From positions 523,221 to 587,220 of the forward strand of contig AP024673.1 in assembly GCA_025998675.1 (NCBI GenBank): a DNA stretch of 64,000 bases, given 5' to 3'. This DNA is from Fimbriimonadales bacterium (lineage in GTDB: Bacteria > Armatimonadota > Fimbriimonadia > Fimbriimonadales > GBS-DC). Both the position numbers and the translations under genes were made by a program. Within the stretch, counting starts at the first letter, position 1, and each line of letters begins with the position of its first letter. Positions 1 through 64,000 of this stretch are shown here, in pieces. The notes below the pieces were generated by a model. It searched no databases, was not told the origin of the DNA, and was given only the letters and a program-made list of their open reading frames with translations.

Positions 1-44
1 GTGGCGACACAACGCCCGTCTAACTTCAGGTACACTCGCTGCAT
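1..44 (-). CDS. N-terminal fragment of an element gene (runs off the window)
   Basis: An ATG at 44 on the minus strand is preceded by a strong Shine-Dalgarno sequence, AGGAGG at 59-54, nine bases upstream. The visible start reads MQRVYLKLDGRCVAT and stays open to the window edge. It is the next gene downstream of the ssDNA-binding-like gene, on the same strand, so it probably belongs to the same replication operon. Function cannot be told from 15 residues. Confidence 0.5.
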   Translation of the reverse strand, partial: MQRVYLKLDGRCVA

Positions 45-104
45 AGTTCATCACCTCCTGGAATGCGGGCGGGGCAGGAATGCCCACGCCCGCGCGTCGC
101 TGTT

Positions 105-530
105 TTACTGGGCGAAGGGATCCCCCGCCGTAGGTTGGGTTGGCGTCGCCTGTGGGGGCAGGAGAGACTCGATGCGGTTATAATGCCCACTACCATCACG
201 CTTGGGTTCCTGTTTCACAACGAGGCGACACGGCTTGCCAATAAGGTCGGCGAGGTTCAGCTCGTCATTCGGTTGCAACGCCTTGCCCAGTAGCACGGTT
301 GCGTAGCCAACGAGCTTGGACTTGGGCGAGGTCGACAGGCTCGTGTAGCAGCGCAAGGTTCGCCCGTCGTACTGCCCGCCATGAACCGTGAAAGTCCACT
401 GAAGTTGCTGCCCGCCATCCTCATACGGGTTGGACACCACCTCCAGCGAGGTGAGCGTTGCGCTGTAAACATCCGTAGGCAGGGGTTCGTAATTGCCCTG
501 CGAGACCTTGAGTGTAGGTAGTTGTGCCAT
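105..530 (-). CDS. Small element protein, possibly ssDNA-binding
   Basis: A 141-residue protein. The ATG at 530 is chosen because GAGGAGGT lies about seven bases upstream; a longer reading from 623 would overlap the primase/helicase gene and has no such site. The sequence is beta-rich, with a YEDGGQQLQWTFTV-like strand, a TLRCYTS segment and an IGKPCRLVV strand, and ends in a Pro/Thr/Gln-rich acidic tail (DPFAQ). A beta-rich core with a flexible acidic tail resembles phage single-stranded DNA-binding proteins, and its place just downstream of a primase/helicase supports a replication role. No diagnostic motif was recognised, so the function is inference. Confidence 0.6.
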   Translation of the reverse strand: MAQLPTLKVSQGNYEPLPTDVYSATLTSLEVVSNPYEDGGQQLQWTFTVHGGQYDGRTLRCYTSLSTSPKSKLVGYATVLLGKALQPNDELNLADLIGKPCRLVVKQEPKRDGSGHYNRIESLLPPQATPTQPTAGDPFAQ

Positions 531-543
531 CGGTTTTACCTCC

Positions 544-2928
544 TCAGTTGATGAGTAGCCCCGCGCTGTGAGCGTCGGGGCAAGTGCCCGCGCTATGCGC
601 GTCGGGCGTGTGTGTAGGCGCATGGGCAGTAGCCCGCGCGTCCAAAAGCGTGAGCCGTTGCAGCGCGAGTGGCACGGCAGGCGTGCCCGCCATCAGGCGC
701 ATGGCTTCTAACCATGAGGAGCGCGTCGCCAATATGAGCAAGTCGTATTCGGGCAGCTCGATGCGCGGGTAGTTGCGCTCTTGGGCGTGCGCCCACAGGT
801 GTTGCAACAAGTCCACCTCGTGGGGTTCGAGCGCGAAGTCATCATCAGGGCGTGAGAGGGTTTCAAGGAGCGCGTGGAAGTCGGCGTCGTCAAATTGCAC
901 ACCTGTTTCCTTAAGCCCCGAATCGTGTGCAATTTGTGCAATTTGGACACCTGTTTCCTTAAGCCCCGAATCGTGTGCAATTTGTGCAATTTGGACGGTT
1001 GGTAGTTTTACATACGCAACATTCGGGAACCCGCGCCTCTCCACCATCACCATACCTCGCGCTTTCCAGCGGGACACCCGCGCCTGCAACGCGCGTTCCG
1101 TGAGCCTGAACCCTGCTTGTGCGAGTGCGTCCATCAGTTGGGCATAAGTCGCCTCGCCCGCCTGCTGGAGGTAGTCTTTCACAGTGCGCCATTCGCTGGC
1201 GGGTAGGTTGGACTCTTCACACGGTACAAAGCGGTAGTTCTGCCGTAGAAACCGCGCCTGCCACTTCTGCCCATCACGGCACTTGGGCACGCTCAGTAAA
1301 ACGGCGTCTTCTCCACCACGCGAATCGAATCGTAAAAGCGCAACCGTGTCGGCTTTGCCTGCCCAACGAATACTGCCCGCAACGGCAGTTGTGGTCGGAC
1401 TTGCGCTGACCTCGCTCTCTTTGCGCGGGTGATGTAAGCACAGGAACGCCGCGCCCGTTTCCTTTGCCAACGCGCGAATGAGGTTCATCTTCTCGCGGGC
1501 TTCGGCTTCATCATTTGAGTCGACGGCTTCTACCCAGTCGAGCAGAGTGTCCACCACCACCACGCCCACGCCTTCGCGCTGAATCAGGTCTTTGTAGGCG
1601 TTGTATGTACCGTAGGACAGGGGCAGGAGTTGCTCACGGGGCAGTACGATGATGTTGCGCTCGCGCGAGCCGTAGTAGGTTTCCATCACTTCCTTGAGGC
1701 GGGCAAACGGGTCATCGAAGTCGAGCCAGAGGACTTTACACTGCGGGACAGGGACGCGCCCCCAAAGCGTGCCCCCACATTCCAGCGCGTCGGCGAGTTC
1801 GAGGGCAAAGACGGACTTGCCCACGCCAGGGACGCCACATAAGATGGTGAGCCTGCCCGCGTGGAGAAGGTTCGGTACTAAGACCTCTGCTGTTTCGGTT
1901 TCGAGTGCGCCGTAGCTAACGGGCGTGAAGGTGAGTTCATCATCACGCCCGGTCTCGCCGTTCCCAAATTGCCCAAATTGCACAAATTGCACAAATTGCA
2001 CGCTCTCATGGGGGTCTATAGAATCGTGTGTAATTTGGAGGGCGTGTGCAATTTGGAGTCGTTCGCGCAGCACATTTTTGAAAGCGTCGGCGTCGCCGCC
2101 AACCGCTTGCCAGAGGTTATTCGCGTCTTTGTGTCCATCAGGCAAGGACACCACCCTGACGCGCTCTGCTAAGTCGGGCGGGCAGGTGGCAGCTAACTTG
2201 CGTAGTAAGACCGCGCCCTCAGCGTCGCCATCAGGAATGATGTAGAGGTTCGCGAACCTTTGGGCTACATTCCAAAAGTGCTGCAGCACATCATCGGGCG
2301 GGTTATTATTCGGGAACCCCAGCGCAGGTAAACCCGCGTGCCAGAGTGTCCACAGGTCGCTCACGCCCTCAACACACCACAGATTTGCGCCCGAATACTC
2401 GCTGAGACGCCATAGCCCGTAAAGCGCAGGGGAACCTTGCCTGCGAAACCGCTCTCCGCTGAGTCCAACCCGCCACTGAACCGACACGGTTTCGCCCTGC
2501 TCGTTCTGGTACGGGATTCTTACGGCGTCCACGCCCCCGTAGCGTCCATCAGAAACGCCCCACTGCCTCAGCAGGTCGGCGTTCAGCATTTTGGCGTCGG
2601 CGAGTTGCTGCAGCGTACACCCCTCGAACTGGGGCGCATCGTTGCGTTCACGGCGCGGGCGTGTGTCTACTCCTGCCAACCTGCGCAACGCCTCGCCGAC
2701 GGCTTCTTGCGGGCAGCCCGCGTGGCAGTGCCAGAGTAAACGCCCGTCTTTCTCGGTTAGGTGGAGACTCGGCGTGCGGTCATCATGCGCTGGGCAGTTC
2801 ACCATGTAGGAGCCATCAGGTTGGCGCAGGGCGCGTGGAAAATGGGGTAAAATACTGTCGAGGTTCATCACCTCGCCACCACCACGCCGCGCCCCCTGAA
2901 CCTGAACGGGGGGCAGGCTACGCCTCAT
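544..2928 (-). CDS. Phage/plasmid-type primase-helicase (zinc finger, Toprim, RepA-like ATPase)
   Basis: A 794-residue replication protein. Around residues 40-75 there is a CHC2-like zinc-binding primase motif (VNCPAHDD then WHCHAGC). A Toprim-like region follows near residues 165-290 (LWCVEGVSDLWTL, YIIPDGD). A RecA/RepA-type ATPase starts near 355, with Walker A GVPGVGKS, Walker B VVVVDTLLDW and an LHHPRK sensor. A winged-helix-like segment comes after the ATPase, then two perfect 16-residue repeats. Such proteins lay primers and unwind the origin of mobile elements. The start at 2928 overlaps the XRE stop (ATGA) and has AGGAGG ten bases upstream; a second ATG lies at 2868. Two clusters of short repeats inside the gene resemble iterons. 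Confidence 0.85.
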   Translation of the reverse strand: MRRSLPPVQVQGARRGGGEVMNLDSILPHFPRALRQPDGSYMVNCPAHDDRTPSLHLTEKDGRLLWHCHAGCPQEAVGEALRRLAGVDTRPRRERNDAPQFEGCTLQQLADAKMLNADLLRQWGVSDGRYGGVDAVRIPYQNEQGETVSVQWRVGLSGERFRRQGSPALYGLWRLSEYSGANLWCVEGVSDLWTLWHAGLPALGFPNNNPPDDVLQHFWNVAQRFANLYIIPDGDAEGAVLLRKLAATCPPDLAERVRVVSLPDGHKDANNLWQAVGGDADAFKNVLRERLQIAHALQITHDSIDPHESVQFVQFVQFGQFGNGETGRDDELTFTPVSYGALETETAEVLVPNLLHAGRLTILCGVPGVGKSVFALELADALECGGTLWGRVPVPQCKVLWLDFDDPFARLKEVMETYYGSRERNIIVLPREQLLPLSYGTYNAYKDLIQREGVGVVVVDTLLDWVEAVDSNDEAEAREKMNLIRALAKETGAAFLCLHHPRKESEVSASPTTTAVAGSIRWAGKADTVALLRFDSRGGEDAVLLSVPKCRDGQKWQARFLRQNYRFVPCEESNLPASEWRTVKDYLQQAGEATYAQLMDALAQAGFRLTERALQARVSRWKARGMVMVERRGFPNVAYVKLPTVQIAQIAHDSGLKETGVQIAQIAHDSGLKETGVQFDDADFHALLETLSRPDDDFALEPHEVDLLQHLWAHAQERNYPRIELPEYDLLILATRSSWLEAMRLMAGTPAVPLALQRLTLLDARATAHAPTHTPDAHSAGTCPDAHSAGLLIN
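901..996 (-). repeat. Perfect 48-bp tandem duplication within the primase-helicase
   Basis: The 48 bases 901-948 are repeated exactly at 949-996. On the coding strand each copy encodes VQIAQIAHDSGLKETG. Each copy contains GTGCAATTTGTGCAATTTGG on the plus strand, that is two CAATTTG cores nine bases apart. A further CAAATTGCAC lies just outside at 891-900 in the opposite orientation. Confidence 0.9.
1963..2058. repeat. Iteron-like cluster of 9-bp repeats with inverted copies
   Basis: Four consecutive 9-bp units of the type CMCAAATTG occupy 1963-1998. Two copies in the opposite orientation, GTGTGTAATTTGGAG and GTGTGCAATTTGGAG, end at 2040 and 2058. The same core occurs in the cluster at 891-996, so about eleven copies sit inside one replication gene. 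In the protein they encode the low-complexity stretch VQFVQFVQFGQFG. Spaced short repeats inside or beside a replication gene are typical of iteron-type origins; whether this one is an origin is inference. Confidence 0.5.
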
Positions 2929-3146
2929 GAGGCTTCCACCTCCTGCGGTTCAGAGTCGTAGCCCAGTTCCTGCAACGACACGCCGAGCAAGTCGGCTATT
3001 TTCTGTGCTACTTCGCGTCGCTTGGGGGGCAAGCCCCAAGTTTCCCAAAGCCACCAGCAACGCAGGCTCACACCCGCCTTTCGGCAGGCTACTTCCACAG
3101 GCAAGCCCCTGCGCTTTCGCGCTTCCCTTAGTTGCGTATTCGGCAT
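2925..3146 (-). CDS. XRE-family helix-turn-helix regulator
   Basis: A 73-residue protein with the HTH_3 layout: LREARKRRGLPVEVACRKAG, a second helix near the two Trp residues, then AQKIADLLGVSLQEL. Such proteins are usually Cro/CI-like regulators of mobile elements. Its ATG at 3146 has a strong AAGGAGGT upstream, and its stop overlaps the primase-helicase start by four bases, so the two are probably translationally coupled. It is divergent from the gene at 3212, and the 65-bp gap carries an inverted repeat that could be its operator. Confidence 0.85.
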   Translation of the reverse strand: MPNTQLREARKRRGLPVEVACRKAGVSLRCWWLWETWGLPPKRREVAQKIADLLGVSLQELGYDSEPQEVEAS

Positions 3147-3173
3147 AGTGAAGACCTCCTTACATTTACACTG

Positions 3174-3204
3174 CCCTTAGGTATACTTAACCCCACACTA
3201 AGGG
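3174..3204. promoter_or_regulatory. Divergent promoter region with inverted repeat (candidate XRE operator)
   Basis: CCCTTAG (3174-3180) and CTAAGGG (3198-3204) form a 7-bp inverted repeat with 17 bases between. The repeat encloses GGTATACT (TATACT at 3182-3187), a promoter hexamer like those seen across the window, which would drive the gene at 3212. A repressor bound here would cover that promoter. Confidence 0.5.
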
Positions 3205-3211
3205 GCTTAGT

Positions 3212-4267
3212 ATGGGGCTAACTCTGAGGCAGTTATTAGAGGCGCGTTATGAACTGCCCGAAGTTGTGTGGCAGGAACTACTCACGCGCGGGTATGCCTA
3301 TGCGTATGAACTCGCTGCTGATGAACAGGAGCGAGAGGAAGCGTTCGATGCTGCTCTCGCCTACCTGAAGCGCAAGGGCATTCGCCTGCGCCCGAAGTCG
3401 CCTGAACCTACCTTGCTCACACTGTTCAGTAGCCACGCGCTTTCGCGGGCGTTTACGGCTATTCAGTGGGGCGAGTTGCGGGGGCTACTGAACGCGCCCT
3501 TAGACGCGCTCACAAAGCGGGAACAGGTGTTGCGCAACGCCATAGAGGAGTTTCGCGCGAAGTTCCTGCCTGAAGGCGCGATTCCTGTGGAAGCCATTCC
3601 TGAGTGGCTTCGCGCTCATGAGCAGTTTCACCCTACCTACTGGGCGACGGTTCACCTGCCCCGTGAGGTGTGGGAACGCCTCGCGCAGGGCGAAGCCGTT
3701 TCACTCACGCTCTCGCGCGAGAATGTGCAACGGTTAGGCGGGGACGCGCCTACCCTGCGGTACAACGGCTATGCCTACCGTGTCGCCCCTGAACTCGCGC
3801 GGGCGGTACAGGAACTGGGGCGGTTCACACACTGGGCAGAGTCGCAGTGCTTAGAGTTCCTGCTCTCGAATGCTATGCCCGACGGCTTGCCTGCGGAAGC
3901 ACACCTCACCTTTGGGCTAAGCGAAGGTACAACCTACATCACCCTGCGCCTGCCTGCGTTCCTTGTCGCCGATTCGGTTGCGCTGTTGTACCGCAGGCTA
4001 CAGAAACGCGCCTACGGGAACCGCAAGCGGTTGCAAGGTATTCAGGAGCGCATAGCGGAACTCATTCGCTTCGTGGAAGCCTACCGCGCTCAGAATCCTA
4101 AGGCGCGTTGGCGCGAGGTGGCAGGCGCGTGGAATGCGCACTGCCTACAGCAGCAACGCCCTCCTGAGTGGCGGGCTTCGGAATCTACCTTGAAACGGCA
4201 TTATGAGCGGTACATTCGCACTGTGTTGGAGTTGGTGCGAGGTTCCCCTGCAGGCGAATCCGTGTAG
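3212..4267 (+). CDS. Unknown element protein with possible C-terminal DNA-binding helices
   Basis: A 351-residue protein I do not recognise. The N-terminus is helical and acidic (LAADEQEREEAFDAALAYLK). The middle looks like a mixed alpha/beta domain. The C-terminus, residues about 265-340, is basic and helical, with ARWREVAGAWNAH, then ESTLKRHYERYI, which resembles an HTH followed by a basic helix. AAGGGG lies six bases before the ATG. It is the only long rightward gene of the element and is divergent from the XRE regulator, so it may be the other arm of a genetic switch. Its 3' end overlaps an opposite-strand small gene. Confidence 0.7.
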   Translation: MGLTLRQLLEARYELPEVVWQELLTRGYAYAYELAADEQEREEAFDAALAYLKRKGIRLRPKSPEPTLLTLFSSHALSRAFTAIQWGELRGLLNAPLDALTKREQVLRNAIEEFRAKFLPEGAIPVEAIPEWLRAHEQFHPTYWATVHLPREVWERLAQGEAVSLTLSRENVQRLGGDAPTLRYNGYAYRVAPELARAVQELGRFTHWAESQCLEFLLSNAMPDGLPAEAHLTFGLSEGTTYITLRLPAFLVADSVALLYRRLQKRAYGNRKRLQGIQERIAELIRFVEAYRAQNPKARWREVAGAWNAHCLQQQRPPEWRASESTLKRHYERYIRTVLELVRGSPAGESV

Positions 4268-4370
4268 CCTCTACCTGTTGCAAGCGGTTATGCACCTCGC
4301 GCAAGCACTGTTCGAGCCGTGCTAAGCGTTCCTGCAGGCGCATAACCGCTTGCCGTTCCTCTGGCGTCAT
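4185..4370 (-). CDS. Small coiled-coil protein downstream of the integrase
   Basis: A 61-residue reading frame. The ATG at 4370 is chosen because GGGTATGAT (hexamer 4382-4377) ends six bases upstream, which matches the leaderless promoters found elsewhere in the window. The first half is a heptad-patterned helix (RLQERLARLEQCLREVHNRLQQVEATRIRL). No Shine-Dalgarno site is visible. It overlaps the end of the rightward 351-residue gene by 83 bases in antisense. Function is unknown; a small excision or regulatory factor is possible but unproven. Confidence 0.45.
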   Translation of the reverse strand: MTPEERQAVMRLQERLARLEQCLREVHNRLQQVEATRIRLQGNLAPTPTQCECTAHNAVSR

Positions 4371-4427
4371 GCGTCCATCATACCCACCGCTGCTAAAATG
4401 CGACACATGCGACACGCGAAGGTATGC

Positions 4428-5363
4428 TTACCGTCGCCCGCGCCCGCGTTGCAGCAGGGCGTTCACAGGGCTATGCTCCTTATGCGCCTGTTGCAGGTCG
4501 GCTTGTGCTAATGGCAAGTAGTGTTGTAGCACGGTATAACTGGAATGCCCCATCATCAGGCGCAAGCGTTCTAAGTCGAGTCCGTTGCGCAAGCACCACA
4601 CGGCGAAGCAGCGTCGAAGCGCGTGGGGCGAGAGTTTCACGCCTGCCCGTTTCCCTATGCGCTCGACGGCTTCACATAGCCCGCTCAGTTGCAGTGCGCC
4701 ATGCCTGCCCCACCACAAGAGCGAATTTTCAGAGAGGGCGTGGGGGCAGGCTTGCAGGTACTTGCGCAAGGCGAGGCGTGTTTCGGGCGACAGGAATACG
4801 GCGCGTTGCTTGCCCCCTTTCCCTCTCACGGTTAGACACTCCTGCTGAGCGTCGGCGACGGTTAAGCTGAGCAGTTCACTCGCCCGTAAACCTGTGTCTA
4901 ATGCCACCATCAGCAACGCTCTGTCGCGCTTGCGTAGCCAGTGCGTTCCCTCGCAGGCGCGAAGGAGTTTCTCCAGTTCCTCTGCTGTGGGGATGGGCTT
5001 CGCTTTCGGCGGGGCTTTGGGGCGTTGCACCTTAGCGCAGGGGTTCGTTTCAAGGAATCCCTCTTTCGTTAACCAGTTCAGGAAGGCGTGAATATGCCTG
5101 TAGTCTTTGGCTAAGGTGTATTGGCTTATGCCCTGCGCCTTGCGCTTCAAGAGGTAGGCGCGAATGTGGACGGGTTGTATGGCTTGCACGGTATGGACGC
5201 CCTGCTGCTGCAAGGAGTCTATAAACGGTCTGAGCACTTTACGGTAGGCTACTGGAGTATGGCGAGACTCGCTGCTCAGCGCCACGGTTTCTACCCAGAG
5301 GTTCAGGTATTCGGTAAGTTCAGTGCGCTCTGCTACTTTCAGGTGTCCCCAGGTCGAAGGCAT
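4428..5363 (-). CDS. Tyrosine recombinase (integrase) of the element
   Basis: A 311-residue phage-integrase-family protein. The N-terminal core-binding (SAM-like) domain covers about residues 15-105. The catalytic domain shows the full set of active-site residues: Arg in TGLRASEL, Lys in RGKGGKQRAV, His and Arg in SPHALRR, His in MGHSS and the nucleophile Tyr in VLQHYL. It should integrate and excise the element at the adjacent tRNA-Leu site at 5453-5517. The ATG at 5363 is preferred because AAGGAAAGG precedes it; a longer frame begins at 5411. The size is close to XerC/D. Confidence 0.92.
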   Translation of the reverse strand: MPSTWGHLKVAERTELTEYLNLWVETVALSSESRHTPVAYRKVLRPFIDSLQQQGVHTVQAIQPVHIRAYLLKRKAQGISQYTLAKDYRHIHAFLNWLTKEGFLETNPCAKVQRPKAPPKAKPIPTAEELEKLLRACEGTHWLRKRDRALLMVALDTGLRASELLSLTVADAQQECLTVRGKGGKQRAVFLSPETRLALRKYLQACPHALSENSLLWWGRHGALQLSGLCEAVERIGKRAGVKLSPHALRRCFAVWCLRNGLDLERLRLMMGHSSYTVLQHYLPLAQADLQQAHKEHSPVNALLQRGRGRR

Positions 5364-5452
5364 ATACCTTTCCTTGCGAAAGGGGCGGTTTCCACAAGGG
5401 GTAGGGTACAAGGCGTGTGAGGGTGTCTATGGGTTGTATGGGCAAGTTCAAC

Positions 5453-5517
5453 GGTAGACGCGGGGGACTTAAAATCCTCTGGGGCAACCCGTGCGGGTTC
5501 GAATCCCGCCCTGGGCA
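5453..5517 (+). pseudogene. 3' portion of tRNA-Leu(UAA), attachment site attR
   Basis: The sequence has the conserved GGTAGACGC, an anticodon arm with loop CTTAAAA (anticodon TAA), a long variable arm, a perfect T-arm (GCGGG, loop TTCGAAT, CCCGC) and the 3' acceptor strand CCTGGGC plus A; CCA is not encoded. The 5' part is missing: upstream of 5453 nothing can pair to form the D-stem, and no 5' acceptor strand fits properly. A tRNA truncated at its 5' side beside an integrase is the hallmark of attR. A divergent full tRNA is possible but unlikely. Confidence 0.75.
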
Positions 5518-5617
5518 CTTGGCACAACCCGCTGTACCCCTCGCGCTCATAACACGCTACAGGTCGCAGTCCCCAGAAACCCCACACGCACCCATTTCCG
5601 CAAGTCCTCAGGGCATG

Positions 5618-6301
5618 CTACTGCTTGATATGAATCGACGGCGGCTGGATGTAGAGCGGCGTGAGGGTGAACGGATGTACCCATTCCTGCGCCTGAAAGC
5701 GCCGCCAGCCGACCTGCACGACGCCCTCTACCGACGGCGAGTCGATAATCCGCCAGTTCAGATGGGGCAGGTGAGGCGCAAGCCATTCCCGCGCATGCGC
5801 CGCGCCGATTGCCTGTACCTCCCCGCTTGCAGGGGTGGTTTGCGTCAGCCAGTCGCCCAGCGCGTCGCGCACGATAAACGCGGGTTCACTCAGCGGCTGG
5901 GGCAAGCCGTCGGTAGGGGGCAGCAGCCACTGCAGGTAGAGCGCGTCGCGGCGGGCGGGCAGCGCAACCAGTGTCGAAGCCCCTTCAGGCATCTGCATCG
6001 CGCACGCTTCGAACGCGCTCACCGCGACCAGCGGCTTGCCCAGCGCGTGCGCCCAGCTTTTAGCCAGCATCACACCTATCTTCAGCCCCGTGAACGCGCC
6101 TGGTCCGACATCAACCGCGAAAGCGTCCACCTGCGATAGGGTCAGCCCTTGCCGTGCGAGCAGCCACTCCGCCGCCCGCAGCAGACTCCCCGACAGGTTC
6201 ATCCCGTGCGCCAGTCGCACCGCGCCCAGCAGCGCGCCCTCCTGCGCCAGCACAACGCCGCACACCGCGCCCGTCGACTCAATCGCCAGAATTCGCCCCA
6301 T
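5618..6301 (-). CDS. tsaB: tRNA threonylcarbamoyladenosine biosynthesis protein TsaB
   Basis: A 227-residue protein of the ASKHA fold. It starts MGRILAIEST, has SGSLLRAAEWLL, and carries the family signature DAFAVDVGPGAFTGLKIGV. TsaB is the non-catalytic partner of TsaD in making t6A37 on ANN-decoding tRNAs in the cytoplasm. The ATG at 6301 is chosen because GGGTACTAT ends seven bases upstream; longer readings begin at 6310 and 6319. It is divergent from gyrB. Confidence 0.9.
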   Translation of the reverse strand: MGRILAIESTGAVCGVVLAQEGALLGAVRLAHGMNLSGSLLRAAEWLLARQGLTLSQVDAFAVDVGPGAFTGLKIGVMLAKSWAHALGKPLVAVSAFEACAMQMPEGASTLVALPARRDALYLQWLLPPTDGLPQPLSEPAFIVRDALGDWLTQTTPASGEVQAIGAAHAREWLAPHLPHLNWRIIDSPSVEGVVQVGWRRFQAQEWVHPFTLTPLYIQPPSIHIKQ

Positions 6302-6308
6302 ACGCCGC

Positions 6309-6317
6309 ATAGTACCC
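6309..6317 (-). promoter_or_regulatory. Probable tsaB promoter, leaderless
   Basis: GGGTACTAT on the minus strand, ending seven bases before the chosen tsaB ATG. It is one of the GGG-extended -10 boxes of this window. No Shine-Dalgarno site precedes the start. Confidence 0.45.
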
Positions 6318-6322
6318 AATCA

Positions 6323-6330
6323 GGTATACT
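6323..6330 (+). promoter_or_regulatory. Probable gyrB promoter (extended -10)
   Basis: GGTATACT, with the hexamer TATACT at 6325-6330, lies about 46 bases before the gyrB ATG. No clear TTGACA box is seen upstream. Confidence 0.5.
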
Positions 6331-6352
6331 TATTGTGTATCCAGCCGGGTAA

Positions 6353-8434
<2,082 letters not shown>

Positions 8435-8464
8435 ACCCGGTTCGGAATAACACCAGCGACGCGC

Positions 8465-8474
8465 GGGGTACAAT
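8465..8474 (+). promoter_or_regulatory. Extended -10 promoter of the VWA gene, leaderless
   Basis: GGGGTACAAT (hexamer 8469-8474) ends nine bases before the ATG at 8484. This leaves room for little or no 5' leader. Confidence 0.6.
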
Positions 8475-8483
8475 AAGCCGTCT

Positions 8484-11357
8484 ATGCGGTTGCTGGAGCC
8501 GGCGTATCTGGCGCTACTGCCAATCGCGCTGCTGGGGGTCTGGTGGAGCGGGCGGCGACTGCTGGGGATGAGTCGCGGGCGCAAGCGGTTCGTGCTGGCG
8601 CTGCGGATGCTGGTGTTCGCGCTGCTGATTCTCGCGCTGGCGGCGCCGCAAGCCGTGCGCCCCAATCGCGGAACCTGTGTGCTGTTCGTACTGGACGCCT
8701 CCGACAGTATCTCCGACGCGGGCAGGCAAGCCGCCCGACGCTACCTGCAGGAAGCTGTCAAAAACCGCGGCGAGCAGGATGTGGTCGGACTGGTGGTGTT
8801 CGGGCGGGACGCGGTGGTGGACTTTCTGCCCGCCGAAGTGCGCGAGTTGCCGACAATTTACTCCAAGCCCGCCGCCGACGGCTCGAACATTGCCGCCGCC
8901 CTGCGCCTTGCCAGCGCGATGTTCCCCGACGGCAAGAATCGGCGCATCGTGCTGCTGTCGGACGGCAACGAGACGGAGGGGAACGCGCAGGACGCTGCAC
9001 TGGTCGCCGCGACGGAGAGCATCGAAATCGATGTCGTGCCGTTGCAGACCGCCTTGCCCGAAGCAGAGACGCTGGTGCTGGAGACTCAGGCGCCCAGCGA
9101 GGTCAAAATCGGCGAACCGTTCAACCTGCGTGTGGTGATTGAGTCGCGCAAGGCGGCGTCAGGGACGCTGATTATCGACCGCGACGGCGAGCCGGTCAAG
9201 CGCGTGCCGGTGGAGCTGTCGCCAGGCAAAAACGCCGTCGTGGTTCCCCTCCGTACTGACCGCGAGGGGTTCCATCGCTACCGCGTGTCGCTGGAGGCGA
9301 GTCCCGACGGCGACCCGCGCAACAATCTGGGACGCTTTTTCGTGCGGGTGCAGGGCAAGCCGCGCCTGCTGCTGGCGGAGGGCGGCGTGCCCGACCCGAC
9401 CCGCGCGTTGGAGAAAGCCCTCCGCGCCAACAATCTTGAAATCACGCGCGTATCGCCCGCGACCTTCCCCAGCCGCGCCGAAGACCTGCAGAACTACGAC
9501 GCCATCCTGCTGCACGATTTCCCCGCAACTGCCCTCTCGCCGCAGATGATGCTCGCCCTGCAGAGCGCGGTGCGCGATACGGGAATCGGCTTCGCGATGA
9601 TTGGCGGCGTGAATTCCTTCCTGCCGGGCGGGTATTACGAGACGCCCATCGCCGAGATGTTGCCCGTCGATCTGGATGTGCGCCAGCGCAAGGTCTTCCC
9701 GCCCGCGACGGTGGTCATCATCGTGGACATTTCGGGCAGTATGGAAGTGCCCGAAGACGGCATTCCGAAGATTCAGCTGGCGGCGCGCGCGGCGATTGAA
9801 ACGCTCAAGCTGCTGCGCCCCCAGGACCAGTTCGGCGTGATTGTGAGCGGTACAGGGGTGGACTGGCTCGCGCCCATTCAGAAGGCGGCGAATCGCGAGG
9901 CGGTCATCGGGCAGGTGTCGAGGATGTACGCGGGCGGTGGGGGCATCTATGTGCGCCCGTCGCTGCTGTTCGCCGAGAACGCGCTCACGCCTATTCAGAC
10001 GACAACGCGCCATGTGATTCTGCTGGCGGACGGCGACGACGCGGACGAGCAGGAAGGTTGTTTCCAGATTGCGCAGCGGATGCGGGCGCTGGGCATCACG
10101 ATGTCGGTCGTGTCGCTGGGGCGAGGCAAGGATACGCAGTTTCTGCAGCAGCTGGCGCGCGTGGCGGGCGGAAATTTTTATCTGACCGAGCGGGCGCGCG
10201 ATTTACCCCGCCTGTTCACCGCCGATGTTGCGCTGATGACCCGCTCTGCCATCGAGGAGGGCGCATTCACGCCCAAAGTAAGCGCGGGCGATGAGCTATT
10301 GCAGGGCATCGACTGGAGCAGCACGCCGCCGCTGCTGGCGTATGATTTGACTTCCGACCGCCCCCTTGCGCGCACGCTCATGCGCACGCACAAGGACGAC
10401 CCGCTGCTGGCGGTGTGGCAGTACGGCTTGGGACAGTCGCTGGCGTTCACCTCCGATGCGAAGCCGAAATGGGCGCAGCGCTGGGTGGGCTGGAGCGAGT
10501 TCGCGCCGTTCTGGACGCAGCTCACGCGCGGCGTCCTGCGCAAGGGCGGCAAGCAGCGCTACGAGACCGCCGTGCGTCTGGAAGGCGGTGAGGCGATTGT
10601 GGAGATGCAGGCGTTCACCCCGCAGGGCGAGCCGATTAACTTCCTGCAGCCAGAGGTGCGTGTGGGCTTACCGACGGGCGAGGGGCTGACCCTCACGCTG
10701 GCGCAGGAGGCGCCGGGTCGCTATGTGGGGCGGTTTCCCGCGCGCGGCGTCGGCGACTACACGCTAAGTGTGATTGAGAAAGACCCCGACGGAACAACGC
10801 GAGTCAGCACGACGGGCTTCGCCATCCCGTACCCCAGCGAGTACCGTTTCACGCGGGCGAACCTGCCGTTGCTCACGCGCCTGGCAGAGCTAACGGGCGG
10901 CAAGGTGACCCCCGCGCCTGCCGAGGCGTTCCGCCCCGTCGCACGACAGGGGCAATCGGTGCGCGATTTGTGGCGGAGCTTTCTGTGGCTGGCGCTCGCG
11001 CTGCTGCTGATGGACATTACCATACGCCGTGTGGTCATCCCGCTTGCCGAGTGGGCGATGGTGTTGCGCGGCGCATGGAATCGGCTGCTGGGACAGGGCA
11101 GCGCGCGGCGTTCCGCGCCGCAGACTCAGGCGACGGCGCGCCTGCTGGGCGTGAAGGCGCGCGCAGGAACCCGCCGCGCCGAACCCGACGGCGCAACCCC
11201 CTCGCCGACGCCAGCCGCCGCGCCTGTGGCGTCCCAAGCTGCCGCAAGCGACGCGCCGCCGCCTGCCAGCGCGCCTTCATCAGCGCCCACAGCGACAACC
11301 ACCCCCGCCGATACCACCAGCCGCCTGCTGGAACGCAAAAAACAGCGGCGGCAGTGA
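8484..11357 (+). CDS. Membrane protein with two von Willebrand A domains
   Basis: A 957-residue protein of the BatA/YegL-like membrane VWA group. Two transmembrane helices lie near residues 8-25 and 35-55. A first VWA domain follows, with the MIDAS motif DASDSIS. A GATase1-like segment (NYDAILLHDFPATALS) comes next. The second VWA domain, near residues 410-590, has MIDAS DISGSM and ILLADGDDADE. A transmembrane segment lies near 830-850 (LWLALALLLMD). The tail is Pro/Ala/Thr-rich and low-complexity with a basic end. The family is common near MoxR-type ATPases, but none is adjacent. The likely role is metal-dependent protein binding at the envelope. The start is leaderless-type. Confidence 0.85.
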   Translation: MRLLEPAYLALLPIALLGVWWSGRRLLGMSRGRKRFVLALRMLVFALLILALAAPQAVRPNRGTCVLFVLDASDSISDAGRQAARRYLQEAVKNRGEQDVVGLVVFGRDAVVDFLPAEVRELPTIYSKPAADGSNIAAALRLASAMFPDGKNRRIVLLSDGNETEGNAQDAALVAATESIEIDVVPLQTALPEAETLVLETQAPSEVKIGEPFNLRVVIESRKAASGTLIIDRDGEPVKRVPVELSPGKNAVVVPLRTDREGFHRYRVSLEASPDGDPRNNLGRFFVRVQGKPRLLLAEGGVPDPTRALEKALRANNLEITRVSPATFPSRAEDLQNYDAILLHDFPATALSPQMMLALQSAVRDTGIGFAMIGGVNSFLPGGYYETPIAEMLPVDLDVRQRKVFPPATVVIIVDISGSMEVPEDGIPKIQLAARAAIETLKLLRPQDQFGVIVSGTGVDWLAPIQKAANREAVIGQVSRMYAGGGGIYVRPSLLFAENALTPIQTTTRHVILLADGDDADEQEGCFQIAQRMRALGITMSVVSLGRGKDTQFLQQLARVAGGNFYLTERARDLPRLFTADVALMTRSAIEEGAFTPKVSAGDELLQGIDWSSTPPLLAYDLTSDRPLARTLMRTHKDDPLLAVWQYGLGQSLAFTSDAKPKWAQRWVGWSEFAPFWTQLTRGVLRKGGKQRYETAVRLEGGEAIVEMQAFTPQGEPINFLQPEVRVGLPTGEGLTLTLAQEAPGRYVGRFPARGVGDYTLSVIEKDPDGTTRVSTTGFAIPYPSEYRFTRANLPLLTRLAELTGGKVTPAPAEAFRPVARQGQSVRDLWRSFLWLALALLLMDITIRRVVIPLAEWAMVLRGAWNRLLGQGSARRSAPQTQATARLLGVKARAGTRRAEPDGATPSPTPAAAPVASQAAASDAPPPASAPSSAPTATTTPADTTSRLLERKKQRRQ

Positions 11358-11365
11358 GCGTGCAA

Positions 11366-11373
11366 GGTACAAT
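11366..11373 (+). promoter_or_regulatory. Promoter-like box with no gene downstream
   Basis: GGTACAAT matches the promoter boxes of this window but points into the gap before the convergent tmk gene. The only start downstream is a six-codon frame at 11463. It may drive a small RNA or be fortuitous. Confidence 0.3.
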
Positions 11374-11385
11374 AGACGCCGACGC

Positions 11386-11447
11386 TTATTAAACGAATCG
11401 CCCGAATCGTTTAATAACGCGCCCGCGTATTAAACGATCGTTGAATA
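11386..11447. repeat. Pair of AT-rich palindromes between convergent genes
   Basis: 11386-11400 and 11403-11417 form a 15-bp inverted repeat (TTATTAAACGAATCG against CGAATCGTTTAATAA) with one mismatch and a two-base gap. A second near-palindrome, TATTAAACGATCGTTGAATA, occupies 11428-11447. Both share the half-site ATTAAACGA. They stand out against the GC-rich surroundings. They could be a bidirectional terminator or protein-binding sites; neither has a T-run. Confidence 0.7.
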
Positions 11448-11479
11448 ACGGAAGCGCACACGATGAAACGCGATGCCGG

Positions 11480-12091
11480 TTAATCTCCCAGAAACCGCAC
11501 GCGCAGTTCCTGCTCCAGAGCCGCCTGAAGTGTCTGCACGGGGAGGCGTCCGTCCAGCACGAGGAATCGGCTCGGTTCGGCGTGTGCAAGCTGCAGGTAG
11601 CCCTCGCGGATGCGCGTGTGGAAGGCGAGCGTCTCCGCCTCGAAACGGTTGGGCGCGTTCGCACGCGCGAGGGCGTCCTGCACAGGCAGGTCAATCAGCA
11701 CGGTCAGGTCAGGGGTGAGGTCGGCAGTCGCCAGCGCGTTCAGTCGCTGAATCAGGGCGATGTCCAGCCCGCGCCCATAGCCCTGATAGACCAGCGTGGA
11801 GTCGGCATAGCGGTCGCACAGCACCCATGTTCCCCGTTCCAGCGCAGGCAGGATGACCTGCAGGGTGTGCTGGCGGCGGTCGGCGAGGAACAGGAACAGC
11901 TCCGCCCATGCGTCCAGCGGCTCGTGCAGCAGGATGGGGCGCAGCTGCTTGCCGAGTGCGCTCCCGCCCGGCTCGCGCGTCAACAGTACGGGCACGCCCT
12001 GCGCATGGAGCCAGTCCGCGAGGCGTTGCGCCAGCGTGGTTTTGCCTGCGCCTTCAACGCCCTCGAAGGTGATGAACGGCGCGCGGGGCAT
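11480..12091 (-). CDS. tmk: Thymidylate kinase
   Basis: A 203-residue dTMP kinase that phosphorylates dTMP to dTDP with ATP. Visible are the P-loop FEGVEGAGKTT, TREPGG, the DRYADST substrate motif and the C-terminal lid and helices. The length is normal for the family. Its start overlaps the stop of the upstream Ycf45-like gene at position 12091, so the two are probably co-transcribed and coupled. It is convergent with the VWA gene. Confidence 0.95.
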   Translation of the reverse strand: MPRAPFITFEGVEGAGKTTLAQRLADWLHAQGVPVLLTREPGGSALGKQLRPILLHEPLDAWAELFLFLADRRQHTLQVILPALERGTWVLCDRYADSTLVYQGYGRGLDIALIQRLNALATADLTPDLTVLIDLPVQDALARANAPNRFEAETLAFHTRIREGYLQLAHAEPSRFLVLDGRLPVQTLQAALEQELRVRFLGD

Positions 12092-13737
12092 CAGTCCTCC
12101 CGTTCGGTATCCGTATAGATGGGCAGGATGCGCACGCGGCGGTTCGGCTCCTCGCCCACGCTCTCGGACAGCAGGCGATACTTCTCGACAAGCTGGTGCT
12201 GCAGGCGGCGCAGGTAGCTGTTCTGGGGCGTGAGTTCGTAGGGTTCCGCCGTCGCCAGCACATGCTCGACGCCCTCTTCCGCTTCACGCAGGGCGCGCTC
12301 CTCCGCCGATTCGCCGTTCTGGGGCTTGTGGAACAGGTCGCGCAGAGCGCTCACCAGTTGCGCATAGGTGTTGCTGCGCACGACAGCGACGGGCAGGTTG
12401 CGCTGCAGCGCCTCGCGCACTTTGGGCGGACGCCGCTGGTAGGTGGAGTGAAGCACCACCACGGCGTCGGCGTCCGACACATCGCGGGCGACATAGGCAG
12501 GCAGGTGCAGGTCGCGCAGCGCCTTCTCCAGACGGCTGCGGCTCACGCCATACGGGAACACGCGGGAGGGCGCGCTGCGACGGCTGTCGCCGCTGACGAT
12601 GGCGGTCGCGCGGGGGGACGGCGGCTCATACTCCGACTCGTGCAGCGGCAGCTCCACCTGCGGCGCGCGCGGCAACAGGTCGCTCCGCTGCACCACCTCG
12701 AAGCCGCCGCTGTCGGTCTGCACGCGGATTTCGGGGCGGGGCGGATTGCCGCGCAGCATCCGATCCACCGTCTGCGCCACATCGTGATGGATGGCTAAGC
12801 GGTGGTAGTCCAGAATCTCAATCAGCACATCGAAGGTGGGCGGGGCTTTGCGCTCCAGCACGGTCTTTTGCGTCCCGCGCCGCCGCGCTTCCTCGTCCGA
12901 CAGCGTCACGGTCTGGATACCGCCCACAAGGTCAGAGAGCGTCGGGTTCATCAGCAGATTCTCCAGCGTGGTGCCGTGTGCCGTGCCGATGAGTTGCACG
13001 CCGCGTTCGGCGATTGTGCGCGCGGCGTAGGCTTCCAGCTCGGTGCCGATTTCGTCAATGATAATCACTTCGGGCATGTGGTTCTCCACCGCCTCAATCA
13101 TCACGGCGTGCTGCAGGCTCGGTTCAGGAACCTGCATGCGTCGGGCGAACCCGATGCCCGAATGGGGAATGTCGCCGTCGCCTGCGATTTCGTTGGAGGT
13201 GTCCACCACAATCACGCGCTTGTCGTACTCGTCGGCAAGCACACGGGCGACCTCGCGCAGGCGCGTGGTCTTACCCACGCCCGGTCTGCCCAGCATCAGC
13301 ACGCTCTTGCCGGAGGCGATAATGTCGTGAATGATGTCAATCGTGCCGTAGATGGCGCGCCCGACGCGACAGGTGAGCCCCACCACCTTGCCCTGACGGT
13401 TGCGCATCGCGGAGATGCGGTGCAGCGTGCGCGGGATACCGGCGCGATTGTCTTTGCCGAACTGCCCGATGCGGTCGGCGACATACTGCAGGTCATACTC
13501 CTCTACCTGCACGCCCTCCAGTCGGATGGTGCGCTGCATGAAACGCGCCTCAGGCAGGCGTCCGAGATCGAGTACCACCTCCAGCAACTGGCTCAGGTCC
13601 GGCTGCTCCTCCAGCCACTGTCGGATGGCAGGGGGCAGAACTTCCAGCATCGCGTTCAGGTCGTCCGCAAAACTCTGCTGCTGCGTCGGCGTCGGTGCGC
13701 CGGCGGGTTCCTGCGGCATGTTTTTTCGCTCTGGCAT
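12091..13737 (-). CDS. Ycf45-like AAA ATPase with C-terminal R3H domain
   Basis: A 548-residue protein of the SpoIIIAA/Ycf45 type. An N-terminal helical region (residues 10-120) precedes a RecA-like ATPase with Walker A GRPGVGKTT, a DTSNEIAGDGD segment, Walker B VIIIDEIGTELEA and LIGTAHGTTLENL. A variable linker is followed by a second small domain (VVVLHSTYQRRPPKVREAL), and an R3H-like nucleic-acid-binding domain closes the protein. Homologues are known in cyanobacteria, plastids and Firmicutes; the role is unsettled, probably RNA or ssDNA binding. The ATG at 13737 follows GGGGTATAAT by eleven bases, suggesting a very short leader. The protein is co-transcribed with tmk. Confidence 0.88.
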   Translation of the reverse strand: MPERKNMPQEPAGAPTPTQQQSFADDLNAMLEVLPPAIRQWLEEQPDLSQLLEVVLDLGRLPEARFMQRTIRLEGVQVEEYDLQYVADRIGQFGKDNRAGIPRTLHRISAMRNRQGKVVGLTCRVGRAIYGTIDIIHDIIASGKSVLMLGRPGVGKTTRLREVARVLADEYDKRVIVVDTSNEIAGDGDIPHSGIGFARRMQVPEPSLQHAVMIEAVENHMPEVIIIDEIGTELEAYAARTIAERGVQLIGTAHGTTLENLLMNPTLSDLVGGIQTVTLSDEEARRRGTQKTVLERKAPPTFDVLIEILDYHRLAIHHDVAQTVDRMLRGNPPRPEIRVQTDSGGFEVVQRSDLLPRAPQVELPLHESEYEPPSPRATAIVSGDSRRSAPSRVFPYGVSRSRLEKALRDLHLPAYVARDVSDADAVVVLHSTYQRRPPKVREALQRNLPVAVVRSNTYAQLVSALRDLFHKPQNGESAEERALREAEEGVEHVLATAEPYELTPQNSYLRRLQHQLVEKYRLLSESVGEEPNRRVRILPIYTDTERED

Positions 13738-13748
13738 GGATATACCCA

Positions 13749-13758
13749 ATTATACCCC
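13749..13758 (-). promoter_or_regulatory. Extended -10 promoter of the Ycf45-like gene
   Basis: GGGGTATAAT on the minus strand (hexamer 13754-13749) ends eleven bases before the ATG at 13737. Confidence 0.6.
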
Positions 13759-13785
13759 GCAAGCATCCGTGCGACGCACCCGATT

Positions 13786-13794
13786 GGGTATACT
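13786..13794 (+). promoter_or_regulatory. Promoter of rpsT
   Basis: GGGTATACT (hexamer 13789-13794) lies 23 bases before the rpsT ATG. That leaves a short leader carrying GGAGGT, so this gene is led, unlike the leaderless ones. Confidence 0.6.
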
Positions 13795-13817
13795 TTGCGT
13801 TCTGGAGGTACCAACCG

Positions 13818-14111
13818 ATGCCGAATATCAAATCAGCGAAGAAGGCGTTATTGAAGTCGCGCGAGCGGTATCTGCGCAACCGCTCCACCAAGTCGGCGAT
13901 TAAGACCTACTCGCGGCGCGTGAAGGAGCTGGCGGAGAAAGGCGACGCCGAAGGCAGCGTCGCGAGCCTGCGCCGTGCGATTAGCCTCATCGATAAGGCG
14001 GTCAAGCGCGGCATCCTGCACAAGAACACGGGCAACCGCAAGAAGTCGCGCCTGATGATTGCGCTCAACAAGCGACTGGCGCAGCAGCAGGGCGCATCGA
14101 CTCAGGAATAG
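13818..14111 (+). CDS. rpsT: 30S ribosomal protein S20
   Basis: A 97-residue basic protein with the S20 signature: MPNIKSAKKALLKSRERYLRNRSTKSAIKT at the N-terminus and SLRRAISLIDKAVKRGILHKNTGNRKKSRL in the middle. It binds 16S rRNA early in 30S assembly. A clear GGAGGT lies eleven bases upstream of the ATG at 13818; the frame is open upstream but that part is not coding. It is divergent from the Ycf45-like gene and followed by rpsB. Confidence 0.96.
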   Translation: MPNIKSAKKALLKSRERYLRNRSTKSAIKTYSRRVKELAEKGDAEGSVASLRRAISLIDKAVKRGILHKNTGNRKKSRLMIALNKRLAQQQGASTQE

Positions 14112-14115
14112 GGCA

Positions 14116-14124
14116 GGGTATACT
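14116..14124 (+). promoter_or_regulatory. Promoter of rpsB-tsf
   Basis: GGGTATACT (hexamer 14119-14124) lies directly after rpsT. The roughly 100-base leader to the rpsB ATG at 14224 is long for this genome and could hold an autoregulatory S2-binding structure, as known in other bacteria; none was folded here. Confidence 0.5.
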
Positions 14125-14223
14125 TTCAGTCATCACATACTGCGTCCGACGCGCGCGGGTGTCTCCAACAGGAGATTGTAAGCGCGGATGACGACGCAGG
14201 AGGAACCAACCCGGAGGAAACCT

Positions 14224-15120
14224 ATGGCAGAACTTGGTATGCGTGAATTGCTGGAAGCGGGCGTGCATTTCGGGCATCCGACCCGCAAGTGGCACCCCAG
14301 CATGCGCCGCTACATCTATGGCGCACGCAGCGGAATCCATATCATCGACCTTCACAAGACCGTCGAGATGTTCGACAGAGCGCAGCGCGCCGTCAAAGAG
14401 ATTGTCAACAGCGGCGGGCATGTGCTGTTCGTCGGCACGAAAAAGCAGGCGCGGGACGCCATCAAGGAAGCTGCGTTGCGTAGCCGACAGTACCATATCA
14501 CCTATCGCTGGCTGGGCGGCACACTGACCAACTTCCGCACCATCCAGTCGCGCGTGAAACGCCTCAAGGAGCTGGATCGCATGATTCAGGAGGGCGAGCT
14601 GGAGCGCATCCCCAAAAAGGAGGCGTCGCGCCTGCGCAAGGAACACGAGAAACTGGAGCGCAATCTGGGCGGCATCAAGGAGATGCCCGGACTGCCCGCC
14701 GCGCTGTTCATCGTTGACCTGAAGGAGGAACACACCGCCGTCGCCGAAGCCCGTCGGCTCGGTATCCCCACCATCGCAATTGTGGACACCAACTGCGACC
14801 CCGATGAAGTGGACTATCCCATTCCCGGCAATGACGACGCGATCCGCGCCATTCGACTCATCGCGGGGCGCATTGCCGACGCCATCATCGAGGAGAAGCA
14901 GCTTGAGTGGCAGGGCGCGGCGGTCGTGCGTGAAGAGGAAATCCCGGTAGTAGAGGAAGAAGCCCCGCTCCCGCCCGAACAGGTGGCAGAGTACGGCAAG
15001 ATGTTTGGGGAAGAAATCCCCACTGAGAACCGCCCGCCGTCGGACGAGGAGATTATGGGCAAAGAGTGGGAACTGATGAAGCGACACCGATTGGAAGACT
15101 TAGAGGAGGACTATCGATGA
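14224..15120 (+). CDS. rpsB: 30S ribosomal protein S2
   Basis: A 298-residue S2. Signatures include [47 protein letters not shown] and the late motifs [19 protein letters not shown] and AIRLI. The C-terminus after residue 235 is a long acidic extension ([17 protein letters not shown]), which makes the protein longer than the 241 residues of E. coli. The ATG at 14224 follows GGAGGAAACCT; an upstream ATG at 14188 is less well spaced from its AGGAGA. Its stop overlaps the tsf start by four bases. Confidence 0.96.
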
Positions 15121-15986
15121 GTATAAGCCCACAGCTGATCAAGACGCTGCGCGACGAAACGGGCGCAGGATTTATGGACTGTAAAAACGCGCTGGAGCAG
15201 GCGGGCGGCGATGTGGAGAAAGCGCGCCTCATCCTGCGCGAAAAGGGCGCTATCATCGCCAGCAAACGCGCCAGCAAAGAGGTCAATCAGGGCGTGATTG
15301 CGGGCGCGCTGAGCAGCGACGGACGCACCGGCGCGCTTATCGACCTGCGCTGTGAGACCGACTTCGTGGCGCGCAACGAAGAGTTCCTCAAACTCGCCGA
15401 CGAACTGCTCCAGCATGTGCTGGCGGTCGGTCAGGAGGGGCAGCTGGACGCCATCCTGCAGCGACCGTCACTTTCGGACAGCAGCCTGACCGTTGAGAAG
15501 CAAATAGAACTCGCGATTGGCAAGACGGGCGAGCGCATCGCGTTCCAGAACTATGCGCTGGCGCGCGTGCCCGACGGCGAAAACGGCGTCGTGGACATCT
15601 ACATCCACCACAACAAGCTCGTCGGCGTGATGGTCGTATTGACTGGCAGCGCGGACAGGGACGCCATGCAGAATCTCGCCCACGAAATCGCCATCCAGAT
15701 TGCCTGGAGCGCGCCGCAATACCTTTCGAAGGACGACATCCCTGCAGAGATGCTTCAGCAGGAGCTGGAGATCGAGAAACAGCGCGCGATTAACGAGGGC
15801 AAGCCCGAAAATGTCGCGGAGAACATCGCGCGCGGGCGCGTGAACAAAGGCTTTGTGCAGAAGGTCGCCCTGCTGGAGCAACCTTTCTACAAGGACGAGT
15901 CGAAGACCATCGGCGATATGCTCAAGGCGGCGGGCAGCGACCTGAAGGTCGTGCGCTTCGTGCGTCTGGAGGTTGGCGCGTCCTGA
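15117..15986 (+). CDS. tsf: Elongation factor Ts
   Basis: A 289-residue nucleotide exchange factor that releases GDP from EF-Tu. It shows the N-terminal UBA-like domain ([35 protein letters not shown]), the EF-Tu-contacting [12 protein letters not shown], the VVVLTGSAD strand and a C-terminal [17 protein letters not shown]. The ATG overlaps the rpsB stop (ATGA) with GAGGAGG upstream, so translation is coupled. A terminator hairpin follows. Confidence 0.96.
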
Positions 15987-16009
15987 GTTTTGCTGATTCA
16001 CGCTCACAC

Positions 16010-16042
16010 AGCGCGGTTGCCTGCATGGCGCCGCGCTTTTTT
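16010..16042 (+). terminator. Rho-independent terminator after tsf
   Basis: AGCGCGG (16010-16016) pairs with CCGCGCT (16031-16037), and a run of six T ends at 16042. It lies 24 bases after the tsf stop. Confidence 0.8.
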
Positions 16043-16113
16043 ATACCGACTGTGCGGTTATAGCGGATGGGTATTATGCCAATCTGCTGGTCATAGTTCG
16101 CAAAACGGCAACT

Positions 16114-16171
16114 TATGGAGTGCTGAAGCGGGAGCTTCAGCGTCGCGGAAGCTCCGCTTCCGCACTCCATA
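16114..16171. repeat. 58-bp nested palindrome (cruciform or MITE-like)
   Basis: An outer inverted repeat, TATGGAGTGC at 16114-16123 and GCACTCCATA at 16162-16171, encloses two smaller hairpins. The first is CTGAAGC-GGGA-GCTTCAG (16123-16140); the second is GCGGAAGC-TCC-GCTTCCGC (16145-16163). A single strand would fold into a three-way junction. It lies in the gap between convergent tsf and a glycosyltransferase gene, after the tsf terminator. The form suggests a dispersed non-coding repeat; no second copy was noticed in this window. Confidence 0.75.
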
Positions 16172-16248
16172 GTAGCGGGGTTCGGGCAGGAGCACGCCTC
16201 TGCAGGCGCGTGCGAGGCGATTAACGAACTCTGACTGCGTAGTTGGTA

Positions 16249-17499
16249 TTACTTCCCGCAGGGTGTGCTGGGCGGCAATCCGCAGAAGAGCCGATCATAC
16301 GCGGTCAGAAGCGCCTGCTCGCTGCGCTCCCAGCTCAGGCAGTCCAGGAACCGCTGACGCCCGTATTGGCTCATGAAGCGCCGACGCTCCTCGTCCATCA
16401 GCAGGTCGAGAATCGTGTCGCCGAACGATTCGGGGCGGTCGTCGGGCGGGGAGACGAGCGCTTCCTGCGCCGACCACTTGTTCTCGATGCTGCGCGTGGC
16501 GACAATCGGCACGCCCACCGCCATAAACTCGATGATTTTGTTCATCGTGGAGCGCGCCGTGTAGGTATTGTCAGGGTCGCTGGCGACGCCCACATCCGCC
16601 GCGCTCAGGTAGCGCAGCAGCAGGTCGCGTTCCCGCACGAAGCCCGTGAAGGTGATGTAGTCCTGCAGGTTCAGCGCCTGCGCGAGTTGTTTCACCTCTT
16701 CAAGACAATCGCCTGAGCCGATTGCCAGGAAATGCACATCGTGGTAGCCGCGGGTGTGGACGATATGGTGCGCCGCTTTGACGAAGATGTCCGTGCCGTC
16801 CTGCGGGCCCATGATGCCCAGATAGCACACGAGGTGTTTCTTGCCGCGCTTGACGCTGGTGTCTGGCTCGGCGGGCGCGAACTCGGCGGCGCGTGGACCG
16901 CTGCGCACAATCACAATCTTCTCCGGGTCCGCCTTGCCGCGCTCCAGCGCGTTCTGGCGGTACGATTCGTTCATCTCGATAATCATGTCCGCCAGGTGAT
17001 ACGACCAGCGTTCGAACAGCACCTGCAGATGATAGAACAGCCCGCGCTTTTTGAAGCGCACCTCATACAGTTCCGGGCACAGGTCGCGATGCTCGTACAC
17101 GAACTTTTTGCCGCGCGCCTTGTAGTACAGCCCGATAGACCAGAAGATGTCGAGCGGGTTGCCGACATGGAACACATCGAAGCCCTGCTCGCGCTCCACA
17201 CGCTTGCTCAGGCGGAGGGTGTGCCACAGGCAGTAGAGCGCTTCCTTGACGAAGTTGCCGACACTGTGCGTCGGCGGCAGCATGGGGTAGCGATAGAGAT
17301 GGATGCCCTCCAGCACGCAGTAGTCGGGGTCTTCAGGCGGGCGCGGCGAAATCACCGACACATGGTAGCCCGCGCGACGCAACGAGGTCGCGACCTGCCA
17401 CATGCGGCGGTCGTGCGGCACAGGCAGGTTCTCCAGTACCAGCAGAACCTTCCTCGGATGTTCCTCGGGCAACTGCCCCTTCTCAGGCTCTTTTAGCAT
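16249..17499 (-). CDS. Glycosyltransferase family 4
   Basis: A 416-residue GT-B enzyme. The N-terminal domain opens with KVLLVLENLPVPHDRRMWQVA and VSVISPRPPEDPDY. The C-terminal GT4 domain has LGIMGPQDGTDIF and, for donor binding, YLSAADVGVASDP followed by STMNKIIEFMAVGVPIVAT, with Glu in the EX7E-like position. It is a close paralogue of the protein at 18693-19925. It is last in a leftward run: AlgD-like dehydrogenase, GT4, GT4, GT4. Its start overlaps the previous stop by seven bases. The likely role is assembly of a cell-surface polysaccharide; the sugar and acceptor are unknown. Confidence 0.88.
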   Translation of the reverse strand: MLKEPEKGQLPEEHPRKVLLVLENLPVPHDRRMWQVATSLRRAGYHVSVISPRPPEDPDYCVLEGIHLYRYPMLPPTHSVGNFVKEALYCLWHTLRLSKRVEREQGFDVFHVGNPLDIFWSIGLYYKARGKKFVYEHRDLCPELYEVRFKKRGLFYHLQVLFERWSYHLADMIIEMNESYRQNALERGKADPEKIVIVRSGPRAAEFAPAEPDTSVKRGKKHLVCYLGIMGPQDGTDIFVKAAHHIVHTRGYHDVHFLAIGSGDCLEEVKQLAQALNLQDYITFTGFVRERDLLLRYLSAADVGVASDPDNTYTARSTMNKIIEFMAVGVPIVATRSIENKWSAQEALVSPPDDRPESFGDTILDLLMDEERRRFMSQYGRQRFLDCLSWERSEQALLTAYDRLFCGLPPSTPCGK

Positions 17500-18686
17500 A
17501 CAAGCTCCTGCGCGATTGGTTGAGGGAAGAGCGTCAGTCCCATCAGCTCACAGACTTTCTCGGCGTGCGCTTTGATTGAATACTGTTCGGCAGTACGCCG
17601 CGCCGCATGGCGCAGCGTCTCGCGATTGAGATAGGCGCGTTCAATTAGCGCGGCAAGCTGTTCGGGGTCGCGCTCGGTCAACACATAGCCGTTCTCGCCG
17701 TTTCTGACCACTGCAGGCATGCCGCCGACATTCGTGACGACCGCGGGCACGCCGCACGCCAGCGCTTCCAGCAGGGCGGTCGGCAGCCCCTCCCACAGCG
17801 AGGTCATCACAAACACATCCGCCTGATGATAATACGCCAGAATCGCCTCGCGCGGCAGCAAGCCCGTCATCACCACAGAATCTGAGACTCCGTGCTGCGC
17901 GATGGCGTTGCGCACTTCGGTCTCGACGGGGTTGTAATCGTGCGAGCCGCCAACAATCGTAAGGGTTGCGTCGGGATAGCGCTCGCGGAACCGCGCGAAG
18001 CCTGCAATCAATAAATCCAGCCCTTTGGAGGCGTCCAGCCTGCCCACGAACAGGATACGGGGCGCGCCGTCGGGACGGGTTGCGGGCGGCGTGTATTCGT
18101 CGATTTCGATGCCCAGTGGCGTGTAGTGAATCTTGTGCGCGTGCTGGGGGAACTTGCCGACATAGTAGTCGTAGTCGGCGGGGCTGATGGTGAATACGCC
18201 CTGCGCGCGGGCAATCACACGCGCCTCCATGCGCTGGAACCACGCCCGGAAGGCGCGCCAGCGAAACAGCGGATGTGAGACCCACTTTTCGAAAAACGCC
18301 GACTGTCCATGCGTGTTGAAATAGAGCGGGATGGCGTCGTGCATAAACGCCAAGCCGTGTTCGGCGCGGTGAATGTAGACCGCCGCGCCCATGCGCTTGA
18401 ATTCCGCCTTTTGCTGCTTGAGCGCATTCAAGAATTTGAAATTCAGCGGAATTTTTGAGCGACGCTGTTTCTCATCGTCCACATAGAGCAGGGGCAGGAA
18501 GGGGCGCTCCACATCTTTGAGGCGCACCGTTGTCCACTGGCGCAGGGGCAGGTCGGGATTGGTGGTAATCCCGACGCAGTAGAGTTCAACGGGGGCGTAC
18601 CGGGCGAAGTTTTTCGTATACTCCAGTACGCCGCCCATCGGGTACTCCGCAAAGTCTCCCGCGTATGCCACAATCAGTTTGCGCAT
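17493..18686 (-). CDS. Glycosyltransferase family 4
   Basis: A 397-residue GT4 enzyme. The N-terminus has a GGVLEYTKNFARYA segment typical of retaining GT4 acceptor domains. The C-terminal domain shows ILFVGRLDASKGLDLLIAGFARFRERYP, LTIVGGSHDYN and the donor-site VFVMTSLWEGLPTALLEALACGVPAVVTNVGG with the EX7E motif. It sits between two GT4 paralogues in the exopolysaccharide run and overlaps the next gene by seven bases. It has a canonical PimA/WaaG-like C-terminus, unlike the two flanking enzymes. Confidence 0.9.
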   Translation of the reverse strand: MRKLIVAYAGDFAEYPMGGVLEYTKNFARYAPVELYCVGITTNPDLPLRQWTTVRLKDVERPFLPLLYVDDEKQRRSKIPLNFKFLNALKQQKAEFKRMGAAVYIHRAEHGLAFMHDAIPLYFNTHGQSAFFEKWVSHPLFRWRAFRAWFQRMEARVIARAQGVFTISPADYDYYVGKFPQHAHKIHYTPLGIEIDEYTPPATRPDGAPRILFVGRLDASKGLDLLIAGFARFRERYPDATLTIVGGSHDYNPVETEVRNAIAQHGVSDSVVMTGLLPREAILAYYHQADVFVMTSLWEGLPTALLEALACGVPAVVTNVGGMPAVVRNGENGYVLTERDPEQLAALIERAYLNRETLRHAARRTAEQYSIKAHAEKVCELMGLTLFPQPIAQELVC

Positions 18687-18692
18687 CGTCGT

Positions 18693-19925
18693 CTATTTGC
18701 CAGTGGTTCGTCCACGCCTGCAGGGCAGTTCCATCAGGCGATCGTAAAACTCCACCAGTTTCTCACGGCTGTGTTCCCAGCTCAGGCACTCCAGAAACCG
18801 TTTGCGTCCGAACGCGCTCATCTGTGCGCGGCGCTCCGAATCGCCCAGCAGGTCAATGATTGCCTTCGCGAAGGCTTTCTCGTCGTTATCAGGAATGTAA
18901 AGCGCCGCCTCCTGCGCCGAATAACGCGACTCTTTGAGGTCAAACGAAACTATCGGCAGTCCGACCGCCATGTACTCGATGATTTTGTTCATGGTAGAGA
19001 CATCGTTGAGCGGGTTGAGTGGATCGGGCGCGAGGGCAATATCTGCGGTGCTGAAGTAGCGCAGCAGGTCGTCGTCGGGGATGCGCCCGGTGAACTCCAC
19101 GAAGTCTGTGAGGTTCAGTTCTTTTGAGAGGTTCACCAGGTCGGGGTACATATCGCCGCCGCCAATCAGCGCGAAATGGCAGTGGTGGTAGTTGAAGGTA
19201 TGCACCACATGGGCGATTGCGCGCAGCAGGTAATCCACGCCGTCCTGCGCGCCCATCACGCCGAGATAGACGCCCAGGTAGGGGCGTCCGCGTTTGAGTG
19301 CAGGGTCGGGATCGACGCGCTGGAATCGGCTCGCCAGGGGTCCGCTGCGCACCACCGTGACCCGATCGGGCGGTACGCCGCCGCGCTCCATCGCCACGCG
19401 CCGATACGACTCGTTGGTGGCAATCACGGCGTCCGCCGTGCGATAGGTTTGTTTCTCCAGCCACTGCAAGCCTTTATAAAACAGGTCGCGCCGATGGAAG
19501 CGCGACTCGTACAGCTCGGGGCACAGGTCATGCTGGTCGAACACGAACTTGACGCCTTTGCGCTTGTACCATCGCCCGATGAGCCAGAAGGTGTCGGGCG
19601 GATTGCATGTTTGGATCACATCGAATCCGCGCTCTTTCCAGACGCGCCGCGCCAGCCGCCATGTCTGCAGCCAGCAGTAGCTGAACTCGTACAGGAAACT
19701 CACGACGCTTTTGGTGGGCGGCGGCATGGGGTAGCGATAGAGATGCACGCCGTTCAACTCCATGTATTCTGGCTCGTCGGGTGGGCGCGGTGAGATGACC
19801 GACACCTCATAGCCCGCCTCTGTGAGCGCGAGCGATTCCTGCCACACGCGCCTGTCCATCGGCACGGGCAGGTTCTCCACCAGAATAAGCACTCTTCCTT
19901 TCGGTTTACCAGTACAATCCGACAT
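18693..19925 (-). CDS. Glycosyltransferase family 4
   Basis: A 410-residue GT4 enzyme closely similar along its length to the protein at 16249-17499: VENLPVPMDRRVWQESLAL, VSVISPRPPDEPEY, DQHDLCPELYESRF, VYLGVMGAQDGVDYLL, STMNKIIEYMAVGLPIVSFD. The two probably arose by duplication around the middle glycosyltransferase. Its start overlaps the end of the AlgD-like gene by 20 bases. It probably adds a sugar to a lipid-linked exopolysaccharide unit in the cytoplasm. Confidence 0.88.
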   Translation of the reverse strand: MSDCTGKPKGRVLILVENLPVPMDRRVWQESLALTEAGYEVSVISPRPPDEPEYMELNGVHLYRYPMPPPTKSVVSFLYEFSYCWLQTWRLARRVWKERGFDVIQTCNPPDTFWLIGRWYKRKGVKFVFDQHDLCPELYESRFHRRDLFYKGLQWLEKQTYRTADAVIATNESYRRVAMERGGVPPDRVTVVRSGPLASRFQRVDPDPALKRGRPYLGVYLGVMGAQDGVDYLLRAIAHVVHTFNYHHCHFALIGGGDMYPDLVNLSKELNLTDFVEFTGRIPDDDLLRYFSTADIALAPDPLNPLNDVSTMNKIIEYMAVGLPIVSFDLKESRYSAQEAALYIPDNDEKAFAKAIIDLLGDSERRAQMSAFGRKRFLECLSWEHSREKLVEFYDRLMELPCRRGRTTGK

Positions 19926-21222
19926 AGCGCCCTCTCAGTGCTTCAGGGGTCAACGCGCGGGCGAGATCTACCACGACCTGCGTCTCGCGATTCTCTGCGA
20001 GAACAACCTCGCGCGTCGCCGAATCGAGGTGCCCAATCACAAGCACTTCAGCGTGTTGAATGACTTCCCGTGCGTCTTCGCGCAGGATTTCACGGATGTG
20101 CGGGATTTCGCGCTCGATAAATGCTTTATTGGAGCCGTAGAGCGCCGCGTAAGAGACATTCGGGTCGTGAATGAGCAGGCGGTAGCCTTTGCCGATGAGC
20201 TGTTCGGCGAGTTCGACCAGCGGGCTTTCGCGCAGGTCGTCGGTGCCGGGCTTGAACGACAGTCCGAATAGTCCCACTTTGCGCTTACGCAGGCGCACGA
20301 TGCTTTTGACAACCTCTTCAATCTGACGGCGGTTGCTGGGCAGGATTCCTTCCAGCATCGGCAGCTCCAGGTCGTTTGAGCGGGCGCGGTAGGTGAGCGC
20401 GCGCAGGTCTTTGGGCAGGCACGATCCGCCGAACGCGAAGCCAGGCGTCAGGTACTTGGGCGAGATGTTGAGTTTCGTATCGGCGCAGAAGACGCGCATC
20501 ACCTCGTGGCTATCCACGCCCTCCGCTTTGCAGAGCATGCCCAGCTCGTTGGCGAAGGTAATCTTGAGCGCGTGAAAGGCGTTGCAGGCGTACTTAATCA
20601 TCTCCGCCGTGCGGATGGAGACGAGGAACAACTGCGCTTTTACTGTCTCGTAGAGGGCGGCGACCTTCTCGGCGTCCGCCTCCTGCAGCGCGCCGACCAC
20701 CGTGAAGGGCGGGTCATAATAGTCGGCAATGGCTGTGCCCTCACGCAGGAATTCGGGGTTCACCGCCAGCCCGAAATGTTCGTTGACCCGCTTGCCCGAC
20801 GCCTCTTCCAGTATTGGCAGCACAACCTCTTCCGCCGTGCCGGGCAGTATTGTGCTACGAATCACCACGATATGGTACTCTGGCTTTGTGATGAGCGCCT
20901 CGCCAATCTGCCGAGCGACGCGCTCCAGGTAATCCGTGCGCAGGTCGCCGTTTTCCTTGCTGGGCGTGCCGACGCAGAGCAGGGAAATCTCCGTGTTGTG
21001 AACGGCTTCGGTGGCGTCATCGGTGACGGTGAGCCTGCCCGACTCGACTGCTTGTTTGAGGTACGGCTCCAGGTTCGCCTCCACGATGGGCGCTTTGCCC
21101 TGACGAATGAGGTCTAACTTGTAAGGGTCCACATCGACGCCGACCACTGTGTGTCCCTCTTTCGCGAGGCACGCCGCCGACACCGCTCCGACATAGCCTA
21201 ATCCAAAGATACTCACGCGCAT
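19906..21222 (-). CDS. Nucleotide-sugar 6-dehydrogenase (AlgD/Ugd family)
   Basis: A 438-residue UDP-glucose/GDP-mannose dehydrogenase-family enzyme, which oxidises a hexose C6 to a uronate using two NAD+. The Rossmann start is RVSIFGLGYVGAVSAACLA. The signature NPEFLREGTAIADYYDPPFTVVG, the catalytic Cys in FGGSCLPKDLRAL and the C-terminal FGLSFKPGTDDLRESPLVELA are all present. The NPEFLREGTAI form is closer to GDP-mannose dehydrogenase (AlgD), but UDP-glucose cannot be excluded. It heads the glycosyltransferase run. The ATG at 21222 is chosen; a frame starting three codons earlier is possible. GGCTATAAT lies about 38 bases upstream. Confidence 0.88.
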   Translation of the reverse strand: MRVSIFGLGYVGAVSAACLAKEGHTVVGVDVDPYKLDLIRQGKAPIVEANLEPYLKQAVESGRLTVTDDATEAVHNTEISLLCVGTPSKENGDLRTDYLERVARQIGEALITKPEYHIVVIRSTILPGTAEEVVLPILEEASGKRVNEHFGLAVNPEFLREGTAIADYYDPPFTVVGALQEADAEKVAALYETVKAQLFLVSIRTAEMIKYACNAFHALKITFANELGMLCKAEGVDSHEVMRVFCADTKLNISPKYLTPGFAFGGSCLPKDLRALTYRARSNDLELPMLEGILPSNRRQIEEVVKSIVRLRKRKVGLFGLSFKPGTDDLRESPLVELAEQLIGKGYRLLIHDPNVSYAALYGSNKAFIEREIPHIREILREDAREVIQHAEVLVIGHLDSATREVVLAENRETQVVVDLARALTPEALRGRYVGLYW

Positions 21223-21260
21223 AGTCGCCACCGAAGGCGTTATTCCACACCGCCGCCTAT

Positions 21261-21269
21261 ATTATAGCC
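21261..21269 (-). promoter_or_regulatory. Promoter of the exopolysaccharide run
   Basis: GGCTATAAT on the minus strand, with TATAAT at 21266-21261, lies 38 bases before the dehydrogenase start. Confidence 0.45.
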
Positions 21270-21294
21270 TAAATGCGCGGCGAAAGATGTGCTT

Positions 21295-22518
21295 CTATTC
21301 CCAACGGGTATGCAGGTACTCGCTCCAGACGCGCGTGTAGACCTGCTGGGTTTGCTGGGCGATGCGTCGCCAGTTGAATTCGCGCTGGACGGCTTTCAGG
21401 GCGTTCTGGGCGCGACGGCGCGCAGCTTTGGGATCGCGCAGCACGCGCAAGACGCCCCACGCGAGGCTCTCCGCGTTGCCCGCCCAGGTGAGGATGCCCG
21501 TCTCTTCGTGGCGCACGACCTCCTTGAGACCGCCTGCGTCGGAGACCACCACGGGCGCGCCTGCCGCCATCGCCTCCAGCGCGACAATCCCAAACGGCTC
21601 GTACAGACTGGGGTAGACGGCGACATCAATCACGCGGTACAAGCGCAACAAGTCGCTGTCGGGGATGAAACCTGTGAACTGCACGGCGTCTTCCAGATGG
21701 CAGAATCGCACAAACTCTTCCAGATGCGCCCGATAGCCGCCGCCGACCACCACCAGCTTCGCGCGGGGGAACTCCACGCGCACAATCGGCAGCGCCTGCA
21801 GCAGCGCCTGCACGCCTTTTTCGCGCACCATGCGTCCCACGAAGAAGATTAGCGGCTGGTCGGGCGCGGCGAAGCGTGCGCGGAACGCCTGCCGCTCGGC
21901 GTCGGGGAAGTCGAACTGGAACTTTTCGGCGCGGATGCCGTTGGGAATCACATCCAGCTTGTCGTAGGGGGCGTTCAGCGCGTGCATCACCTCGCCGCGC
22001 ATGAATTCGCTGCACACAATCACGCGCCACGCCTCGTAGCTGAGTTCCCATTCCATCTGATGGATGGCGCGGGAGAGGTCAGAGTGAATGCCCCCGTGTC
22101 TGCCGTGTTCGGTGGCGTGGATAGTGGCAATCAGGGGCAGCTTGTGGCGATGCTTGAGCGATTTCGCGGCGGGGTGCGCCAGCCAGTCGTGCGCGTGCAG
22201 CAGGATAGGCTCGCGCTGGGCGCGTGCAGGCTTGCCGCGCAGCAACTCTGCCAGCAGGGCGTCCGCGCGCGCCTCAAACGCGGCGTTCATCGCCCACACC
22301 CCGTGCAGAAAGTCACCGTGAGGGGAGGGCGGCGCGCCCACTCGATGGAGATGCACCCCGTTCTCAATGGCATCGTCAGGCGCATCGGGATGGGTCGCTG
22401 TAATCACATGCACCTGCACGCCCTGCGCCGCCAGCGCCTCCGACAGCTCCTGCACATGGCGGGCAATCCCCCCGACGATGCGCGGAGGGTACTCCCACGA
22501 AAGCATGATGACACGCAC
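21295..22518 (-). CDS. GT4 glycosyltransferase, glycogen-synthase-like
   Basis: A 407-residue GT-B enzyme. The N-terminus MLSWEYPPRIVGGIARHVQELSEAL and LLHAHDWLAHPAA are typical of starch/glycogen-synthase-like GT4 and GT5 enzymes. The C-terminal domain has IFFVGRMVREKGVQALLQALP, KLVVVGGG, DVAVYPSLYEPFGIVALEAMAAGAPVVVSDAGG with the EX7E motif. It may make glycogen or a surface glycan. It is separate from the dehydrogenase run, which begins about 70 bases beyond its stop, and follows the lipoprotein gene with a 33-base gap. The start is a GTG at 22518 with no clear Shine-Dalgarno; an ATG four codons later is an alternative. Confidence 0.85.
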   Translation of the reverse strand: MRVIMLSWEYPPRIVGGIARHVQELSEALAAQGVQVHVITATHPDAPDDAIENGVHLHRVGAPPSPHGDFLHGVWAMNAAFEARADALLAELLRGKPARAQREPILLHAHDWLAHPAAKSLKHRHKLPLIATIHATEHGRHGGIHSDLSRAIHQMEWELSYEAWRVIVCSEFMRGEVMHALNAPYDKLDVIPNGIRAEKFQFDFPDAERQAFRARFAAPDQPLIFFVGRMVREKGVQALLQALPIVRVEFPRAKLVVVGGGYRAHLEEFVRFCHLEDAVQFTGFIPDSDLLRLYRVIDVAVYPSLYEPFGIVALEAMAAGAPVVVSDAGGLKEVVRHEETGILTWAGNAESLAWGVLRVLRDPKAARRRAQNALKAVQREFNWRRIAQQTQQVYTRVWSEYLHTRWE

Positions 22519-22551
22519 AAGCGCACAGGTTCGCCTGCGCCCGCGCGACTC

Positions 22552-23448
22552 CTACTGCAGCGCGACCGTGCCCAGGTCTATCTGCTGGGTGAGGCTATTG
22601 ACCGTGAGCGTGCGCGTCGCCGTGCGCGACTCTTTGGTGAACACGAGTCGGTATTCGCCGGGCAGTAGCCAGAGCTGGAATTCGCCACTGGGCTGCGACA
22701 GGATCACCGACTCGCTGGCGATGAGGGCATCGGGGGGCGTGTAGATGTCGATACGCACGCCGACGGCGTCGCTGAGCGGAACCTGCACCACGCCGCGCAC
22801 ATTGCCCGGCTGCCCGGGCGGGTTGTCGTCCGTTTCGCGCAGCAGTAGCAGGTCGCCCACCTCCATCACGCCGTCAATCACGGGCTGGTCGGCGAGGAAT
22901 CGGCGGGGGATATAGCCCGTTTTCTGCACCTCGCCTTCGGGGTCCAGCACGCCTTCGGGGTCATAGGCGACGCCGTTGAGGGTGAAGCGCCCCGTCGTTG
23001 GGTTGCTTAGGGCGCGCTGTCCCAGCAGCGACACGACGGCTTCGCCGACGGGCTGCTGCGTGAGCGCGTCCACGATGCGCCCCTGCACGGAGATGGTCTG
23101 CGCGCCCACATACAGGTCGCCGAGGTCTACCGTCTGTCCTGCCTGCAGGGGCGGCAGGGTGAAGGTGAAGTCGGGCAAGCCGGGCGTGCGCACGAGCAGT
23201 TGCGTAGCGGTCGGGGGCACGCGCAGCTGGAACGCGCCCTCCTGGGTGCTGGTGGTCACGCTCTGCCCGCCGACGATGACCGTCGCGGCAGGGTTCGGCG
23301 GCTGACCCGTGCCGACCAGCACCACGCGTCCCTGCAGCAGCGTCGAGGGTCCGAAGCCGCCTCCGCCGCCCCCGCAGCCTGTGAGCAGCAGTCCCATCAG
23401 GACGAAAACAGTTAGTAGCACTACCCAAGGAGCAAATCGCCTGTTCAT
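22552..23448 (-). CDS. Lipoprotein with carboxypeptidase-regulatory-like repeats
   Basis: A 298-residue lipoprotein. The signal peptide ends in the lipobox LLTGC followed by a glycine run. The rest is beta-sandwich material with three similar segments of the type VxGRVVDALTQQPVGEAVVSL and SVTTSTQEGAFQLRVPP, typical of carboxypeptidase-regulatory-like (transthyretin-like) domains. These occur in envelope proteins and bind partners or carbohydrate; there is no catalytic motif. The ATG at 23448 lies six bases after the stop of the 1,020-residue gene; a GTG at 23457 would overlap it. The two are surely co-transcribed. Confidence 0.75.
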   Translation of the reverse strand: MNRRFAPWVVLLTVFVLMGLLLTGCGGGGGGFGPSTLLQGRVVLVGTGQPPNPAATVIVGGQSVTTSTQEGAFQLRVPPTATQLLVRTPGLPDFTFTLPPLQAGQTVDLGDLYVGAQTISVQGRIVDALTQQPVGEAVVSLLGQRALSNPTTGRFTLNGVAYDPEGVLDPEGEVQKTGYIPRRFLADQPVIDGVMEVGDLLLLRETDDNPPGQPGNVRGVVQVPLSDAVGVRIDIYTPPDALIASESVILSQPSGEFQLWLLPGEYRLVFTKESRTATRTLTVNSLTQQIDLGTVALQ

Positions 23449-23453
23449 CGTGT

Positions 23454-26400
23454 TCACCGTGTGAGGAGGATGGGCACGGTCGCGCGTGCGACGCGCCCGT
23501 CGCTATCGATGGCTTCGATGTGCGCCATGTAGGTTCCCGGCGGGAGCGCGCGTTCGCTGGCGTCGCGCCCGTTCCAGGTGAGGCTCTGTATGCCCGCGCC
23601 CGCCGCCCGGCTGGGCGTCAGCACGCGCAGCGTCTCGCCGCGTGCGGAGCGTATCTCGGCGCGGAGGGTCGCCTCGCCCGTGAGCTGGAACTGCAGCGTC
23701 GTTTGCCCGCCGCGCGAGACGGTCGCCGACAGGTTCGTGATGCGCACAGGGGCGGCGGCGGTCGGCTCCAGCACCACGCGCAGCGTTTGCGCCTCGGCGG
23801 GCGTGAAGCGGTAGAACTCGCGCTGGCGCATGTCGACGCGCTCGCCCGTGAGCGGATTCTCCAGCGTGATGCGCCAGCGTCGGGGCGTCGTGTCGGGAAT
23901 GCGCCAGGTGAGTGTATGCTCGCGGTTCGGCTCGGCGGGCGCGACCTGCAGCGTCCACTCCTGTCGGCTGGCGGCGGGCTTGACCGACTGCACCAGTCGC
24001 CGTCCTGCCTCGTCCAGCACGCCGAACGCGCTCACGCCGGGCAGGGCAGGGGGCGCGTCGTGATTGTAGAGATGGCTGCGCGTGCGCGCAGCGTTGTCAA
24101 CTCCCAGCGTCGCTACGCCGCCGCCCACAGGCGATTGCACCATCAGCTCCATCGCCCATGCAGGCTCCAGCGTTGCGCGAGCGGCGCGGGACGCGCCGCC
24201 CACGGGGGGCGGGATGAGCAGCGTCACGCCTTCAGGGCGCAGCACGCGCACCCAGTAGGCGCGTCCGGGCTCCAGCTGCGTCGCCTGCACATAGACGCCC
24301 GCGCTGCCCAGGGTCCACACGCGGCTGCCCACCAGCGGCGGCTCGCCGCCCAGCGACTCGGTCGCCGTCTCCCACGACACGGGCGCACTGAACTGATGCA
24401 CCGCTTGCAGGCTATTCACAGGTACAGGCTGGTTATAGGGCATCCCCACCAGATTCCAGCCGGGCTGAAGCGCAATCGCGAAGGGGCGGTCTGTAGGAGA
24501 GGGTTCGCCCTGTATTGTGATGTTGATGGGGCTGCTCAGCTGCAGGAAGTAGCCCACGCCGGGCGCAGGGGGCGGAGTCGCAGGGTAGTAGGCGTAGCCG
24601 AAGCTCTCCTGACGCCACTGCGCGAGGCGCAGCTGGCTGGCGGGGATGTTGAGCAGCTTCGCCATGTCGGTCTCGTAGGGGCGCAGGGGCAGGCTAATCA
24701 TGTGCAATCCCGCGCTGCGATTGAGCGTGAAGACGCCCGCGGGCGTCAGCAGCGTCGCCTGCACATAATGGAAGCCGACGCCCGTGTTCGTGCGCCATGT
24801 GCCCACCTGTGCGCCTTGACTGTTAAAGAAGGTGAGCGTCGCCGTGCGCTCGCGGGCAAGCGTCGCCTCGCTGAACTGCATGCCGAACGCGCCTTTGGTG
24901 ACGGGCGCGCTGCGCGTCTCTGTGCCTATCTGCGCCTCGACCGTGCCCTCGTCCAGCCCGAACACCACGCCGAAAAAGTTGTTGCGGAAGTTGACGCCCT
25001 GCACCTTGCTGCTGGGGTAGTAGACCTTCGCGTTCTCCGTGCCGACGCTGAAGTCCACCGTGAGGCGCTGGTTGGCGGTCTCCGCGCCGACGAAGCTGGG
25101 CACGACCGCGCCCGTGCCGACGCGAATGTCCACCCGCTCGTACTGGGGCGAGAGCGTGAGGCGGTTGTAGGCGAAATCCCAGTAGATGGGGTAGCTGGTT
25201 CCGTTCAGCAGCGCCTCGTCCCAGCCGTTGCCCACGCGCGTCGTCTGAAAATAGGTCAGGAACACGGTGAACACCGCCTGCTCGTCGGGCTGCAGCCCCG
25301 ACGCATAGGGGAACATCTGCGCGTGCAGTTTGCGCCCGTAGGTCACGCTCGTGTCCAGAATATACTGACGGCGCACCCACTGCTCGAAGGGGACGCCTTC
25401 CACCGTCGGGTTCGGGTTGCCCGAAATCGCCGCGAGCGTTTGCCGCGCGAGGTTCAGCAGCTGCGCCGTGTCGCCGCGCAGGGCGGGGGTGTAGCTCTGA
25501 TAGTACCGCTGGTTGAACTCGCGGAAGAAGCTGGGGTATTCGGTCGCCAGTTTGAGCCACACGGATCCCCCCATCAGGTAGCGCACGAGCCACAGCCCGC
25601 CCGTCGTGCCGCCCGCAATCGGGGGCTGACGCAGCGACGGCGCGATGAAGCTGGGGCTGCCCAGCGTCGGCTGGTTCCACGCATCGTAGTACGGGCGCGC
25701 GTCGTAGGTGTTGTCCAGCGTCTGGTCGATGAAGTCGCCGTTCAGCCCCGCAAGGCTGCGGAACGCGCTCCCGCGTGCGATTCGCGCCGTGACCGCCCGT
25801 GCGAAGCCTGCCTCCCACACATCGTAAAACGGCGCGACATCCGCATGGAACGCCTGCACAATCAAATTCAGCAGATTCACCGCCGCCGCCTCGCGCGAGT
25901 TGTAGATGGGGAACAGGAATCGGTTGTTGCTCACATCGTAAATCCCGCCCACCACCGCGTCGCGGTCGCCAATTTCGTCGTCATAGTTCACCACCTGGAT
26001 GGTGAGCGTGCGCGCGGGCTTACCGTACTCGGCTTCCACCAGCGCGGGCGCGGCGTTCAGAATCGTCTGCAGCAGCGCTTTGTAGGCAGGCGGGAAGGGG
26101 TCGTCGCCGTCCACAATCTGGAAGCTCAGCGCGCCGTTGCCCAGCCCATCCGAGCGCGTGCGCGAGGGCAGTATCAGCTCCCCGTTCCGACGCAGCACGA
26201 CCGTGTGCAGGATGGGCAGGCGGTAGTCTTCGGGGAGCAGACCGAGCTGTTTGTAGAGGCGAATCTGGGCGCGCGCGCCCTGAATCTGCGCCCGCGTCGC
26301 CCGCTCCACATGCGCCCGTATCAGCCGATCCACCGCTTCGGGCGAGCGCCCCACACGGTCGATGTCCACCACAATCACATGCTGGGGACCGTTGCTGACC

Positions 26401-26516
26401 GTTTCGAAGGGGCGGTTGACGATGTTGCGATAGACCTGCGCGTGTAGCCCGTACAGCAGTCCCAGCGTCGCCAGCGCCGCGAGGAGGCGCATCATCCCTG
26501 CCTTCATCATTCCCAT
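23454..26516 (-). CDS. Large secreted protein with FlgD-like C-terminal domain
   Basis: A 1,020-residue exported protein. The N-terminal signal is LLAALATLGLLYGLHAQ. Residues 35-560 form a domain I do not recognise, with HVIVVDIDRVGRSPEAVDRLIRAHVE near the start. Two beta domains of the GWNLVGMPYNQP type lie near 600-790. The C-terminal 90 residues match a FlgD-type Ig fold: GAGIQSLTWNGRDASERALPPGTYMAHIEA. Such domains occur at the C-terminus of secreted and surface proteins. No catalytic motif was identified. It is first in a run with the lipoprotein and is divergent from the GH20 gene. The start is uncertain; an inner ATG lies at 26495. Confidence 0.75.
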   Translation of the reverse strand: MGMMKAGMMRLLAALATLGLLYGLHAQVYRNIVNRPFETVSNGPQHVIVVDIDRVGRSPEAVDRLIRAHVERATRAQIQGARAQIRLYKQLGLLPEDYRLPILHTVVLRRNGELILPSRTRSDGLGNGALSFQIVDGDDPFPPAYKALLQTILNAAPALVEAEYGKPARTLTIQVVNYDDEIGDRDAVVGGIYDVSNNRFLFPIYNSREAAAVNLLNLIVQAFHADVAPFYDVWEAGFARAVTARIARGSAFRSLAGLNGDFIDQTLDNTYDARPYYDAWNQPTLGSPSFIAPSLRQPPIAGGTTGGLWLVRYLMGGSVWLKLATEYPSFFREFNQRYYQSYTPALRGDTAQLLNLARQTLAAISGNPNPTVEGVPFEQWVRRQYILDTSVTYGRKLHAQMFPYASGLQPDEQAVFTVFLTYFQTTRVGNGWDEALLNGTSYPIYWDFAYNRLTLSPQYERVDIRVGTGAVVPSFVGAETANQRLTVDFSVGTENAKVYYPSSKVQGVNFRNNFFGVVFGLDEGTVEAQIGTETRSAPVTKGAFGMQFSEATLARERTATLTFFNSQGAQVGTWRTNTGVGFHYVQATLLTPAGVFTLNRSAGLHMISLPLRPYETDMAKLLNIPASQLRLAQWRQESFGYAYYPATPPPAPGVGYFLQLSSPINITIQGEPSPTDRPFAIALQPGWNLVGMPYNQPVPVNSLQAVHQFSAPVSWETATESLGGEPPLVGSRVWTLGSAGVYVQATQLEPGRAYWVRVLRPEGVTLLIPPPVGGASRAARATLEPAWAMELMVQSPVGGGVATLGVDNAARTRSHLYNHDAPPALPGVSAFGVLDEAGRRLVQSVKPAASRQEWTLQVAPAEPNREHTLTWRIPDTTPRRWRITLENPLTGERVDMRQREFYRFTPAEAQTLRVVLEPTAAAPVRITNLSATVSRGGQTTLQFQLTGEATLRAEIRSARGETLRVLTPSRAAGAGIQSLTWNGRDASERALPPGTYMAHIEAIDSDGRVARATVPILLTR

Positions 26517-26577
26517 CCTTAGACGCGCGAAGCTTTTGGGGGTTTCCCGCCTGCCGCGCTGGGGAGGAGTGTACCTG

Positions 26578-29346
26578 ATGAAGCAGGCAGGTACTTTACC
26601 GCCTGCGCCGAAATCGTTAGCGATGCGTAGCGTGGTGATGATGGTACTGATGATGCTGAGCGTCGCGAGCCTCCCCTCCGCCCAACCGGCTGCGCTGGCG
26701 GGCGAAGGGTGGGAGGCGCGTCCGCGCGGGGGCGACGGCGTGCAACTGCGGGTGAGCGGGGTGTTGCTCAGTCGCGGCTCGTGGGCGCAACTCGCCGCGC
26801 CCGACTGGAGCGCAGGCTACTACAGCTCGCAGGGGACGCCGCCCACCCCCCAGCTGGACGGCGAGACGCTGACTCTGCGGCACGCGGTGAATCCCGAACT
26901 CGGCGCGATGACTGAAACCTTACGCAAAGTTGCGCCCGACTCGCTACAGTGGCGGCTGGAGGTGGAGTGGCGCAGCGAGAAGCCCGCGATAGTGGAGTGG
27001 TGCATCGGACTGTGGAACGCCGACTACCTGCTGGGCGCGACGCTCACAGGCGACGGGACGCTGGCGACGCCGATGCTCACCCGTGAGGCGCGCGCCGTTG
27101 AAAACGACACCCTTTTCTCAGGACGCCAGATTAAGGTGGAAGCGCGTGTCGCAGATGTGGAAATTTCCAGTGAAAACCTGCACATTCTGGATGGGCGGAA
27201 CAGCGGGCGGTGGTGGTCGCGTGAAATCCCGACGCTCTGGGCAGGTGTGCTGCGCCGCGAGCTAAGACAGGGCGAACGCATCGCGCTGGAGATGCGCCTG
27301 CGCCTCCAGCCCAAGCCCCTAACTGCGCCCAGCACGCCGCTGTCAATTCAAGCCCCCGTGCAGAACATACCCGACCGCTGGCAGCCGCAGCCGCGCGAAC
27401 CTGAACTCATCCCGCCGCCCAAAATCCTCTGGCGCGACGCAGGCGAGCCGTTCCGATTGCCTGCCGACCAGACCGCACAGATTGTAATTGAGTCGGACGC
27501 CTATCACCCCGCGGCGGATGCGCTCCGCCGCGAGCTGCAGCGCTACGGTATCCGCGCGGAGGCGCGCGTCGGCGAGCCCGCGCAGGGCAGTGTGTTCATC
27601 GGCGGCAGCCCCGCGCTCCAGCGCCAGTATCCCGTGCCTGACCAGCAGGGCGCATACTATCTGCAGGCGTCGCGGGAGGGCGTGCGCATCATCGGTCGCC
27701 TGCCTGAGGGCGCGTTCCACGGCGTGCAGACGCTGATGCAGTGGCTCCAGCCGACAGTGGGCGCGCTGGAAGCCCAGCCCGTGCGCATCATCGACTACCC
27801 CCACCTCAAGTGGCGCGGCGTGCATCTGTTTGGCAGCACGGAGGCGGGCTTCCTGCCGCGCCTGATAGAGAATGTAATTGCCCACGCGAAGTTCAACCAC
27901 CTGATTATCGAGTGCGGCTACGGGCAGTGGGACGCCATCCGCGAGGCGTGGGTGGACATCTCCGCGCCCAAGAGCCTACTGCGCGAGGCGGTACAGGTTT
28001 CACGACAAAACCTGCTCGAACCAATCCCGCTCATCCAGTCGCTGGGGCATATGTACTGGGTGTTCCGCAACGACGCGAACAAGCACCTTGCGGAAGACCC
28101 CGAAACCCCGTGGGCAATCGCGCCGCGGGGGACAGGGACGCGCCCGTTTCTGCAACGCCTGTACGACGAGGTGTTCGAGGTGTTCCAGCCGCGCCATTTC
28201 CATATCGGCATGGACGAGGTGACCATCCGTGGCCGGTTTCCCAACCGTCCGGAGAGCATGGGCGCGTCGGTAGCAGAGCTGTTTACTGAGCATGCGGAGT
28301 GGGTTCACGGCGAGATGAAGCGGCGCGGCGTCGAGAAGGTGCTGATGTGGGGCGATGTGCTGCTGGCGCCGGGCGAGGCGAACGACGGCGGCGCGCACGC
28401 CGAGACCCCCGACGCCGCGCGCTTCACCCGCGAGCGACTGAGCAAGCTGCAGGATGTGGCGATTTGCGACTGGCACTACACCCCCGCCGAACTCGAACGC
28501 TACATCAGCCTCGATGTGCTGCAGCGCTCGGGATTCCGCGAGATTATCGCGACCACCTGGTACAACCCGCGCAATATCGCAACCTTTGCGAAGGCGGCGC
28601 GCCAGCGACGGATTACAGGCTTGCTGCAAAGCACCTGGGCAGGCTACAGCCTCAACGAGCGCACCCTGCAGACCATCGAGCTGCGCCAGTTCGTGGCGTA
28701 CCTGCTGGCGGGCGCGTATGCATGGGACACCGACCTGCCAATGCCCGAAGAGTTGCCTCACGACTTCGAGCGACTGTTTATCGAACGCTATCGGCGCGAA
28801 GCCGTCCCGCTGCAGGCGCATGGGGGCTTTGTCGTCGACCTGTCGGCTGCATACAACTATGATCTGGCGACGCTCAGCCCGCTGTTTGGCGAGCTGCCTG
28901 GGGGCGCGGCGCGTCTGAACGGGCATCGGTTTGCGCTGGGCGGCGCGCGGGGGCTGATGCTCGCCAGCTACCTCGCGCAGGAGTCGCTGCCCCGTGAAGC
29001 GCGCCTGACGCTAGAACGCCCTGTGCGCACACTCTACCTGTTGCACACGGCGGGCTGGCAGACCGAGCAAGGAAAAGAGGTCGGGCGCATCCGTATCGAG
29101 TACGCGGATGGCTCATATGCGGAGCAACCGATTCTTTACGGCGTCCACCTGCGGGCGTGGAACGACCGCCTCCATGCGCTGGACGGGCTGCCCCTCTGGC
29201 GCGCGCGCGACGCGCAGGGCAATCTGGCGACGGCGCGCCTGCTCGAATGGCGCAACCCCCACCCCGAGAAGCCCGTTCGAGCCGTTCACTTCGTCGCAAC
29301 AGACCCCATCGCGGGATGGACGCTGCTGGGAGTGAGCGGCGAGTAG
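26578..29346 (+). CDS. Secreted GH20-type beta-N-acetylhexosaminidase-like enzyme
   Basis: A 922-residue exported protein. After a signal peptide (MRSVVMMVLMMLSVASLPSAQPAALA) comes a beta-rich region, then the GH20 N-terminal domain around residues 290-390. The TIM barrel starts near 395 (PHLKWRGVHLFGS). The catalytic pair Asp-Glu is visible in HFHIGMDEV near residue 545. GH20 enzymes use substrate-assisted catalysis to remove terminal GlcNAc or GalNAc. A C-terminal beta-sandwich closes the protein. The ATG at 26578 follows GGGGAGGAG; a longer frame begins at 26536. The divergent neighbour is a large secreted protein. Confidence 0.85.
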   Translation: MKQAGTLPPAPKSLAMRSVVMMVLMMLSVASLPSAQPAALAGEGWEARPRGGDGVQLRVSGVLLSRGSWAQLAAPDWSAGYYSSQGTPPTPQLDGETLTLRHAVNPELGAMTETLRKVAPDSLQWRLEVEWRSEKPAIVEWCIGLWNADYLLGATLTGDGTLATPMLTREARAVENDTLFSGRQIKVEARVADVEISSENLHILDGRNSGRWWSREIPTLWAGVLRRELRQGERIALEMRLRLQPKPLTAPSTPLSIQAPVQNIPDRWQPQPREPELIPPPKILWRDAGEPFRLPADQTAQIVIESDAYHPAADALRRELQRYGIRAEARVGEPAQGSVFIGGSPALQRQYPVPDQQGAYYLQASREGVRIIGRLPEGAFHGVQTLMQWLQPTVGALEAQPVRIIDYPHLKWRGVHLFGSTEAGFLPRLIENVIAHAKFNHLIIECGYGQWDAIREAWVDISAPKSLLREAVQVSRQNLLEPIPLIQSLGHMYWVFRNDANKHLAEDPETPWAIAPRGTGTRPFLQRLYDEVFEVFQPRHFHIGMDEVTIRGRFPNRPESMGASVAELFTEHAEWVHGEMKRRGVEKVLMWGDVLLAPGEANDGGAHAETPDAARFTRERLSKLQDVAICDWHYTPAELERYISLDVLQRSGFREIIATTWYNPRNIATFAKAARQRRITGLLQSTWAGYSLNERTLQTIELRQFVAYLLAGAYAWDTDLPMPEELPHDFERLFIERYRREAVPLQAHGGFVVDLSAAYNYDLATLSPLFGELPGGAARLNGHRFALGGARGLMLASYLAQESLPREARLTLERPVRTLYLLHTAGWQTEQGKEVGRIRIEYADGSYAEQPILYGVHLRAWNDRLHALDGLPLWRARDAQGNLATARLLEWRNPHPEKPVRAVHFVATDPIAGWTLLGVSGE

Positions 29347-29392
29347 GCGCGCCCTGTAAAATCCACCTACCTGTGCCGACAATCCCAGTGGA

Positions 29393-29752
29393 ATGCGTAT
29401 CCTGGTGGTGGACGACGAACCGATGGTGCGGTTCCTGCTCACGCGCTTCCTGGAAGAGGAAGGGCACGCGGTGGATGAGGCTGTAGACGGCATCGACGCG
29501 CTGGAACGCCTTAAGCAGCGCGAATATGACCTGCTCATCAGTGATGTGCATATGCCGCGCATGTGCGGGATTGACCTGGTGCGTGCGATTCGCCGCCTTG
29601 GGATACGCTTACCGCTGATAGTGATGGACAGTTATCCCGAGCTGTTCTCGGAGAGCGAAGTCGGCGCGGAGGCGTTCGCCCTGCTCGCGAAGCCCTTTGA
29701 CCTCAGCGAGGTACGCCGCGTTCTCCGTGAACTGCAACTACAACCTGTATGA
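29393..29752 (+). CDS. Single-domain response regulator (receiver only)
   Basis: A 119-residue CheY-like receiver with no output domain. Visible are the acidic pair VVDDEP, the phosphoacceptor Asp in LLISDVHMP, and the conserved Lys in LLAKPFD. The conserved Thr/Ser at the end of beta-4 is unusual: the sequence reads PLIVMDSY, with Asp where Thr normally stands. It is first in an operon with a TonB-dependent receptor (10-base gap), a substrate-binding protein and a histidine kinase, which is the likely phosphodonor. With no DNA-binding domain, it must act through protein contacts or as a phosphate sink. Confidence 0.9.
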   Translation: MRILVVDDEPMVRFLLTRFLEEEGHAVDEAVDGIDALERLKQREYDLLISDVHMPRMCGIDLVRAIRRLGIRLPLIVMDSYPELFSESEVGAEAFALLAKPFDLSEVRRVLRELQLQPV

Positions 29753-29762
29753 GGTGATTCCT

Positions 29763-31661
29763 ATGCGAATCGTTTGGATTCTGGCAGGCATAGCGATTGG
29801 CGCTGGACTGGGGTGGGCGCAGCGCACTTCGGAGACGGGTGAGTGGCTGTTCGCCGACCCGCAGGAGGTGGTCAAGACCGCCACGCGCACGGAACGCCCG
29901 ATAGCGGAGTCGTTCACCACTGTGCGCGTACTGACCCGTAAAGAGATTGAACTCAGCGGCGCGCAGACCATTCAGGAACTGCTGGAGCGCATGGTCGCCG
30001 ACTTTGAGGGGCAGGAGTCGTCCCAGCACCGCTTTTTGAGCATGCGCGGCGCCTACAGCGCGTCCGAGTTCAATGAACGGATGCTCTTTCTGCTGGATGG
30101 ACAACCGCTGAACGACCCCGTACTGGGCAACTTCCCGGCGATGAGCCTCAGCACGCACGATGTGGAGCGTGTGGAGGTGGCGTTCGGACCGGGTTCGGCG
30201 ATGTACGGACCGAATGCGTTTGCAGGGGTGGTGAATATCATCACCCAGCAGGAGTCGACGGCGCGTCCCTCGCTCTGGAACGGCTACACGGGGCGCGGCG
30301 GCTACAACGCCTCGTTGCGCTGGACGACCGAGCCGACCAGCCCCACGCGCGTGAGCTTGCAAAGCTCCTTCTGGCGCGATCCGGGCAGCGACCGGGCGTG
30401 GAACAACGACACGAATGTACGCACGGCGCGCCTGTTTGCCTCAGGCGGCAGTCCAGAACGCGGGCAGTGGCGGTTCAACTATCTCTACTCGGATCTGGAG
30501 CGCGGGCAGGTCGGTATGCGTTACTTCACCTATCCGACGCCGACCGACCGCAGCCACTGGCGCACGCACTACTGGCAACTGGAGTATCAGCGACAGTTCG
30601 GTAAAGCAACTCAAACCGCGCGCGTGTACGGATTGAACGGCTCGCTGGTCTTCAACAAGGTGCAGACCGTGCCGCCGCTAACGGGCAGCGAGCCGCGCAC
30701 GCGCATGCCGTTTTCGCAGAGCATGCTCGCCGCTGAGACCTACTGGCAGTGGGCGCTCCCAACTGTGCAGGTACTGGCAGGTGCGGACTATCGTGTAATG
30801 CGCGTGAGCAGTCAAAACCATCTGGGGGGCGCGCACAACGCCCAGAACTTCGCGCTCTACGCACAGGCAGAATGGCAACTGGGACGCTTTCAGCCGATTC
30901 TGGGCGCGCGCTACGACGACCATTCCATTTATGGCAGCCAGCTCAGCCCGCGCGCAGGCTTTACTTACATCGCCGACTCGCAGAACCGATTCCGCGCCTC
31001 CGTCGGGCGCGCGTTCCGCGCCCCCAGCTTCACTGAAATGTTCCTGCAGAATTACTATGTCTGGATGCCAGCAGGCGACAATCCCGTACCGTTGAGCATC
31101 GAGGGCAAGGCGGATTTGCGCCCTGAAGTCACGGTCAGCACGGAGCTGGGCTATCGCTACCTGCACCCGCGCTGGCAGCTGGATGTGTCGTACTTCAGCA
31201 ATCAACTGGACGATGTGGTTTCGGTGTTCACCAAAGATCCCAACCAGCCCCTGCTGCGTCAGTACACCAATCTCTACAGTTTTCGCGTTTGGGGTTGGAC
31301 AGGCGATGCGACCATCAAGCTCGCTCCCGACTGGACGCTCAGCGCGGGCTACATGCATGTGCGCTACACAGGCGGCGTTGAGGAGGACTATAAGCCTGCA
31401 CGGGATCGGGTGGTCATCAGGCTGGCGCACTGGCGCGAGCGCGGGTTGAGCGGGCAGCTAACCTTCAGTTATCCCGCCGTTGGACAGGGGTACTCGGACG
31501 CGCACGCCTGGAACACCTACCTGAACCTCGTCTACCGAATGGATGAACGCAGCCGTTGGAACCTGCGCGTCGACAACCTGTTCAATGTGCGCACGGAGAT
31601 GGCGCGCTGGGTACCAGGCGGGCGACGCAGCGTGTGGTTCACCTATCAACGCGACTGGTGA
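29763..31661 (+). CDS. TonB-dependent outer-membrane receptor
   Basis: A 632-residue receptor. A signal peptide (MRIVWILAGIAIGAGLGWAQ) precedes the plug domain with RVLTRKEIELSGAQTIQELL, MLFLLDGQPLNDPVLGN, VERVEVAFGPGSAMYGPNAFAGVVNIIT. The remainder is a 22-strand barrel ending in a terminal aromatic residue (TYQRDW). It imports a ligand across the outer membrane using TonB energy. The size and the plug motif resemble BtuB or CirA, but the ligand is unknown. GAGGTG precedes the ATG at 29763. It sits between a lone receiver and an ABC-type binding protein plus kinase. Confidence 0.92.
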   Translation: MRIVWILAGIAIGAGLGWAQRTSETGEWLFADPQEVVKTATRTERPIAESFTTVRVLTRKEIELSGAQTIQELLERMVADFEGQESSQHRFLSMRGAYSASEFNERMLFLLDGQPLNDPVLGNFPAMSLSTHDVERVEVAFGPGSAMYGPNAFAGVVNIITQQESTARPSLWNGYTGRGGYNASLRWTTEPTSPTRVSLQSSFWRDPGSDRAWNNDTNVRTARLFASGGSPERGQWRFNYLYSDLERGQVGMRYFTYPTPTDRSHWRTHYWQLEYQRQFGKATQTARVYGLNGSLVFNKVQTVPPLTGSEPRTRMPFSQSMLAAETYWQWALPTVQVLAGADYRVMRVSSQNHLGGAHNAQNFALYAQAEWQLGRFQPILGARYDDHSIYGSQLSPRAGFTYIADSQNRFRASVGRAFRAPSFTEMFLQNYYVWMPAGDNPVPLSIEGKADLRPEVTVSTELGYRYLHPRWQLDVSYFSNQLDDVVSVFTKDPNQPLLRQYTNLYSFRVWGWTGDATIKLAPDWTLSAGYMHVRYTGGVEEDYKPARDRVVIRLAHWRERGLSGQLTFSYPAVGQGYSDAHAWNTYLNLVYRMDERSRWNLRVDNLFNVRTEMARWVPGGRRSVWFTYQRDW

Positions 31662-31665
31662 GAGC

Positions 31666-32631
31666 GTGCAGAAGCTGGGAGCCGTCTTCGCCGTGTGGGG
31701 AGTCGTGTGCGCGCTGCTGCAGGGGCAGGGCGTCGATGTCGCCATTCTGCAGAGCGGCGAAGGCGGCTTCTATGCGGAAGCCGTGCAGCGGTTCCACACA
31801 ACACTGGAGCAGCAGGGCTACGCCGTTCAGACGCTCGTCTTCGTTCTGAAGGGTGACCGCTCGGACGCCGATTTGCCCCGTCGAATCCTTGAAAAGCGTC
31901 CCAAGATTATCCTGGCAGTCGGCACAAACGCCGTCAAAGCGATTCGCGCCCATTACGAAAAGGTTCCCCCGCAACAACAGGCGCCCGTTGTGTTTCTGCA
32001 GGTGATTGACCCGATTGGCGAGGGGTTGATTAAGAGTGTGGAACGCAGCGACACGCGGTTTGCGGGCGTCGCGCTGACGGTGCGTCCTCAGCGGCAACTG
32101 AGTACCTTGCTCGATATCGCGCCCGAAACGAAGCGGGTGGGGGTTATCTACAACCCCAGAGACAGCGTCTCGCAACGCCTGATGGAGCAGGCGCGTGAGG
32201 ACGCCTCCAAACTGGGCGTTGCGCTGCAAGAGGCGCTTCTCGAGCAGGCGTCGCAGATTGGCGACGCCCTGAAATCGCTGGAGGGCAAGGTAGACGCGCT
32301 GTGGCTGATTCCCGACCCTGTGTGCGCCGCGCCGGAGCCGTCCCAGCGTGTACTGGAATTCGCGGAACGGCACAAACTGCCCGTGCTGGCGTTCGCGGGG
32401 GCGTTTGTGCAACGCGGCGCGCTGGTCGCCACAGGCGTTGACATGGCGGAACAGGGCGCCCTCGCAGCGGAGCAGGTCATCCGCATCTTGGAAGGCGAGG
32501 CGCCCGAATCGCTGCCGTTGCTGACCCCAAGACGCACCCTGACCTTTTACAACCTCAAGACCGCGCGCGCGCTCAACATCACAATCCCGGATATGCTGTT
32601 GAATCTTGCGGCAAAGGTGTATGAACCATGA
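31666..32631 (+). CDS. Periplasmic ABC-type substrate-binding protein (ABC_sub_bind family)
   Basis: A 321-residue exported binding protein. The GTG at 31666 is chosen because it follows the receptor stop by four bases and gives a good signal peptide (MQKLGAVFAVWGVVCALLQG). The body shows the family pattern: a first lobe (VDVAILQSGEGGFYAEAVQRFH, KIILAVGTNAVKAI, PVVFLQVIDPIGEGL) and a second lobe (KRVGVIYNPRDSVSQRLMEQ, ALWLIPDPVC, LPVLAFAGAFVQRGALVATGVDMAEQG). Such proteins bind amino acids or sugars for ABC importers, but no permease or ATPase is adjacent. The stop overlaps the kinase start by four bases, so it may act as a ligand-presenting partner of the kinase. Confidence 0.85.
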   Translation: MQKLGAVFAVWGVVCALLQGQGVDVAILQSGEGGFYAEAVQRFHTTLEQQGYAVQTLVFVLKGDRSDADLPRRILEKRPKIILAVGTNAVKAIRAHYEKVPPQQQAPVVFLQVIDPIGEGLIKSVERSDTRFAGVALTVRPQRQLSTLLDIAPETKRVGVIYNPRDSVSQRLMEQAREDASKLGVALQEALLEQASQIGDALKSLEGKVDALWLIPDPVCAAPEPSQRVLEFAERHKLPVLAFAGAFVQRGALVATGVDMAEQGALAAEQVIRILEGEAPESLPLLTPRRTLTFYNLKTARALNITIPDMLLNLAAKVYEP

Positions 32632-35165
32632 AACGGCTGGGGCTTCGTGAGCGGCTGCTGTTGTTTTACGCGCTGATGGCGTTGACGCCCGTCGCGCTCT
32701 CAGGGACGCTCCTCTACTTCTACCTCAATCGTCAGGTCGGCGCCTCAGCGCAGGCGTTCCAGCAAGGTGTGCAAAACGATTTGCAACGCTCCCAGCGAGC
32801 CATCCGCGCAAGCGTGAGCGAGACGCTGCGCCGTTCGCAGCAGCAGGTGCAGACGCAAATCACACAGCACATGGACGACTCGCGCACGCAGATGCTGCAA
32901 CAACAAAAACGCCTGCTTCAGGATACCGTCGGCACGCTCCAGCAAACGACCGAGAGCGCGTTGCAGCAGACGGAGCGCAACACCATTCAAAACCTGAATC
33001 GCACGCTCAATCAGGTGGATACGCAAGTGCAATCCATTCAGGAGCAGTCGCTCGCCTCGCTGCAGGAGACCACCGCCAGCGCCGCCCGCGAGGTGCTTCA
33101 GCGACTGGTTGCCAGCCATTTGGCGCAACTGAGCGCCCAGGTCTCGCGTCAGGTGGAAAGTCTCCTGCGCAACTACACGGCGCAGCTGAATCTGATTGCC
33201 CAGCAGCCTGCCATTCAGCAGGGCAGTGCGCAGGAGAGCCGCTGGATTCTGCAGGCGCTGCAGGATCGCGAGCCAGCGTATCAGTACCTGGCGTTGCTGG
33301 ATAACACAGGCGCGCCTGTGGTGGAATCAGGCGAGGCGCCGGAAGATGCAGCACAGGCGCAGCAAGCTATTCGCACGCTATGGACGCAGGTGGAGCAGAA
33401 CCGCGAGATTGTGCTGGGCGAGCCGAGCCTCTACAAAGTGGAAGGCAAGAATCAATCGCTCGTGCCGGTGATGGCGCCCGTGAGTCAGATGGGGCAGCAG
33501 TTTCGGGGCGCCATCTTCGCATGGGTCAGCCTTGACGAAGTGAGTGCGCTCACACGCACCTTCCGCGTAGGCGAACGCGGGATTGCGATGCTGGTGCAGC
33601 GTCAGGGGATTGTCATGGCGCACCCGGACAGCCGCCAAATCGGCGCGGGGACGCCCTATGCGCGCCTGCTTGAGAATGCGCCGTTGCAGGCGCAGTTCGC
33701 CGTCTACCCCACTCCCGAAGGCGACCAGCTCATCGCGGCTGCGCCTGTGCGTCGCCTGCAGGCGTGGCTACTGGTCGTTCAGCCGACCGAGGAAGCCTTC
33801 CGACTGGCGACCGAGCTGCAAGCGACGGTGCAGCAGAACTTTGCGCGGCAGCGGGAAGCGACCACGCGCGCCCTGCGCCGCACGCGCGACCAGGCGCAGG
33901 CGCGTATCACCGCGCAGGTTCAGGCAGAACAACAGCACACGCGTCAGCAGATACGCCTGTCGGAGGCGCGCGCGACCCAGCAGTCCGCGCAGATGCTCTC
34001 GCGCCTTGCCGACTCCCAACAGCAAACTCTTGTGCGTGCAATTGCCGTGTCCCTAAGTGCGGTTCAAACGAATCTCGAGAAAAACCTGACGCTCCAGCTG
34101 AATCGGGCGTTTGAAGAGACCAGTCAGCAGCTCCGCGCCAGCGCGGAAGACCTGCGCGTGAACATCGACTCCCGTCTGCGCGATGCGTTTATGGTCGCCT
34201 TGCTCTCTGTGCTGGCGTTCCTGTTATTTGGGGCGGCTTTCCTGGATCGTGCGCTGGTGCGTCCGCTGCGTGTGCTGGTGCGCGTCACGCACGAAATCGC
34301 CGCAGGCGATCTCACCAAGCGCGTCGTGCTACCGAAACGCGGCTGTCCCGACCTGGATGACCTCGCCGACTCGTTCAATCACATGGTGGACGCCGTGCAG
34401 CGGAGTCAGGAAGAACTCAAGCAGGCGGAGGCGCAGTTGATTCAGTCCAGCAAGCTTGCCTCGCTGGGCACGCTGGCGTCGGGTGTGGCGCACGAGCTGA
34501 ATCAGCCGCTGGCGATTATCCGCGCAATCGCCCAGCAGAACCTCGAGACCATCGACAGCACACCAGCGCCGCAACTGATTCCGATGCTGCGCGAAGACCT
34601 GCAGATTATCCACCGTCAGACCGTGCGCATGAGCCAGATTATTCAGCACCTGCGCGCCTTCGCACGCAAGCCGCGCGAGGAATTCGAGCCCGTGAACCTG
34701 AACGAGATTGCCCAGAACGCGCTCATCTTGCTGCGCGAGCAACTCCGACAGCGCGGGATTACCCTTGTTGAAGAGTACGCGCCGAACCTGCCCCCGGTGC
34801 TGGGCGAGGCGAACTCGCTGGAGCAAATCGTGATCAACCTGCTCACGAACGCGCGCGACGCGCTGGAGAACCTGCCCGACGGACAAATTGCGATCGAGAC
34901 GCGCACCTACGACGACGGCAAGCGCGTCTACGCCGAGCTGTGCGTGCGCGACAATGGGCCGGGCGTCCCCGACGACATCCGTCAGCAGATTTTTGACCCC
35001 TTTTTCACCACCAAAGACCCCAACAAGGGTACCGGGCTGGGGCTTGCCATCTCACTGGAGATTGCGCAAAAACACAACGGCTTCCTCCTGCTGGGCGAGA
35101 CGGGGCGCGGAGCGGCGTTTCTCTTGCGCATTCCCGTCGCCGAATCGCGTCAACAGGCAGCTTAG
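32628..35165 (+). CDS. Sensor histidine kinase with long periplasmic coiled coils around a Cache-like domain
   Basis: An 845-residue membrane kinase. TM1 lies near residues 10-34, then an alpha-helical Gln-rich coiled coil to about 179. A Cache-like sensor domain covers 180-390 (YQYLALLDNTGAPVVESG, GIAMLVQRQGIVMAHPD). A second coiled coil runs 391-519 and TM2 520-542. HAMP follows (VRPLRVLVRVTHEIAAGDLTKR). The HisKA domain has phosphoacceptor His622 in GVAHELNQPL, and the HATPase has INLLTNARDAL, DNGPGVPD and GTGLGLAIS. The two helical arms, each 130-150 residues, would hold the sensor far from the inner membrane. The operon supplies a binding protein, a receptor and a receiver. Confidence 0.92.
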   Translation: MKRLGLRERLLLFYALMALTPVALSGTLLYFYLNRQVGASAQAFQQGVQNDLQRSQRAIRASVSETLRRSQQQVQTQITQHMDDSRTQMLQQQKRLLQDTVGTLQQTTESALQQTERNTIQNLNRTLNQVDTQVQSIQEQSLASLQETTASAAREVLQRLVASHLAQLSAQVSRQVESLLRNYTAQLNLIAQQPAIQQGSAQESRWILQALQDREPAYQYLALLDNTGAPVVESGEAPEDAAQAQQAIRTLWTQVEQNREIVLGEPSLYKVEGKNQSLVPVMAPVSQMGQQFRGAIFAWVSLDEVSALTRTFRVGERGIAMLVQRQGIVMAHPDSRQIGAGTPYARLLENAPLQAQFAVYPTPEGDQLIAAAPVRRLQAWLLVVQPTEEAFRLATELQATVQQNFARQREATTRALRRTRDQAQARITAQVQAEQQHTRQQIRLSEARATQQSAQMLSRLADSQQQTLVRAIAVSLSAVQTNLEKNLTLQLNRAFEETSQQLRASAEDLRVNIDSRLRDAFMVALLSVLAFLLFGAAFLDRALVRPLRVLVRVTHEIAAGDLTKRVVLPKRGCPDLDDLADSFNHMVDAVQRSQEELKQAEAQLIQSSKLASLGTLASGVAHELNQPLAIIRAIAQQNLETIDSTPAPQLIPMLREDLQIIHRQTVRMSQIIQHLRAFARKPREEFEPVNLNEIAQNALILLREQLRQRGITLVEEYAPNLPPVLGEANSLEQIVINLLTNARDALENLPDGQIAIETRTYDDGKRVYAELCVRDNGPGVPDDIRQQIFDPFFTTKDPNKGTGLGLAISLEIAQKHNGFLLLGETGRGAAFLLRIPVAESRQQAA

Positions 35166-35189
35166 GCGCACAAAACTTGCGGTTCATTC

Positions 35190-35197
35190 GGTACAAT
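35190..35197 (+). promoter_or_regulatory. Promoter of the zf-HC2 gene
   Basis: GGTACAAT (hexamer 35192-35197) lies 35 bases before the ATG at 35233, after the end of the kinase operon. Confidence 0.45.
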
Positions 35198-35232
35198 TGA
35201 AGGCGTGCGTCGTCTAAGAGCATGAAGGCGCG

Positions 35233-36096
35233 ATGATGGAACCGAGAGTGCATTGTCCCGAATGGGAGGAGAAGCTGAGCCTTTATGTCGATGGGTTGTT
35301 GAACCCGTTCGATGAGAACGCGGTGGAGGCGCATATTGCCCGCTGTGGCGCGTGCCGTGCGACGGTTGAGCTGTGGCGCGCGGTGGGTCAATCGGTGCGT
35401 CGGTTGCCGCGTGAGTTGCCGCCGCCCGACCTGCGTGAGGCGATTCTGGCGTCCACAACGCGCCGTCGGTCGAGAGCGCGTCGCTGGGTTTTCGGCTGGC
35501 GCACGCTTGCGCCGGCGCTTGGGCTTGCAGTAGGGCTGGCGTGGTGGACGCTCCCGCGCCCTGTGAATGACCCCACGCCGACCGTCGCAACTGTCCCGCT
35601 GCCGCGCGTGGAGACGACCCTTCCGCTGGCGCCCGCGCCTGTGAGCAATGAAACGGAGGCGTCGCCTCAGACGCCGCTGGTGATTGTGCTGCAGTCGTCG
35701 CCTGCGTTCCGCACCGCGTCGCCTGCGCCGCGCTGGACGCCCAACACGCGCCTCAGCCCCGCGCCCAACCCGCAGGAGAGCGCGCCGCCCGTCATCGTGT
35801 GGAACGACTCCGCCCCGCGCTTCACGCCGACCGGCGCAACGCGCCCGACGATTATCACGGAAGTCGCCGAGCCGACGGAGGACTCATTAAACGCGCCGCT
35901 TCCTATCGCCTCGCTAACGAACCCGGGACCGAGCGAACCTGCGACCGCCGTCGCCACCCGCGACCTGACCGACTGGCTGGTGCGCCTGAATCAGCAACTC
36001 CGTGAGGAAGACCGACAACGCATCTCTGGCGCAGCGAAGCGCGAACCCAACCGAGGCGGCTTTTTCGTGCCGATTGTGAGTGTAGACCTGAAGTAA
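35233..36096 (+). CDS. Anti-sigma-factor-like membrane protein (zf-HC2)
   Basis: A 287-residue protein. The N-terminal 60 residues form a zf-HC2 zinc-binding domain, with Cys in RVHCPEWEEKLSLYVDG and the H-x3-C-x2-C motif HIARCGAC. A transmembrane helix lies near 95-115 (TLAPALGLAVGLAWWTL). The rest, about 170 residues, is Pro/Thr/Ala-rich and probably periplasmic. Such proteins normally hold an ECF sigma factor at the membrane, but no sigma gene lies beside it, so the partner is elsewhere or the role differs. A large envelope protein gene follows on the same strand. Confidence 0.8.
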   Translation: MMEPRVHCPEWEEKLSLYVDGLLNPFDENAVEAHIARCGACRATVELWRAVGQSVRRLPRELPPPDLREAILASTTRRRSRARRWVFGWRTLAPALGLAVGLAWWTLPRPVNDPTPTVATVPLPRVETTLPLAPAPVSNETEASPQTPLVIVLQSSPAFRTASPAPRWTPNTRLSPAPNPQESAPPVIVWNDSAPRFTPTGATRPTIITEVAEPTEDSLNAPLPIASLTNPGPSEPATAVATRDLTDWLVRLNQQLREEDRQRISGAAKREPNRGGFFVPIVSVDLK

Positions 36097-36156
36097 GCGG
36101 CAGGGCGTCGCGCCGTCGAAGCCGACGAGAACGCGCCAGCCGTTGTGGAGCGCACT

Positions 36157-39100
36157 GTGAGACGGATCGCGCTAATCGGGCTGATAGGGCTTGCGCTGAA
36201 CGCCTCAGCGCAGGAGAACGCGGTGCCTCTGCTGGACTTGAACGGCGCGGCGAAACCGTCTACGCCCACTGCCTCTGGCGTGATTGGGGAATCGACCGCC
36301 GATGTCATCCCTGGCAACGGCACGCGCGGTGGCTACACTACCCGCTATGCGCCCATCGTCCCGTATTCTGAATCCGTTTATGTAGACGGCAAGCGGCTCC
36401 AGCGCGATCTCGATTACTGGATTGACTACGCTTCGGGGGCGATTGCCTTCGCACAGCCTGTGCGCCGAGTCTCCACCGTGCAGGTCTACTACCGCTACGA
36501 CCCGAAAGGCAAGCGTGAGGGCGTGGTGGGCGCGTTGCCCATCCTCTCGCTTTCGTTCGGGCAGGGCGGCAGTCTGAACGCGCTTTACATGCCCGGCGTC
36601 ACGGAGACCGCGCGCGACGGAACCGCCTACCGCCTGAGTGTGTATGGCATGCAGAACGCGCTGCGCTTCGGCGGCGGCAGCCTGCAGGGGTACTTCTTCG
36701 TCGGCTCGCGCGAAGCCATCAACGCCTACGCCGCGCCCAACACGCGCGACCCGCAGAAGCCCACCATCGCGCCTTCCGAAACCGCGCAGTTTATCGTGCA
36801 GCAACTGCAGATGGACACGGGCGCGCTGCAAATCCGCGCCAACTATCAGGACATCGGCAAGGGCTTCTCCGCGCAGAAGATGCTCGGCATGCAGAGCGGG
36901 CTGGATGCGAACCAGCTGGCGGCGTGGGAGCGTGAGCGGGGCATCAGGCGCTACGACTACGCGATTGGACTGAAGCTCGGCGGCGCGTCGCTCCAGCAGA
37001 CCCAGCTGCGCATTCAGGACGACAAGGGCGCAATTGAGCAACAGGGCTGGCAGTTCGCAAGCAACTGGCTGAACCTCAACTGGACGCGACGCGAATCCGC
37101 CGCCGAGTTCCAGCGCTACAAAGACCTCGGCGACGCGCAGAAGGGCGACTGGCAGCGCGAGCGCGGACTCGTGCGCGAACAACTCGCTTCCAGCCTGCAA
37201 TTCGCGCCGAACAGCACGCTCAAGTATGACCAGCTGCTGCTCAAGCAGGGCGCGGCGCGCATCGAGCGCGATGTCTACGCGCTGGAGATGCCCTGGTTGA
37301 AGGCGTCGCGCATGCAGCAGCGGGTCGGCGAGGGGTTCACACGCTTTGGCGACCTCTCGGAGGGCGACAAAGGGCAGCTCGCGCGCGAAGTGGGCATGCA
37401 ACGCGACCAGACCCAGCTGGAAATCACGCAGCCGAATTTCAAACTCGCCGCCGCCGAGCAGGAAGTACGCTCGCCCACCGGCGCGCTGGAGCGGGAAAGC
37501 CTCAAGATAGAGACCGCGCATGTGGTGGTGGAGCATACGCACCGCGCCGTCTCGCCTGAGTTTGGCAGGTTGCCCCATCTTGCCCCGCAGGAGCATCAGC
37601 AACTGGTGGAGGAGGTGCGCCAGTTCCACGACACGGCGAACGCGGTTCCGTTCGACCCCAATCATGACCTGCCGCTGCTGATGCGCGAGCAGGGGTTGGA
37701 GCGCACGCTTCAGCGCGTGGAGGTTAAACCTGCGAAAGACCTCTCGCTGCAGATGCGTCGCTATGAGACGGCGAACCGCGCGGGCGAAGGCGACCTGAAA
37801 GGCGTCCAGTGGCAGCTGCGCACGCCGACCCTGCAACTGCGCCTGCACGAGCGCGCCGTTGCGCCGACTTTCAATCGCCTGCGCGACCTGACCCGCATCG
37901 AGCAGGCGCTGTTCCACAACGAGCAGGGCATCCACCGCTTCGACTGGGACGCCGCCATCACCACCCGACAGTTCGGGCTGGCGGTCTCACAGATGCGCGT
38001 GCGTGAGATTGGCGCCGGCTTGCATCGGCTGAGCGCGCGTCTGATCCATCCCCTCGTGGAGCTGCACTATCACCAGCGGCAGGTAGACGCCGACTTCGCG
38101 CGGGCGCACGACCTCGCCGACCCGGAGCGCGATTTCTTCGCCCAGCTGCGCGGCTACCGTCAACACGACTGGACCGCCAAACTGCGTCCCGCCCAGAACC
38201 TGCAGCTGGAGCTGTTCGGTTTTCAGGCGAGCAACCCGCTGGAAAGTATCGCCAACCGCCGCCAGCGCTATCGCGTTGTGTGGCAGCCCTTCAAAAATCT
38301 CACCTTCGGACGCCATCAGGACGCCTACGAATCGGACAAAATCGTGGAGCGCCTCTATCAGGATGAGTACGACCGCAGCGACCTGCAGTACCAGCTGGGC
38401 TGGGGGCAGCTGAACGCCTATCAAGAGCGTCGGCGCATCGGCGGCACGCTGGCGAACCCCCTCTATCAGGACTCCGAGTTCTGGCGCTTTCAATCGAGCG
38501 CGGTGCGCAACTTGAACCTCGCGCTGGAGGAGCGGCGCACGACGGCGACGGGCGCGCCCAGTGAGCGCTATCGGCACTATCAGACCGCCTACACGCTCAA
38601 CCCGCGCACGAAACTGCAACTGGCGCATATGGAAGCCAACCGCGAGGGCGCGCCCGACGAGAGCGCACAACAAATCGGGCTGGAGTACGAACTCAAGCCG
38701 GGCGCGAAGCTCACCTTCTCCGAGACCCGTCAGGCGAAAGAGGGCGCAAACGGCAACCGCGTGCTGTCGGCGGGGCTGACCCAGACCGCCTTCGGCGTGC
38801 TGAGCATCGGCGGCGTGTATCAGGAGCAGCGCATCGACCGCACCAACACCCGCGCCCAGAGCCAGGTGGTCGTCCAGAGCGCGAAGCCGTTCAGCTTTCT
38901 GGGGCTGCAGGAGTTCCAGTTCGATTTCCGCTACGGCGCGCTGGCGGATCGCGGGATGTGGCATCAGGAGAACAAGCACTTCACGGCGCAAGCCGTCGCA
39001 CTGCGCCACAAACTCGCGGGCGGCTATGTCGGGCTGTATGTGCCGGGGCAGGGGCGCGCTGTGGATCGCTACTATCAGCTCGAATCGCCGCCCCATCCGC

Positions 39101-39633
39101 TGCTCACCTACCGCCTGCTGTATAAGACGCGCACCTATCAGGACGGCAGGCTGTTCCTGGTGCGCCACTACAACTTCGCCTACAAGCTGGACGGGCGGCT
39201 GACGCTCACGCACGAGTTCCAGACCCACCCTGAACAGGCGAACGCGCAGGTGGTGCTGGGCTCCGTGCTGCAGCCGACGGGCTTCTCGGCGTGGGGGCTG
39301 GAGTGGCGCTGGACGCCCCGAATCATGCTGCGCGGCGACTACCGTATCGAGTGGAACGACCAGCAGAACCGCCGCACGCGGCGCGGCGGGCTGACCCTCA
39401 GCGCGAACCAGAGCGACGGGCTGCAATACAGCTTCGGCTACCGCGTCGACTCCGAGCGGTTCGGCGCGCGCAACGCGATTGCGCACACCTTCTTCCTCTC
39501 CACCGAGCGCAAGCTGGACTCGGAGAACTTCCTGATGTTCGGCTTCCAGTGGACGCATTACGAGCGTCGCCCCGACGCGAGCATCCCGCGCGACCAGCAA
39601 CGCCTCGTGCTGGAATGGCGCAAGCCGTTTTGA
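36157..39633 (+). CDS. Large exported envelope protein with a spaced repeat, probably outer membrane
   Basis: A 1,158-residue exported protein. The GTG at 36157 has GGAG six bases upstream and gives the signal peptide MRRIALIGLIGLALNASAQ; a longer frame starts at 36145. The start of the mature chain has ESVYVDGKRLQRDLDYWIDY, a surface-protein motif. Alternating polar/aromatic strands and an end in RLVLEWRKPF, with a terminal Phe, suggest a beta barrel. Between residues 325 and 660 a motif of the form F-x-R-x2-(D/H)-L followed by charged residues recurs at least five times (FQRYKDL, FTRFGDL, FGRLPHL, FNRLRDL, FARAHDL). No known family was recognised. Confidence 0.7.
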   Translation: MRRIALIGLIGLALNASAQENAVPLLDLNGAAKPSTPTASGVIGESTADVIPGNGTRGGYTTRYAPIVPYSESVYVDGKRLQRDLDYWIDYASGAIAFAQPVRRVSTVQVYYRYDPKGKREGVVGALPILSLSFGQGGSLNALYMPGVTETARDGTAYRLSVYGMQNALRFGGGSLQGYFFVGSREAINAYAAPNTRDPQKPTIAPSETAQFIVQQLQMDTGALQIRANYQDIGKGFSAQKMLGMQSGLDANQLAAWERERGIRRYDYAIGLKLGGASLQQTQLRIQDDKGAIEQQGWQFASNWLNLNWTRRESAAEFQRYKDLGDAQKGDWQRERGLVREQLASSLQFAPNSTLKYDQLLLKQGAARIERDVYALEMPWLKASRMQQRVGEGFTRFGDLSEGDKGQLAREVGMQRDQTQLEITQPNFKLAAAEQEVRSPTGALERESLKIETAHVVVEHTHRAVSPEFGRLPHLAPQEHQQLVEEVRQFHDTANAVPFDPNHDLPLLMREQGLERTLQRVEVKPAKDLSLQMRRYETANRAGEGDLKGVQWQLRTPTLQLRLHERAVAPTFNRLRDLTRIEQALFHNEQGIHRFDWDAAITTRQFGLAVSQMRVREIGAGLHRLSARLIHPLVELHYHQRQVDADFARAHDLADPERDFFAQLRGYRQHDWTAKLRPAQNLQLELFGFQASNPLESIANRRQRYRVVWQPFKNLTFGRHQDAYESDKIVERLYQDEYDRSDLQYQLGWGQLNAYQERRRIGGTLANPLYQDSEFWRFQSSAVRNLNLALEERRTTATGAPSERYRHYQTAYTLNPRTKLQLAHMEANREGAPDESAQQIGLEYELKPGAKLTFSETRQAKEGANGNRVLSAGLTQTAFGVLSIGGVYQEQRIDRTNTRAQSQVVVQSAKPFSFLGLQEFQFDFRYGALADRGMWHQENKHFTAQAVALRHKLAGGYVGLYVPGQGRAVDRYYQLESPPHPLLTYRLLYKTRTYQDGRLFLVRHYNFAYKLDGRLTLTHEFQTHPEQANAQVVLGSVLQPTGFSAWGLEWRWTPRIMLRGDYRIEWNDQQNRRTRRGGLTLSANQSDGLQYSFGYRVDSERFGARNAIAHTFFLSTERKLDSENFLMFGFQWTHYERRPDASIPRDQQRLVLEWRKPF

Positions 39634-39714
39634 GAGGGGAGGCGCGCTCAGCGTCGCCGATGGGTAGAATTCTCTGCGAGCGCAGGAAAACCCCGCGCCG
39701 CGAGTGTTAGGGCT

Positions 39715-40593
39715 ATGTTCAAGTTGATACAGGGCGATTGCTTAGACGCACTGGACGCTATCCAATCGCAGGGCATTCAGGTAGCCCTGACCTTCTTGGA
39801 CCCACCCTTCAATCAGGGAAAAGAGTACGCTTATTTTGACGATGACCAGCCAGAACCTCTCTACTGGGAGTGGCTGAGGCAGGTATGCCGCAAGGTCTAT
39901 GCGTGTACCGAAGCGGGCGGCGCGTTGTACCTGATGCACCGCGAGAAAAACGCCGAATGGGTACTGCGAACCGTGCGCGAGACGGGCTGGACCCTGCAGA
40001 ATCTGATTATCTGGCTCAAAAAGACCTCCGCTGTACCCAACACACAGCGGTTCGGCAAACAGTACCAGATTATCGCATTCGCAACTAAAGGGACGCGCCC
40101 ACGCTGTTTCCATCGGCTGCGGATTGACCTGCCACCCGAACCCAACTACAAGTTTCCCCGCGCCGACGGCGTCTTCGTGACGGACTGCTGGAGCGACATT
40201 CGTGAGCTGACCTCAGGCTACTTCGCAGGCGATGAGGCGATACGGGATGCCTGCGGCGAGCGCGTTCATAAACAACAGTCGCCAGTCGCGCTTCTCCTGC
40301 GCATTCTGCTCTCGTCTACGAAACCCAACGACTGGGTGCTGGATCCGTTTGCAGGCACGGGGACAACCGCCGTTGTAGCGGAGCAGTTGGGACGCCACTG
40401 CATCGCTATTGAAGTAGACCCCGAATACACTCGTCTTATCCAGGATCGCCTGCGCCAGCGGCGCGCCGCAGACTCCATACTCCGCTGGCGCCCTTACTAC
40501 CGCTTCACGCCTGAACTGGAGGCTATCTGGCCTTCGGAAACAAGTGAACGGTGGCAACACGACTCTCAACCCGCTCTGTTCAGTGAGGGGTGA
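39715..40593 (+). CDS. DNA (N4/N6) adenine or cytosine methyltransferase of a type II RM system
   Basis: A 292-residue beta-class amino-methyltransferase. The catalytic motif IV is DPPFNQG near residue 30, and the AdoMet motif I is DPFAGTGTT near residue 220, so the order IV then I marks the beta class. It transfers a methyl from AdoMet to an exocyclic amino group of a base in a defined DNA site. It is followed with a five-base gap by a PD-(D/E)XK protein that is the likely matching endonuclease. The recognition sequence cannot be told. Codon choice is less GC-biased than in neighbours, suggesting transfer. Confidence 0.9.
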   Translation: MFKLIQGDCLDALDAIQSQGIQVALTFLDPPFNQGKEYAYFDDDQPEPLYWEWLRQVCRKVYACTEAGGALYLMHREKNAEWVLRTVRETGWTLQNLIIWLKKTSAVPNTQRFGKQYQIIAFATKGTRPRCFHRLRIDLPPEPNYKFPRADGVFVTDCWSDIRELTSGYFAGDEAIRDACGERVHKQQSPVALLLRILLSSTKPNDWVLDPFAGTGTTAVVAEQLGRHCIAIEVDPEYTRLIQDRLRQRRAADSILRWRPYYRFTPELEAIWPSETSERWQHDSQPALFSEG

Positions 40594-40597
40594 TACT

Positions 40598-41581
40598 TTG
40601 GCAATATTCAGGCTTTATTTTGATATATTGCACTACCTGCATAATCATCCAGACAAGATGCATCGGGCGTCGCTTGAGGAGATTGCGGGACAGCACACCT
40701 GCTACGCGTACTACGGCTCCCGAAAGACGCTGAAAACCGAAGTGGAGGCGCGTGCTGCCTTTCTCGCGCAACAGGGTGAAATTGCTGAGGAAGTGATTCA
40801 AAAATGGTATAATAGAAAGGATTGGGACAAAGACTCTGGAGATTTTCCCGATTTTGTGCTGGTGTATGAGAACACTGGCGCTATTGGCGACGGCGGTATT
40901 ATTGAACTAAAAGACAGCGGAGAGACCTCTATAGCGTCTTTCAACTCTACAATTCCAGAAAAGCGCAAGAAGCTGAGTGAACTGTCGCCTTCCGTGCAGA
41001 CGGCAGTTCGCTGGTATCAGGAGCGAATAAATATTCCGACTCCTGACGACGATGTTCGTGATTGCTTCTATATCGTGCGCACGAAAAAAGGTGATAAGAA
41101 CAGTGTAAGGCTTTCCATAGTAGATGGCTCTTTCTTTTCGACGATTCCGACTCAGAAATTGCTTGAAGATCTATGGCGGCAGGTTTTGCAAGAGGCGTCT
41201 TTGAAGCCGAATACACAGTGCTACAAAAAAGCGTTGAAATGCCTGTCGAGTCTCACACGCGACGAGATTGCTAAAGTACGCCGTGTGGAAGGCGCGTCCA
41301 TCAAGCCGCGTTTACGGCTTATGGCAGAGGTCGAGCAGGAGGGCAATCCTCATACCTACACTGAAATAGGCAGTCGCACTGTGAATCTGATATTCCAGTA
41401 CTCAGAGACAGGCGCTGATGGAATAGCAGAGCCACTGGTTGGTATGTTTGTGCAAGACGGCGTAGTCGCTAAAGTAATCAAGCCTGACGAACTGGAAATA
41501 GGAGGGTTCCCTGTCAAATTGCGCTATTTACAGCACAAGCGCAACGGTCGCTACACGGTGATTCAAGCGGAGAATCGCTGA
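40598..41581 (+). CDS. Putative type II restriction endonuclease
   Basis: A 327-residue protein beside the methyltransferase. The TTG at 40598 is chosen since it follows AGGGG by eight bases and comes just after the methyltransferase stop; the frame is open further upstream. A PD-(D/E)XK core is visible: PDFVLVY, then 13 residues on, IIELKDS, with Asp and the ELK pair as metal ligands and catalytic Lys. No other family was recognised. The base composition is clearly AT-richer than the flanks. Its end overlaps the convergent CHAD-like gene by 19 bases. The function is inferred from position and motif. Confidence 0.7.
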   Translation: MAIFRLYFDILHYLHNHPDKMHRASLEEIAGQHTCYAYYGSRKTLKTEVEARAAFLAQQGEIAEEVIQKWYNRKDWDKDSGDFPDFVLVYENTGAIGDGGIIELKDSGETSIASFNSTIPEKRKKLSELSPSVQTAVRWYQERINIPTPDDDVRDCFYIVRTKKGDKNSVRLSIVDGSFFSTIPTQKLLEDLWRQVLQEASLKPNTQCYKKALKCLSSLTRDEIAKVRRVEGASIKPRLRLMAEVEQEGNPHTYTEIGSRTVNLIFQYSETGADGIAEPLVGMFVQDGVVAKVIKPDELEIGGFPVKLRYLQHKRNGRYTVIQAENR

Positions 41582-42372
41582 AACTGCCCCACCAGCCACA
41601 CCCATCCCTTTTGAATGCGCGTGAACGCGCGCAGGTTGCCCGTGTGCGCCTGTTCGCGGGCGCGTTCGGCGTCCAGCAGTTCGGTCAGCAGGCGCAGCGA
41701 CCCTTCCCGAAAGCGCAGGGCGTCCAGCGTTTCGAGGCGCGCCTGCAGGTCGTTGGGGCAATCCAGCGGCAGGTTCAGCGGCGCGAGCAGGTCGCACGCA
41801 TCCAGAAGCGCGCGCGCCCGCCCGCACGGCACCGCAGGCGTCGCTGCCCCAGCCTCCAGCGCGGCAAGCTGCTCCCGACGAAAGAGTTGCCACACGCGCT
41901 GGGCATACGCGGGGTCTACCGCCTCGTCGCCGAACGATTCAATCCAGCGGCGGGAGAGTCCCCGAATTTCGCTGGGGATATGCTGTGCGTTCCAGCGTTC
42001 CCACGCACGCTGGAGCGTCTGGCGCTGGCGTTCAGAGTGCTGCTGCAGGCGGAGCAGAGCGCGCTGCACGCCCGCGCGATGTTCGGATGCGGGCTGCTGC
42101 GCGGCGACCCACTCTATCAGGCGCAGGCAGTCGTGCAGGGCGTATAAGGCGCGCAGGATTCGCCGCAGCCTGCGCTTCCAGAGCGCGACGCGCGGCGTGG
42201 GGTAGCCCCGCGCGAAGAGCGTCAGGCAGGTCTGCAGGCGGTGGGCGGCGTCCAGCGCGGCGCGCACGCCCTGAATGTCCGCAGGAACGCCCGACGCCAT
42301 GCGCTCAGACAACGCGCACAGACATTCGGTAATCCGCCGTGCGCCATACGCCTGATACCCCTCCCGTCGCAT
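41563..42372 (-). CDS. CHAD-domain-like alpha-helical protein
   Basis: A 269-residue, all-helical, Arg-rich protein. The segment AHRLQTCLTLFARGYP followed by LWKRRLRRILRALYALHDCLRLIEWVA resembles the start of CHAD domains (in which a conserved HxxRxxxRRLRxxL helix pairs with a second basic helix), and the second half repeats a similar layout. CHAD domains bind polyphosphate. The conserved His positions are only partly matched, so this is a divergent member at best. The ATG at 42372 follows AGGTACACT by six bases, a leaderless-type start. It is divergent from the HlyD gene. Confidence 0.55.
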   Translation of the reverse strand: MRREGYQAYGARRITECLCALSERMASGVPADIQGVRAALDAAHRLQTCLTLFARGYPTPRVALWKRRLRRILRALYALHDCLRLIEWVAAQQPASEHRAGVQRALLRLQQHSERQRQTLQRAWERWNAQHIPSEIRGLSRRWIESFGDEAVDPAYAQRVWQLFRREQLAALEAGAATPAVPCGRARALLDACDLLAPLNLPLDCPNDLQARLETLDALRFREGSLRLLTELLDAERAREQAHTGNLRAFTRIQKGWVWLVGQFQRFSA

Positions 42373-42378
42373 ACTGAG

Positions 42379-42401
42379 AGTGTACCTGCATAGGGTACAC
42401 T
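42379..42401. promoter_or_regulatory. Back-to-back promoters of the CHAD-like and HlyD genes
   Basis: The minus strand has GGTACACT (hexamer 42384-42379), six bases before the CHAD-like ATG. The plus strand has GGGTACACT (hexamer 42396-42401), 18 bases before the HlyD ATG, which has GGAG. Confidence 0.55.
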
Positions 42402-42419
42402 TGTGGCAGGGGACGGAGC

Positions 42420-44081
42420 ATGCGAAAAACGATCCTGGGATGTAGCATCGCGCTCGGCGCAGTGCTGATTTGTGGCGGTGTCGGCTGGATAGTCGCTGGC
42501 ACGCGCGTGAAAGCCAGCCCTACGACTGCTAATGCACGCACTTTCGTCGTCGAGCGCGGAGAGGTTTCGATTGAGGTCAGCGAGTCGGGCGCGGTAGAGC
42601 CAGTGCGCGTGGTGGAAATCAAATCGCGCGTGCCCGGACGCATCGAGACATTGCTGGTGGACGAGGGCGCGATTGTAGAGCAGGGGCAACTGCTGGCGCG
42701 CATCGACCCGCGCGAAATCAAGCAGCAGGTGGAGCAGGGCAGCGCGCAGGTCGAATCGGCGCAGGCGAGCGCCCAACGCGCCCAGATTGCGCTGGAGATG
42801 GAGGCAAAGCAGGCGCGGCTCCAGCTGCAGCAGGCGCAAATCCGCTATGAGCAGGCGCTACGCGAGGCGGAGACCCAGCCCACTCTGACCCAATCCACCC
42901 TCAAAAATGCGGAGAGCGCCCTCAAGAGCGCGCAGGAGAACCTGCGCATGCTGCGCGAGGTGAAGCACCCGCAGGAGCGCGTGGAACTGGCGAACGCTAT
43001 TCGCGACGCTGAGACGCGCCTGCAGGAAGCCCAGCGCAACTACGAACGGCTACAGAGCCTGCTGGAGAAGGGCTATGTCTCGCGCCAGCAGTTGGACGCC
43101 GCCGAGACCCAGCGCGTCGCCGCCGAGAGCCAGCTGCGCAACCTGCAGCAGCGCCAGCAGCAACTCGCCCAGCAGCACGCTATCGAGCTGGAGAACGCCC
43201 GCCTGCAGGTCGAGTCGGCGCAATCGGAGCTGGAGCGCGCCCGCGCCAGCGCGGTACAGGACGAACTCAAGCGCAAGTCGCTTGAAGCCGCCCGCACGGA
43301 GCTGGAGAACGCCCGCCTGCGCCTGCGCGAGATTGAGATGCGCCAGCTGGAGCTGAAGCAGGCGCGCGCCAGCGAGAAACAGGCGGTCAGCCAGTTCCAG
43401 AACCTGATGATTCAGCTCTCGGAGACCGATGTACGCGCGCCCATTCGCGGGGTGGTGACCCGCCGCTACCGCGAGGTCGGCGAGCTGGTGATGTCGGGCA
43501 CGACGGGCTTCGGCGAGGGCACGCCCATCCTGCAGGTCGCCGACCTGTCGCAGATGCGCGTGCGCCTCAACCTCAATGAACTCGATGTCGCCAAAGTGCG
43601 CGTCGGGATGCCCGTGGAGATTACGGTGGACGCGCTGCCCGAACGCAAGTTTCGGGGCGAGGTGCGCAAAATCGCCCCCGCCGCGCAGTCCAGCGGGCAG
43701 CAGACCAGCGCGCTGGGCGTGGTCAAATTCGCCGTCGAGGTGTACCTGAACCAGACCGACGACGCGCTGCGTCCCGGGATGACCGCGCGCTGCCGAATCC
43801 TCACCGCGCAGAAGACCAACGCGCTTCGCCTGCCGCTGGAAGCGCTTGGCAAGGAAGGCGACCGCGACTATGTGCTGCGCATCGTCCCCAACCAGACCCA
43901 ACCGAACGGCGAACCAAAGACCGAGAAGGTGTTTGTGAAGGTGGGACTGCGCAACGCGAGCCATGCCGAGATTCTGGAAGGCGTGCGCGCGGGCGATAAA
44001 GTCCTCAAGCCGCCCTTCAGTGGACCCCAGCGCCGCCAGTTCGAGTTCAGCGAGGAGCGCAGCGACGACGAAGGCGACTGA
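42420..44081 (+). CDS. HlyD/MacA-type periplasmic adaptor subunit
   Basis: A 553-residue membrane-fusion protein. One N-terminal transmembrane anchor lies near residues 7-26. A first lipoyl half-motif (IKSRVPGRIETLLVDEGAIVEQGQLLARI) precedes a long coiled-coil hairpin at about 105-320. The second lipoyl half (VRAPIRGVVTRRYREVGELV) and beta-barrel and membrane-proximal domains follow (RVGMPVEITVDALPERKFRGEV). Such adaptors link an inner-membrane ABC or RND pump to an outer-membrane channel. No pump or TolC gene is adjacent, so its partner must be elsewhere. The following gene is 17 bases downstream. Confidence 0.9.
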   Translation: MRKTILGCSIALGAVLICGGVGWIVAGTRVKASPTTANARTFVVERGEVSIEVSESGAVEPVRVVEIKSRVPGRIETLLVDEGAIVEQGQLLARIDPREIKQQVEQGSAQVESAQASAQRAQIALEMEAKQARLQLQQAQIRYEQALREAETQPTLTQSTLKNAESALKSAQENLRMLREVKHPQERVELANAIRDAETRLQEAQRNYERLQSLLEKGYVSRQQLDAAETQRVAAESQLRNLQQRQQQLAQQHAIELENARLQVESAQSELERARASAVQDELKRKSLEAARTELENARLRLREIEMRQLELKQARASEKQAVSQFQNLMIQLSETDVRAPIRGVVTRRYREVGELVMSGTTGFGEGTPILQVADLSQMRVRLNLNELDVAKVRVGMPVEITVDALPERKFRGEVRKIAPAAQSSGQQTSALGVVKFAVEVYLNQTDDALRPGMTARCRILTAQKTNALRLPLEALGKEGDRDYVLRIVPNQTQPNGEPKTEKVFVKVGLRNASHAEILEGVRAGDKVLKPPFSGPQRRQFEFSEERSDDEGD

Positions 44082-44098
44082 GGTATCCTATCGACGGG

Positions 44099-45067
44099 AT
44101 GGCGTTCACAGTTGAGGATTTCGACGATATGCTCCGCATTCTGGAAGCGAAGCCAGAATGGCAGGATCGGATGCGGCAGGTAATTCTGACGCGCGAGTTG
44201 CTGGAACTGCCCGCCCGCTTCGCTCAGCTACAAGATACGGTGCGAGAGCTTGCGGAGGCGCAGCGTCGCACGGAGCAGCGCGTGGAGGAGCTTACGGAGG
44301 CGCAGCGTCGCACGGAGCAGCGTGTGGAGGAGCTTGCGGAGGCGCAGCGTCGCACGGAGCAGCGTGTGGAGGAGCTTGCGGAGGCGCAGCGTCGCACGGA
44401 GCAGCGTGTGGAGGAGCTTGCGGAGGCGCAGCGTCGCACGGAGCAGCGTGTGGAGGAGCTTGCGGAGGCACAGCGTCGCACGGAGCAGCGTGTGGAGGAG
44501 CTTGCCGCGTCGCATCAATCCGCTGTGGCGGAGATTCGTGAACTGCGTGCGAGCCTCGAAGAGATGCGGCGCATCTTCAACGAGCGACTGGAGAGCCTCG
44601 AACGATGGCAGCAGGGGGAGACAGGCAGGCGCAAAGGCGAACGGTTCCAGCGGGAGACCGTCGCGCGGGCGCCTGTGCTGTTTTTCGGGGGAACGGGCGG
44701 CTCGCCCGCCGAGCCGCAGGTGCGCACGCAGGTCGGCAGGTGGCTCCGCCCCTACTTTCAGCAGGGCTACGAGGTGCCCGACTGGGAGAACCCGCTGCTG
44801 TCAGACCTCATCTGGTGGAAGCGCGACAAGGTGCTGGTGGTCGAGATAGGCGTGAAGATTAGCAAGGACGATGTGCTTCGTGCGAAAGCGCGCGCGAACA
44901 CTCTGCGACAGGCGGGTATTGACGCAACGCCCGTCGTTGTCGGGGAAGAGTGGGGAACCCCAGAGATTGAGGCGACTGCCCAGCAGGAGGGCGTGGAATG
45001 GTATGTGCGCGGGGGGCTGTCGGCAGGTTTTCTGGAGTTCCGACGCCTTGAGGATGGGCTGGACTGA
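44099..45067 (+). CDS. Coiled-coil protein with 14-residue repeats and PD-(D/E)XK-like C-terminus (DUF3782-like)
   Basis: A 322-residue protein. Residues 50-133 are six nearly identical 14-residue repeats ([14 protein letters not shown], one with Thr for Ala), forming a coiled coil in which 14 residues equal two heptads. A further helical stretch follows to about residue 180. The C-terminal domain, about 205-320, shows [37 protein letters not shown], which fits a PD-(D/E)XK nuclease-like core (Asp, Glu, Lys). This layout is that of DUF3782 proteins, known mainly in cyanobacteria and thermophiles and of unknown role. It lies between an HlyD adaptor and a YpdA-like gene. Confidence 0.75.
44246..44497 (+). 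repeat. Six tandem 42-bp repeats within the coiled-coil gene
   Basis: Six 42-bp units encoding [14 protein letters not shown] run from 44246 to 44497 with only a few base differences. The unit is a multiple of three and of two heptads, so gain or loss of a copy would lengthen or shorten the rod without breaking frame or register. Confidence 0.9.
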
Positions 45068-46060
45068 ATGGACGACCTGATTATCGTGGGCGCGGGTCCG
45101 ATTGGGCTGGCGGCTGGGATTGAGGCGAAACGGGCGGGGCTGCAGTTCCAGATACTGGAAGCGGGCGCACTCTGCCAGTCGCTGGTAGAGTATCCGATTG
45201 GCATGCGCTTTTTCTCGCCCGCCGACGAGCTGGCGATTGGGGGCTATCCGTTCCCGACGCCGCACGATGAGAAGCCGACGCGCGAGATGGCGCTGAACTA
45301 CTACCGCAAGGTCGCCTCCGCTGAGAACCTGCCCGTGCGCACTTACCAGCGCGTAGTTCGCCTCGAGCCGCAGGCGGAGGGATACACGCTGCACGCCGAG
45401 TGCGCCCTCCATCAGACGCCTGCGACATACCGGGCGCGCTGTGTGCTGCTGTGTACGGGCGTGTGGGGCAGGTTCCGCCGCCTGCAGGTAGCGGGCGCAG
45501 AGCTACCGCATGTGCTGACGCGCTACGATGAGCCGATCCGCTTCTGGCGCAGGCGCGTGCTGATTGTCGGGGCGGGCAACTCAGCAGGCGAGGCAGCCAT
45601 CCGACTCGCCGACGCCGACGCGCAGGTGTGGCTGGCGGTAGACCAGCCGCGCCTGGAGCAGTGCAAGTTCCGCCCGTTCATCCTGCGCGAGCTGCTGCTG
45701 CGCGTGGAAGAGAAGCGCATCACACCGCTAACACAGGCGCAGGTGCTGCGGATTGCGCCCGATTGCGTCGACCTGCGCTGCGCCGAGGGCGTGGAGAGCC
45801 TGCCTGCGGACTTCGTGCTGACGCTGATTGGACTGTCGCCTGACCAGAGCCTGCTTGCGCCGCTGGGCGTCCCCTTCAGCGAGGACGGCAAGCCCCTGCA
45901 CGACCCCGACACCTACGAAACCCCCGTGCGCGGGATTTTCGTCGCGGGCGCGCTCTCGCAGGACGGCTTTATCTATGTCGCGCGGGAGCGGGTGGGCAGG
46001 GCAATAGAAGCGATTGCTCATCAGACTCGTGAAGAGAGTCGTCACAAGCGCAGGGGATAA
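45068..46060 (+). CDS. FAD/NAD(P)-dependent oxidoreductase, YpdA-like
   Basis: A 330-residue flavoprotein of the pyridine-nucleotide-disulfide reductase superfamily. The FAD-binding motif LIIVGAGPIGLAAGIEAKRAG opens the protein; a second Rossmann motif VLIVGAGNSAGEAAIRLADADA binds NAD(P)H; and IFVAGALSQDGFIYVARERVGRAIEAIA ends the FAD site. There is no CxxC pair in the usual place. This matches YpdA, the bacillithiol disulfide reductase group, more than thioredoxin reductase. Whether this organism makes bacillithiol is not known from here. Its ATG directly follows the previous stop, with coupling likely. Confidence 0.75.
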   Translation: MDDLIIVGAGPIGLAAGIEAKRAGLQFQILEAGALCQSLVEYPIGMRFFSPADELAIGGYPFPTPHDEKPTREMALNYYRKVASAENLPVRTYQRVVRLEPQAEGYTLHAECALHQTPATYRARCVLLCTGVWGRFRRLQVAGAELPHVLTRYDEPIRFWRRRVLIVGAGNSAGEAAIRLADADAQVWLAVDQPRLEQCKFRPFILRELLLRVEEKRITPLTQAQVLRIAPDCVDLRCAEGVESLPADFVLTLIGLSPDQSLLAPLGVPFSEDGKPLHDPDTYETPVRGIFVAGALSQDGFIYVARERVGRAIEAIAHQTREESRHKRRG

Positions 46061-46065
46061 ACGGT

Positions 46066-46971
46066 TCACGATATGATGCGTATGATTTCCCTTGAATCAT
46101 ACATAATTTGCCAAAAGGCGTCGCCGCACGCGCCCAGAAAGTCGCTGCCCACCGACTCCACACGCCAGATTGCGCCCCCTGAATCGTGCGCGCTGTGAAA
46201 CGACGCACGCAGCCACTGCTTTGTCGGGTGATCGATGAGCAGGTTATACTCCCACGCTACTTCCCGTTTCAGTCGGTATTTCAAGAGATCCGCAATTCCA
46301 GACAAATATTTTGTTATCAGCCCCGTGTCCTCCACATAGAGGAGGCTTACCTGGGTGGTACATAGCCCTTTGCGTAAGCCCGCCATCAGAGTAGCGGCTC
46401 TTCCGAAGGGCGAGGCACTGGCGGCAATATCCCAACCGTAATCTCTGAGAAAGATTCGCGCACAACAATCACATCCCTGACGCACCAGCCGATTGCCTCG
46501 CAGGGTAATCTGGTAGTCTGCATTATCCGAGTCTTGACTAAGTATCGCGCCGCCGCGCAGGATGGGAGAGTATTCGCTCTTATCCAGAACTAAATCATAT
46601 GTGTGCGCCTCTGGTCTGTAGACAAGCAACCGCTCAAATTCATTCAGCAGCGCGTCCAGATGCTCTATCAGAACCTCAGTGCGCAGGAAAAAGTGAGGAT
46701 GCCACTCGTCTATATGAATACGCCATAAGTCAGCGGACAGAGCGCGCAGGGCGAATTCCGTCAGTTCGTGCATCTGTGAGTAGTGTTCTGGATAAACAGT
46801 CATACTCGGAGCAGGCTGCTGTTCTGCTGCGCAGGGGGCTGGCGCGCGTACCTGTATCTGCACCTGCGACGCCGCGTCGCCAAGAGCGCGGTTCAATTGC
46901 TCCTGCAGGCGATGATAATTTCGCCGTTGATGATATTCCAGCAGCCTGGCTCGCAAACGGTCATTCTGCAT
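46066..46971 (-). CDS. Unknown protein, AT-richer than its neighbours
   Basis: A 301-residue protein I do not recognise. A Gln/Arg-rich helical N-terminus (RLLEYHQRRNYHRLQEQLNRAL) is followed by a charged alpha/beta body; RQGCDCCARIFLRDYGWDI holds a tight cysteine group. No signal peptide or transmembrane helix is visible. The ATG at 46971 has GGAGGGAG upstream and is preferred over a long upstream frame that reads antisense through the GH2 gene. Base composition and codon use differ from the neighbours, which suggests acquisition. It ends just after the convergent YpdA-like gene. Confidence 0.7.
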   Translation of the reverse strand: MQNDRLRARLLEYHQRRNYHRLQEQLNRALGDAASQVQIQVRAPAPCAAEQQPAPSMTVYPEHYSQMHELTEFALRALSADLWRIHIDEWHPHFFLRTEVLIEHLDALLNEFERLLVYRPEAHTYDLVLDKSEYSPILRGGAILSQDSDNADYQITLRGNRLVRQGCDCCARIFLRDYGWDIAASASPFGRAATLMAGLRKGLCTTQVSLLYVEDTGLITKYLSGIADLLKYRLKREVAWEYNLLIDHPTKQWLRASFHSAHDSGGAIWRVESVGSDFLGACGDAFWQIMYDSREIIRIIS

Positions 46972-46997
46972 GCGACTCCCTCCGTATAAAGAGTACC

Positions 46998-49718
46998 TCA
47001 ATACTCCAGTATCACGGTCGGCTCCATCGGATAGCAGCCCATCTGCATGCCGTAGACGGCAATCCCGCCGGGCAGGTCGGGGGGCACAATCAGGCGAATG
47101 GTGAGCCTGCGCTCCCCTTGCAGGCGGGCGCGCAGCACGGGGTTCAGCTCCAGCGTCGCCTCGCACAGGTAGCCGTAGGAGCCGCGTTCGACGCCCGCCC
47201 AATGGGACAACACGCCGCGCGCGTCGGCGGGGTCGTCGGGCAGCTCCCACACGGCGACGCGCTCACTCGCCAGCTCCACAATCACGCGCGAGGGATACTT
47301 TTTGCCGTCGGTCTGGGGGTAATCGTCGGGGTGAACGCGCTGCGCCCAGTCCACCTTCTCGCGTCCCGCCTTCGCGCTCACCTCCATGCGCAGCCGTATC
47401 CGTTTGACATCGCCCAGCGAGACGCCTTCGGGGATGGCGACGGCGTACTCCAGCGCGCCGTGCCCACGCGCCCAGTGCTTGCCCGCTATCGGACGGTCGG
47501 GCTGACTCTGCAGGTTGAACGCGCTCGCGGTGTACGAGTCGGACTTGAAGCGCAGGATTACGCGATTGCGCTGCGCCTCGAACGCGGGCAGCTGCTCCAG
47601 CCCCACCAGCCACTGGGTGTAGTTGGTATGGATGCGCTGGCGGTTCCAGTCCTCAGCCCACACGACCAGCGTCGCGAGGCACGGCTCGTCGGGCAGCTGG
47701 AGTTCGGCGACGGTCAGCGGCGTCAGGCGATAGTCGGGAACGCCTACCACCACCTGCCGTTGCGCCCTGCCGCGACGACGGTTGCCCAGCGCGTCGATGG
47801 CGTCCAGCCGATAGAACAGGGTGAAGGGCTTCTCGCGCAGCCTGCCCGAATAGTGGCTGATGAGAATGGGAACCTGCAGCTTCTCGCCGGGCGCGGCGCG
47901 CTTGAGCGCGGGCACATCCAGCACGAGGAAATCTTCCGCAAACAAATCGCGCACGCCCATCCGCTCCGCCCAGAAGTCAAACCCGTACTCTTTGGGGCTG
48001 CGGTCGTAGTTGTAGACGCCGTTGTGCTCCCACTCGATGTCGGTCAGCTCGGTGTAGGTGTAGCCGACAAGTCGGTCGAGGCTGCGCAGGGCGTTGGTCA
48101 TCACCAGCCCGCCCCACGACCAGTCGCCGTCGCCGTCGAACGCCGCGAGGTAGCCGAACTCGTTATTGATGAACGGCTCGCCGCGACTGGCGCGCCTGTC
48201 GATGTAGTTCCAGCGCTTGCCGACGCCCACCTCCTGACGGTTCACGGTCTGGTACTGCTGGCGGAACAAATCCAGATTGCGCCCGTACCAGTGGAACGAG
48301 TTGAGGTCAGTCTCTAAATGCGACCAGCCTGAGTTGTCGTGAATGAGGCGGGTGGGGTCCAGCGCGCGGGCGAGGGCGACCATCTGCAGCACCCATTCCA
48401 CGCGATGGGCGCGATTCTCATCGGTCAGGCGTCCGATGCCCCACTCCTCGTTGAAAATCGTCCACGCGATGACGCTGGGGTGGTTGAAGTCGCGGGCAAT
48501 CTGGTCGCGCATGGTCTTTTCGAACAGGGCGCGGGCGCGCGGAGAGGGCGTGAAGAAACACGGGATGTCCGCCTGAATCAGCATGCCCAGTTTGTCTGCC
48601 CAGTAGAGTTTGCGTGGCTCGTCCGCCTTGATATGAATGCGCATCATGTTGAATCCTGCGCGTTTCGCCAGCTCGATGTCGCGCTTGAGGAACTCGTCGC
48701 CGGGGGCGGTGTAGAGCCCGTCAGGGTTGTAAGACTGATCCAGCACGCCGCGCAGGTAGATGGGTTTGCCGTTGAGCAGCACGAAGCTGTGGTCGGCGTC
48801 GCCATGCTTGCCCCAGCGGATGGTGCGCACGCCGAAGTAGCTCTGCACGGCGTCGTACACGCGCTTGCCGTCCGCCGAAAGCAGGCGCAGCTCGAACGGG
48901 TACAGATAGGGGCTGTCGGGCGACCACAGGCGCGGGTTCTCCAGAGTCAGGCGGAAGGTTTTTTCGGAATCGGTCTCCAGCACGCCGAGGCGCACGGCGG
49001 GGAAGGCGCGATTGCGGGAGCGCAGCTCCAGTTGCAGCGGCTCGCGAACGGCGTCCCGATCGAGCGACACGCGGAACTCCACGACTCCTGTGGGCGCGCC
49101 CGCGTCGTCGGTGAGGGGAACGCACTGGAACGCCGCCACACGCGCCGCGCCCGTCGCCTCCAGCCACACGCTCTGCCAGACGCCGCTGACGCTGGTGTAC
49201 CAGTCGGGAACCTGCTTGCCGAGCGGCGTGTCGCGTTCCGTGCGGTCTTCCACGCGCACGGCGAGGCTATTCGGGCGATCGTAGCGCACATGGGGGGTGA
49301 TGTCGAATCGGAACTCGGAGTAGCCGCCTTCGTGTTCGCCGACGCGCGCGCCGTTGACCCACACGGTCGCATGGTGGTCGACGGCGCCGAAGCAGAGCCA
49401 CACGCGCTGCCCACGCCAGCGTTCGGGCAGGGTAAACTCGCGTCGGTACCATGCGACGCCTTTGTATTCCGTATCGCCTATCCCGCTGAGCTGGCTCTCC
49501 CAGGCGTAGGGCACGCGAATCGTGCGGGCGTAGGGGCGTGAAAGCGTGTGCCAGCTGGCTTGCACGCCTTCGTTCCCAGGGTCAAACTGGAACTCCCATA
49601 CACCGTTGAGCGACTGCCACTGCGCGCGTTCAAAGTTCGGGCGCGGATGCTGAGCAGTCGCGAGGGTCAGCTGCGCCGCGAGCGTCATCCCTGTCATCAG
49701 CCACACCGTCCGTGTCAT
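46998..49718 (-). CDS. Secreted GH2-family beta-glycosidase
   Basis: A 906-residue exported enzyme (signal MTRTVWLMTGMTLAAQLTLATAQ). The N-terminal sugar-binding domain includes YKGVAWYRREFTLPERW and VWVNGARVGEHEGGYSEFRFDIT. An immunoglobulin-like domain follows, then the TIM barrel (RGVLDQSYNPDGLY, NMMRIHIKADEPRKLYWADKLGMLIQAD). The acid/base Glu is in FNEEWG and the nucleophile Glu in INNEFGY. A long C-terminal beta region adds two or more accessory domains. Family members include beta-glucuronidases, galactosidases and mannosidases; the substrate is unknown. It follows the DUF1559 prepilin gene with a 39-base gap. Confidence 0.9.
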   Translation of the reverse strand: MTRTVWLMTGMTLAAQLTLATAQHPRPNFERAQWQSLNGVWEFQFDPGNEGVQASWHTLSRPYARTIRVPYAWESQLSGIGDTEYKGVAWYRREFTLPERWRGQRVWLCFGAVDHHATVWVNGARVGEHEGGYSEFRFDITPHVRYDRPNSLAVRVEDRTERDTPLGKQVPDWYTSVSGVWQSVWLEATGAARVAAFQCVPLTDDAGAPTGVVEFRVSLDRDAVREPLQLELRSRNRAFPAVRLGVLETDSEKTFRLTLENPRLWSPDSPYLYPFELRLLSADGKRVYDAVQSYFGVRTIRWGKHGDADHSFVLLNGKPIYLRGVLDQSYNPDGLYTAPGDEFLKRDIELAKRAGFNMMRIHIKADEPRKLYWADKLGMLIQADIPCFFTPSPRARALFEKTMRDQIARDFNHPSVIAWTIFNEEWGIGRLTDENRAHRVEWVLQMVALARALDPTRLIHDNSGWSHLETDLNSFHWYGRNLDLFRQQYQTVNRQEVGVGKRWNYIDRRASRGEPFINNEFGYLAAFDGDGDWSWGGLVMTNALRSLDRLVGYTYTELTDIEWEHNGVYNYDRSPKEYGFDFWAERMGVRDLFAEDFLVLDVPALKRAAPGEKLQVPILISHYSGRLREKPFTLFYRLDAIDALGNRRRGRAQRQVVVGVPDYRLTPLTVAELQLPDEPCLATLVVWAEDWNRQRIHTNYTQWLVGLEQLPAFEAQRNRVILRFKSDSYTASAFNLQSQPDRPIAGKHWARGHGALEYAVAIPEGVSLGDVKRIRLRMEVSAKAGREKVDWAQRVHPDDYPQTDGKKYPSRVIVELASERVAVWELPDDPADARGVLSHWAGVERGSYGYLCEATLELNPVLRARLQGERRLTIRLIVPPDLPGGIAVYGMQMGCYPMEPTVILEY

Positions 49719-49757
49719 CTGACGGTGCGTTCGACGCGCGCGGCGCAGTTCCTGCTC

Positions 49758-50537
49758 TCAGGTGTTCGCTGTGCCGCCTGGCACGCCCGACAGGTCGCAG
49801 GGCAGGGTGTAGGTGTCGACTTCGCGATTGCCCTCGAAAGACTTGCCCGGTATCTTGCCGTAGCGGTGATACCAGCGCGCGTGCCCATCGGCGAAGTTGA
49901 TGTTAATGCCGTTCTTGTGGCGCGGGTCGCCCGGGAAGGTGGACCAGTGGAAGATGAACTGCGGGCGCGGGCAGTTGGGGTCAATCAGCGGGGCGGACGG
50001 GTGCTTGTAGACCGAGTCGTAGAACATAATCGTGTTCACGGGGTCCTGCAGCGCCGCCATCGGCACGACGGGGTCTTGCTCCCACAAGCCCGGTGGGAGC
50101 GACGGGTCCTGAAACAGCGCGAAGTTATAGGCGTACGAGCCGTAGCGGAAGTTGCCCGCCGTGCGCAGCTGAATGGTCGCCAGTATCGCCTGCCAGTCGA
50201 TACCAGGGCGATTCGAGGGGCACACGATGATGTCGGCGTTTTTCATATACGGCATCACGGCGTCGAACACGGTGAACACCCGATCGTTGGTACCGGGCAG
50301 AAGCAGCAGATTATCCATGCTGTAGACGCTCTGGGGGAACACCTCGTCGTAGTCCTGCACATATTGCAGGGTGGCCAGGGCGAACTGGCGCAGGTTGCTC
50401 AGACAGCTGCTGCTGCGCGCGCTTTCACGCGCCTGAGCGAACACCGGGAATAGGATAGCGGCAAGTATCGCGATCATCGCAATCACGACCAGTAACTCGA
50501 TGAGCGTAAAGCCCTTCACACGGCGTGTCATAGCCAT
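49758..50537 (-). CDS. DUF1559-type prepilin-like protein with H-X9-DG motif
   Basis: A 259-residue protein. The N-terminus is a type IV prepilin signal: a basic leader, [10 protein letters not shown] cleavage and N-methylation motif, and a hydrophobic helix. The C-terminus has [12 protein letters not shown], the H-X9-DG motif characteristic of DUF1559 pseudopilins, which are numerous in Planctomycetes and Armatimonadota. It is presumably processed by a prepilin peptidase and assembled with a type II secretion or type IV pilus-like machine. ATG 50537 is chosen; GTG 50540 and ATG 50531 are alternatives. It is followed by the GH2 gene, perhaps as an operon. Confidence 0.88.
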
Positions 50538-50597
50538 CACCCGTGCGTAGTCTACCGCTCACAGGGTTAAGGTTTGGTTATAGGTGCGCCGCGGGGG

Positions 50598-51632
50598 CTA
50601 CTTCGCGGCTACAGGCGCAAGCGCGGCGCGGAGCGCGCTGATTTGCGCCATCAGGCGCGTGAACGCCTCGGGCGTGAGCGACTGCGCGCCGTCGGAGAGC
50701 GCACGGTCGGGATGCGGATGCACCTCAATAATCAGCCCGTCCGCGCCCGCCGCCGTCGCCGCCAGCGCAAGCGCAGGCACATAGCGTGCGTGCCCGATTC
50801 CATGGCTGGGGTCGACGATAATCGGCAGATGGGAGTGGTATTTGATGACGGGCACAGCGTTGATGTCGAGCGTGTTACGCACATAGGCGCGGTCGATGGG
50901 CACAATCCCGCGCTCGCAGAGCATCACCTGTTCGTTGCCGTGCGTGAGCAGGTACTCGGCGGCGGCGAGCCACTCGTCGATGGTGGCGCTGGGAGCGCGC
51001 TTGAGCAGCACAGGCTTGCCCGATTTGCCCGCCGCCACCAGCAGCGGGAAGTTCTGCATGTTGCGCGCGCCGATTTGCAGAATATCCACATACTCACACA
51101 TCATCTCCACATCGTGGGGGTCAATCACTTCGCTGACGGTCAAGATGTCCGCCTCCTGCCCGACCGTGCGCAGGATTTCGAGCCCCTCGCGTTGTAGTCC
51201 CTGGAACGAGTAGGGCGAGGTGCGGGGTTTGTACGCGCCTGCGCGAAGAACCTGTGCGCCCGCCGCCTTAACCGCACGCGCCGCCTCGCTCAGCTGCTCG
51301 TAGCTCTCCACGGCGCAGGGTCCCGCCATCACCGTGAAGCGACCGCCGCCGATTTCCACATGCCCAATCCTAACAATCGTGTCGTGCGGGTGGAAATCGC
51401 GTGAGGCGCGCTTGTACGGGCGCGTGATGTGAATCACCTGATCGACGCCGTCCATCGCCGACAGGTGCTGATCCAGCACGGGACGCAGTTCGGGCGGAAT
51501 CGCGCTGGGAATGCCGACGGCGACACGCGCCCCACCGGGCAGCACCAGCGACTCCATCCCGTGTTCGTGAATGACTTCACAAACTGCCTGAATCTGTTCC
51601 TCGGTTGCTTCGCGCTTCATCAGAATCATCAT
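50598..51632 (-). CDS. aroF: 3-deoxy-7-phosphoheptulonate synthase (type I beta)
   Basis: A 344-residue DAHP synthase that condenses phosphoenolpyruvate and erythrose-4-phosphate, the first step of the shikimate pathway. An N-terminal ferredoxin-like ACT-type regulatory domain (MKREATEEQIQAVCEVIHEHG, RVAVGIP) precedes the TIM barrel, with VMAGPCAVES, RAGAYKPRTSPYSFQG, LQIGARNMQNF, LLKRAPSATIDEWLAAAEYL and DPSHGIGHARYV. This is the Thermotoga-type layout, often feedback-regulated by Tyr or Phe. GGGAG precedes the ATG at 51632. Confidence 0.95.
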   Translation of the reverse strand: MMILMKREATEEQIQAVCEVIHEHGMESLVLPGGARVAVGIPSAIPPELRPVLDQHLSAMDGVDQVIHITRPYKRASRDFHPHDTIVRIGHVEIGGGRFTVMAGPCAVESYEQLSEAARAVKAAGAQVLRAGAYKPRTSPYSFQGLQREGLEILRTVGQEADILTVSEVIDPHDVEMMCEYVDILQIGARNMQNFPLLVAAGKSGKPVLLKRAPSATIDEWLAAAEYLLTHGNEQVMLCERGIVPIDRAYVRNTLDINAVPVIKYHSHLPIIVDPSHGIGHARYVPALALAATAAGADGLIIEVHPHPDRALSDGAQSLTPEAFTRLMAQISALRAALAPVAAK

Positions 51633-51703
51633 ATGCAGACACTCCCTTAGCCGACAGCCCCCTCGCTGAGCGCCGATTCACCAACCGCAACACTGCGTAG
51701 CCT

Positions 51704-51713
51704 ATTATACCCC
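51704..51713 (-). promoter_or_regulatory. Promoter of aroF
   Basis: GGGGTATAAT on the minus strand (hexamer 51709-51704), about 70 bases before the aroF ATG and back to back with the archease promoter. Confidence 0.55.
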
Positions 51714-51734
51714 GATTTGGGAGGATTTTGAGGC

Positions 51735-51742
51735 GGTATACT
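51735..51742 (+). promoter_or_regulatory. Promoter of the archease gene, leaderless
   Basis: GGTATACT (hexamer 51737-51742) ends ten bases before the ATG at 51753. Confidence 0.55.
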
Positions 51743-51752
51743 TGGGTGGGCG

Positions 51753-52184
51753 ATGGGAAAGTATCAAATTTTGGATCACACGGCGGATAAGGGGCTGGCG
51801 GTGGAGGCGGCGAGTTTGCCCGATTTGTTCGAGACCGCCGCGCAGGGGCTGTTTCGACTGATGATCGACCCCGCGCAGTATCCGCCCACCGAGCAGGTCG
51901 CCATCACGCTGCACGCGCCTGATTTAGAAATGCTAATGGTGCGGTGGCTGAACGAGTTGCTGTACCAGTTTGAGGTGTATCATAGGCTGTTCAGCCAGTA
52001 TACCGCGCTGGAGGTGGGGGAGGCGGACGGTCGCTGGAGTCTGACGGCGCAGGCGCACTATCGCCCGATTGAACCCCAGCAGCTGGAGTGGGACGGCGCG
52101 CCCGTGAAGTCGGTGACCTATCACGGGCTGCGCCTGGAACGCGACTCAGAACGCTGGATTCTCCGTTTCTTCGTAGATGTCTGA
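51753..52184 (+). CDS. Archease
   Basis: A 143-residue archease. The signature DHTADKGLAVEA at the N-terminus and VKSVTYHGLRLE near the C-terminus contain the conserved acidic metal-binding residues; WLNELLYQFE lies in the middle. Archease helps the RNA ligase RtcB form and turn over its guanylate intermediate and widens its nucleotide use. rtcB is not in the window; instead the convergent neighbour is rtcA, another RNA end-processing gene, whose 3' end overlaps this one by 39 bases. The start is leaderless-type. Confidence 0.92.
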   Translation: MGKYQILDHTADKGLAVEAASLPDLFETAAQGLFRLMIDPAQYPPTEQVAITLHAPDLEMLMVRWLNELLYQFEVYHRLFSQYTALEVGEADGRWSLTAQAHYRPIEPQQLEWDGAPVKSVTYHGLRLERDSERWILRFFVDV

Positions 52185-53294
52185 CGATTTGCCGTTCGCG
52201 ACGAGGTTGATGGCGTCCTCGCCGGGCAGGATGCGCACGAGGCTATTGCCGTCCGCCTGCTGGGTCAGCTCCACGCCTGTTTTGACGAGCTGGGGCACGA
52301 GCCACAGCAGCGTGCGCAGGTGGCTGGTGGCGCGGTGGGTCGTCCATGCGCTGGCGCCTTTCGCGAAGAGCGCGGGCAGAATGAGCTGGTCGGACAGGAA
52401 GTAGTCCACGGCGGCGCGTGTCTTCGCCCACTTGGTGAACTCGTCCCACGCCTCCTCGACCACCTGCTCGATCGCGATCCCGCGGCGCCCCAGTCGGATG
52501 AAGCCAGCATAACCATGCTCTGCCTCTGCCGCCAGCGTCACGGATAGCCCAAATCCGCGCGAGGGCAGCACCCGATGCACGAACTCAGGGCGCAAGCCAA
52601 TAAGCCCGATGAGCGTTTCCGCCGCCTGATCGCCCCGTCGGAGAATGTTTTCAGGCAGGTTCGACAGAGTGAAGATGAGCCGAATCGCCTTGAGTTTGCC
52701 GCGTTCGCGCCAATCGATGGGCGTCAGGGGCGTCTGCGCGGGTTCGACATACAATACGGCGCGCCCGCCGCCGCGCGGGTAAAAGCCGCCCTCCAGCGTC
52801 TCCACACGCGCGTTCACTCCGAAATGACGCAGGGCAGGCAGGTACACATACTCCACATAATCGGTCCCCGGGCTCCAGCCCACATGCGTGCCGCCGATGA
52901 TAGTAATCTTCGCCGATTGCCCTTTGAGCGCAAGGGGCAGCAGCACGGTCTGGGCGACCAGCATGACCGCGCCTGCGGAGCCTTGCCCAGAGATGTCCTC
53001 GATGTCGAACATAAACTCGCCGCCGACGACCTCGTTCGGTTCGAAGCGCAGCTCGGTCGAGCCGATTATCGCGCCCTCGACGCGCGCATTGCTGATGGTG
53101 GCAGCGGCGTGAATTGCGGTCAGATGCTGCGGCTGCAAGCCCGGATTGGGGCGCTTCACGCGCAAATTGTAAAACTCCACTGGCTGACCTGTAATCATCG
53201 AAAGGGCTAACGCCGTTCTTAATATCTGCCCGCCGCCTTCGCCATAGGAGCCATCAATTCGAATCATCTCTCGACTGCTTGGGTACTCTACCAT
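52146..53294 (-). CDS. rtcA: RNA 3'-terminal phosphate cyclase
   Basis: A 382-residue RtcA, which converts RNA 3'-phosphate to 2',3'-cyclic phosphate with ATP through a covalent AMP. Visible are IRIDGSYGEGGGQILRTALALS, RPNPGLQPQHLTAI, GGGFYPRGGGRAVLYVEP-like glycine-rich segment and the late catalytic-His region near HVGWSPGTDYVEY and the C-terminus (KGASAWTTHRATSHLRTLLWL). The start at 53294 is chosen since GGGGTATACT ends exactly nine bases upstream; an ATG at 53267 would remove nine residues and is equally consistent with family length. It is convergent with archease. Confidence 0.9.
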   Translation of the reverse strand: MVEYPSSREMIRIDGSYGEGGGQILRTALALSMITGQPVEFYNLRVKRPNPGLQPQHLTAIHAAATISNARVEGAIIGSTELRFEPNEVVGGEFMFDIEDISGQGSAGAVMLVAQTVLLPLALKGQSAKITIIGGTHVGWSPGTDYVEYVYLPALRHFGVNARVETLEGGFYPRGGGRAVLYVEPAQTPLTPIDWRERGKLKAIRLIFTLSNLPENILRRGDQAAETLIGLIGLRPEFVHRVLPSRGFGLSVTLAAEAEHGYAGFIRLGRRGIAIEQVVEEAWDEFTKWAKTRAAVDYFLSDQLILPALFAKGASAWTTHRATSHLRTLLWLVPQLVKTGVELTQQADGNSLVRILPGEDAINLVANGKSSDIYEETENPAF

Positions 53295-53303
53295 CTTACC
53301 TGT

Positions 53304-53329
53304 AGTATACCCCAAGACTGGGGTAAAAT
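53304..53329. promoter_or_regulatory. Back-to-back leaderless promoters of rtcA and the IMPase-family gene
   Basis: The minus strand has GGGGTATACT (hexamer 53309-53304) and the plus strand GGGGTAAAAT (hexamer 53324-53329). Each hexamer ends nine bases before its ATG (53294 and 53339). The two G-runs face each other across seven bases. Confidence 0.65.
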
Positions 53330-53338
53330 CCCACCGCC

Positions 53339-54346
53339 ATGAGCCTGTTGCTGAGCCGCGAGATTAGCTTCTACCGCGATCGCCTGCGCCAGCTGCACCT
53401 TCGCCTGCGCGACCATCTGTACCGCCACATGCGCGCCCAGAATCCCCATGTGCTGGCGCAGGTGAGCCATGATGCAGGGGGCGACACGCAATACGCTATC
53501 GATGCGCACCTGGAGACGCTACTGATTGACCTGTGCCGTGAATGGGCGCAGGAATCGCCCTTCGTGCTGATTGCCGAAGGGATTGGCGACGACGGCTGGT
53601 ATCCGCTCCCTGAAGGCACGCCCGCGCGCGAAGCGGAGTTCCTGCTGATCGTGGATCCCATTGACGGCACGCGCCCGATTATGTACGATAAGCGGAGCGC
53701 GTGGCTGCTGAGCGCGATTGCGCCCAACTTCGGACGCGAGACGACTCTGGAGCATGTGCTGCTGGCGATGCAGACCGAGCTGCCCACCACGCGCTGTTAT
53801 CTGGCGTATCATCTGTGGGCGGTGCGTGGGCAGGGTGCGCACGCCGAGCTGCACAACATGCTCACAGGCGAGATTCAGCCCACCCCACTGACGCCCAGCC
53901 GCGCCGAGAGCCTCGAACATGGATTCGCATCCTTCGTAAAACCGTTCCCCGAAGGCAAGCAGACGATTGTCGCGCTGGAATCGGCGTTCTGGGCGCGTGC
54001 GCTGGGCGCGAGCGTCAACCCACTGGTGTTCGAAGACCAGTACGCCTCAACGGGGGGACAGCTGTTCGAGCTGATGAGCGGACGCGATCGGCTGATTGCC
54101 GACATCCGCCCGTGGGCGTTCGCGCGGGAGGGGCTGGCAATTGCGCCGCTGACCTGCCATCCCTACGACATTTGCACCGCGCTGATTGCGCAGGAGCTGG
54201 GCGTGCAGATTACCGACCTGCACGGCGAGCTGTTGCGCGCCCCGCTGGACATCCGCGCGCCCGTCGGCTGGATAGGCTACGCGAACGCGACCCTGCGCCG
54301 CAGGTACGAGCCGCTGCTGATGGAACTGCTGTGGGGGGAGGTATAA
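53339..54346 (+). CDS. Inositol-monophosphatase/FBPase-family phosphatase
   Basis: A 335-residue member of the metal-dependent IMPase superfamily. The metal-binding motif DPIDGTR is clear (FLLIVDPIDGTRPIMYD), with the upstream acidic AEGIGDDG replacing the usual GEE. The late motif after the second metal site reads PLTCHPYDICTALIAQELG instead of WDxAA. The N-terminus is helical. It could act on inositol phosphate, fructose bisphosphate or 3'-phosphoadenosine phosphate. The ATG overlaps a leaderless-type promoter; the stop is two bases before the next gene, a zinc dehydrogenase, so they form an operon. Confidence 0.75.
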   Translation: MSLLLSREISFYRDRLRQLHLRLRDHLYRHMRAQNPHVLAQVSHDAGGDTQYAIDAHLETLLIDLCREWAQESPFVLIAEGIGDDGWYPLPEGTPAREAEFLLIVDPIDGTRPIMYDKRSAWLLSAIAPNFGRETTLEHVLLAMQTELPTTRCYLAYHLWAVRGQGAHAELHNMLTGEIQPTPLTPSRAESLEHGFASFVKPFPEGKQTIVALESAFWARALGASVNPLVFEDQYASTGGQLFELMSGRDRLIADIRPWAFAREGLAIAPLTCHPYDICTALIAQELGVQITDLHGELLRAPLDIRAPVGWIGYANATLRRRYEPLLMELLWGEV

Positions 54347-54348
54347 CG

Positions 54349-55353
54349 ATGTCCATGCGCACGCACGCATGGCGACTGACGCCCGACGGCGACTATCACT
54401 GGGAGTCTATAGAGCTGCCGCCCCTGAGCGCTGGCGAAGCCCAGATACGCCTGCGCGCCTGTGGGCTTTGCACCGGCGAGGTGATGGACTGGTACACCCT
54501 GCGCAAAGCGCCGCTGACGCCCGGACATGAATTGGTCGGCGAGATTGAGGCGCTGGGCGCAGGCGTGCAGGGGCTGGCGGTGGGCGACCGCGTGGTGGCG
54601 CATCACCATGCGCCGTGCCTGAAGTGCGCGCTATGTCGGCGGGGCGCGTTTGTTCACTGCCCGACCTGGCGGCGCACGAAGCTCACCCCAGGCGGGCTGA
54701 GTGAGCGGTTCATCGCGCCCGCCGAGATTGTGCAGACGGACCTGCTACGCATTTCCGACGATGTGTCGGACGAGCGGGCGGCGTTTGTGGAGCCGCTGGC
54801 GTGCGTGGTCAAGTCGCTACGGCGTGCAGGGCTGAAACACGGCGACACGCTGGCGATTGTCGGCATGGGCGTGATGGGCATGCTGCACCTGCTGCTGGGG
54901 CAGGCGTGGGGCGCAGGACAGATTTTCGCGATTGACCGACTGGCGCATCGGCTGGCGTTCGCCGAATCGCTGGGCGCGACGCCGTTGCACGCCGACGATG
55001 CGCCCCGCAGTCTGCCAGAGGGCGCGGCGGTGGTGGTGGTCGGCCCGGGTAACGAGGCGGCGCTGTCGCTTGCGATGCAGGTGGTTGCGCCCGATGGGGC
55101 AATCGTGCTGTTCACGCCCGCGCCGCCTGAAGACCGATTCCCCCTGAACTGGCACGACGTCTATATGCGCGAAACGCGCCTGATTCCGAGCTACTCGGCG
55201 AGCCATGTCGAGATGCGCTACGCACTGACGTTGATTGCCAACGGGCTGCCTGTGGAGCGGCTGATTACGCACCGCCTGCCCCTGTCGCGTGCGCCGGAAG
55301 GGTACGCCCTGCTGCGCCGCGCCGAGGCGCTGAAGGTGATTGTTGCGCCATAG
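54349..55353 (+). CDS. Zinc-type alcohol/sorbitol dehydrogenase-like (MDR)
   Basis: A 334-residue medium-chain dehydrogenase. The catalytic zinc site is Cys in RACGLCTGEVMDW and TPGHELVGEIEALG. Structural zinc cysteines are in CLKCALCRRGAFVHC. The Rossmann motif is LAIVGMGVMGMLHLLLGQ. EPLACVVKSL supplies the usual Glu-Pro. It oxidises a sugar alcohol or similar substrate with NAD(P)+, which fits an operon with a sugar-phosphate phosphatase. GGGGGAGGT precedes the ATG at 54349; the longer upstream open frame is antisense shadow. Confidence 0.88.
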   Translation: MSMRTHAWRLTPDGDYHWESIELPPLSAGEAQIRLRACGLCTGEVMDWYTLRKAPLTPGHELVGEIEALGAGVQGLAVGDRVVAHHHAPCLKCALCRRGAFVHCPTWRRTKLTPGGLSERFIAPAEIVQTDLLRISDDVSDERAAFVEPLACVVKSLRRAGLKHGDTLAIVGMGVMGMLHLLLGQAWGAGQIFAIDRLAHRLAFAESLGATPLHADDAPRSLPEGAAVVVVGPGNEAALSLAMQVVAPDGAIVLFTPAPPEDRFPLNWHDVYMRETRLIPSYSASHVEMRYALTLIANGLPVERLITHRLPLSRAPEGYALLRRAEALKVIVAP

Positions 55354-55359
55354 CCTCAC

Positions 55360-55872
55360 TTACCGGTTCACAGGCAACGCCTGCGAGAGGTCAATGTGCC
55401 CACCCAGGCTCTCGATGGGCTTGCCTTCGACTCGAATCTCGACGCGCTGCACATTCGGAAAGCTGCCCGCCGTGCTGGTGATGGCGTTCACCAGCGCGGC
55501 TTCGTCGTCCGAGCCGCCTTCGAAGTTCTGGGTCAGCTCCTGCGAGAAGTTGAGCTGCAGTTTGCCGTCCTGCAGGGTTGCGCCGAGCAGTCGCACGCCT
55601 TTGGGGAACACGCCCGACTCGCGGATGAGCGTTTCGAAGACCTCCGTATACGCCGCGCTGGGGTTCTGGATGGCGACGGGCTTGCTCTCGTAGGTCAGCT
55701 CGCCCTGCGGGTTCACCTTGGGGATGTAGATTTTCGCCTCGCGGGGCGGTTGGGCAGGCTGGGGCGGCGGCGCAGGAGTCAGGCGCAGCCACACCCCCAC
55801 GGCGATTGCCAGCGCGGCAATCGCCACAAAGAGTACGCCCAGCATACTCTGCACGCGGCGCGCTTCGTTCAT
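55360..55872 (-). CDS. Membrane-anchored GerMN-domain protein
   Basis: A 170-residue protein with one transmembrane anchor (SMLGVLFVAIAALAIAVGVWL), a Pro-rich linker and a C-terminal GerMN domain. The domain has AYTEVFETLIRESGVFPKGVRLLGATLQDGKLQLNFSQEL and DEAALVNAITSTAGSFPNVQRVEIRVEGK. GerMN domains occur in spore-germination and lipoprotein partners of envelope systems and may bind peptidoglycan or proteins. There is no sporulation context. The ATG at 55872 is one base after the FHA-gene stop. Convergent with the dehydrogenase. Confidence 0.8.
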   Translation of the reverse strand: MNEARRVQSMLGVLFVAIAALAIAVGVWLRLTPAPPPQPAQPPREAKIYIPKVNPQGELTYESKPVAIQNPSAAYTEVFETLIRESGVFPKGVRLLGATLQDGKLQLNFSQELTQNFEGGSDDEAALVNAITSTAGSFPNVQRVEIRVEGKPIESLGGHIDLSQALPVNR

Positions 55873-55873
55873 T

Positions 55874-56773
55874 TTACGCCTCGTCGGTCGGTTCGGTTTG
55901 CGTCTGCGCTTGGGCATCAGGTTCAGAGGTGGATTCGTCGGCAGGCTCGGCGGGCGTCTCAGCCGCCCACTCGATACGGAACTGTGTTTTGCCCAGTGTC
56001 AGCACTGCGTCGGGGGGCACGGTGGTGGGCATGTTGGGCGCGATGCGCGTCTCGCCAATAAAAGTGCCGTTCGTGCTGCCCAGATCGGTGATGCGCACAT
56101 CCGCGCCGACAATCTCAATGCTCGCGTGCTGTCCCGACACATAGGCGTCGGGAATCACGATGTCGTTGCCCGCGCGTCGCCCGATGCGCTGAGGGCGTGC
56201 GTAGAGTGGGAAGCGCAGGCTGGAGTCGCCGACGCCGACCAGGTACGCCAGCGGCGGCGCGACTTCGGCGGCGACGGTCGGCGTCTCGAAGCCTTCGGGC
56301 AGCTCCAGCGTCATCTGCACGCTGCCGAACTGAAGCGTTGCATTAGGCGGCAGGGGAGTACGCTCTGCGCCGACAGGCTGCCCATTCAGCTGGGTGCCGT
56401 TCGTGCTGCCCAGGTCCTGCAGGTAGGCGTGGTTTTCTTCGATGAGAATGCATGCGTGCCGTCGGCTCACCGTGCCATCGCTAATCAGCACATCGCTGCT
56501 GGGGTCGCGTCCGATGATATTTTCACCCGCTTTGAGCAGAAACTCGCGTCCCGCACTGTCGCGCAATTTCGGATACGCGCCTGCAGGGGCGGTTTCTGTC
56601 GGCGCAGCGCTGCTGAGCAGAAAGCCGCACTCGATGCAGTAGAGTTCGCCGGGTGGGTTCGTCTGCGCACAGATGGGGCACTGCGCGGGCGCCATCGCCT
56701 GAGTCGCTTGCGGGGTGGGCGTCATCGCCACCGTCGCCTCGCCGCCCACAGCCACTGTCGTCTCGGTCTGCAT
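55874..56773 (-). CDS. Zinc-ribbon protein with two FHA domains
   Basis: A 299-residue cytoplasmic protein. A Cys4 zinc ribbon (CPICAQTNPPGELYCIECG) sits near residue 32-50. The first FHA domain covers about 70-155 (IIGRDPSSDVLISDGTVSRRHA, LQDLGSTNGTQLNG). The second covers about 180-275 (RIGRRAGNDIVIPDAYVSGQHA, ITDLGSTNGTFIG). The tail is acidic and Gln-rich. FHA domains bind phosphothreonine, so a serine/threonine kinase substrate or partner is expected; no kinase is nearby. It is co-transcribed with the GerMN gene. GGGTATCAT ends six bases before the ATG. Confidence 0.9.
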   Translation of the reverse strand: MQTETTVAVGGEATVAMTPTPQATQAMAPAQCPICAQTNPPGELYCIECGFLLSSAAPTETAPAGAYPKLRDSAGREFLLKAGENIIGRDPSSDVLISDGTVSRRHACILIEENHAYLQDLGSTNGTQLNGQPVGAERTPLPPNATLQFGSVQMTLELPEGFETPTVAAEVAPPLAYLVGVGDSSLRFPLYARPQRIGRRAGNDIVIPDAYVSGQHASIEIVGADVRITDLGSTNGTFIGETRIAPNMPTTVPPDAVLTLGKTQFRIEWAAETPAEPADESTSEPDAQAQTQTEPTDEA

Positions 56774-56779
56774 ATCCTT

Positions 56780-56788
56780 ATGATACCC
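56780..56788 (-). promoter_or_regulatory. Promoter of the FHA-GerMN pair, leaderless-type
   Basis: GGGTATCAT on the minus strand (hexamer 56785-56780) ends six bases before the FHA ATG at 56773. AAGGAT between the two could also serve as a weak ribosome site. Confidence 0.45.
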
Positions 56789-56877
56789 TCAGAAACGCCG
56801 TCAGAAGTAGCAGGAACGATTCGCGTCGTCGCGAATAGAAACATGGGATCCCCCAATAGAACACGGAGGTTGACTGA

Positions 56878-57408
56878 ATGATGATGAATCGCTGGATACG
56901 CTGGAGCGCGCTGAGCGCGCTGATGACTCTGGCTTTTGCGACGGCGTCGGCACAGCTGGAAACGGCGGCGGCGCGTTTGCGCTTCGGGGCATACTTCCCG
57001 TCGGACACCGACCTGCAGGCGTTCAACAAGACCTGGTTCGCCGTCGGGCTGACCTTCGCGACGGATGGCGTACCGTTGCTGGGCAGCGACGCGACGGAGC
57101 TGAGCGCGGATTTGTTCACGCACCAGACGGGCGGCTCGCGCGGCGCGATTACCAGCCTGCTGGTGACGCAGGTGTACGAGCAGCCAGTCGGCGATAGCGA
57201 TATGCGCTTGCAGCTGCGGTTGGGCGCGGGTCTCTACATCGTGGACACGACGGGACCAAGCAAGAATATTTTTGGCGGGCGCGTCGGGCTGACCCTCTGG
57301 TTCAACGACTCCTACAGCGCGGAGCTGAACTTTGATGTTACCGACCGCTTCGGCGCGAACCGCGACCGCGCGAACGGCTTCTCGTTCACGATTGGCTACC
57401 AGTTCTAA
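56878..57408 (+). CDS. Small outer-membrane beta-barrel-like protein
   Basis: A 176-residue exported protein. The signal peptide is RWIRWSALSALMTLAFATASAQ. The mature chain alternates hydrophobic and polar residues in about eight strands (RLRFGAYFP, WFAVGLTFAT, LQLRLGAGLYIVD, GGRVGLTLWF, YSAELNFDVT) and ends in GFSFTIGYQF with terminal Phe, the outer-membrane insertion signal. This fits an eight-stranded OmpW/OmpX-like barrel; the role is unknown. CGGAGG lies nine bases before the ATG. The next gene starts directly after the stop. Confidence 0.7.
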   Translation: MMMNRWIRWSALSALMTLAFATASAQLETAAARLRFGAYFPSDTDLQAFNKTWFAVGLTFATDGVPLLGSDATELSADLFTHQTGGSRGAITSLLVTQVYEQPVGDSDMRLQLRLGAGLYIVDTTGPSKNIFGGRVGLTLWFNDSYSAELNFDVTDRFGANRDRANGFSFTIGYQF

Positions 57409-58104
57409 ATGGCAGGCGTATCGCGTCTGTTGTGCATGCTCTGGCTTGCGGCGTGGCTGTTCACGGGCTGCCGTGAGCCAGAGCATACAATTCGTCGAAC
57501 CCTGCGCCCAGGCGACCAGTGGCGCTACACGCTGACCCTGCAGGGCTCGCTGCAACAACAGACCGACACGCTGGAGCTGCGCTATACGGACCGCGTCCAA
57601 TCCGTGGATGCGGACGGCAGCGCGATTGTGGAGCGGACGCTGCAAATGGAACCGGACGCTCTGAAACGCCTGCAGGCGAGTGCGGCGCCCTTTGGCGCGA
57701 TTAAGCCCCGAACACGCTGGAGGCTGTTTCCCGACGGGCGCGAGACCCCGCTCGACGAGGGGAGCTTTTTTATTGGCGCGTTCCGCTATGCGTATCCCGA
57801 CCGTCCCGTGCGGATTGGGGCGCAGTGGGGGCGTGTGGAGCGCGTTGGGAGCCTCGAAGTGAAGTACCTCTGCCAGCTGGAGGGTATCGAGACGCTTGAG
57901 GGCGCGTCGTGCTACCGAATCCGCGTGCAGGTGGAGCCGATGCCCGACTCGCTGCCCCAGATGGAGGGCGCGATGACGGTGCATGTGGACACGCAGTCGG
58001 GCTGGACGCGCCAGATTCGAGGTACACTTAACATGCGTGCAGGAAAAGTGGCGGGTGATTTCGCACTGACTCTGCGCGGCGCACCTGTTGGAGAGCAGCC
58101 ATGA
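57409..58104 (+). CDS. Lipoprotein of unknown function
   Basis: A 231-residue lipoprotein with signal peptide and lipobox LFTGC at residues 17-21. The mature part is beta-rich: RTLRPGDQWRYTLTLQGSLQQQ, VQSVDADGSAIVERTLQM, MTVHVDTQSGWTRQIRGTLNMR. This resembles lipoprotein-carrier-like or DUF-type beta folds seen in secreted proteins of similar bacteria, but no family is certain. The ATG directly follows the stop of the barrel gene, and its own stop overlaps the next start by four bases, so the three form an operon. Confidence 0.7.
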   Translation: MAGVSRLLCMLWLAAWLFTGCREPEHTIRRTLRPGDQWRYTLTLQGSLQQQTDTLELRYTDRVQSVDADGSAIVERTLQMEPDALKRLQASAAPFGAIKPRTRWRLFPDGRETPLDEGSFFIGAFRYAYPDRPVRIGAQWGRVERVGSLEVKYLCQLEGIETLEGASCYRIRVQVEPMPDSLPQMEGAMTVHVDTQSGWTRQIRGTLNMRAGKVAGDFALTLRGAPVGEQP

Positions 58105-58598
58105 GAGAGCGATTGTGTCCAGTGTGTCAGATAGAGCTGAAGCCCGAGGTGCATTACGGCGTGACCATCGATGTGTGTCCCGCCTGCGCGGGTATCTGGT
58201 TCGACGCCGACGAGTTGACGCGCCTCAACTCTATCGACGAACAGATTCTGCCGCGCCTTGATACCCTGTATCAGCCCGAAGTGGTCGCCTATGACCCGCC
58301 TTGGGAGCGATTGTGCCCTGTGTGTCGGTACGCGTTGCGTCCGTACCATTATCTGTATAGCTCGAATATCGAGCTGGATACCTGCGATCAGTGCGGCGGG
58401 GTGTGGGTCGATAATGCGGAGCTGGAGAAGATGGCGCGCGTGCTGCAGGACGCCCGTGCGATGGAGATTCCGCCTGAAGCGGAGGCGGGGATGGCAATGG
58501 CGCAGATAGAGGCAGAGGCGATGGAAACGCGCGCACGCGCGGAGTTCTGGCGGGGCTTGTTCAGCTTCATGAGTGCGCGTCTACGATTTCCTTTCTGA
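58101..58598 (+). CDS. Protein with two zf-TFIIB zinc-binding domains
   Basis: A 165-residue cytoplasmic protein. Two copies of the zf-TFIIB pattern are present: CPVC then VCPACAGIWFDADEL in residues 6-40, and CPVC then TCDQCGGVWVDNAELEKM in 73-110. A helical Glu/Ala-rich tail follows. Proteins of this family bind zinc and are of unknown function. The start overlaps the lipoprotein stop by four bases; the DapA-family gene follows two bases after the stop. Confidence 0.85.
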   Translation: MRERLCPVCQIELKPEVHYGVTIDVCPACAGIWFDADELTRLNSIDEQILPRLDTLYQPEVVAYDPPWERLCPVCRYALRPYHYLYSSNIELDTCDQCGGVWVDNAELEKMARVLQDARAMEIPPEAEAGMAMAQIEAEAMETRARAEFWRGLFSFMSARLRFPF

Positions 58599-58600
58599 GC

Positions 58601-59467
58601 ATGGAACCAGTGCGCATGGGGGTGCATGTCGCGGCGATTACGCCGTTCACGGGGGAGGGCGTCATCGACGCGCCCTATTTCGCGCGGCTGCTGGCGTACT
58701 TCGAGGCGCAGGGGGCGCATGGGGCGGTGGTCGCAGGCTCGACGGGCGAAGGTCCCTCCCTGAGCGCGCCCGAAAAGGCGCAGCTGTACGCGCTTGCCGT
58801 GCAGAGCAGGGGACGGCTCCAGATTACAGCGGGGGTGCTTACCTGTAGTCTGGACGAGACGCTCTACCTGGCGCGTCAGGCGGCGCGGGTCGGCTGCGAC
58901 GCGCTGATGGTCGCCCCGCCGTTCTATTACCCCGCGCCGCTGGAGGGGCTGATTGCCTACTACCGCGTTGTGCTGGACGCCAGTCGGCTGCCGGTGATTC
59001 TGTATAACATCCCCCAGCGCACGCGCGTCAAAATCACGCCCCCGCTTGTGGACGCTCTGCTGGAACATCCGAATCTGCACGGCGTCAAGGACAGTTCGGG
59101 CAGCGTGCGTTCGATGCGCCAGTTTCTGAAGTACGCGCCGCGCCTGCGTGTGTGGGTCGGCGAGGAGAAGCTGCTCTGGCAGTGCTTGCGTGGGGGCGGC
59201 GCGGGGTCTATCAGTGGGCTGGCGAATGTATACCTGCCGCGCATGGTCGCGCTTTGCCGCGCGTTCGAGCGGGGCGAGGAGTGTGCGGGATTGCAATCGT
59301 TGATTGACGCCGCCGCCGACACCATCGACGCTTACCCCGCGCCCGCGAACTTCAAATGGGCGCTGGAGCGGGCGGGCTTCCCCGCAACGCATGTGCGCCC
59401 GCCCCTGCGCGACCTGACCGACGCCCAGCGCGCGCAACTGGCACAGGCGTGGCAAGACATCCTGTAG
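58601..59467 (+). CDS. DHDPS/NAL-family aldolase (DapA-like)
   Basis: A 288-residue TIM-barrel class I aldolase. Features are VAAITPFTGEGVIDAPYFARLL, the pyruvate-binding AGSTGEGPSLSAPEK (GTTGE in DapA), MVAPPFYYPAP, the Tyr in ILYNIPQRT and the Schiff-base Lys in LHGVKDSSGS. The family includes dihydrodipicolinate synthase (lysine and cell wall), N-acetylneuraminate lyase and sugar-acid dehydratases; the Ser for the first Thr in GTTGE leaves open which. It is last in a four-gene run that starts with the barrel gene. Confidence 0.85.
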   Translation: MEPVRMGVHVAAITPFTGEGVIDAPYFARLLAYFEAQGAHGAVVAGSTGEGPSLSAPEKAQLYALAVQSRGRLQITAGVLTCSLDETLYLARQAARVGCDALMVAPPFYYPAPLEGLIAYYRVVLDASRLPVILYNIPQRTRVKITPPLVDALLEHPNLHGVKDSSGSVRSMRQFLKYAPRLRVWVGEEKLLWQCLRGGGAGSISGLANVYLPRMVALCRAFERGEECAGLQSLIDAAADTIDAYPAPANFKWALERAGFPATHVRPPLRDLTDAQRAQLAQAWQDIL

Positions 59468-59487
59468 ACGCCCGCAGGCGCTTGCCA

Positions 59488-61182
59488 CTATCCCTCGCCC
59501 GTCGCGCCGAAGTTGAACAGCACTATCAGCAGGTCCGCGTCATCGACCACGCCGTCGCCGTTCACATCCGCGCTGCTGGAGGCGCTTCCGAAATCGAACA
59601 GCACCTGTAGCAGGTCCGCGTCGTCAATCACATCGTCGTTGTTCACATCGCCCGCCTGATCAAGAGTCAGCTCCAGGTAGGCGAATCCCTGAGGGTCGAT
59701 GGTTACCCCATCGCGACGCACGGACAGATAATTCCCGACCTTGACCGTCACTGTGTAGTTTCCGTCCCCCGGAACGCGCTCGGAGAACTTCCCATAGGCG
59801 TCCAAGCGTGTGTCAATCACCTGCGTTTCAGAGTCTTTGCGCAGCGTGAGACGCAGGGGCTGATTCAAGAGACGCCCCTGATACCCCGCCAGCGACACCT
59901 TGCCGTTGAGTATCTCAGGCGGATCGACGGGGCGGATGCGATGGATTCGGTTTGCGAGATGCGAGACGACATAGAGGTAGCCATCGGGACCGATTTTGAT
60001 ATCCGATGCAACCCCCCAGTTCGTGCCCCAGGAGTTCAGGTTGCGCTCATCAGTGCTATCCGCCACCAGATCCTGCAGGCGTGAGTCCGTGAAGCTGAAT
60101 CGGTTGCGAGTCGCATTCATCTGGAACAGGTAGAGACGCCCGTTCACGGACTCGCCAATCACGCACTGGTCGCGCAGGTCGGCGTCGAATCGCGCCGAGC
60201 GCAGGAAACAGATTGCCGCGACGCCGATGGGCGTCAACCACGAAAAGCGCGGGTCATCATAATAAGCGTTCTGGAGCATAACCAGATTCTCTACGCCGTA
60301 GCCGTAGTTGCCGTTCTCGCCATAGCGTGCATCGCGGCTGTCGGGTCCCATAATCTTCAGCCAGCCGCTGTTGAAGCCCGGAAGCGCGAGGTTGACCTCA
60401 TCGTACATATTGGGTCCGTTCTCGGTACACCAGAGCCAGCCCGTGAGCGAGTCGAAGGCTAACCCGAAGGAGTTGCGAATGCCGTAGGCGTAGAGCGCCT
60501 TTATGCGATTGTCCGGGTAATACGCAAACGGGTTATCTGCGGGAATGCTGCCATCAGGGTTGAGGCGGTAAATTCCTCCCGCGCCAAGAACGCTACTCAT
60601 TGTTTTATTGATCTCGATGGCGCTCGGAGAGAGGTTGAAATGGTCGCCGATAACGATATAGAGCTTTCCATCAGGACCAAAACGAATTACACCCCCAAAG
60701 TGAGCGCTTACACTGCTACGGATATTGACCGTCCAGATACTGACAGGATCTACCAATTCCACGCCGTTGAATCGGTATCGTACCAGACGGGACCGTTGTG
60801 AGATTGTGGGGTTGTCGGAAGCCGACTCTGTGTAGTAGAGATAGACATACCCGTTCTCACGGAAGTTCGGGTCTAACTCTATGCCCAGCAGTCCATGCTC
60901 CCAGTTGGCGGAGGAGACGGGAATCGTCAGGAGCGGACCGCTGACGGTTCCGTTCGTGACGCGACGCACGCGCCCAACGACGGGATTGGAACCCTGAACA
61001 ACTTTCTCCAGGACGAAAAAGTCGTTTGGGTTTGCAGGGTCGAGCCACGCAATCATAATTGGGCGAGATAGACCCGAGCTGACGACCGTTTCGCGGATAA
61101 ATCGGGAGTCGTCGATGGTCTGCGCGACGCTCGTTAGTATAAGGAGAGTCGCTATGATAGCCCAGCACAATGTCTTCACCAT
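59488..61182 (-). CDS. Secreted glucose/sorbosone-dehydrogenase-type beta-propeller with dockerin-like tail
   Basis: A 564-residue exported protein (signal KTLCWAIIATLLILTSVAQ). Residues about 20-390 are a six-bladed soluble glucose dehydrogenase-like propeller: SRPIMIAWLDP, GLLGIELDPNF, SVSAHFGGVIRFGPDGKLYIVIGDH, NPDGSIPADNPF, YGIRNSFGLAFDS. The usual PQQ-type HxGG/RNxxG motif is partly kept (HFGGVIRFGPDG, GIRNSFG). A carboxypeptidase-regulatory-like domain follows. The last 55 residues hold two dockerin-like Ca-binding repeats (DVNNDDVIDDADLL, DVNGDGVVDDADLL). The ATG at 61182 has AAAGGAG nine bases upstream. Confidence 0.82.
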   Translation of the reverse strand: MVKTLCWAIIATLLILTSVAQTIDDSRFIRETVVSSGLSRPIMIAWLDPANPNDFFVLEKVVQGSNPVVGRVRRVTNGTVSGPLLTIPVSSANWEHGLLGIELDPNFRENGYVYLYYTESASDNPTISQRSRLVRYRFNGVELVDPVSIWTVNIRSSVSAHFGGVIRFGPDGKLYIVIGDHFNLSPSAIEINKTMSSVLGAGGIYRLNPDGSIPADNPFAYYPDNRIKALYAYGIRNSFGLAFDSLTGWLWCTENGPNMYDEVNLALPGFNSGWLKIMGPDSRDARYGENGNYGYGVENLVMLQNAYYDDPRFSWLTPIGVAAICFLRSARFDADLRDQCVIGESVNGRLYLFQMNATRNRFSFTDSRLQDLVADSTDERNLNSWGTNWGVASDIKIGPDGYLYVVSHLANRIHRIRPVDPPEILNGKVSLAGYQGRLLNQPLRLTLRKDSETQVIDTRLDAYGKFSERVPGDGNYTVTVKVGNYLSVRRDGVTIDPQGFAYLELTLDQAGDVNNDDVIDDADLLQVLFDFGSASSSADVNGDGVVDDADLLIVLFNFGATGEG

Positions 61183-61270
61183 AAGCACCCACCTGCTCCT
61201 TTACAGTCAATATTATACCTCAATTGGAAGCCATATTGGAGCCAAATAACGGTGGATGCAACAGGCAACG

Positions 61271-62380
61271 CTATGTCATCGCTTCGCCGTCCAGAATCTC
61301 GTAGCGCGTGTTGCGCCGTTTGGGGATAAACCCCGCGCTGCGAATCACACGCTCAATCTCCTGCGCGTTCAGGATGAATTTTGACCCCTGCGCCGAGACG
61401 ACATTTTCCTCAATCATGGTGGAGCCCATATCGTCCAGCCCGTAGCGCAGGGCGACGGTAATCACTTTGGGACCCTGCGTGAGGATGCTCGCCTGCAGGT
61501 GGTCGAAGTTGTCCAGCATCAGCCGCGCGACGGCGACGGTGCGCAGGTACTCGGCAGGGGTCGCCTTGCGCACGGTCGGCAGGTCGGTACCCTCGGGCTG
61601 GAAGTTCCAGCACACAAACGCCGTGAAGCCGCCCGTCTCGTCCTGCACCTCGCGCAGGCGGATGAAATGCTCCACACGGTCTTCGATGGTCTCGACATGC
61701 CCGTACATCATGCTGGCGGTGCTGCGCAGTCCCAGCAGGTGCGCCTCGCGCATAAAGTCGAGCCATTCCTGCGCGGTGTCTTTGAAGGGGGCAATCTGCT
61801 GGCGCACGCGATCGACCAGAATCTCGCCGCCCGCGCCCGGAATGGAGTTCAGCCCCGCGTCGATGAGCCGCTGCAGGCACTCGCGCACACTCAGACGTGA
61901 AATGTGCGCAATATAGAGAATCTCCGTCGGCGACAGCCCGTGGATAATCACCTGCGGGTAGTGCTGCTTGATGAGGCGGAAGAGCCGCTCGTAGTAGTCG
62001 ATTTTCAGTTTGGGGTTCAGCCCGCCCTGAATGAGCGCCTCGACGCCCCCCTGGCGCGCCAGCTCATCGATTTTCTGCAGAATCTCTTCGTCGCTAAGCA
62101 GGTAGCCCTCCTCGTGATTGGGCGGGCGGTAGAAGGCGCAGAATTTGCAGCGCACCCAGCACACATTGGTGTAGTTGATAATGCGCCCGATAACATAGGT
62201 CACATAGGGATGGGGGTTTTTGCGCATGCGCACGGCATGCGCCAGTGCGCCCAGCGCGGGCAGGTTGGGGTAGTGGAACAGTGCGACGCCGTCCTCGAAG
62301 GACAGCCGCTCGCCCGCCAGCGCCTTCTCGGCGATGGCTTCAAAGCGTGTAGACTCGGTACGAACAGGCGTTTCTAACAT
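61271..62380 (-). CDS. mqnC: Cyclic dehypoxanthinyl futalosine synthase (radical SAM)
   Basis: A 369-residue radical SAM enzyme of the futalosine route to menaquinone. The [4Fe-4S] motif is in YTNVCWVRCKFCAFYRPP (C-x3-C-x2-C). LIQGGLNPKLKIDYYERLFR, HGLSPTEI, GLNSIPGAGGEILVDRVR and MMYGHVE are family-typical. It cyclises dehypoxanthine futalosine with SAM. A paralogue, MqnE, shares the fold, but the N-terminal layout and the YRPPNHEEGYLL sequence fit MqnC better. CGAGG precedes the ATG; GGGTATAAT lies 21 bases upstream. It is divergent from the MocA-type gene. Confidence 0.88.
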   Translation of the reverse strand: MLETPVRTESTRFEAIAEKALAGERLSFEDGVALFHYPNLPALGALAHAVRMRKNPHPYVTYVIGRIINYTNVCWVRCKFCAFYRPPNHEEGYLLSDEEILQKIDELARQGGVEALIQGGLNPKLKIDYYERLFRLIKQHYPQVIIHGLSPTEILYIAHISRLSVRECLQRLIDAGLNSIPGAGGEILVDRVRQQIAPFKDTAQEWLDFMREAHLLGLRSTASMMYGHVETIEDRVEHFIRLREVQDETGGFTAFVCWNFQPEGTDLPTVRKATPAEYLRTVAVARLMLDNFDHLQASILTQGPKVITVALRYGLDDMGSTMIEENVVSAQGSKFILNAQEIERVIRSAGFIPKRRNTRYEILDGEAMT

Positions 62381-62401
62381 TGGTAGTGATACCTCGTGGA
62401 G

Positions 62402-62442
62402 ATTATACCCGACTGGCAGGAATTTGCGGGGTGCGCTATAAT
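62402..62442. promoter_or_regulatory. Back-to-back promoters of mqnC and the MocA-type gene
   Basis: The minus strand has GGGTATAAT (hexamer 62407-62402), 21 bases before the mqnC ATG. The plus strand has GCTATAAT (hexamer 62437-62442), nine bases before the ATG at 62452, a leaderless spacing. Confidence 0.55.
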
Positions 62443-62451
62443 AAAGGCGCT

Positions 62452-63720
62452 ATGAGCCAGTCTATCACACGCCGGGAGTTTTTGAAGGCGGGCGTGGCGT
62501 TGAGTGCGCTACCGCTCGCGTCGATGGTGCATGCGCAGGGTTCGGACCGTATCAAGGTGGGGCTTGTGGGCTGCGGCGGGCGCGGCACAGGCGCCGCCAT
62601 CGACTGCCTGCGCGCCGAGGAGGGCACGGTTATCTGGGCGCTGGGCGATATCTTCGAAGACCGTCTCACCGCCAGCTACGAAGGGCTGAAAGAGCAGTTC
62701 TCCGAGCGCGTGCAGGTTCCGTTGGAGCGTCGCTTCGTGGGGTTCGACGCCTACAAAAAGGTGCTGGAGAGCGGGATTGACATGGTGCTTCTTTGCACGC
62801 CGCCCGCGTTCCGCCCGGTGCATTTTCTGGCGGCGGTGGAAGCGGGCAAGCATGTGTTTATGGAGAAGCCTGTCGCTGTGTGCCCGGAAGGAGTGCGGAT
62901 GGTCTTGCGCGGAGGCGAGATGGCGCAGCAGAAGCGGCTGGGCGTGATGCCGGGCACGCAGTACCGCTGGCATCCGGGCTATCAGGGCGTGATTGAGCGC
63001 ATCCGCGCGGGGCACATCGGCGAGATACGCGCTGCCTACGCCTACTACAACGCCGCCAGCCCCGCGCCCAAGCCGCGCGAGGCGGGCTGGAGCGATATGG
63101 TCTACCAGCTGCGCAACTGGCTGTTCTACACATGGATTGCGGGCGACCAGCCTGTCGAGCAGTTCGTGCATAACATCGATGTGATGAACTGGGTGATGGG
63201 TAGCGTGCCCGTGCGGGCGATGGCGATGGGCGGGCGTCAGGTGCGCACCGCGCCCGAATACGGCGATGTGTACGACCATTTCGCGATTGAGTACGAGTAC
63301 CCCAACGGCGTGCGCGTGCTGGCGATGTGCCGCCAGATGGACAACACGGCGTACCGCGTTTCCAACACGGTGGTCGGCGCGGAAGGGCAGGCGCTGATGG
63401 AGCAGTTCACCAACTTCTATGTGCGCGGCAAACAGACATGGGAGCCGGGCAGGCAGTGGCTGAACCCCTATGTGGAAGAGCATCGCGTGCTGATTGAGAG
63501 CATTCGCAAGGGCGCGCCGATTAACGAGACGCGCACGATTGCCGAAAGCACGCTCACGGCGATTATGGGGCGCATGTCCGCCTACACGGGCAAGGTGGTC
63601 ACCTGGGACGCCGCGATGAACTCGAAGCAGAACTATGTCGAGCGCGTGCTGAACATCGGCTACGATAGCCCCGCGCCGCAGGACCCTGTGCCTGTACCGG
63701 GCAAGACGCCGCTGGTTTAA
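62452..63720 (+). CDS. Gfo/Idh/MocA-family oxidoreductase with Tat signal
   Basis: A 422-residue NAD(P)-dependent sugar oxidoreductase. The N-terminus has a Tat-type signal, with RREFLKAGVALSALPLASMVHAQ. The Rossmann domain starts KVGLVGCGGRGTGAAIDCL. The signature HVFMEKPVAVCPEGVRMVL has the catalytic EKP motif; HNIDVMNWVMG is the substrate-side His motif. Such Tat-exported members are abundant in Planctomycetes and Armatimonadota and act on sugars or inositols with a bound cofactor. The ATG at 62452 is preferred over a longer frame from 62380, since TATAAT lies nine bases upstream. Confidence 0.9.
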   Translation: MSQSITRREFLKAGVALSALPLASMVHAQGSDRIKVGLVGCGGRGTGAAIDCLRAEEGTVIWALGDIFEDRLTASYEGLKEQFSERVQVPLERRFVGFDAYKKVLESGIDMVLLCTPPAFRPVHFLAAVEAGKHVFMEKPVAVCPEGVRMVLRGGEMAQQKRLGVMPGTQYRWHPGYQGVIERIRAGHIGEIRAAYAYYNAASPAPKPREAGWSDMVYQLRNWLFYTWIAGDQPVEQFVHNIDVMNWVMGSVPVRAMAMGGRQVRTAPEYGDVYDHFAIEYEYPNGVRVLAMCRQMDNTAYRVSNTVVGAEGQALMEQFTNFYVRGKQTWEPGRQWLNPYVEEHRVLIESIRKGAPINETRTIAESTLTAIMGRMSAYTGKVVTWDAAMNSKQNYVERVLNIGYDSPAPQDPVPVPGKTPLV

Positions 63721-63722
63721 GC

Positions 63723-63730
63723 GGTACACT
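63723..63730 (+). promoter_or_regulatory. Promoter of the last gene, leaderless-type
   Basis: GGTACACT (hexamer 63725-63730) ends six bases before the GTG at 63737, directly after the preceding stop. Confidence 0.45.
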
Positions 63731-63736
63731 ATCGGC

Positions 63737-64000
63737 GTGCTGGACGTTCTGGTCGGGCTGGTTGCGGTCGTTGCGCTGACGCTGGCGGGCGGCGTGTGGG
63801 CGCGTCGCTGGACGCCGAACCGACTGGAGCAGCTGGCTTACGGCGGCGCGTGCGCGCTGGGCGTGTGGGCGTACCTGATTGCGGGCTGCGCCGCGCTGGG
63901 GCTGATGGACTTCGTCCCGTGGACGCCGCTGGTTGTGGCGGGCGTGCTGGGGTTGTTGGGATGGCGCAGGAGGTCCCATACATCCCAGCAGGCTCCTCTG
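63737..64000 (+). CDS. N-terminal part of a polytopic membrane protein (runs off the window)
   Basis: An open frame of 88 codons from a GTG at 63737 to the window end, on the plus strand. Three hydrophobic stretches (LDVLVGLVAVVALTLAGGVWA, LAYGGACALGVWAYLIAGCAALGL, TPLVVAGVLGLLGW) alternate with basic loops. The arrangement is that of multi-spanning membrane proteins such as glycosyltransferases of the PMT/GT39 type or O-antigen polymerases, but too little is visible to name it. The start is supported only by a promoter-like GGTACACT six bases upstream. Confidence 0.55.
   Translation, partial: MLDVLVGLVAVVALTLAGGVWARRWTPNRLEQLAYGGACALGVWAYLIAGCAALGLMDFVPWTPLVVAGVLGLLGWRRRSHTSQQAPL

Follow-up and report, generated by a model that had tools for sequence, protein, structure and literature searches.

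A TonB-type receptor, a PF04392 binding protein and a stalked histidine kinase in one Fimbriimonadales operon: a possible TonB-independent outer-membrane sensor

The window, a stretch of 64,000 nucleotides from a Fimbriimonadales bacterium of the phylum Armatimonadota, contains four consecutive genes on the + strand. A receiver-only response regulator (29393..29752, 119 amino acids; PF00072, 3.5e-23) is followed by a TonB-dependent-receptor-type outer membrane protein (29763..31661, 632 amino acids; PF07715, 6e-17; PF00593, 7.3e-30), a periplasmic binding protein of the family PF04392 (ABC_sub_bind; 31666..32631, 321 amino acids; 6.3e-43) and a histidine kinase (32628..35165, 845 amino acids) with the domains PF02743 (dCache_1), PF00672 (HAMP), PF00512 (HisKA) and PF02518 (HATPase_c). 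With the probable starts at ATG 29763 for the receptor and GTG 31666 for the binding protein, the genes are spaced by 10 bp, 4 bp and -4 bp (an ATGA overlap), and the tight four-gene operon described in an earlier note on this DNA is indeed present. The next gene 3' of the operon encodes a zf-HC2 domain only.

PF04392 is present in 17 of the 18 genomes of the host's Armatimonadota family, and the kinase gene lies directly downstream of it in all 17 loci. The receptor gene was found upstream in 13/13 loci whose contig extends far enough (one of them with an additional open reading frame in between), and the receiver gene directly upstream of the receptor gene in 10/10 such loci. This linkage rules out an accidental neighbourhood of the four genes; within the family they are not dispersed, which the earlier note had named as evidence against its reading. 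Two distant Armatimonadota families, f11 and f13, have the same four parts in permuted order and with a receiver that carries GGDEF/HD-GYP, and in eight further named lineages a PF04392 gene lies beside a TonB-type receptor gene and a kinase or chemoreceptor gene, according to neighbourhood labels from profiles built within the analysis and checked with Pfam for some of the genes. The proposed coupling of receptor, binding protein and kinase is thus kept in the host family, in two distant families of the phylum and in other phyla. A search of titles and abstract openings in the literature returned no account of such an arrangement.

The receiver has the phospho-acceptor D51 and K100, both of which are invariant. 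All 10 aligned family receivers contain VMDSYP, which by alignment places an Asp in the column of the switch Thr/Ser; the three aligned f11/f13 receivers have Thr there. As an output domain is absent from the family receiver, its target must be another protein. The cognate f11/f13 receivers carry GGDEF and HD-GYP, and c-di-GMP was therefore probably the ancestral output.

The binding protein is the sole PF04392 match in the genome; its N terminus, read from the GTG, is signal-peptide-like, and its solved relatives are 3lkv, 6hni and 3lft. Solved PF04392 proteins have aromatic amino acids as ligands. The binding protein is an orphan, as had been stated before: neither the operon nor its immediate neighbours include an ABC gene. 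Moreover, no permease or ATPase gene was called beside the PF04392 gene in the 17 family loci or in 34 loci fetched across phyla, and we therefore rejected a linked importer as the partner of the binding protein. Linkage to an ABC permease elsewhere, which had been named as a counterargument, was found only for distant PF04392 genes that are not part of the module (L047 and L048 of family f3).

The receptor is a Cir/BtuB-like protein with plug and barrel. Its AlphaFold2 model has a pLDDT of 81 and a pTM of 0.84, the best Foldseek matches of the model are BtuB and Cir, and since PF07715 and PF00593 are also over cut-off, it qualifies as a plug protein with a barrel of the 22-stranded type. No second Plug protein was found in the genome, and 15 of the 18 family genomes contain a Plug gene, always a single one. 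With a dN/dS of 0.08 (against L033), the lowest among the four operon genes, the receptor is under purifying selection.

Energy-dependent import is the function usually assigned to TonB-type receptors. Profile searches for TonB_C gave no match over the curated cut-off in the 18 family genomes. TIGR01352 (tonB_Cterm) and TonB_2 were likewise over cut-off in 0/18, with two weak sub-cut-off matches each and none in the host genome, and ExbD was over its curated cut-off in 0/18. MotA_ExbB matched once in each of 17/18 genomes, and the sole match in the host genome is the flagellar MotA, encoded beside MotB. Across the phylum the same models matched in 105 (TonB_C) and 125 (ExbD) of 291 genomes, and thus they work in this phylum; Omp85, indicative of an outer membrane, was found in 18/18 family genomes. 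From these profiles the host bacterium appears to have lost the TonB-type energising machinery, although profile searches could miss an energiser that is unrelated or has diverged strongly. Loss of TonB is not required by the module, since the f11/f13 genomes that carry it are mostly TonB and ExbD positive. The earlier note had suggested that import and sensing of one ligand are combined; with a sole Plug protein and no TonB C-terminal domain or ExbD over cut-off in the family, the import half of this claim did not hold up. Since no energiser was detected and no permease is linked, the evidence favours sensing over uptake and suggests a receptor that senses and does not import.

Ahead of the plug, the receptor has the peptide QRTSETGEWLFADP (residues 20-33; 29820..29861, + strand), which we propose as a docking peptide for the binding protein. 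Mean pairwise identity in the family is 0.84 in this peptide, 0.75 in the plug and 0.50 in the barrel, and residues 11-35 have a pLDDT of <50 and are predicted to be disordered. The peptide is followed by QEVVKTATR (residues 34-42; 29862..29888, + strand), which we take to be a TonB-box-like stretch by its position relative to BtuB and Cir. Its mean pairwise identity in the family (0.61) is below that of the preceding peptide, and it is poorly kept in two loci, L044 and L045.

Across the phylum, 39 Plug genes of genomes that lack TonB_C and ExbD could be assessed, and 32 of these lay near a kinase, MCP, GGDEF or HD-GYP gene (another 8 were at contig ends); the TonB, ExbD and Plug genome lists for this count were transferred by hand. 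In genomes with both TonB_C and ExbD the count was 16/49 (6 at contig ends) in a non-random sample, drawn mostly from the best Plug scores, with the f11/f13 modules and a few f3 loci added. When the loci selected by PF04392 were dropped, the counts were 19/26 and 9/42, respectively (Fisher p 4e-5, a value that overstates the evidence because the counted genomes are related). The seven of 39 uncoupled Plug genes, which include those of G154 and G155, both nearly complete genomes, led us to reject a general rule that all receptors in such genomes are kinase coupled. One of the seven, L129 in G136, is arranged just like L128, its coupled sister, and was probably miscounted because of the 400-bp gap limit; the count was left as computed, with L129 included.

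In a tree of 111 receptors (FastTree, long branches flagged), one side of a two-sided split with a local support of 97 and no bootstrap held 69/69 motif-bearing receptors and 38/42 receptors from genomes without TonB and ExbD; the tree and the motif counts cover rows that have an N terminus and at least 450 residues counted from the plug start. The class of the N-terminal motif, by patterns written after inspection of the sequences, agreed with the linked adaptor (binding protein or YfiR) in 52/52 rows bearing both; joint changes of motif and adaptor fell on only 2 to 3 independent branches, too few for significance.

The kinase has a transmembrane helix at residues 10-28 and a second one at about 521-539 (both from a transmembrane scan), and HAMP, HisKA and HATPase_c follow. 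By the aligned kinases, the periplasmic region in between consists of an N stalk (residues 29-152; 32712..33083), the dCache sensor domain (residues 153-390; 33084..33797; PF02743, 3.6e-20) and a C stalk (residues 391-519; 33798..34184), all on the + strand. The N stalk is exactly 124 residues long in 21/21 aligned kinases at a mean pair identity of 0.23. Its hydrophobic period is 3.74, a signal that was equally strong in 0/500 shuffles, and in the predicted structure it lies within a single helix (6-191). The C stalk of the 21 aligned kinases has 129 residues (127 in one kinase) at a mean pair identity of 0.22, with a predicted helix at 392-487 and a pLDDT of <50 at 493-516. From these lengths the stalk pair measures roughly 19 nm. 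The best solved relatives of the dCache domain are chemoreceptor sensor domains (6iop, 1.7e-6); a Foldseek search with the kinase model returned, among the best 50 matches listed, only cytoplasmic kinase parts. We considered loss of TonB as the cause of the stalks and rejected it, since the f11/f13 kinases have the same stalks in genomes most of which are TonB/ExbD positive. In TonB-less genomes, the YfiR-linked kinases that we looked at carry a short CHASE8 sensor and no stalks, and thus stalks are not a general solution.

We give about an even chance to the explanation that the operon encodes a TonB-independent outer-membrane sensor in which a signal runs from the receptor via the binding protein to the stalked kinase; the TonB independence is itself inferred. 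A ligand would bind to the receptor from outside, and a change in the receptor, or the released ligand, would be passed to the PF04392 protein in the periplasm. The binding protein may dock on the N-terminal peptide, as motif and adaptor track each other, and, by analogy with kinases activated by binding proteins, on the dCache domain. With two matched helices as its stalks (about 124 and 129 residues), this domain would reach a position near the outer membrane. The kinase would then phosphorylate the receiver of the operon.

In two other explanations the ligand passes through the receptor. If import and sensing of one ligand are combined, an undetected energiser must be postulated, and the binding protein would hand its ligand to an unlinked permease and also signal to the kinase. 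The normal plugged barrel near BtuB and Cir, the still recognisable TonB-box-like stretch, the mostly TonB- and ExbD-containing f11/f13 relatives with the module and the permease and ATPase genes next to the distant f3 genes all fit, but no TonB or ExbD match over cut-off was found in the family, the sole MotA_ExbB protein here is MotA, and in none of the family or cross-phylum loci was a permease or ATPase gene called beside the PF04392 gene, and we consider this explanation unlikely. The receptor could also be a passive or ligand-gated pore, with a binding protein that captures the ligand and switches on the kinase, similar to LuxP-LuxQ or TorT-TorS, so that contact with the receptor is unneeded. 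Activation of sensor kinases by binding proteins is an established mechanism with about 10 characterised cases, such as BctC-BctE, TorT-TorS and XylFII-LytS, according to PMC9602780, and in L057 and L060 PF04392 genes adjoin chemoreceptor genes, while no receptor gene was called at their side. However, the plug is intact and strongly conserved, more so than the barrel, and a mere pore would not need a conserved, adaptor-type-specific peptide in a disordered N-terminal segment; we regard the pore as improbable.

The length of the stalks could also be fixed only by the matching of two antiparallel coiled-coil helices, with no bearing on reaching the outer membrane. The two stalks are nearly equal, and an indel in one needs a match in the other. 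Matched indels would be allowed, though, and yet there is none in the N stalk of the 21 kinases at 23% identity, whereas the dCache domain of the same kinases varies from 210 to 241 residues. Furthermore, in other phyla most kinases and chemoreceptors encoded next to PF04392 have far shorter periplasmic regions. Helix matching as the sole constraint is a real possibility, but we lean against it.

A wider version of the sensor explanation is more speculative, and we hold it with considerable doubt: TonB-type receptors may include an old class of TonB-independent sensors whose N-terminal peptide docks an interchangeable adaptor (PF04392 or YfiR) that acts on a kinase or chemoreceptor, and here two rulers of about 19 nm would carry the kinase across the periplasm, so that it touches the complex of adaptor and receptor under the outer membrane. 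If this is true, N-terminal peptide and adaptor swap would be a sequence rule that separates sensors from importers among annotated "TonB-dependent receptors". A genome in which one receptor is kept under strong selection although every detectable part of the TonB complex is lost offers a clean natural case for a sense-only receptor, and the length of the stalks would allow a simple check on direct readout of an outer-membrane receptor by a kinase.

In FecA/FpvA-type TonB-dependent transducers, the receptor signals inward via an N-terminal element that precedes the plug and lies in the periplasm, and the same route is proposed here. However, those receptors have an STN signalling domain, whereas the operon receptor has only the Pfam plug and barrel families and a short unstructured peptide in the place of STN; FecA-type loci have a FecR anti-sigma factor and an ECF sigma factor, but the neighbours here are a receiver, a binding protein and a kinase, the output being a histidine kinase. 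The TrpX-type ABC importers at L047 and L048 use a binding protein of the same family, PF04392, but its gene is followed by permease and ATPase genes (the L047 neighbour is PF02653), whereas in the operon the kinase gene follows. The receptor-YfiR-kinase clusters (PF13689; L141, L145 and L147), which often occur in genomes without TonB and ExbD, line up a receptor, a small periplasmic adaptor and a membrane kinase or chemoreceptor, like the operon, but with a YfiR/HmsC-like adaptor, an SxEDLM-type motif and a short CHASE8 kinase sensor in contrast to the PF04392 middle gene. As in BctC-BctE, TorT-TorS, XylFII-LytS and LuxP-LuxQ, a further binding-protein-activated kinase, the gene of a periplasmic binding protein adjoins those of a kinase with a periplasmic sensor and a receiver, here as a 4-bp overlap with a dCache kinase gene and an adjacency kept throughout the family loci. 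Unlike those systems, the operon has a PF04392 binding protein and an outer-membrane receptor, is without a linked transporter and carries its sensor on stalks of about 19 nm.

Four genes, for a receiver (29393-29752), a TonB-type receptor (29763-31661), a PF04392 binding protein (31666-32631) and a dCache kinase (32628-35165), form a tight forward-strand operon in which the first two gaps measure 10 and 4 bp and the last two genes overlap by 4 bp, as the earlier note had described. The host, of the phylum Armatimonadota, has a genome of 2.99 Mb in one contig. A gene with GH20-related domains lies 46 bp upstream and a zf-HC2 protein gene 67 bp downstream; the former was a variable neighbour, not a constant cluster member, among the compared neighbourhoods. 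Further downstream (36145-39633), a 1162-aa protein without a Pfam match is encoded; in some close relatives (L033, L037, L041), the operon is likewise followed by an ORF of similar size.

Relatives had the same gene order. PF04392 was present in 17 of the 18 genomes of the operon's own family, and wherever the contigs extended, the kinase (17/17), the receptor (13/13) and the receiver (10/10) were in place; at one of the 13 receptor loci (L036), an extra ORF separates receptor and binding protein. In two other Armatimonadota families (f11 and f13), 8 of 10 loci are ordered binding protein-kinase-receiver-receptor; the remaining two are cut within the kinase. The receiver of these families has GGDEF and HD-GYP domains (confirmed in Pfam for two); that of the operon family has no output domain. 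Phylum-wide, PF04392 was matched at E<=0.001 in 67 of 291 genomes and over the curated cut-off in 45. Elsewhere in the phylum, the gene is accompanied by permease and ATPase genes at L047 and L048, and by a chemoreceptor identified by Pfam at L057. Tandem PF04392 domains occur in proteins of other Armatimonadota families (L054, L055, L056, L061; about 655 aa, one 1077 aa).

Among named genomes, 34 PF04392 loci were recovered, 11 assigned to Armatimonadota from their title or identity and 23 counted as other phyla. By our own labels, a receptor gene was within the displayed neighbourhood in 18 of these 23; in 16, the binding-protein gene adjoined a kinase or chemoreceptor gene on its own strand. 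Both were present in loci of Omnitrophota, Eisenbacteria, Acidobacteria, Verrucomicrobia and CSSED10-310, of Geomonas and Desulfobacteraceae (which we take to be Desulfobacterota-type), of Scalindua and Anammoxibacter (presumably Planctomycetes-type), and of Alteromonadaceae and Methylocucumis (presumably Gammaproteobacteria-type). None of the 34 loci had a gene labelled as permease or ABC ATPase. When seven non-receptor genes directly before the binding protein were checked, six, all in receptor-kinase clusters (L094, L095, L097, L099, L103, L104), encoded a second, PF12974-type binding protein; the seventh (L088) was not of this type. On Rhizobium plasmids (H3, H8), the PF04392 match coincides with features whose annotations read substrate-binding protein and adenylate/guanylate cyclase, so that here too an orphan binding protein is paired with a signalling enzyme.

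TM1 of the kinase spans residues 10-28 and TM2 residues 521-539, both approximately, so that nearly 500 residues lie in the periplasm. In other phyla, the TM2 of PF04392-adjacent kinases and chemoreceptors is mostly near 165-245. Among 21 aligned kinases, the stretch from TM1 to dCache was 124 residues in all 21 (mean identity 23%) and that from dCache to TM2 was 129 (127 in one; identity 22%), with dCache itself ranging from 210 to 241. Both stalk stretches have a hydrophobic period of 3.74, exceeding 500/500 shuffles. AlphaFold2 predicted, with moderate confidence (mean pLDDT 74, pTM 0.39), a helix at 6-191 and a second at 392-487, and left residues 493-516 unresolved. A helix rises 1.5 Angstrom per residue, at which the stalks would measure about 18.6 nm (N-terminal) and 19.4 nm (C-terminal). 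For the binding protein, the relatives with solved structures are 3lkv, 6hni and 3lft. Aromatic amino acids are known ligands of such proteins. The receiver has VMDSYP in 10 of 10 aligned family members, with Asp replacing Thr at the switch position and D51 and K100 kept. Behind the operon of two distant family members (L044, L045) lies a gene for a further receiver-kinase protein, possibly the next relay.

The Plug model matched one protein in the operon's genome, the operon receptor, and likewise exactly one in every family genome where it matched at all (15 genomes). TonB_C and ExbD matched in none of the 18 family genomes, the operon's own among them, and nothing exceeded the cut-off for tonB_Cterm or TonB_2; the sub-cut-off matches in the family (two with each) did not include the operon's genome. 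The single MotA_ExbB match there is MotA adjoining MotB by Pfam; the model matched once each in 16 of the 17 other family genomes, where the match may be MotA too. Since Omp85 was present in all 18 genomes, an outer membrane is expected. The same models matched in 105 (TonB_C) and 125 (ExbD) of 291 genomes phylum-wide. An earlier study (PMC12204202) lists Armatimonadetes among the phyla having TonB, which agrees with these counts but not with the operon's family.

Plug matches occurred in 128 Armatimonadota genomes, 74 with both TonB_C and ExbD, 7 with one and 47 with neither (G051 and G054, scored as lacking both, may merely be incomplete). A Plug gene was counted as coupled when at most four same-strand genes from a kinase, chemoreceptor, GGDEF or HD-GYP gene. 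Among those readable in context (8 and 6 more, respectively, being undecidable at contig ends), 32 of 39 were coupled in genomes with neither versus 16 of 49 in genomes with both; without PF04392-recruited loci, the counts were 19/26 versus 9/42. With three exceptions, the periplasmic protein encoded beside coupled receptors, here called the adaptor, was either YfiR (PF13689; four proteins confirmed in Pfam) or of the PF04392 family. Receptor-YfiR-kinase(-GGDEF) clusters (L141, L145, L147-L149, L154-L156, L158, L159) have an SxEDLM-like peptide before the plug, and most of their genomes lack matches to either TonB_C or ExbD. In f3, two genomes that are close to complete (L138, L139), also without such matches, each encode one divergent Plug protein with no kinase labelled nearby.

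Immediately N-terminal to the plug, 25/25 YfiR-coupled receptors had the SxEDLM-like motif; an E-hydrophobic-x-aromatic/aliphatic-hydrophobic motif was present in 17/19 PF04392-coupled receptors of the phylum and 14/19 receptors adjoining PF04392 in other phyla. Background stretches matched the two patterns in 27 and 15 of 2320 cases. Either type was found in 11 of 38 uncoupled receptors; the genomes of these carriers are G045, G191 and G192, with PF04392 beside a kinase or chemoreceptor elsewhere in the genome, G095 and G136, with YfiR clusters, and G240 and G242. Motif and adaptor type agreed in 52/52 rows with both readable, representing just 2-3 independent contrasts. In the operon receptor (dN/dS 0.08), the peptide is predicted to be disordered, but none of the other segments compared is as well conserved (0.84). 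A tree of 111 receptors had two sides of 76 and 35 rows. All 69 motif-bearing rows fell on the former, as did 38 rows from TonB/ExbD-less genomes versus 4, all on long branches, on the latter; rows from genomes positive for both numbered 25 and 26.

Judged from sequence, the operon is conserved, its lone receptor is kept without a detected energiser, the kinase stalks are of fixed length and the receptor peptide type tracks the adaptor type. We propose that the N-terminal peptide docks the adaptor, which would contact the dCache domain of the kinase, and that signalling may proceed without TonB. Of the combined import and sensing previously suggested, the coupling between the receptor, the binding protein and the kinase is real and old, but import is not supported. 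Receptor sensors independent of TonB could possibly constitute a separate class. The operon receptor differs from the FecA type in having no STN domain. The operon would work like the binding-protein-activated kinases, but with an outer-membrane receptor in front.

Follow-up and report, generated by a model that had tools for sequence, protein, structure and literature searches.

We found that the last gene of a four-gene operon in the 64,000-nt stretch of DNA analyzed here (the window), which comes from the complete 2.99 Mb genome of a hot-spring bacterium of the Armatimonadota, encodes a histidine kinase whose dCache sensor domain is carried on two long helical arms, the length of which is constant across orthologs far beyond chance. 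The first-pass annotation of this DNA had described a kinase sensor held on a coiled-coil stalk, and the stalk is confirmed by our analysis. The kinase is, in our assessment, probably an envelope-spanning dCache sensor with a head height of ~19 nm, served by the outer-membrane receptor and the binding protein encoded beside it. The operon comprises the following genes:

29393-29752, plus strand: stand-alone receiver of 119 aa (Response_reg), the operon’s first gene and a conserved neighbor of the receptor
29763-31661, plus strand: TonB-type outer-membrane receptor, plug and barrel (Pfam)
31666-32631, plus strand: ABC_sub_bind (PF04392) periplasmic binding protein (Pfam, Sec signal)
32628-35165, plus strand: stalked dCache histidine kinase, 845 aa (Pfam)

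The receptor and binding-protein genes in this series are separated by a gap of 4 bases, and the kinase start codon overlaps the stop codon of the binding-protein gene. The receptor, binding-protein and kinase genes adjoin in every genome of the family in which the contig is long enough, and the receiver gene sits directly upstream of the receptor gene in all nine family loci long enough to show it. At 119 aa, the receiver (29393-29752) falls below a 150-aa ORF cut-off. All close relatives of the kinase occur in metagenome-assembled genomes of Fimbriimonadales/Armatimonadota, several with names suggestive of hot environments; the broad genome scan behind this result used Cache peptide patterns, the reach of which is limited to the close family. 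Downstream of the operon, a gene for a zf-HC2 protein (35233-36096) precedes one encoding a 1162-aa protein with no Pfam match (36145-39633), which is unusually conserved for an unassigned protein (84-91% identical in relatives in which the kinase is at 56-78%). Farther along the window (39715-41581), an N6_N4_Mtase DNA methyltransferase gene overlaps an unassigned gene of 345 aa, possibly forming a restriction-modification pair.

Within the kinase, two transmembrane helices and the two arms enclose the sensor domain, followed by HAMP and the catalytic domains; the interval annotated at first pass (32628-34260) corresponds to residues 1-544 of the 845:

32655-32726, plus strand: transmembrane helix 1 (TM1), residues 10-33, approximate (hydropathy)
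32727-33095, plus strand: arm 1 of the stalk, residues 34-156 (AlphaFold2 helix, 15/4 periodicity, invariant length)
33096-33779, plus strand: dCache_1 sensor domain, residues 157-384 (Pfam, Foldseek)
33801-34175, plus strand: arm 2 of the stalk, residues 392-516 (AlphaFold2 helix, 15/4 periodicity, anchor distance)
34176-34247, plus strand: transmembrane helix 2 (TM2), residues 517-540, approximate (hydropathy)
34248-34400, plus strand: HAMP, residues 541-591 (Pfam)
34464-34670, plus strand: HisKA dimerization/phospho-acceptor domain (Pfam)
34806-35141, plus strand: HATPase_c catalytic domain with N, G1 and G2 boxes (Pfam, motifs)

The dCache_1 match between the two transmembrane helices scored 73 bits against a curated cut-off of 45, and the predicted fold of this domain matches solved dCache domains, the best being Mlp24 (6iop; Foldseek). 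The catalytic motifs are intact, and His622, located in the sequence GVAHELNQP, is the predicted phospho-acceptor by its position in the motif. By every feature of its sequence that we tested, the kinase thus belongs to the dCache histidine kinases. Inspection of the Cache by eye gave no obvious match to the PctA-type amino-acid ligand motif.

The two arms flanking the Cache are rich in glutamine (23.6% of arm 1 and 16.9% of arm 2) and contain no proline, in agreement with the Gln-rich arms described at first pass. Lengths of ~145 and ~128 residues had been given for them; the arms are indeed long, but count 123 residues between TM1 and the Pfam start of dCache (34-156) and 132 between its Pfam end and TM2 (385-516), differing from the earlier figures only by where the Cache boundary is drawn (arm 1 measures 158 aa when the Cache’s own first helix is included). 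At 1.5 Angstrom per residue, straight helices of these lengths would extend ~18.4 and ~19.8 nm, matching the ~20 nm per arm proposed earlier for a straight stalk, and TM1 and the far end of the first helix (residue 191) would lie ~23.7 nm apart, stalk and Cache together reaching ~24 nm. An AlphaFold2 monomer model, built on an alignment of 15 sequences, predicts two uninterrupted, hairpin-free helices spanning residues 6-191 (186 residues) and 392-558 (167 residues), with pLDDT of ~90 in the Cache and ~71-84 over the greater part of each arm. The model of L057, an ortholog only 24% identical, likewise contains helices at 10-195 and 394-565, at an arm pLDDT of mostly 50-65. The pTM of the two monomers is below 0.5 (0.48 and 0.46), too low for these models to fix how the arms lie relative to each other.

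Hydrophobic residues recur in both arms with a period of 3.74-3.76 residues (spectral peaks at 3.72-3.77), or ~3.75 (15/4), in the kinase itself as well as in the family average, and in the kinase the signal of both arms lies far above that of shuffled sequences. The spectral peaks of the family set and of the intermediate set were reached by none of 1000 shuffled sequences, and the peak was significant also in the four most distant orthologs (p <= 0.002 versus shuffles); the periodicity of arm 2 of the kinase is weaker if alanine is counted as hydrophobic (p = 0.03). The 15/4 phase runs uninterrupted along each arm. A 15/4 repeat marks the right-handed (pentadecad) type of coiled coil, and it is the sequence signature of this type that the arms carry. 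Canonical heptad (3.5) and hendecad (3.667) coiled coils were ruled out, since in both arms the power at 3.5 was below 2 and there was little power at 3.667.

We compared arm length across 20 full-length orthologs spanning three GTDB families of Armatimonadota. The anchor residues P21 and Q193, which bracket arm 1, are 172 residues apart in all 20, and the anchors P386 and P546 around arm 2 are 160 residues apart in 19 of the 20 (158 in the remaining one, L040). Arm 1 shows not a single indel over 190 sequence pairs, at pairwise identities down to 4.9%. Indels per 100 residues amount to 0.24 in arm 2, 1.1 in the Cache and 1.2 in the kinase part, those of arm 2 stemming from L040 and from an alignment shift in L041 that is caused by adding the distant relative L099 (aligned without it, L041 shows none). 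The Cache between the arms spans 161-196 residues across orthologs, a spread of 35 residues. Proline is almost absent from the arms of the orthologs, and glycines are few. The earlier remark that so long a stalk is unusual holds up among the dCache receptors of the same class, in which the corresponding linkers measure 2-53 and -9 to 40 aa; in the one further dCache_1 protein that the source genome encodes, they are 10 and 13 long. A length locked at identities of about 5%, beside other linkers that are short, indicates that the stalk is a selected feature rather than a product of drift. Retention of length while the sequence diverges is a known and frequent mark of coiled-coil spacers (PMC5082667), and the constant length of the arms thus identifies the stalk as a spacer or rod, whereas an extension as far as the outer membrane does not follow from it alone.

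The receptor encoded in the operon holds the only PF00593 match in the source genome. Among the 18 genomes of the family, 15 have exactly one such match and three have none, two of these three having a kinase contig that ends near the operon. The receptor lies on the kinase’s contig in 13 genomes, and the contigs are broken in two others (G102 and G105). Profile searches for TonB_C (PF03544) and ExbD (PF02472) detected neither in any of the 18 family genomes, and absence of the Ton motor, judged by these two profiles, is provisional. TonB_C is present in 16 of 113 genomes of the class, all 16 belonging to one family (f3) of the same order, and in five of six genomes tested elsewhere in the phylum. 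The TonB-box position of the family’s receptors is degenerate, reading EVVKTA, ETIQAA, QITTAA or QESSTA, and the box reads MIVTA in relatives from family f11, whose genomes have TonB_C. This pattern of profile matches and motifs agrees with loss of the motor and retention of the receptor. A Pfam scan of the receptor up to E = 1 detected no STN domain, and FecA-type signaling by it was ruled out on this ground. Just ahead of the TonB-box position, the N-terminus of the mature receptor carries a conserved tail, QRTSETAEWLFADPQ, a candidate docking site; a related TS..TELLLA form of the tail is found in other families of Armatimonadota.

Like the receptor, the binding protein is the only one of its kind in the source genome, with no other PF04392 match. 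It has a Sec signal and is predicted to be soluble, anchoring as a lipoprotein being ruled out because no lipobox cysteine is conserved across orthologs. Neither a permease nor an ATPase gene of an ABC transporter adjoins it, the genes on either side being those of the receptor and the kinase. In contrast, both types of gene are adjacent to PF04392 relatives on two plasmids. The four plasmid records from outside Armatimonadota that were examined for the same operon contained only ordinary transporter loci or unrelated ones.

Other gene contexts of the stalked kinase point to its possible output partners. In families f11 and f13 of Armatimonadota, the genes for the binding protein and the stalked kinase precede one for a receiver-GGDEF-HD protein, after which come TonB-type receptor genes. 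The gene after the stalked kinase in two distant orthologous loci (L086, 9336-10916; L090, 9900-11456) encodes such a receiver-GGDEF-HD protein (HD-GYP-like), and the output there is therefore probably cyclic di-GMP. In G108 and G109, early-branching genera of the kinase’s own family that carry the most divergent orthologs, a receiver-HisKA-HATPase gene lies directly downstream of the stalked kinase. Orthologs of this gene are present in 18 of 18 family genomes, that of the source genome at 1,992,088-1,993,281, unlinked to the operon. Judging by this conserved gene company, the 119-aa receiver and the 398-aa receiver-kinase protein are both likely phosphotransfer partners. The same 15/4 stalk period was also seen in L099 (G211:C277, 3452-6565, minus strand), a PAS-containing kinase of 1038 aa whose arms are longer (182 and 175 residues between anchors, versus 172 and 160). 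No binding-protein or TonB-type receptor match was found in the 13 kb examined around L099, so that the stalk alone does not imply a TonB receptor as partner.

Signaling by an envelope-spanning sensor of this kind would most likely proceed as follows. The stalk would be a straight, right-handed (15/4) coiled coil, in which two protomers most likely form a four-helix bundle, each contributing one rising and one descending helix, and a length fixed by selection would place the head toward the peptidoglycan or outer-membrane side of the periplasm. At the outer membrane, the receptor would capture a ligand, which the ABC_sub_bind protein would bind and then carry or report; the Cache would in turn bind the loaded binding protein or the receptor, the route via the binding protein being the most likely. 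The resulting change in the Cache may travel along the stalk as a shift or twist and, via TM2 and HAMP, arrive at the kinase, which would phosphorylate the 119-aa receiver, the unlinked receiver-kinase protein encoded at 1.99 Mb, or both. Co-encoding of the kinase with the sole receptor of its class, together with undetected TonB_C and ExbD, suggests a signaling line across the whole envelope, and the kinase head may contact the outer membrane or the receptor, as was also proposed at first pass. Several observations weigh against this reading: the receptor lacks an STN domain, a soluble binding protein is encoded between receptor and kinase and could act at any height in the periplasm, and L099 has such a stalk with no receptor or binding-protein gene in the surrounding 13 kb. 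The spacing between inner and outer membrane in E. coli was reported as 30-32 nm under one condition (PMC8824477), which exceeds the reach of ~24 nm, and contact would thus require either a periplasm narrower than this or a bridging partner, e.g., the binding protein. In its most specific form, namely that a motorless TonB-type receptor has turned into a signaling receptor, read by a periplasm-spanning kinase on a length-locked stalk either directly or via the binding protein, so that information would cross the envelope independently of TonB, this proposal is doubtful and we put it forward tentatively.

A possible reading, on the unlikely side, is that the stalk is a transmission rod only, with the Cache at mid-periplasm or at the peptidoglycan, the receptor merely co-transcribed and the ligand diffusing with the binding protein. 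The length would then be fixed because four helices can transmit a twist or shift to HAMP only if they keep register, and the single period and single length shared by both arms, the general tendency of coiled coils to keep their length (PMC5082667), the soluble, Sec-exported binding protein and the stalk of L099 without a receptor neighbor are all compatible with it. However, ordinary dCache receptors in the same genomes manage with linkers of a few residues, so that a 19-nm rod needs a reason, and the receptor was retained as the sole copy of its class beside the kinase. It is improbable that the stalk senses the envelope itself, responding to intermembrane distance or load in an Rcs-like manner with the receptor as its anchor rather than as a ligand receptor. 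The stalk is fixed at a length comparable to that of a periplasm, the TonB_C and ExbD that would energize the receptor were not detected, and Rcs signaling in E. coli depends on periplasm size (PMC5736177); yet the kinase has a domain of ligand-binding type, the binding protein is conserved in the operon, and no peptidoglycan-binding domain was detected in the kinase by Pfam. Helical bundles close to the membrane are a common element of bacterial receptors and a monomer model cannot settle the structure of a dimer, but arms folded back into a compact bundle that holds the Cache near the inner membrane, the outcome that the first-pass annotation had set against its own proposal, are very improbable and were rejected, given the long single helices in the models of both the kinase and the distant ortholog L057, the unbroken 15/4 phase with its near absence of proline and scarcity of glycine, and the scarcity of indels, which hairpin loops would permit.

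The usual view of inner-membrane kinases is that they sample the periplasm near their own membrane. If the envelope-spanning reading is true, a fixed 19-nm stalk and a lone TonB-type receptor, in genomes in which no Ton motor was detected, would directly connect the outer membrane with the cytoplasm. The system would also make it possible to test whether periplasm width and stalk length correspond, and what role TonB-type receptors have in cells without TonB.

A partial literature search found no published description of such a stalked kinase, and several known systems share some of its elements. With the dCache_1 kinases and chemoreceptors (PF02743; Mlp24 6iop, PctA/B, mmHK1S-Z3 3lib) it has in common the order TM1-dCache-TM2-HAMP-kinase and the fold, and it differs from them in two extra arms of ~123 and 132 residues, where the others of the class have only the short linkers given above. 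In LuxPQ and TorT-TorS, which are binding-protein-linked kinases, as in the present operon, the binding-protein gene lies directly upstream of the kinase gene with no ABC permease or ATPase beside it; here, the operon additionally encodes an outer-membrane receptor and the sensor head is long-stalked, the binding protein being a putative partner of the kinase. In the FecA-FecR-FecI system, an outer-membrane TonB-type receptor is likewise encoded with an inner-membrane signaling protein, whereas here a kinase replaces the anti-sigma factor, the receptor is devoid of an STN domain, and neither TonB_C nor ExbD was detected. Cross-periplasm signaling that depends on the length of a protein is exemplified by RcsF/IgaA and Lpp of E. 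coli (PMC5736177), where it is a flexibly linked outer-membrane lipoprotein that reaches across, while here the kinase’s own coiled coil would do so. Finally, long periplasmic coiled-coil rods are found in deep-branching diderms as SlpA/Omp-alpha, the SlpA of Deinococcus measuring ~28 nm (PMC9388160, PMC5082667). Unlike the stalked kinase, these are structural tethers with an SLH domain rather than sensors, and SlpA is trimeric and built of heptads and beta-layers, in contrast to the 15/4 period that runs through both arms of the kinase.
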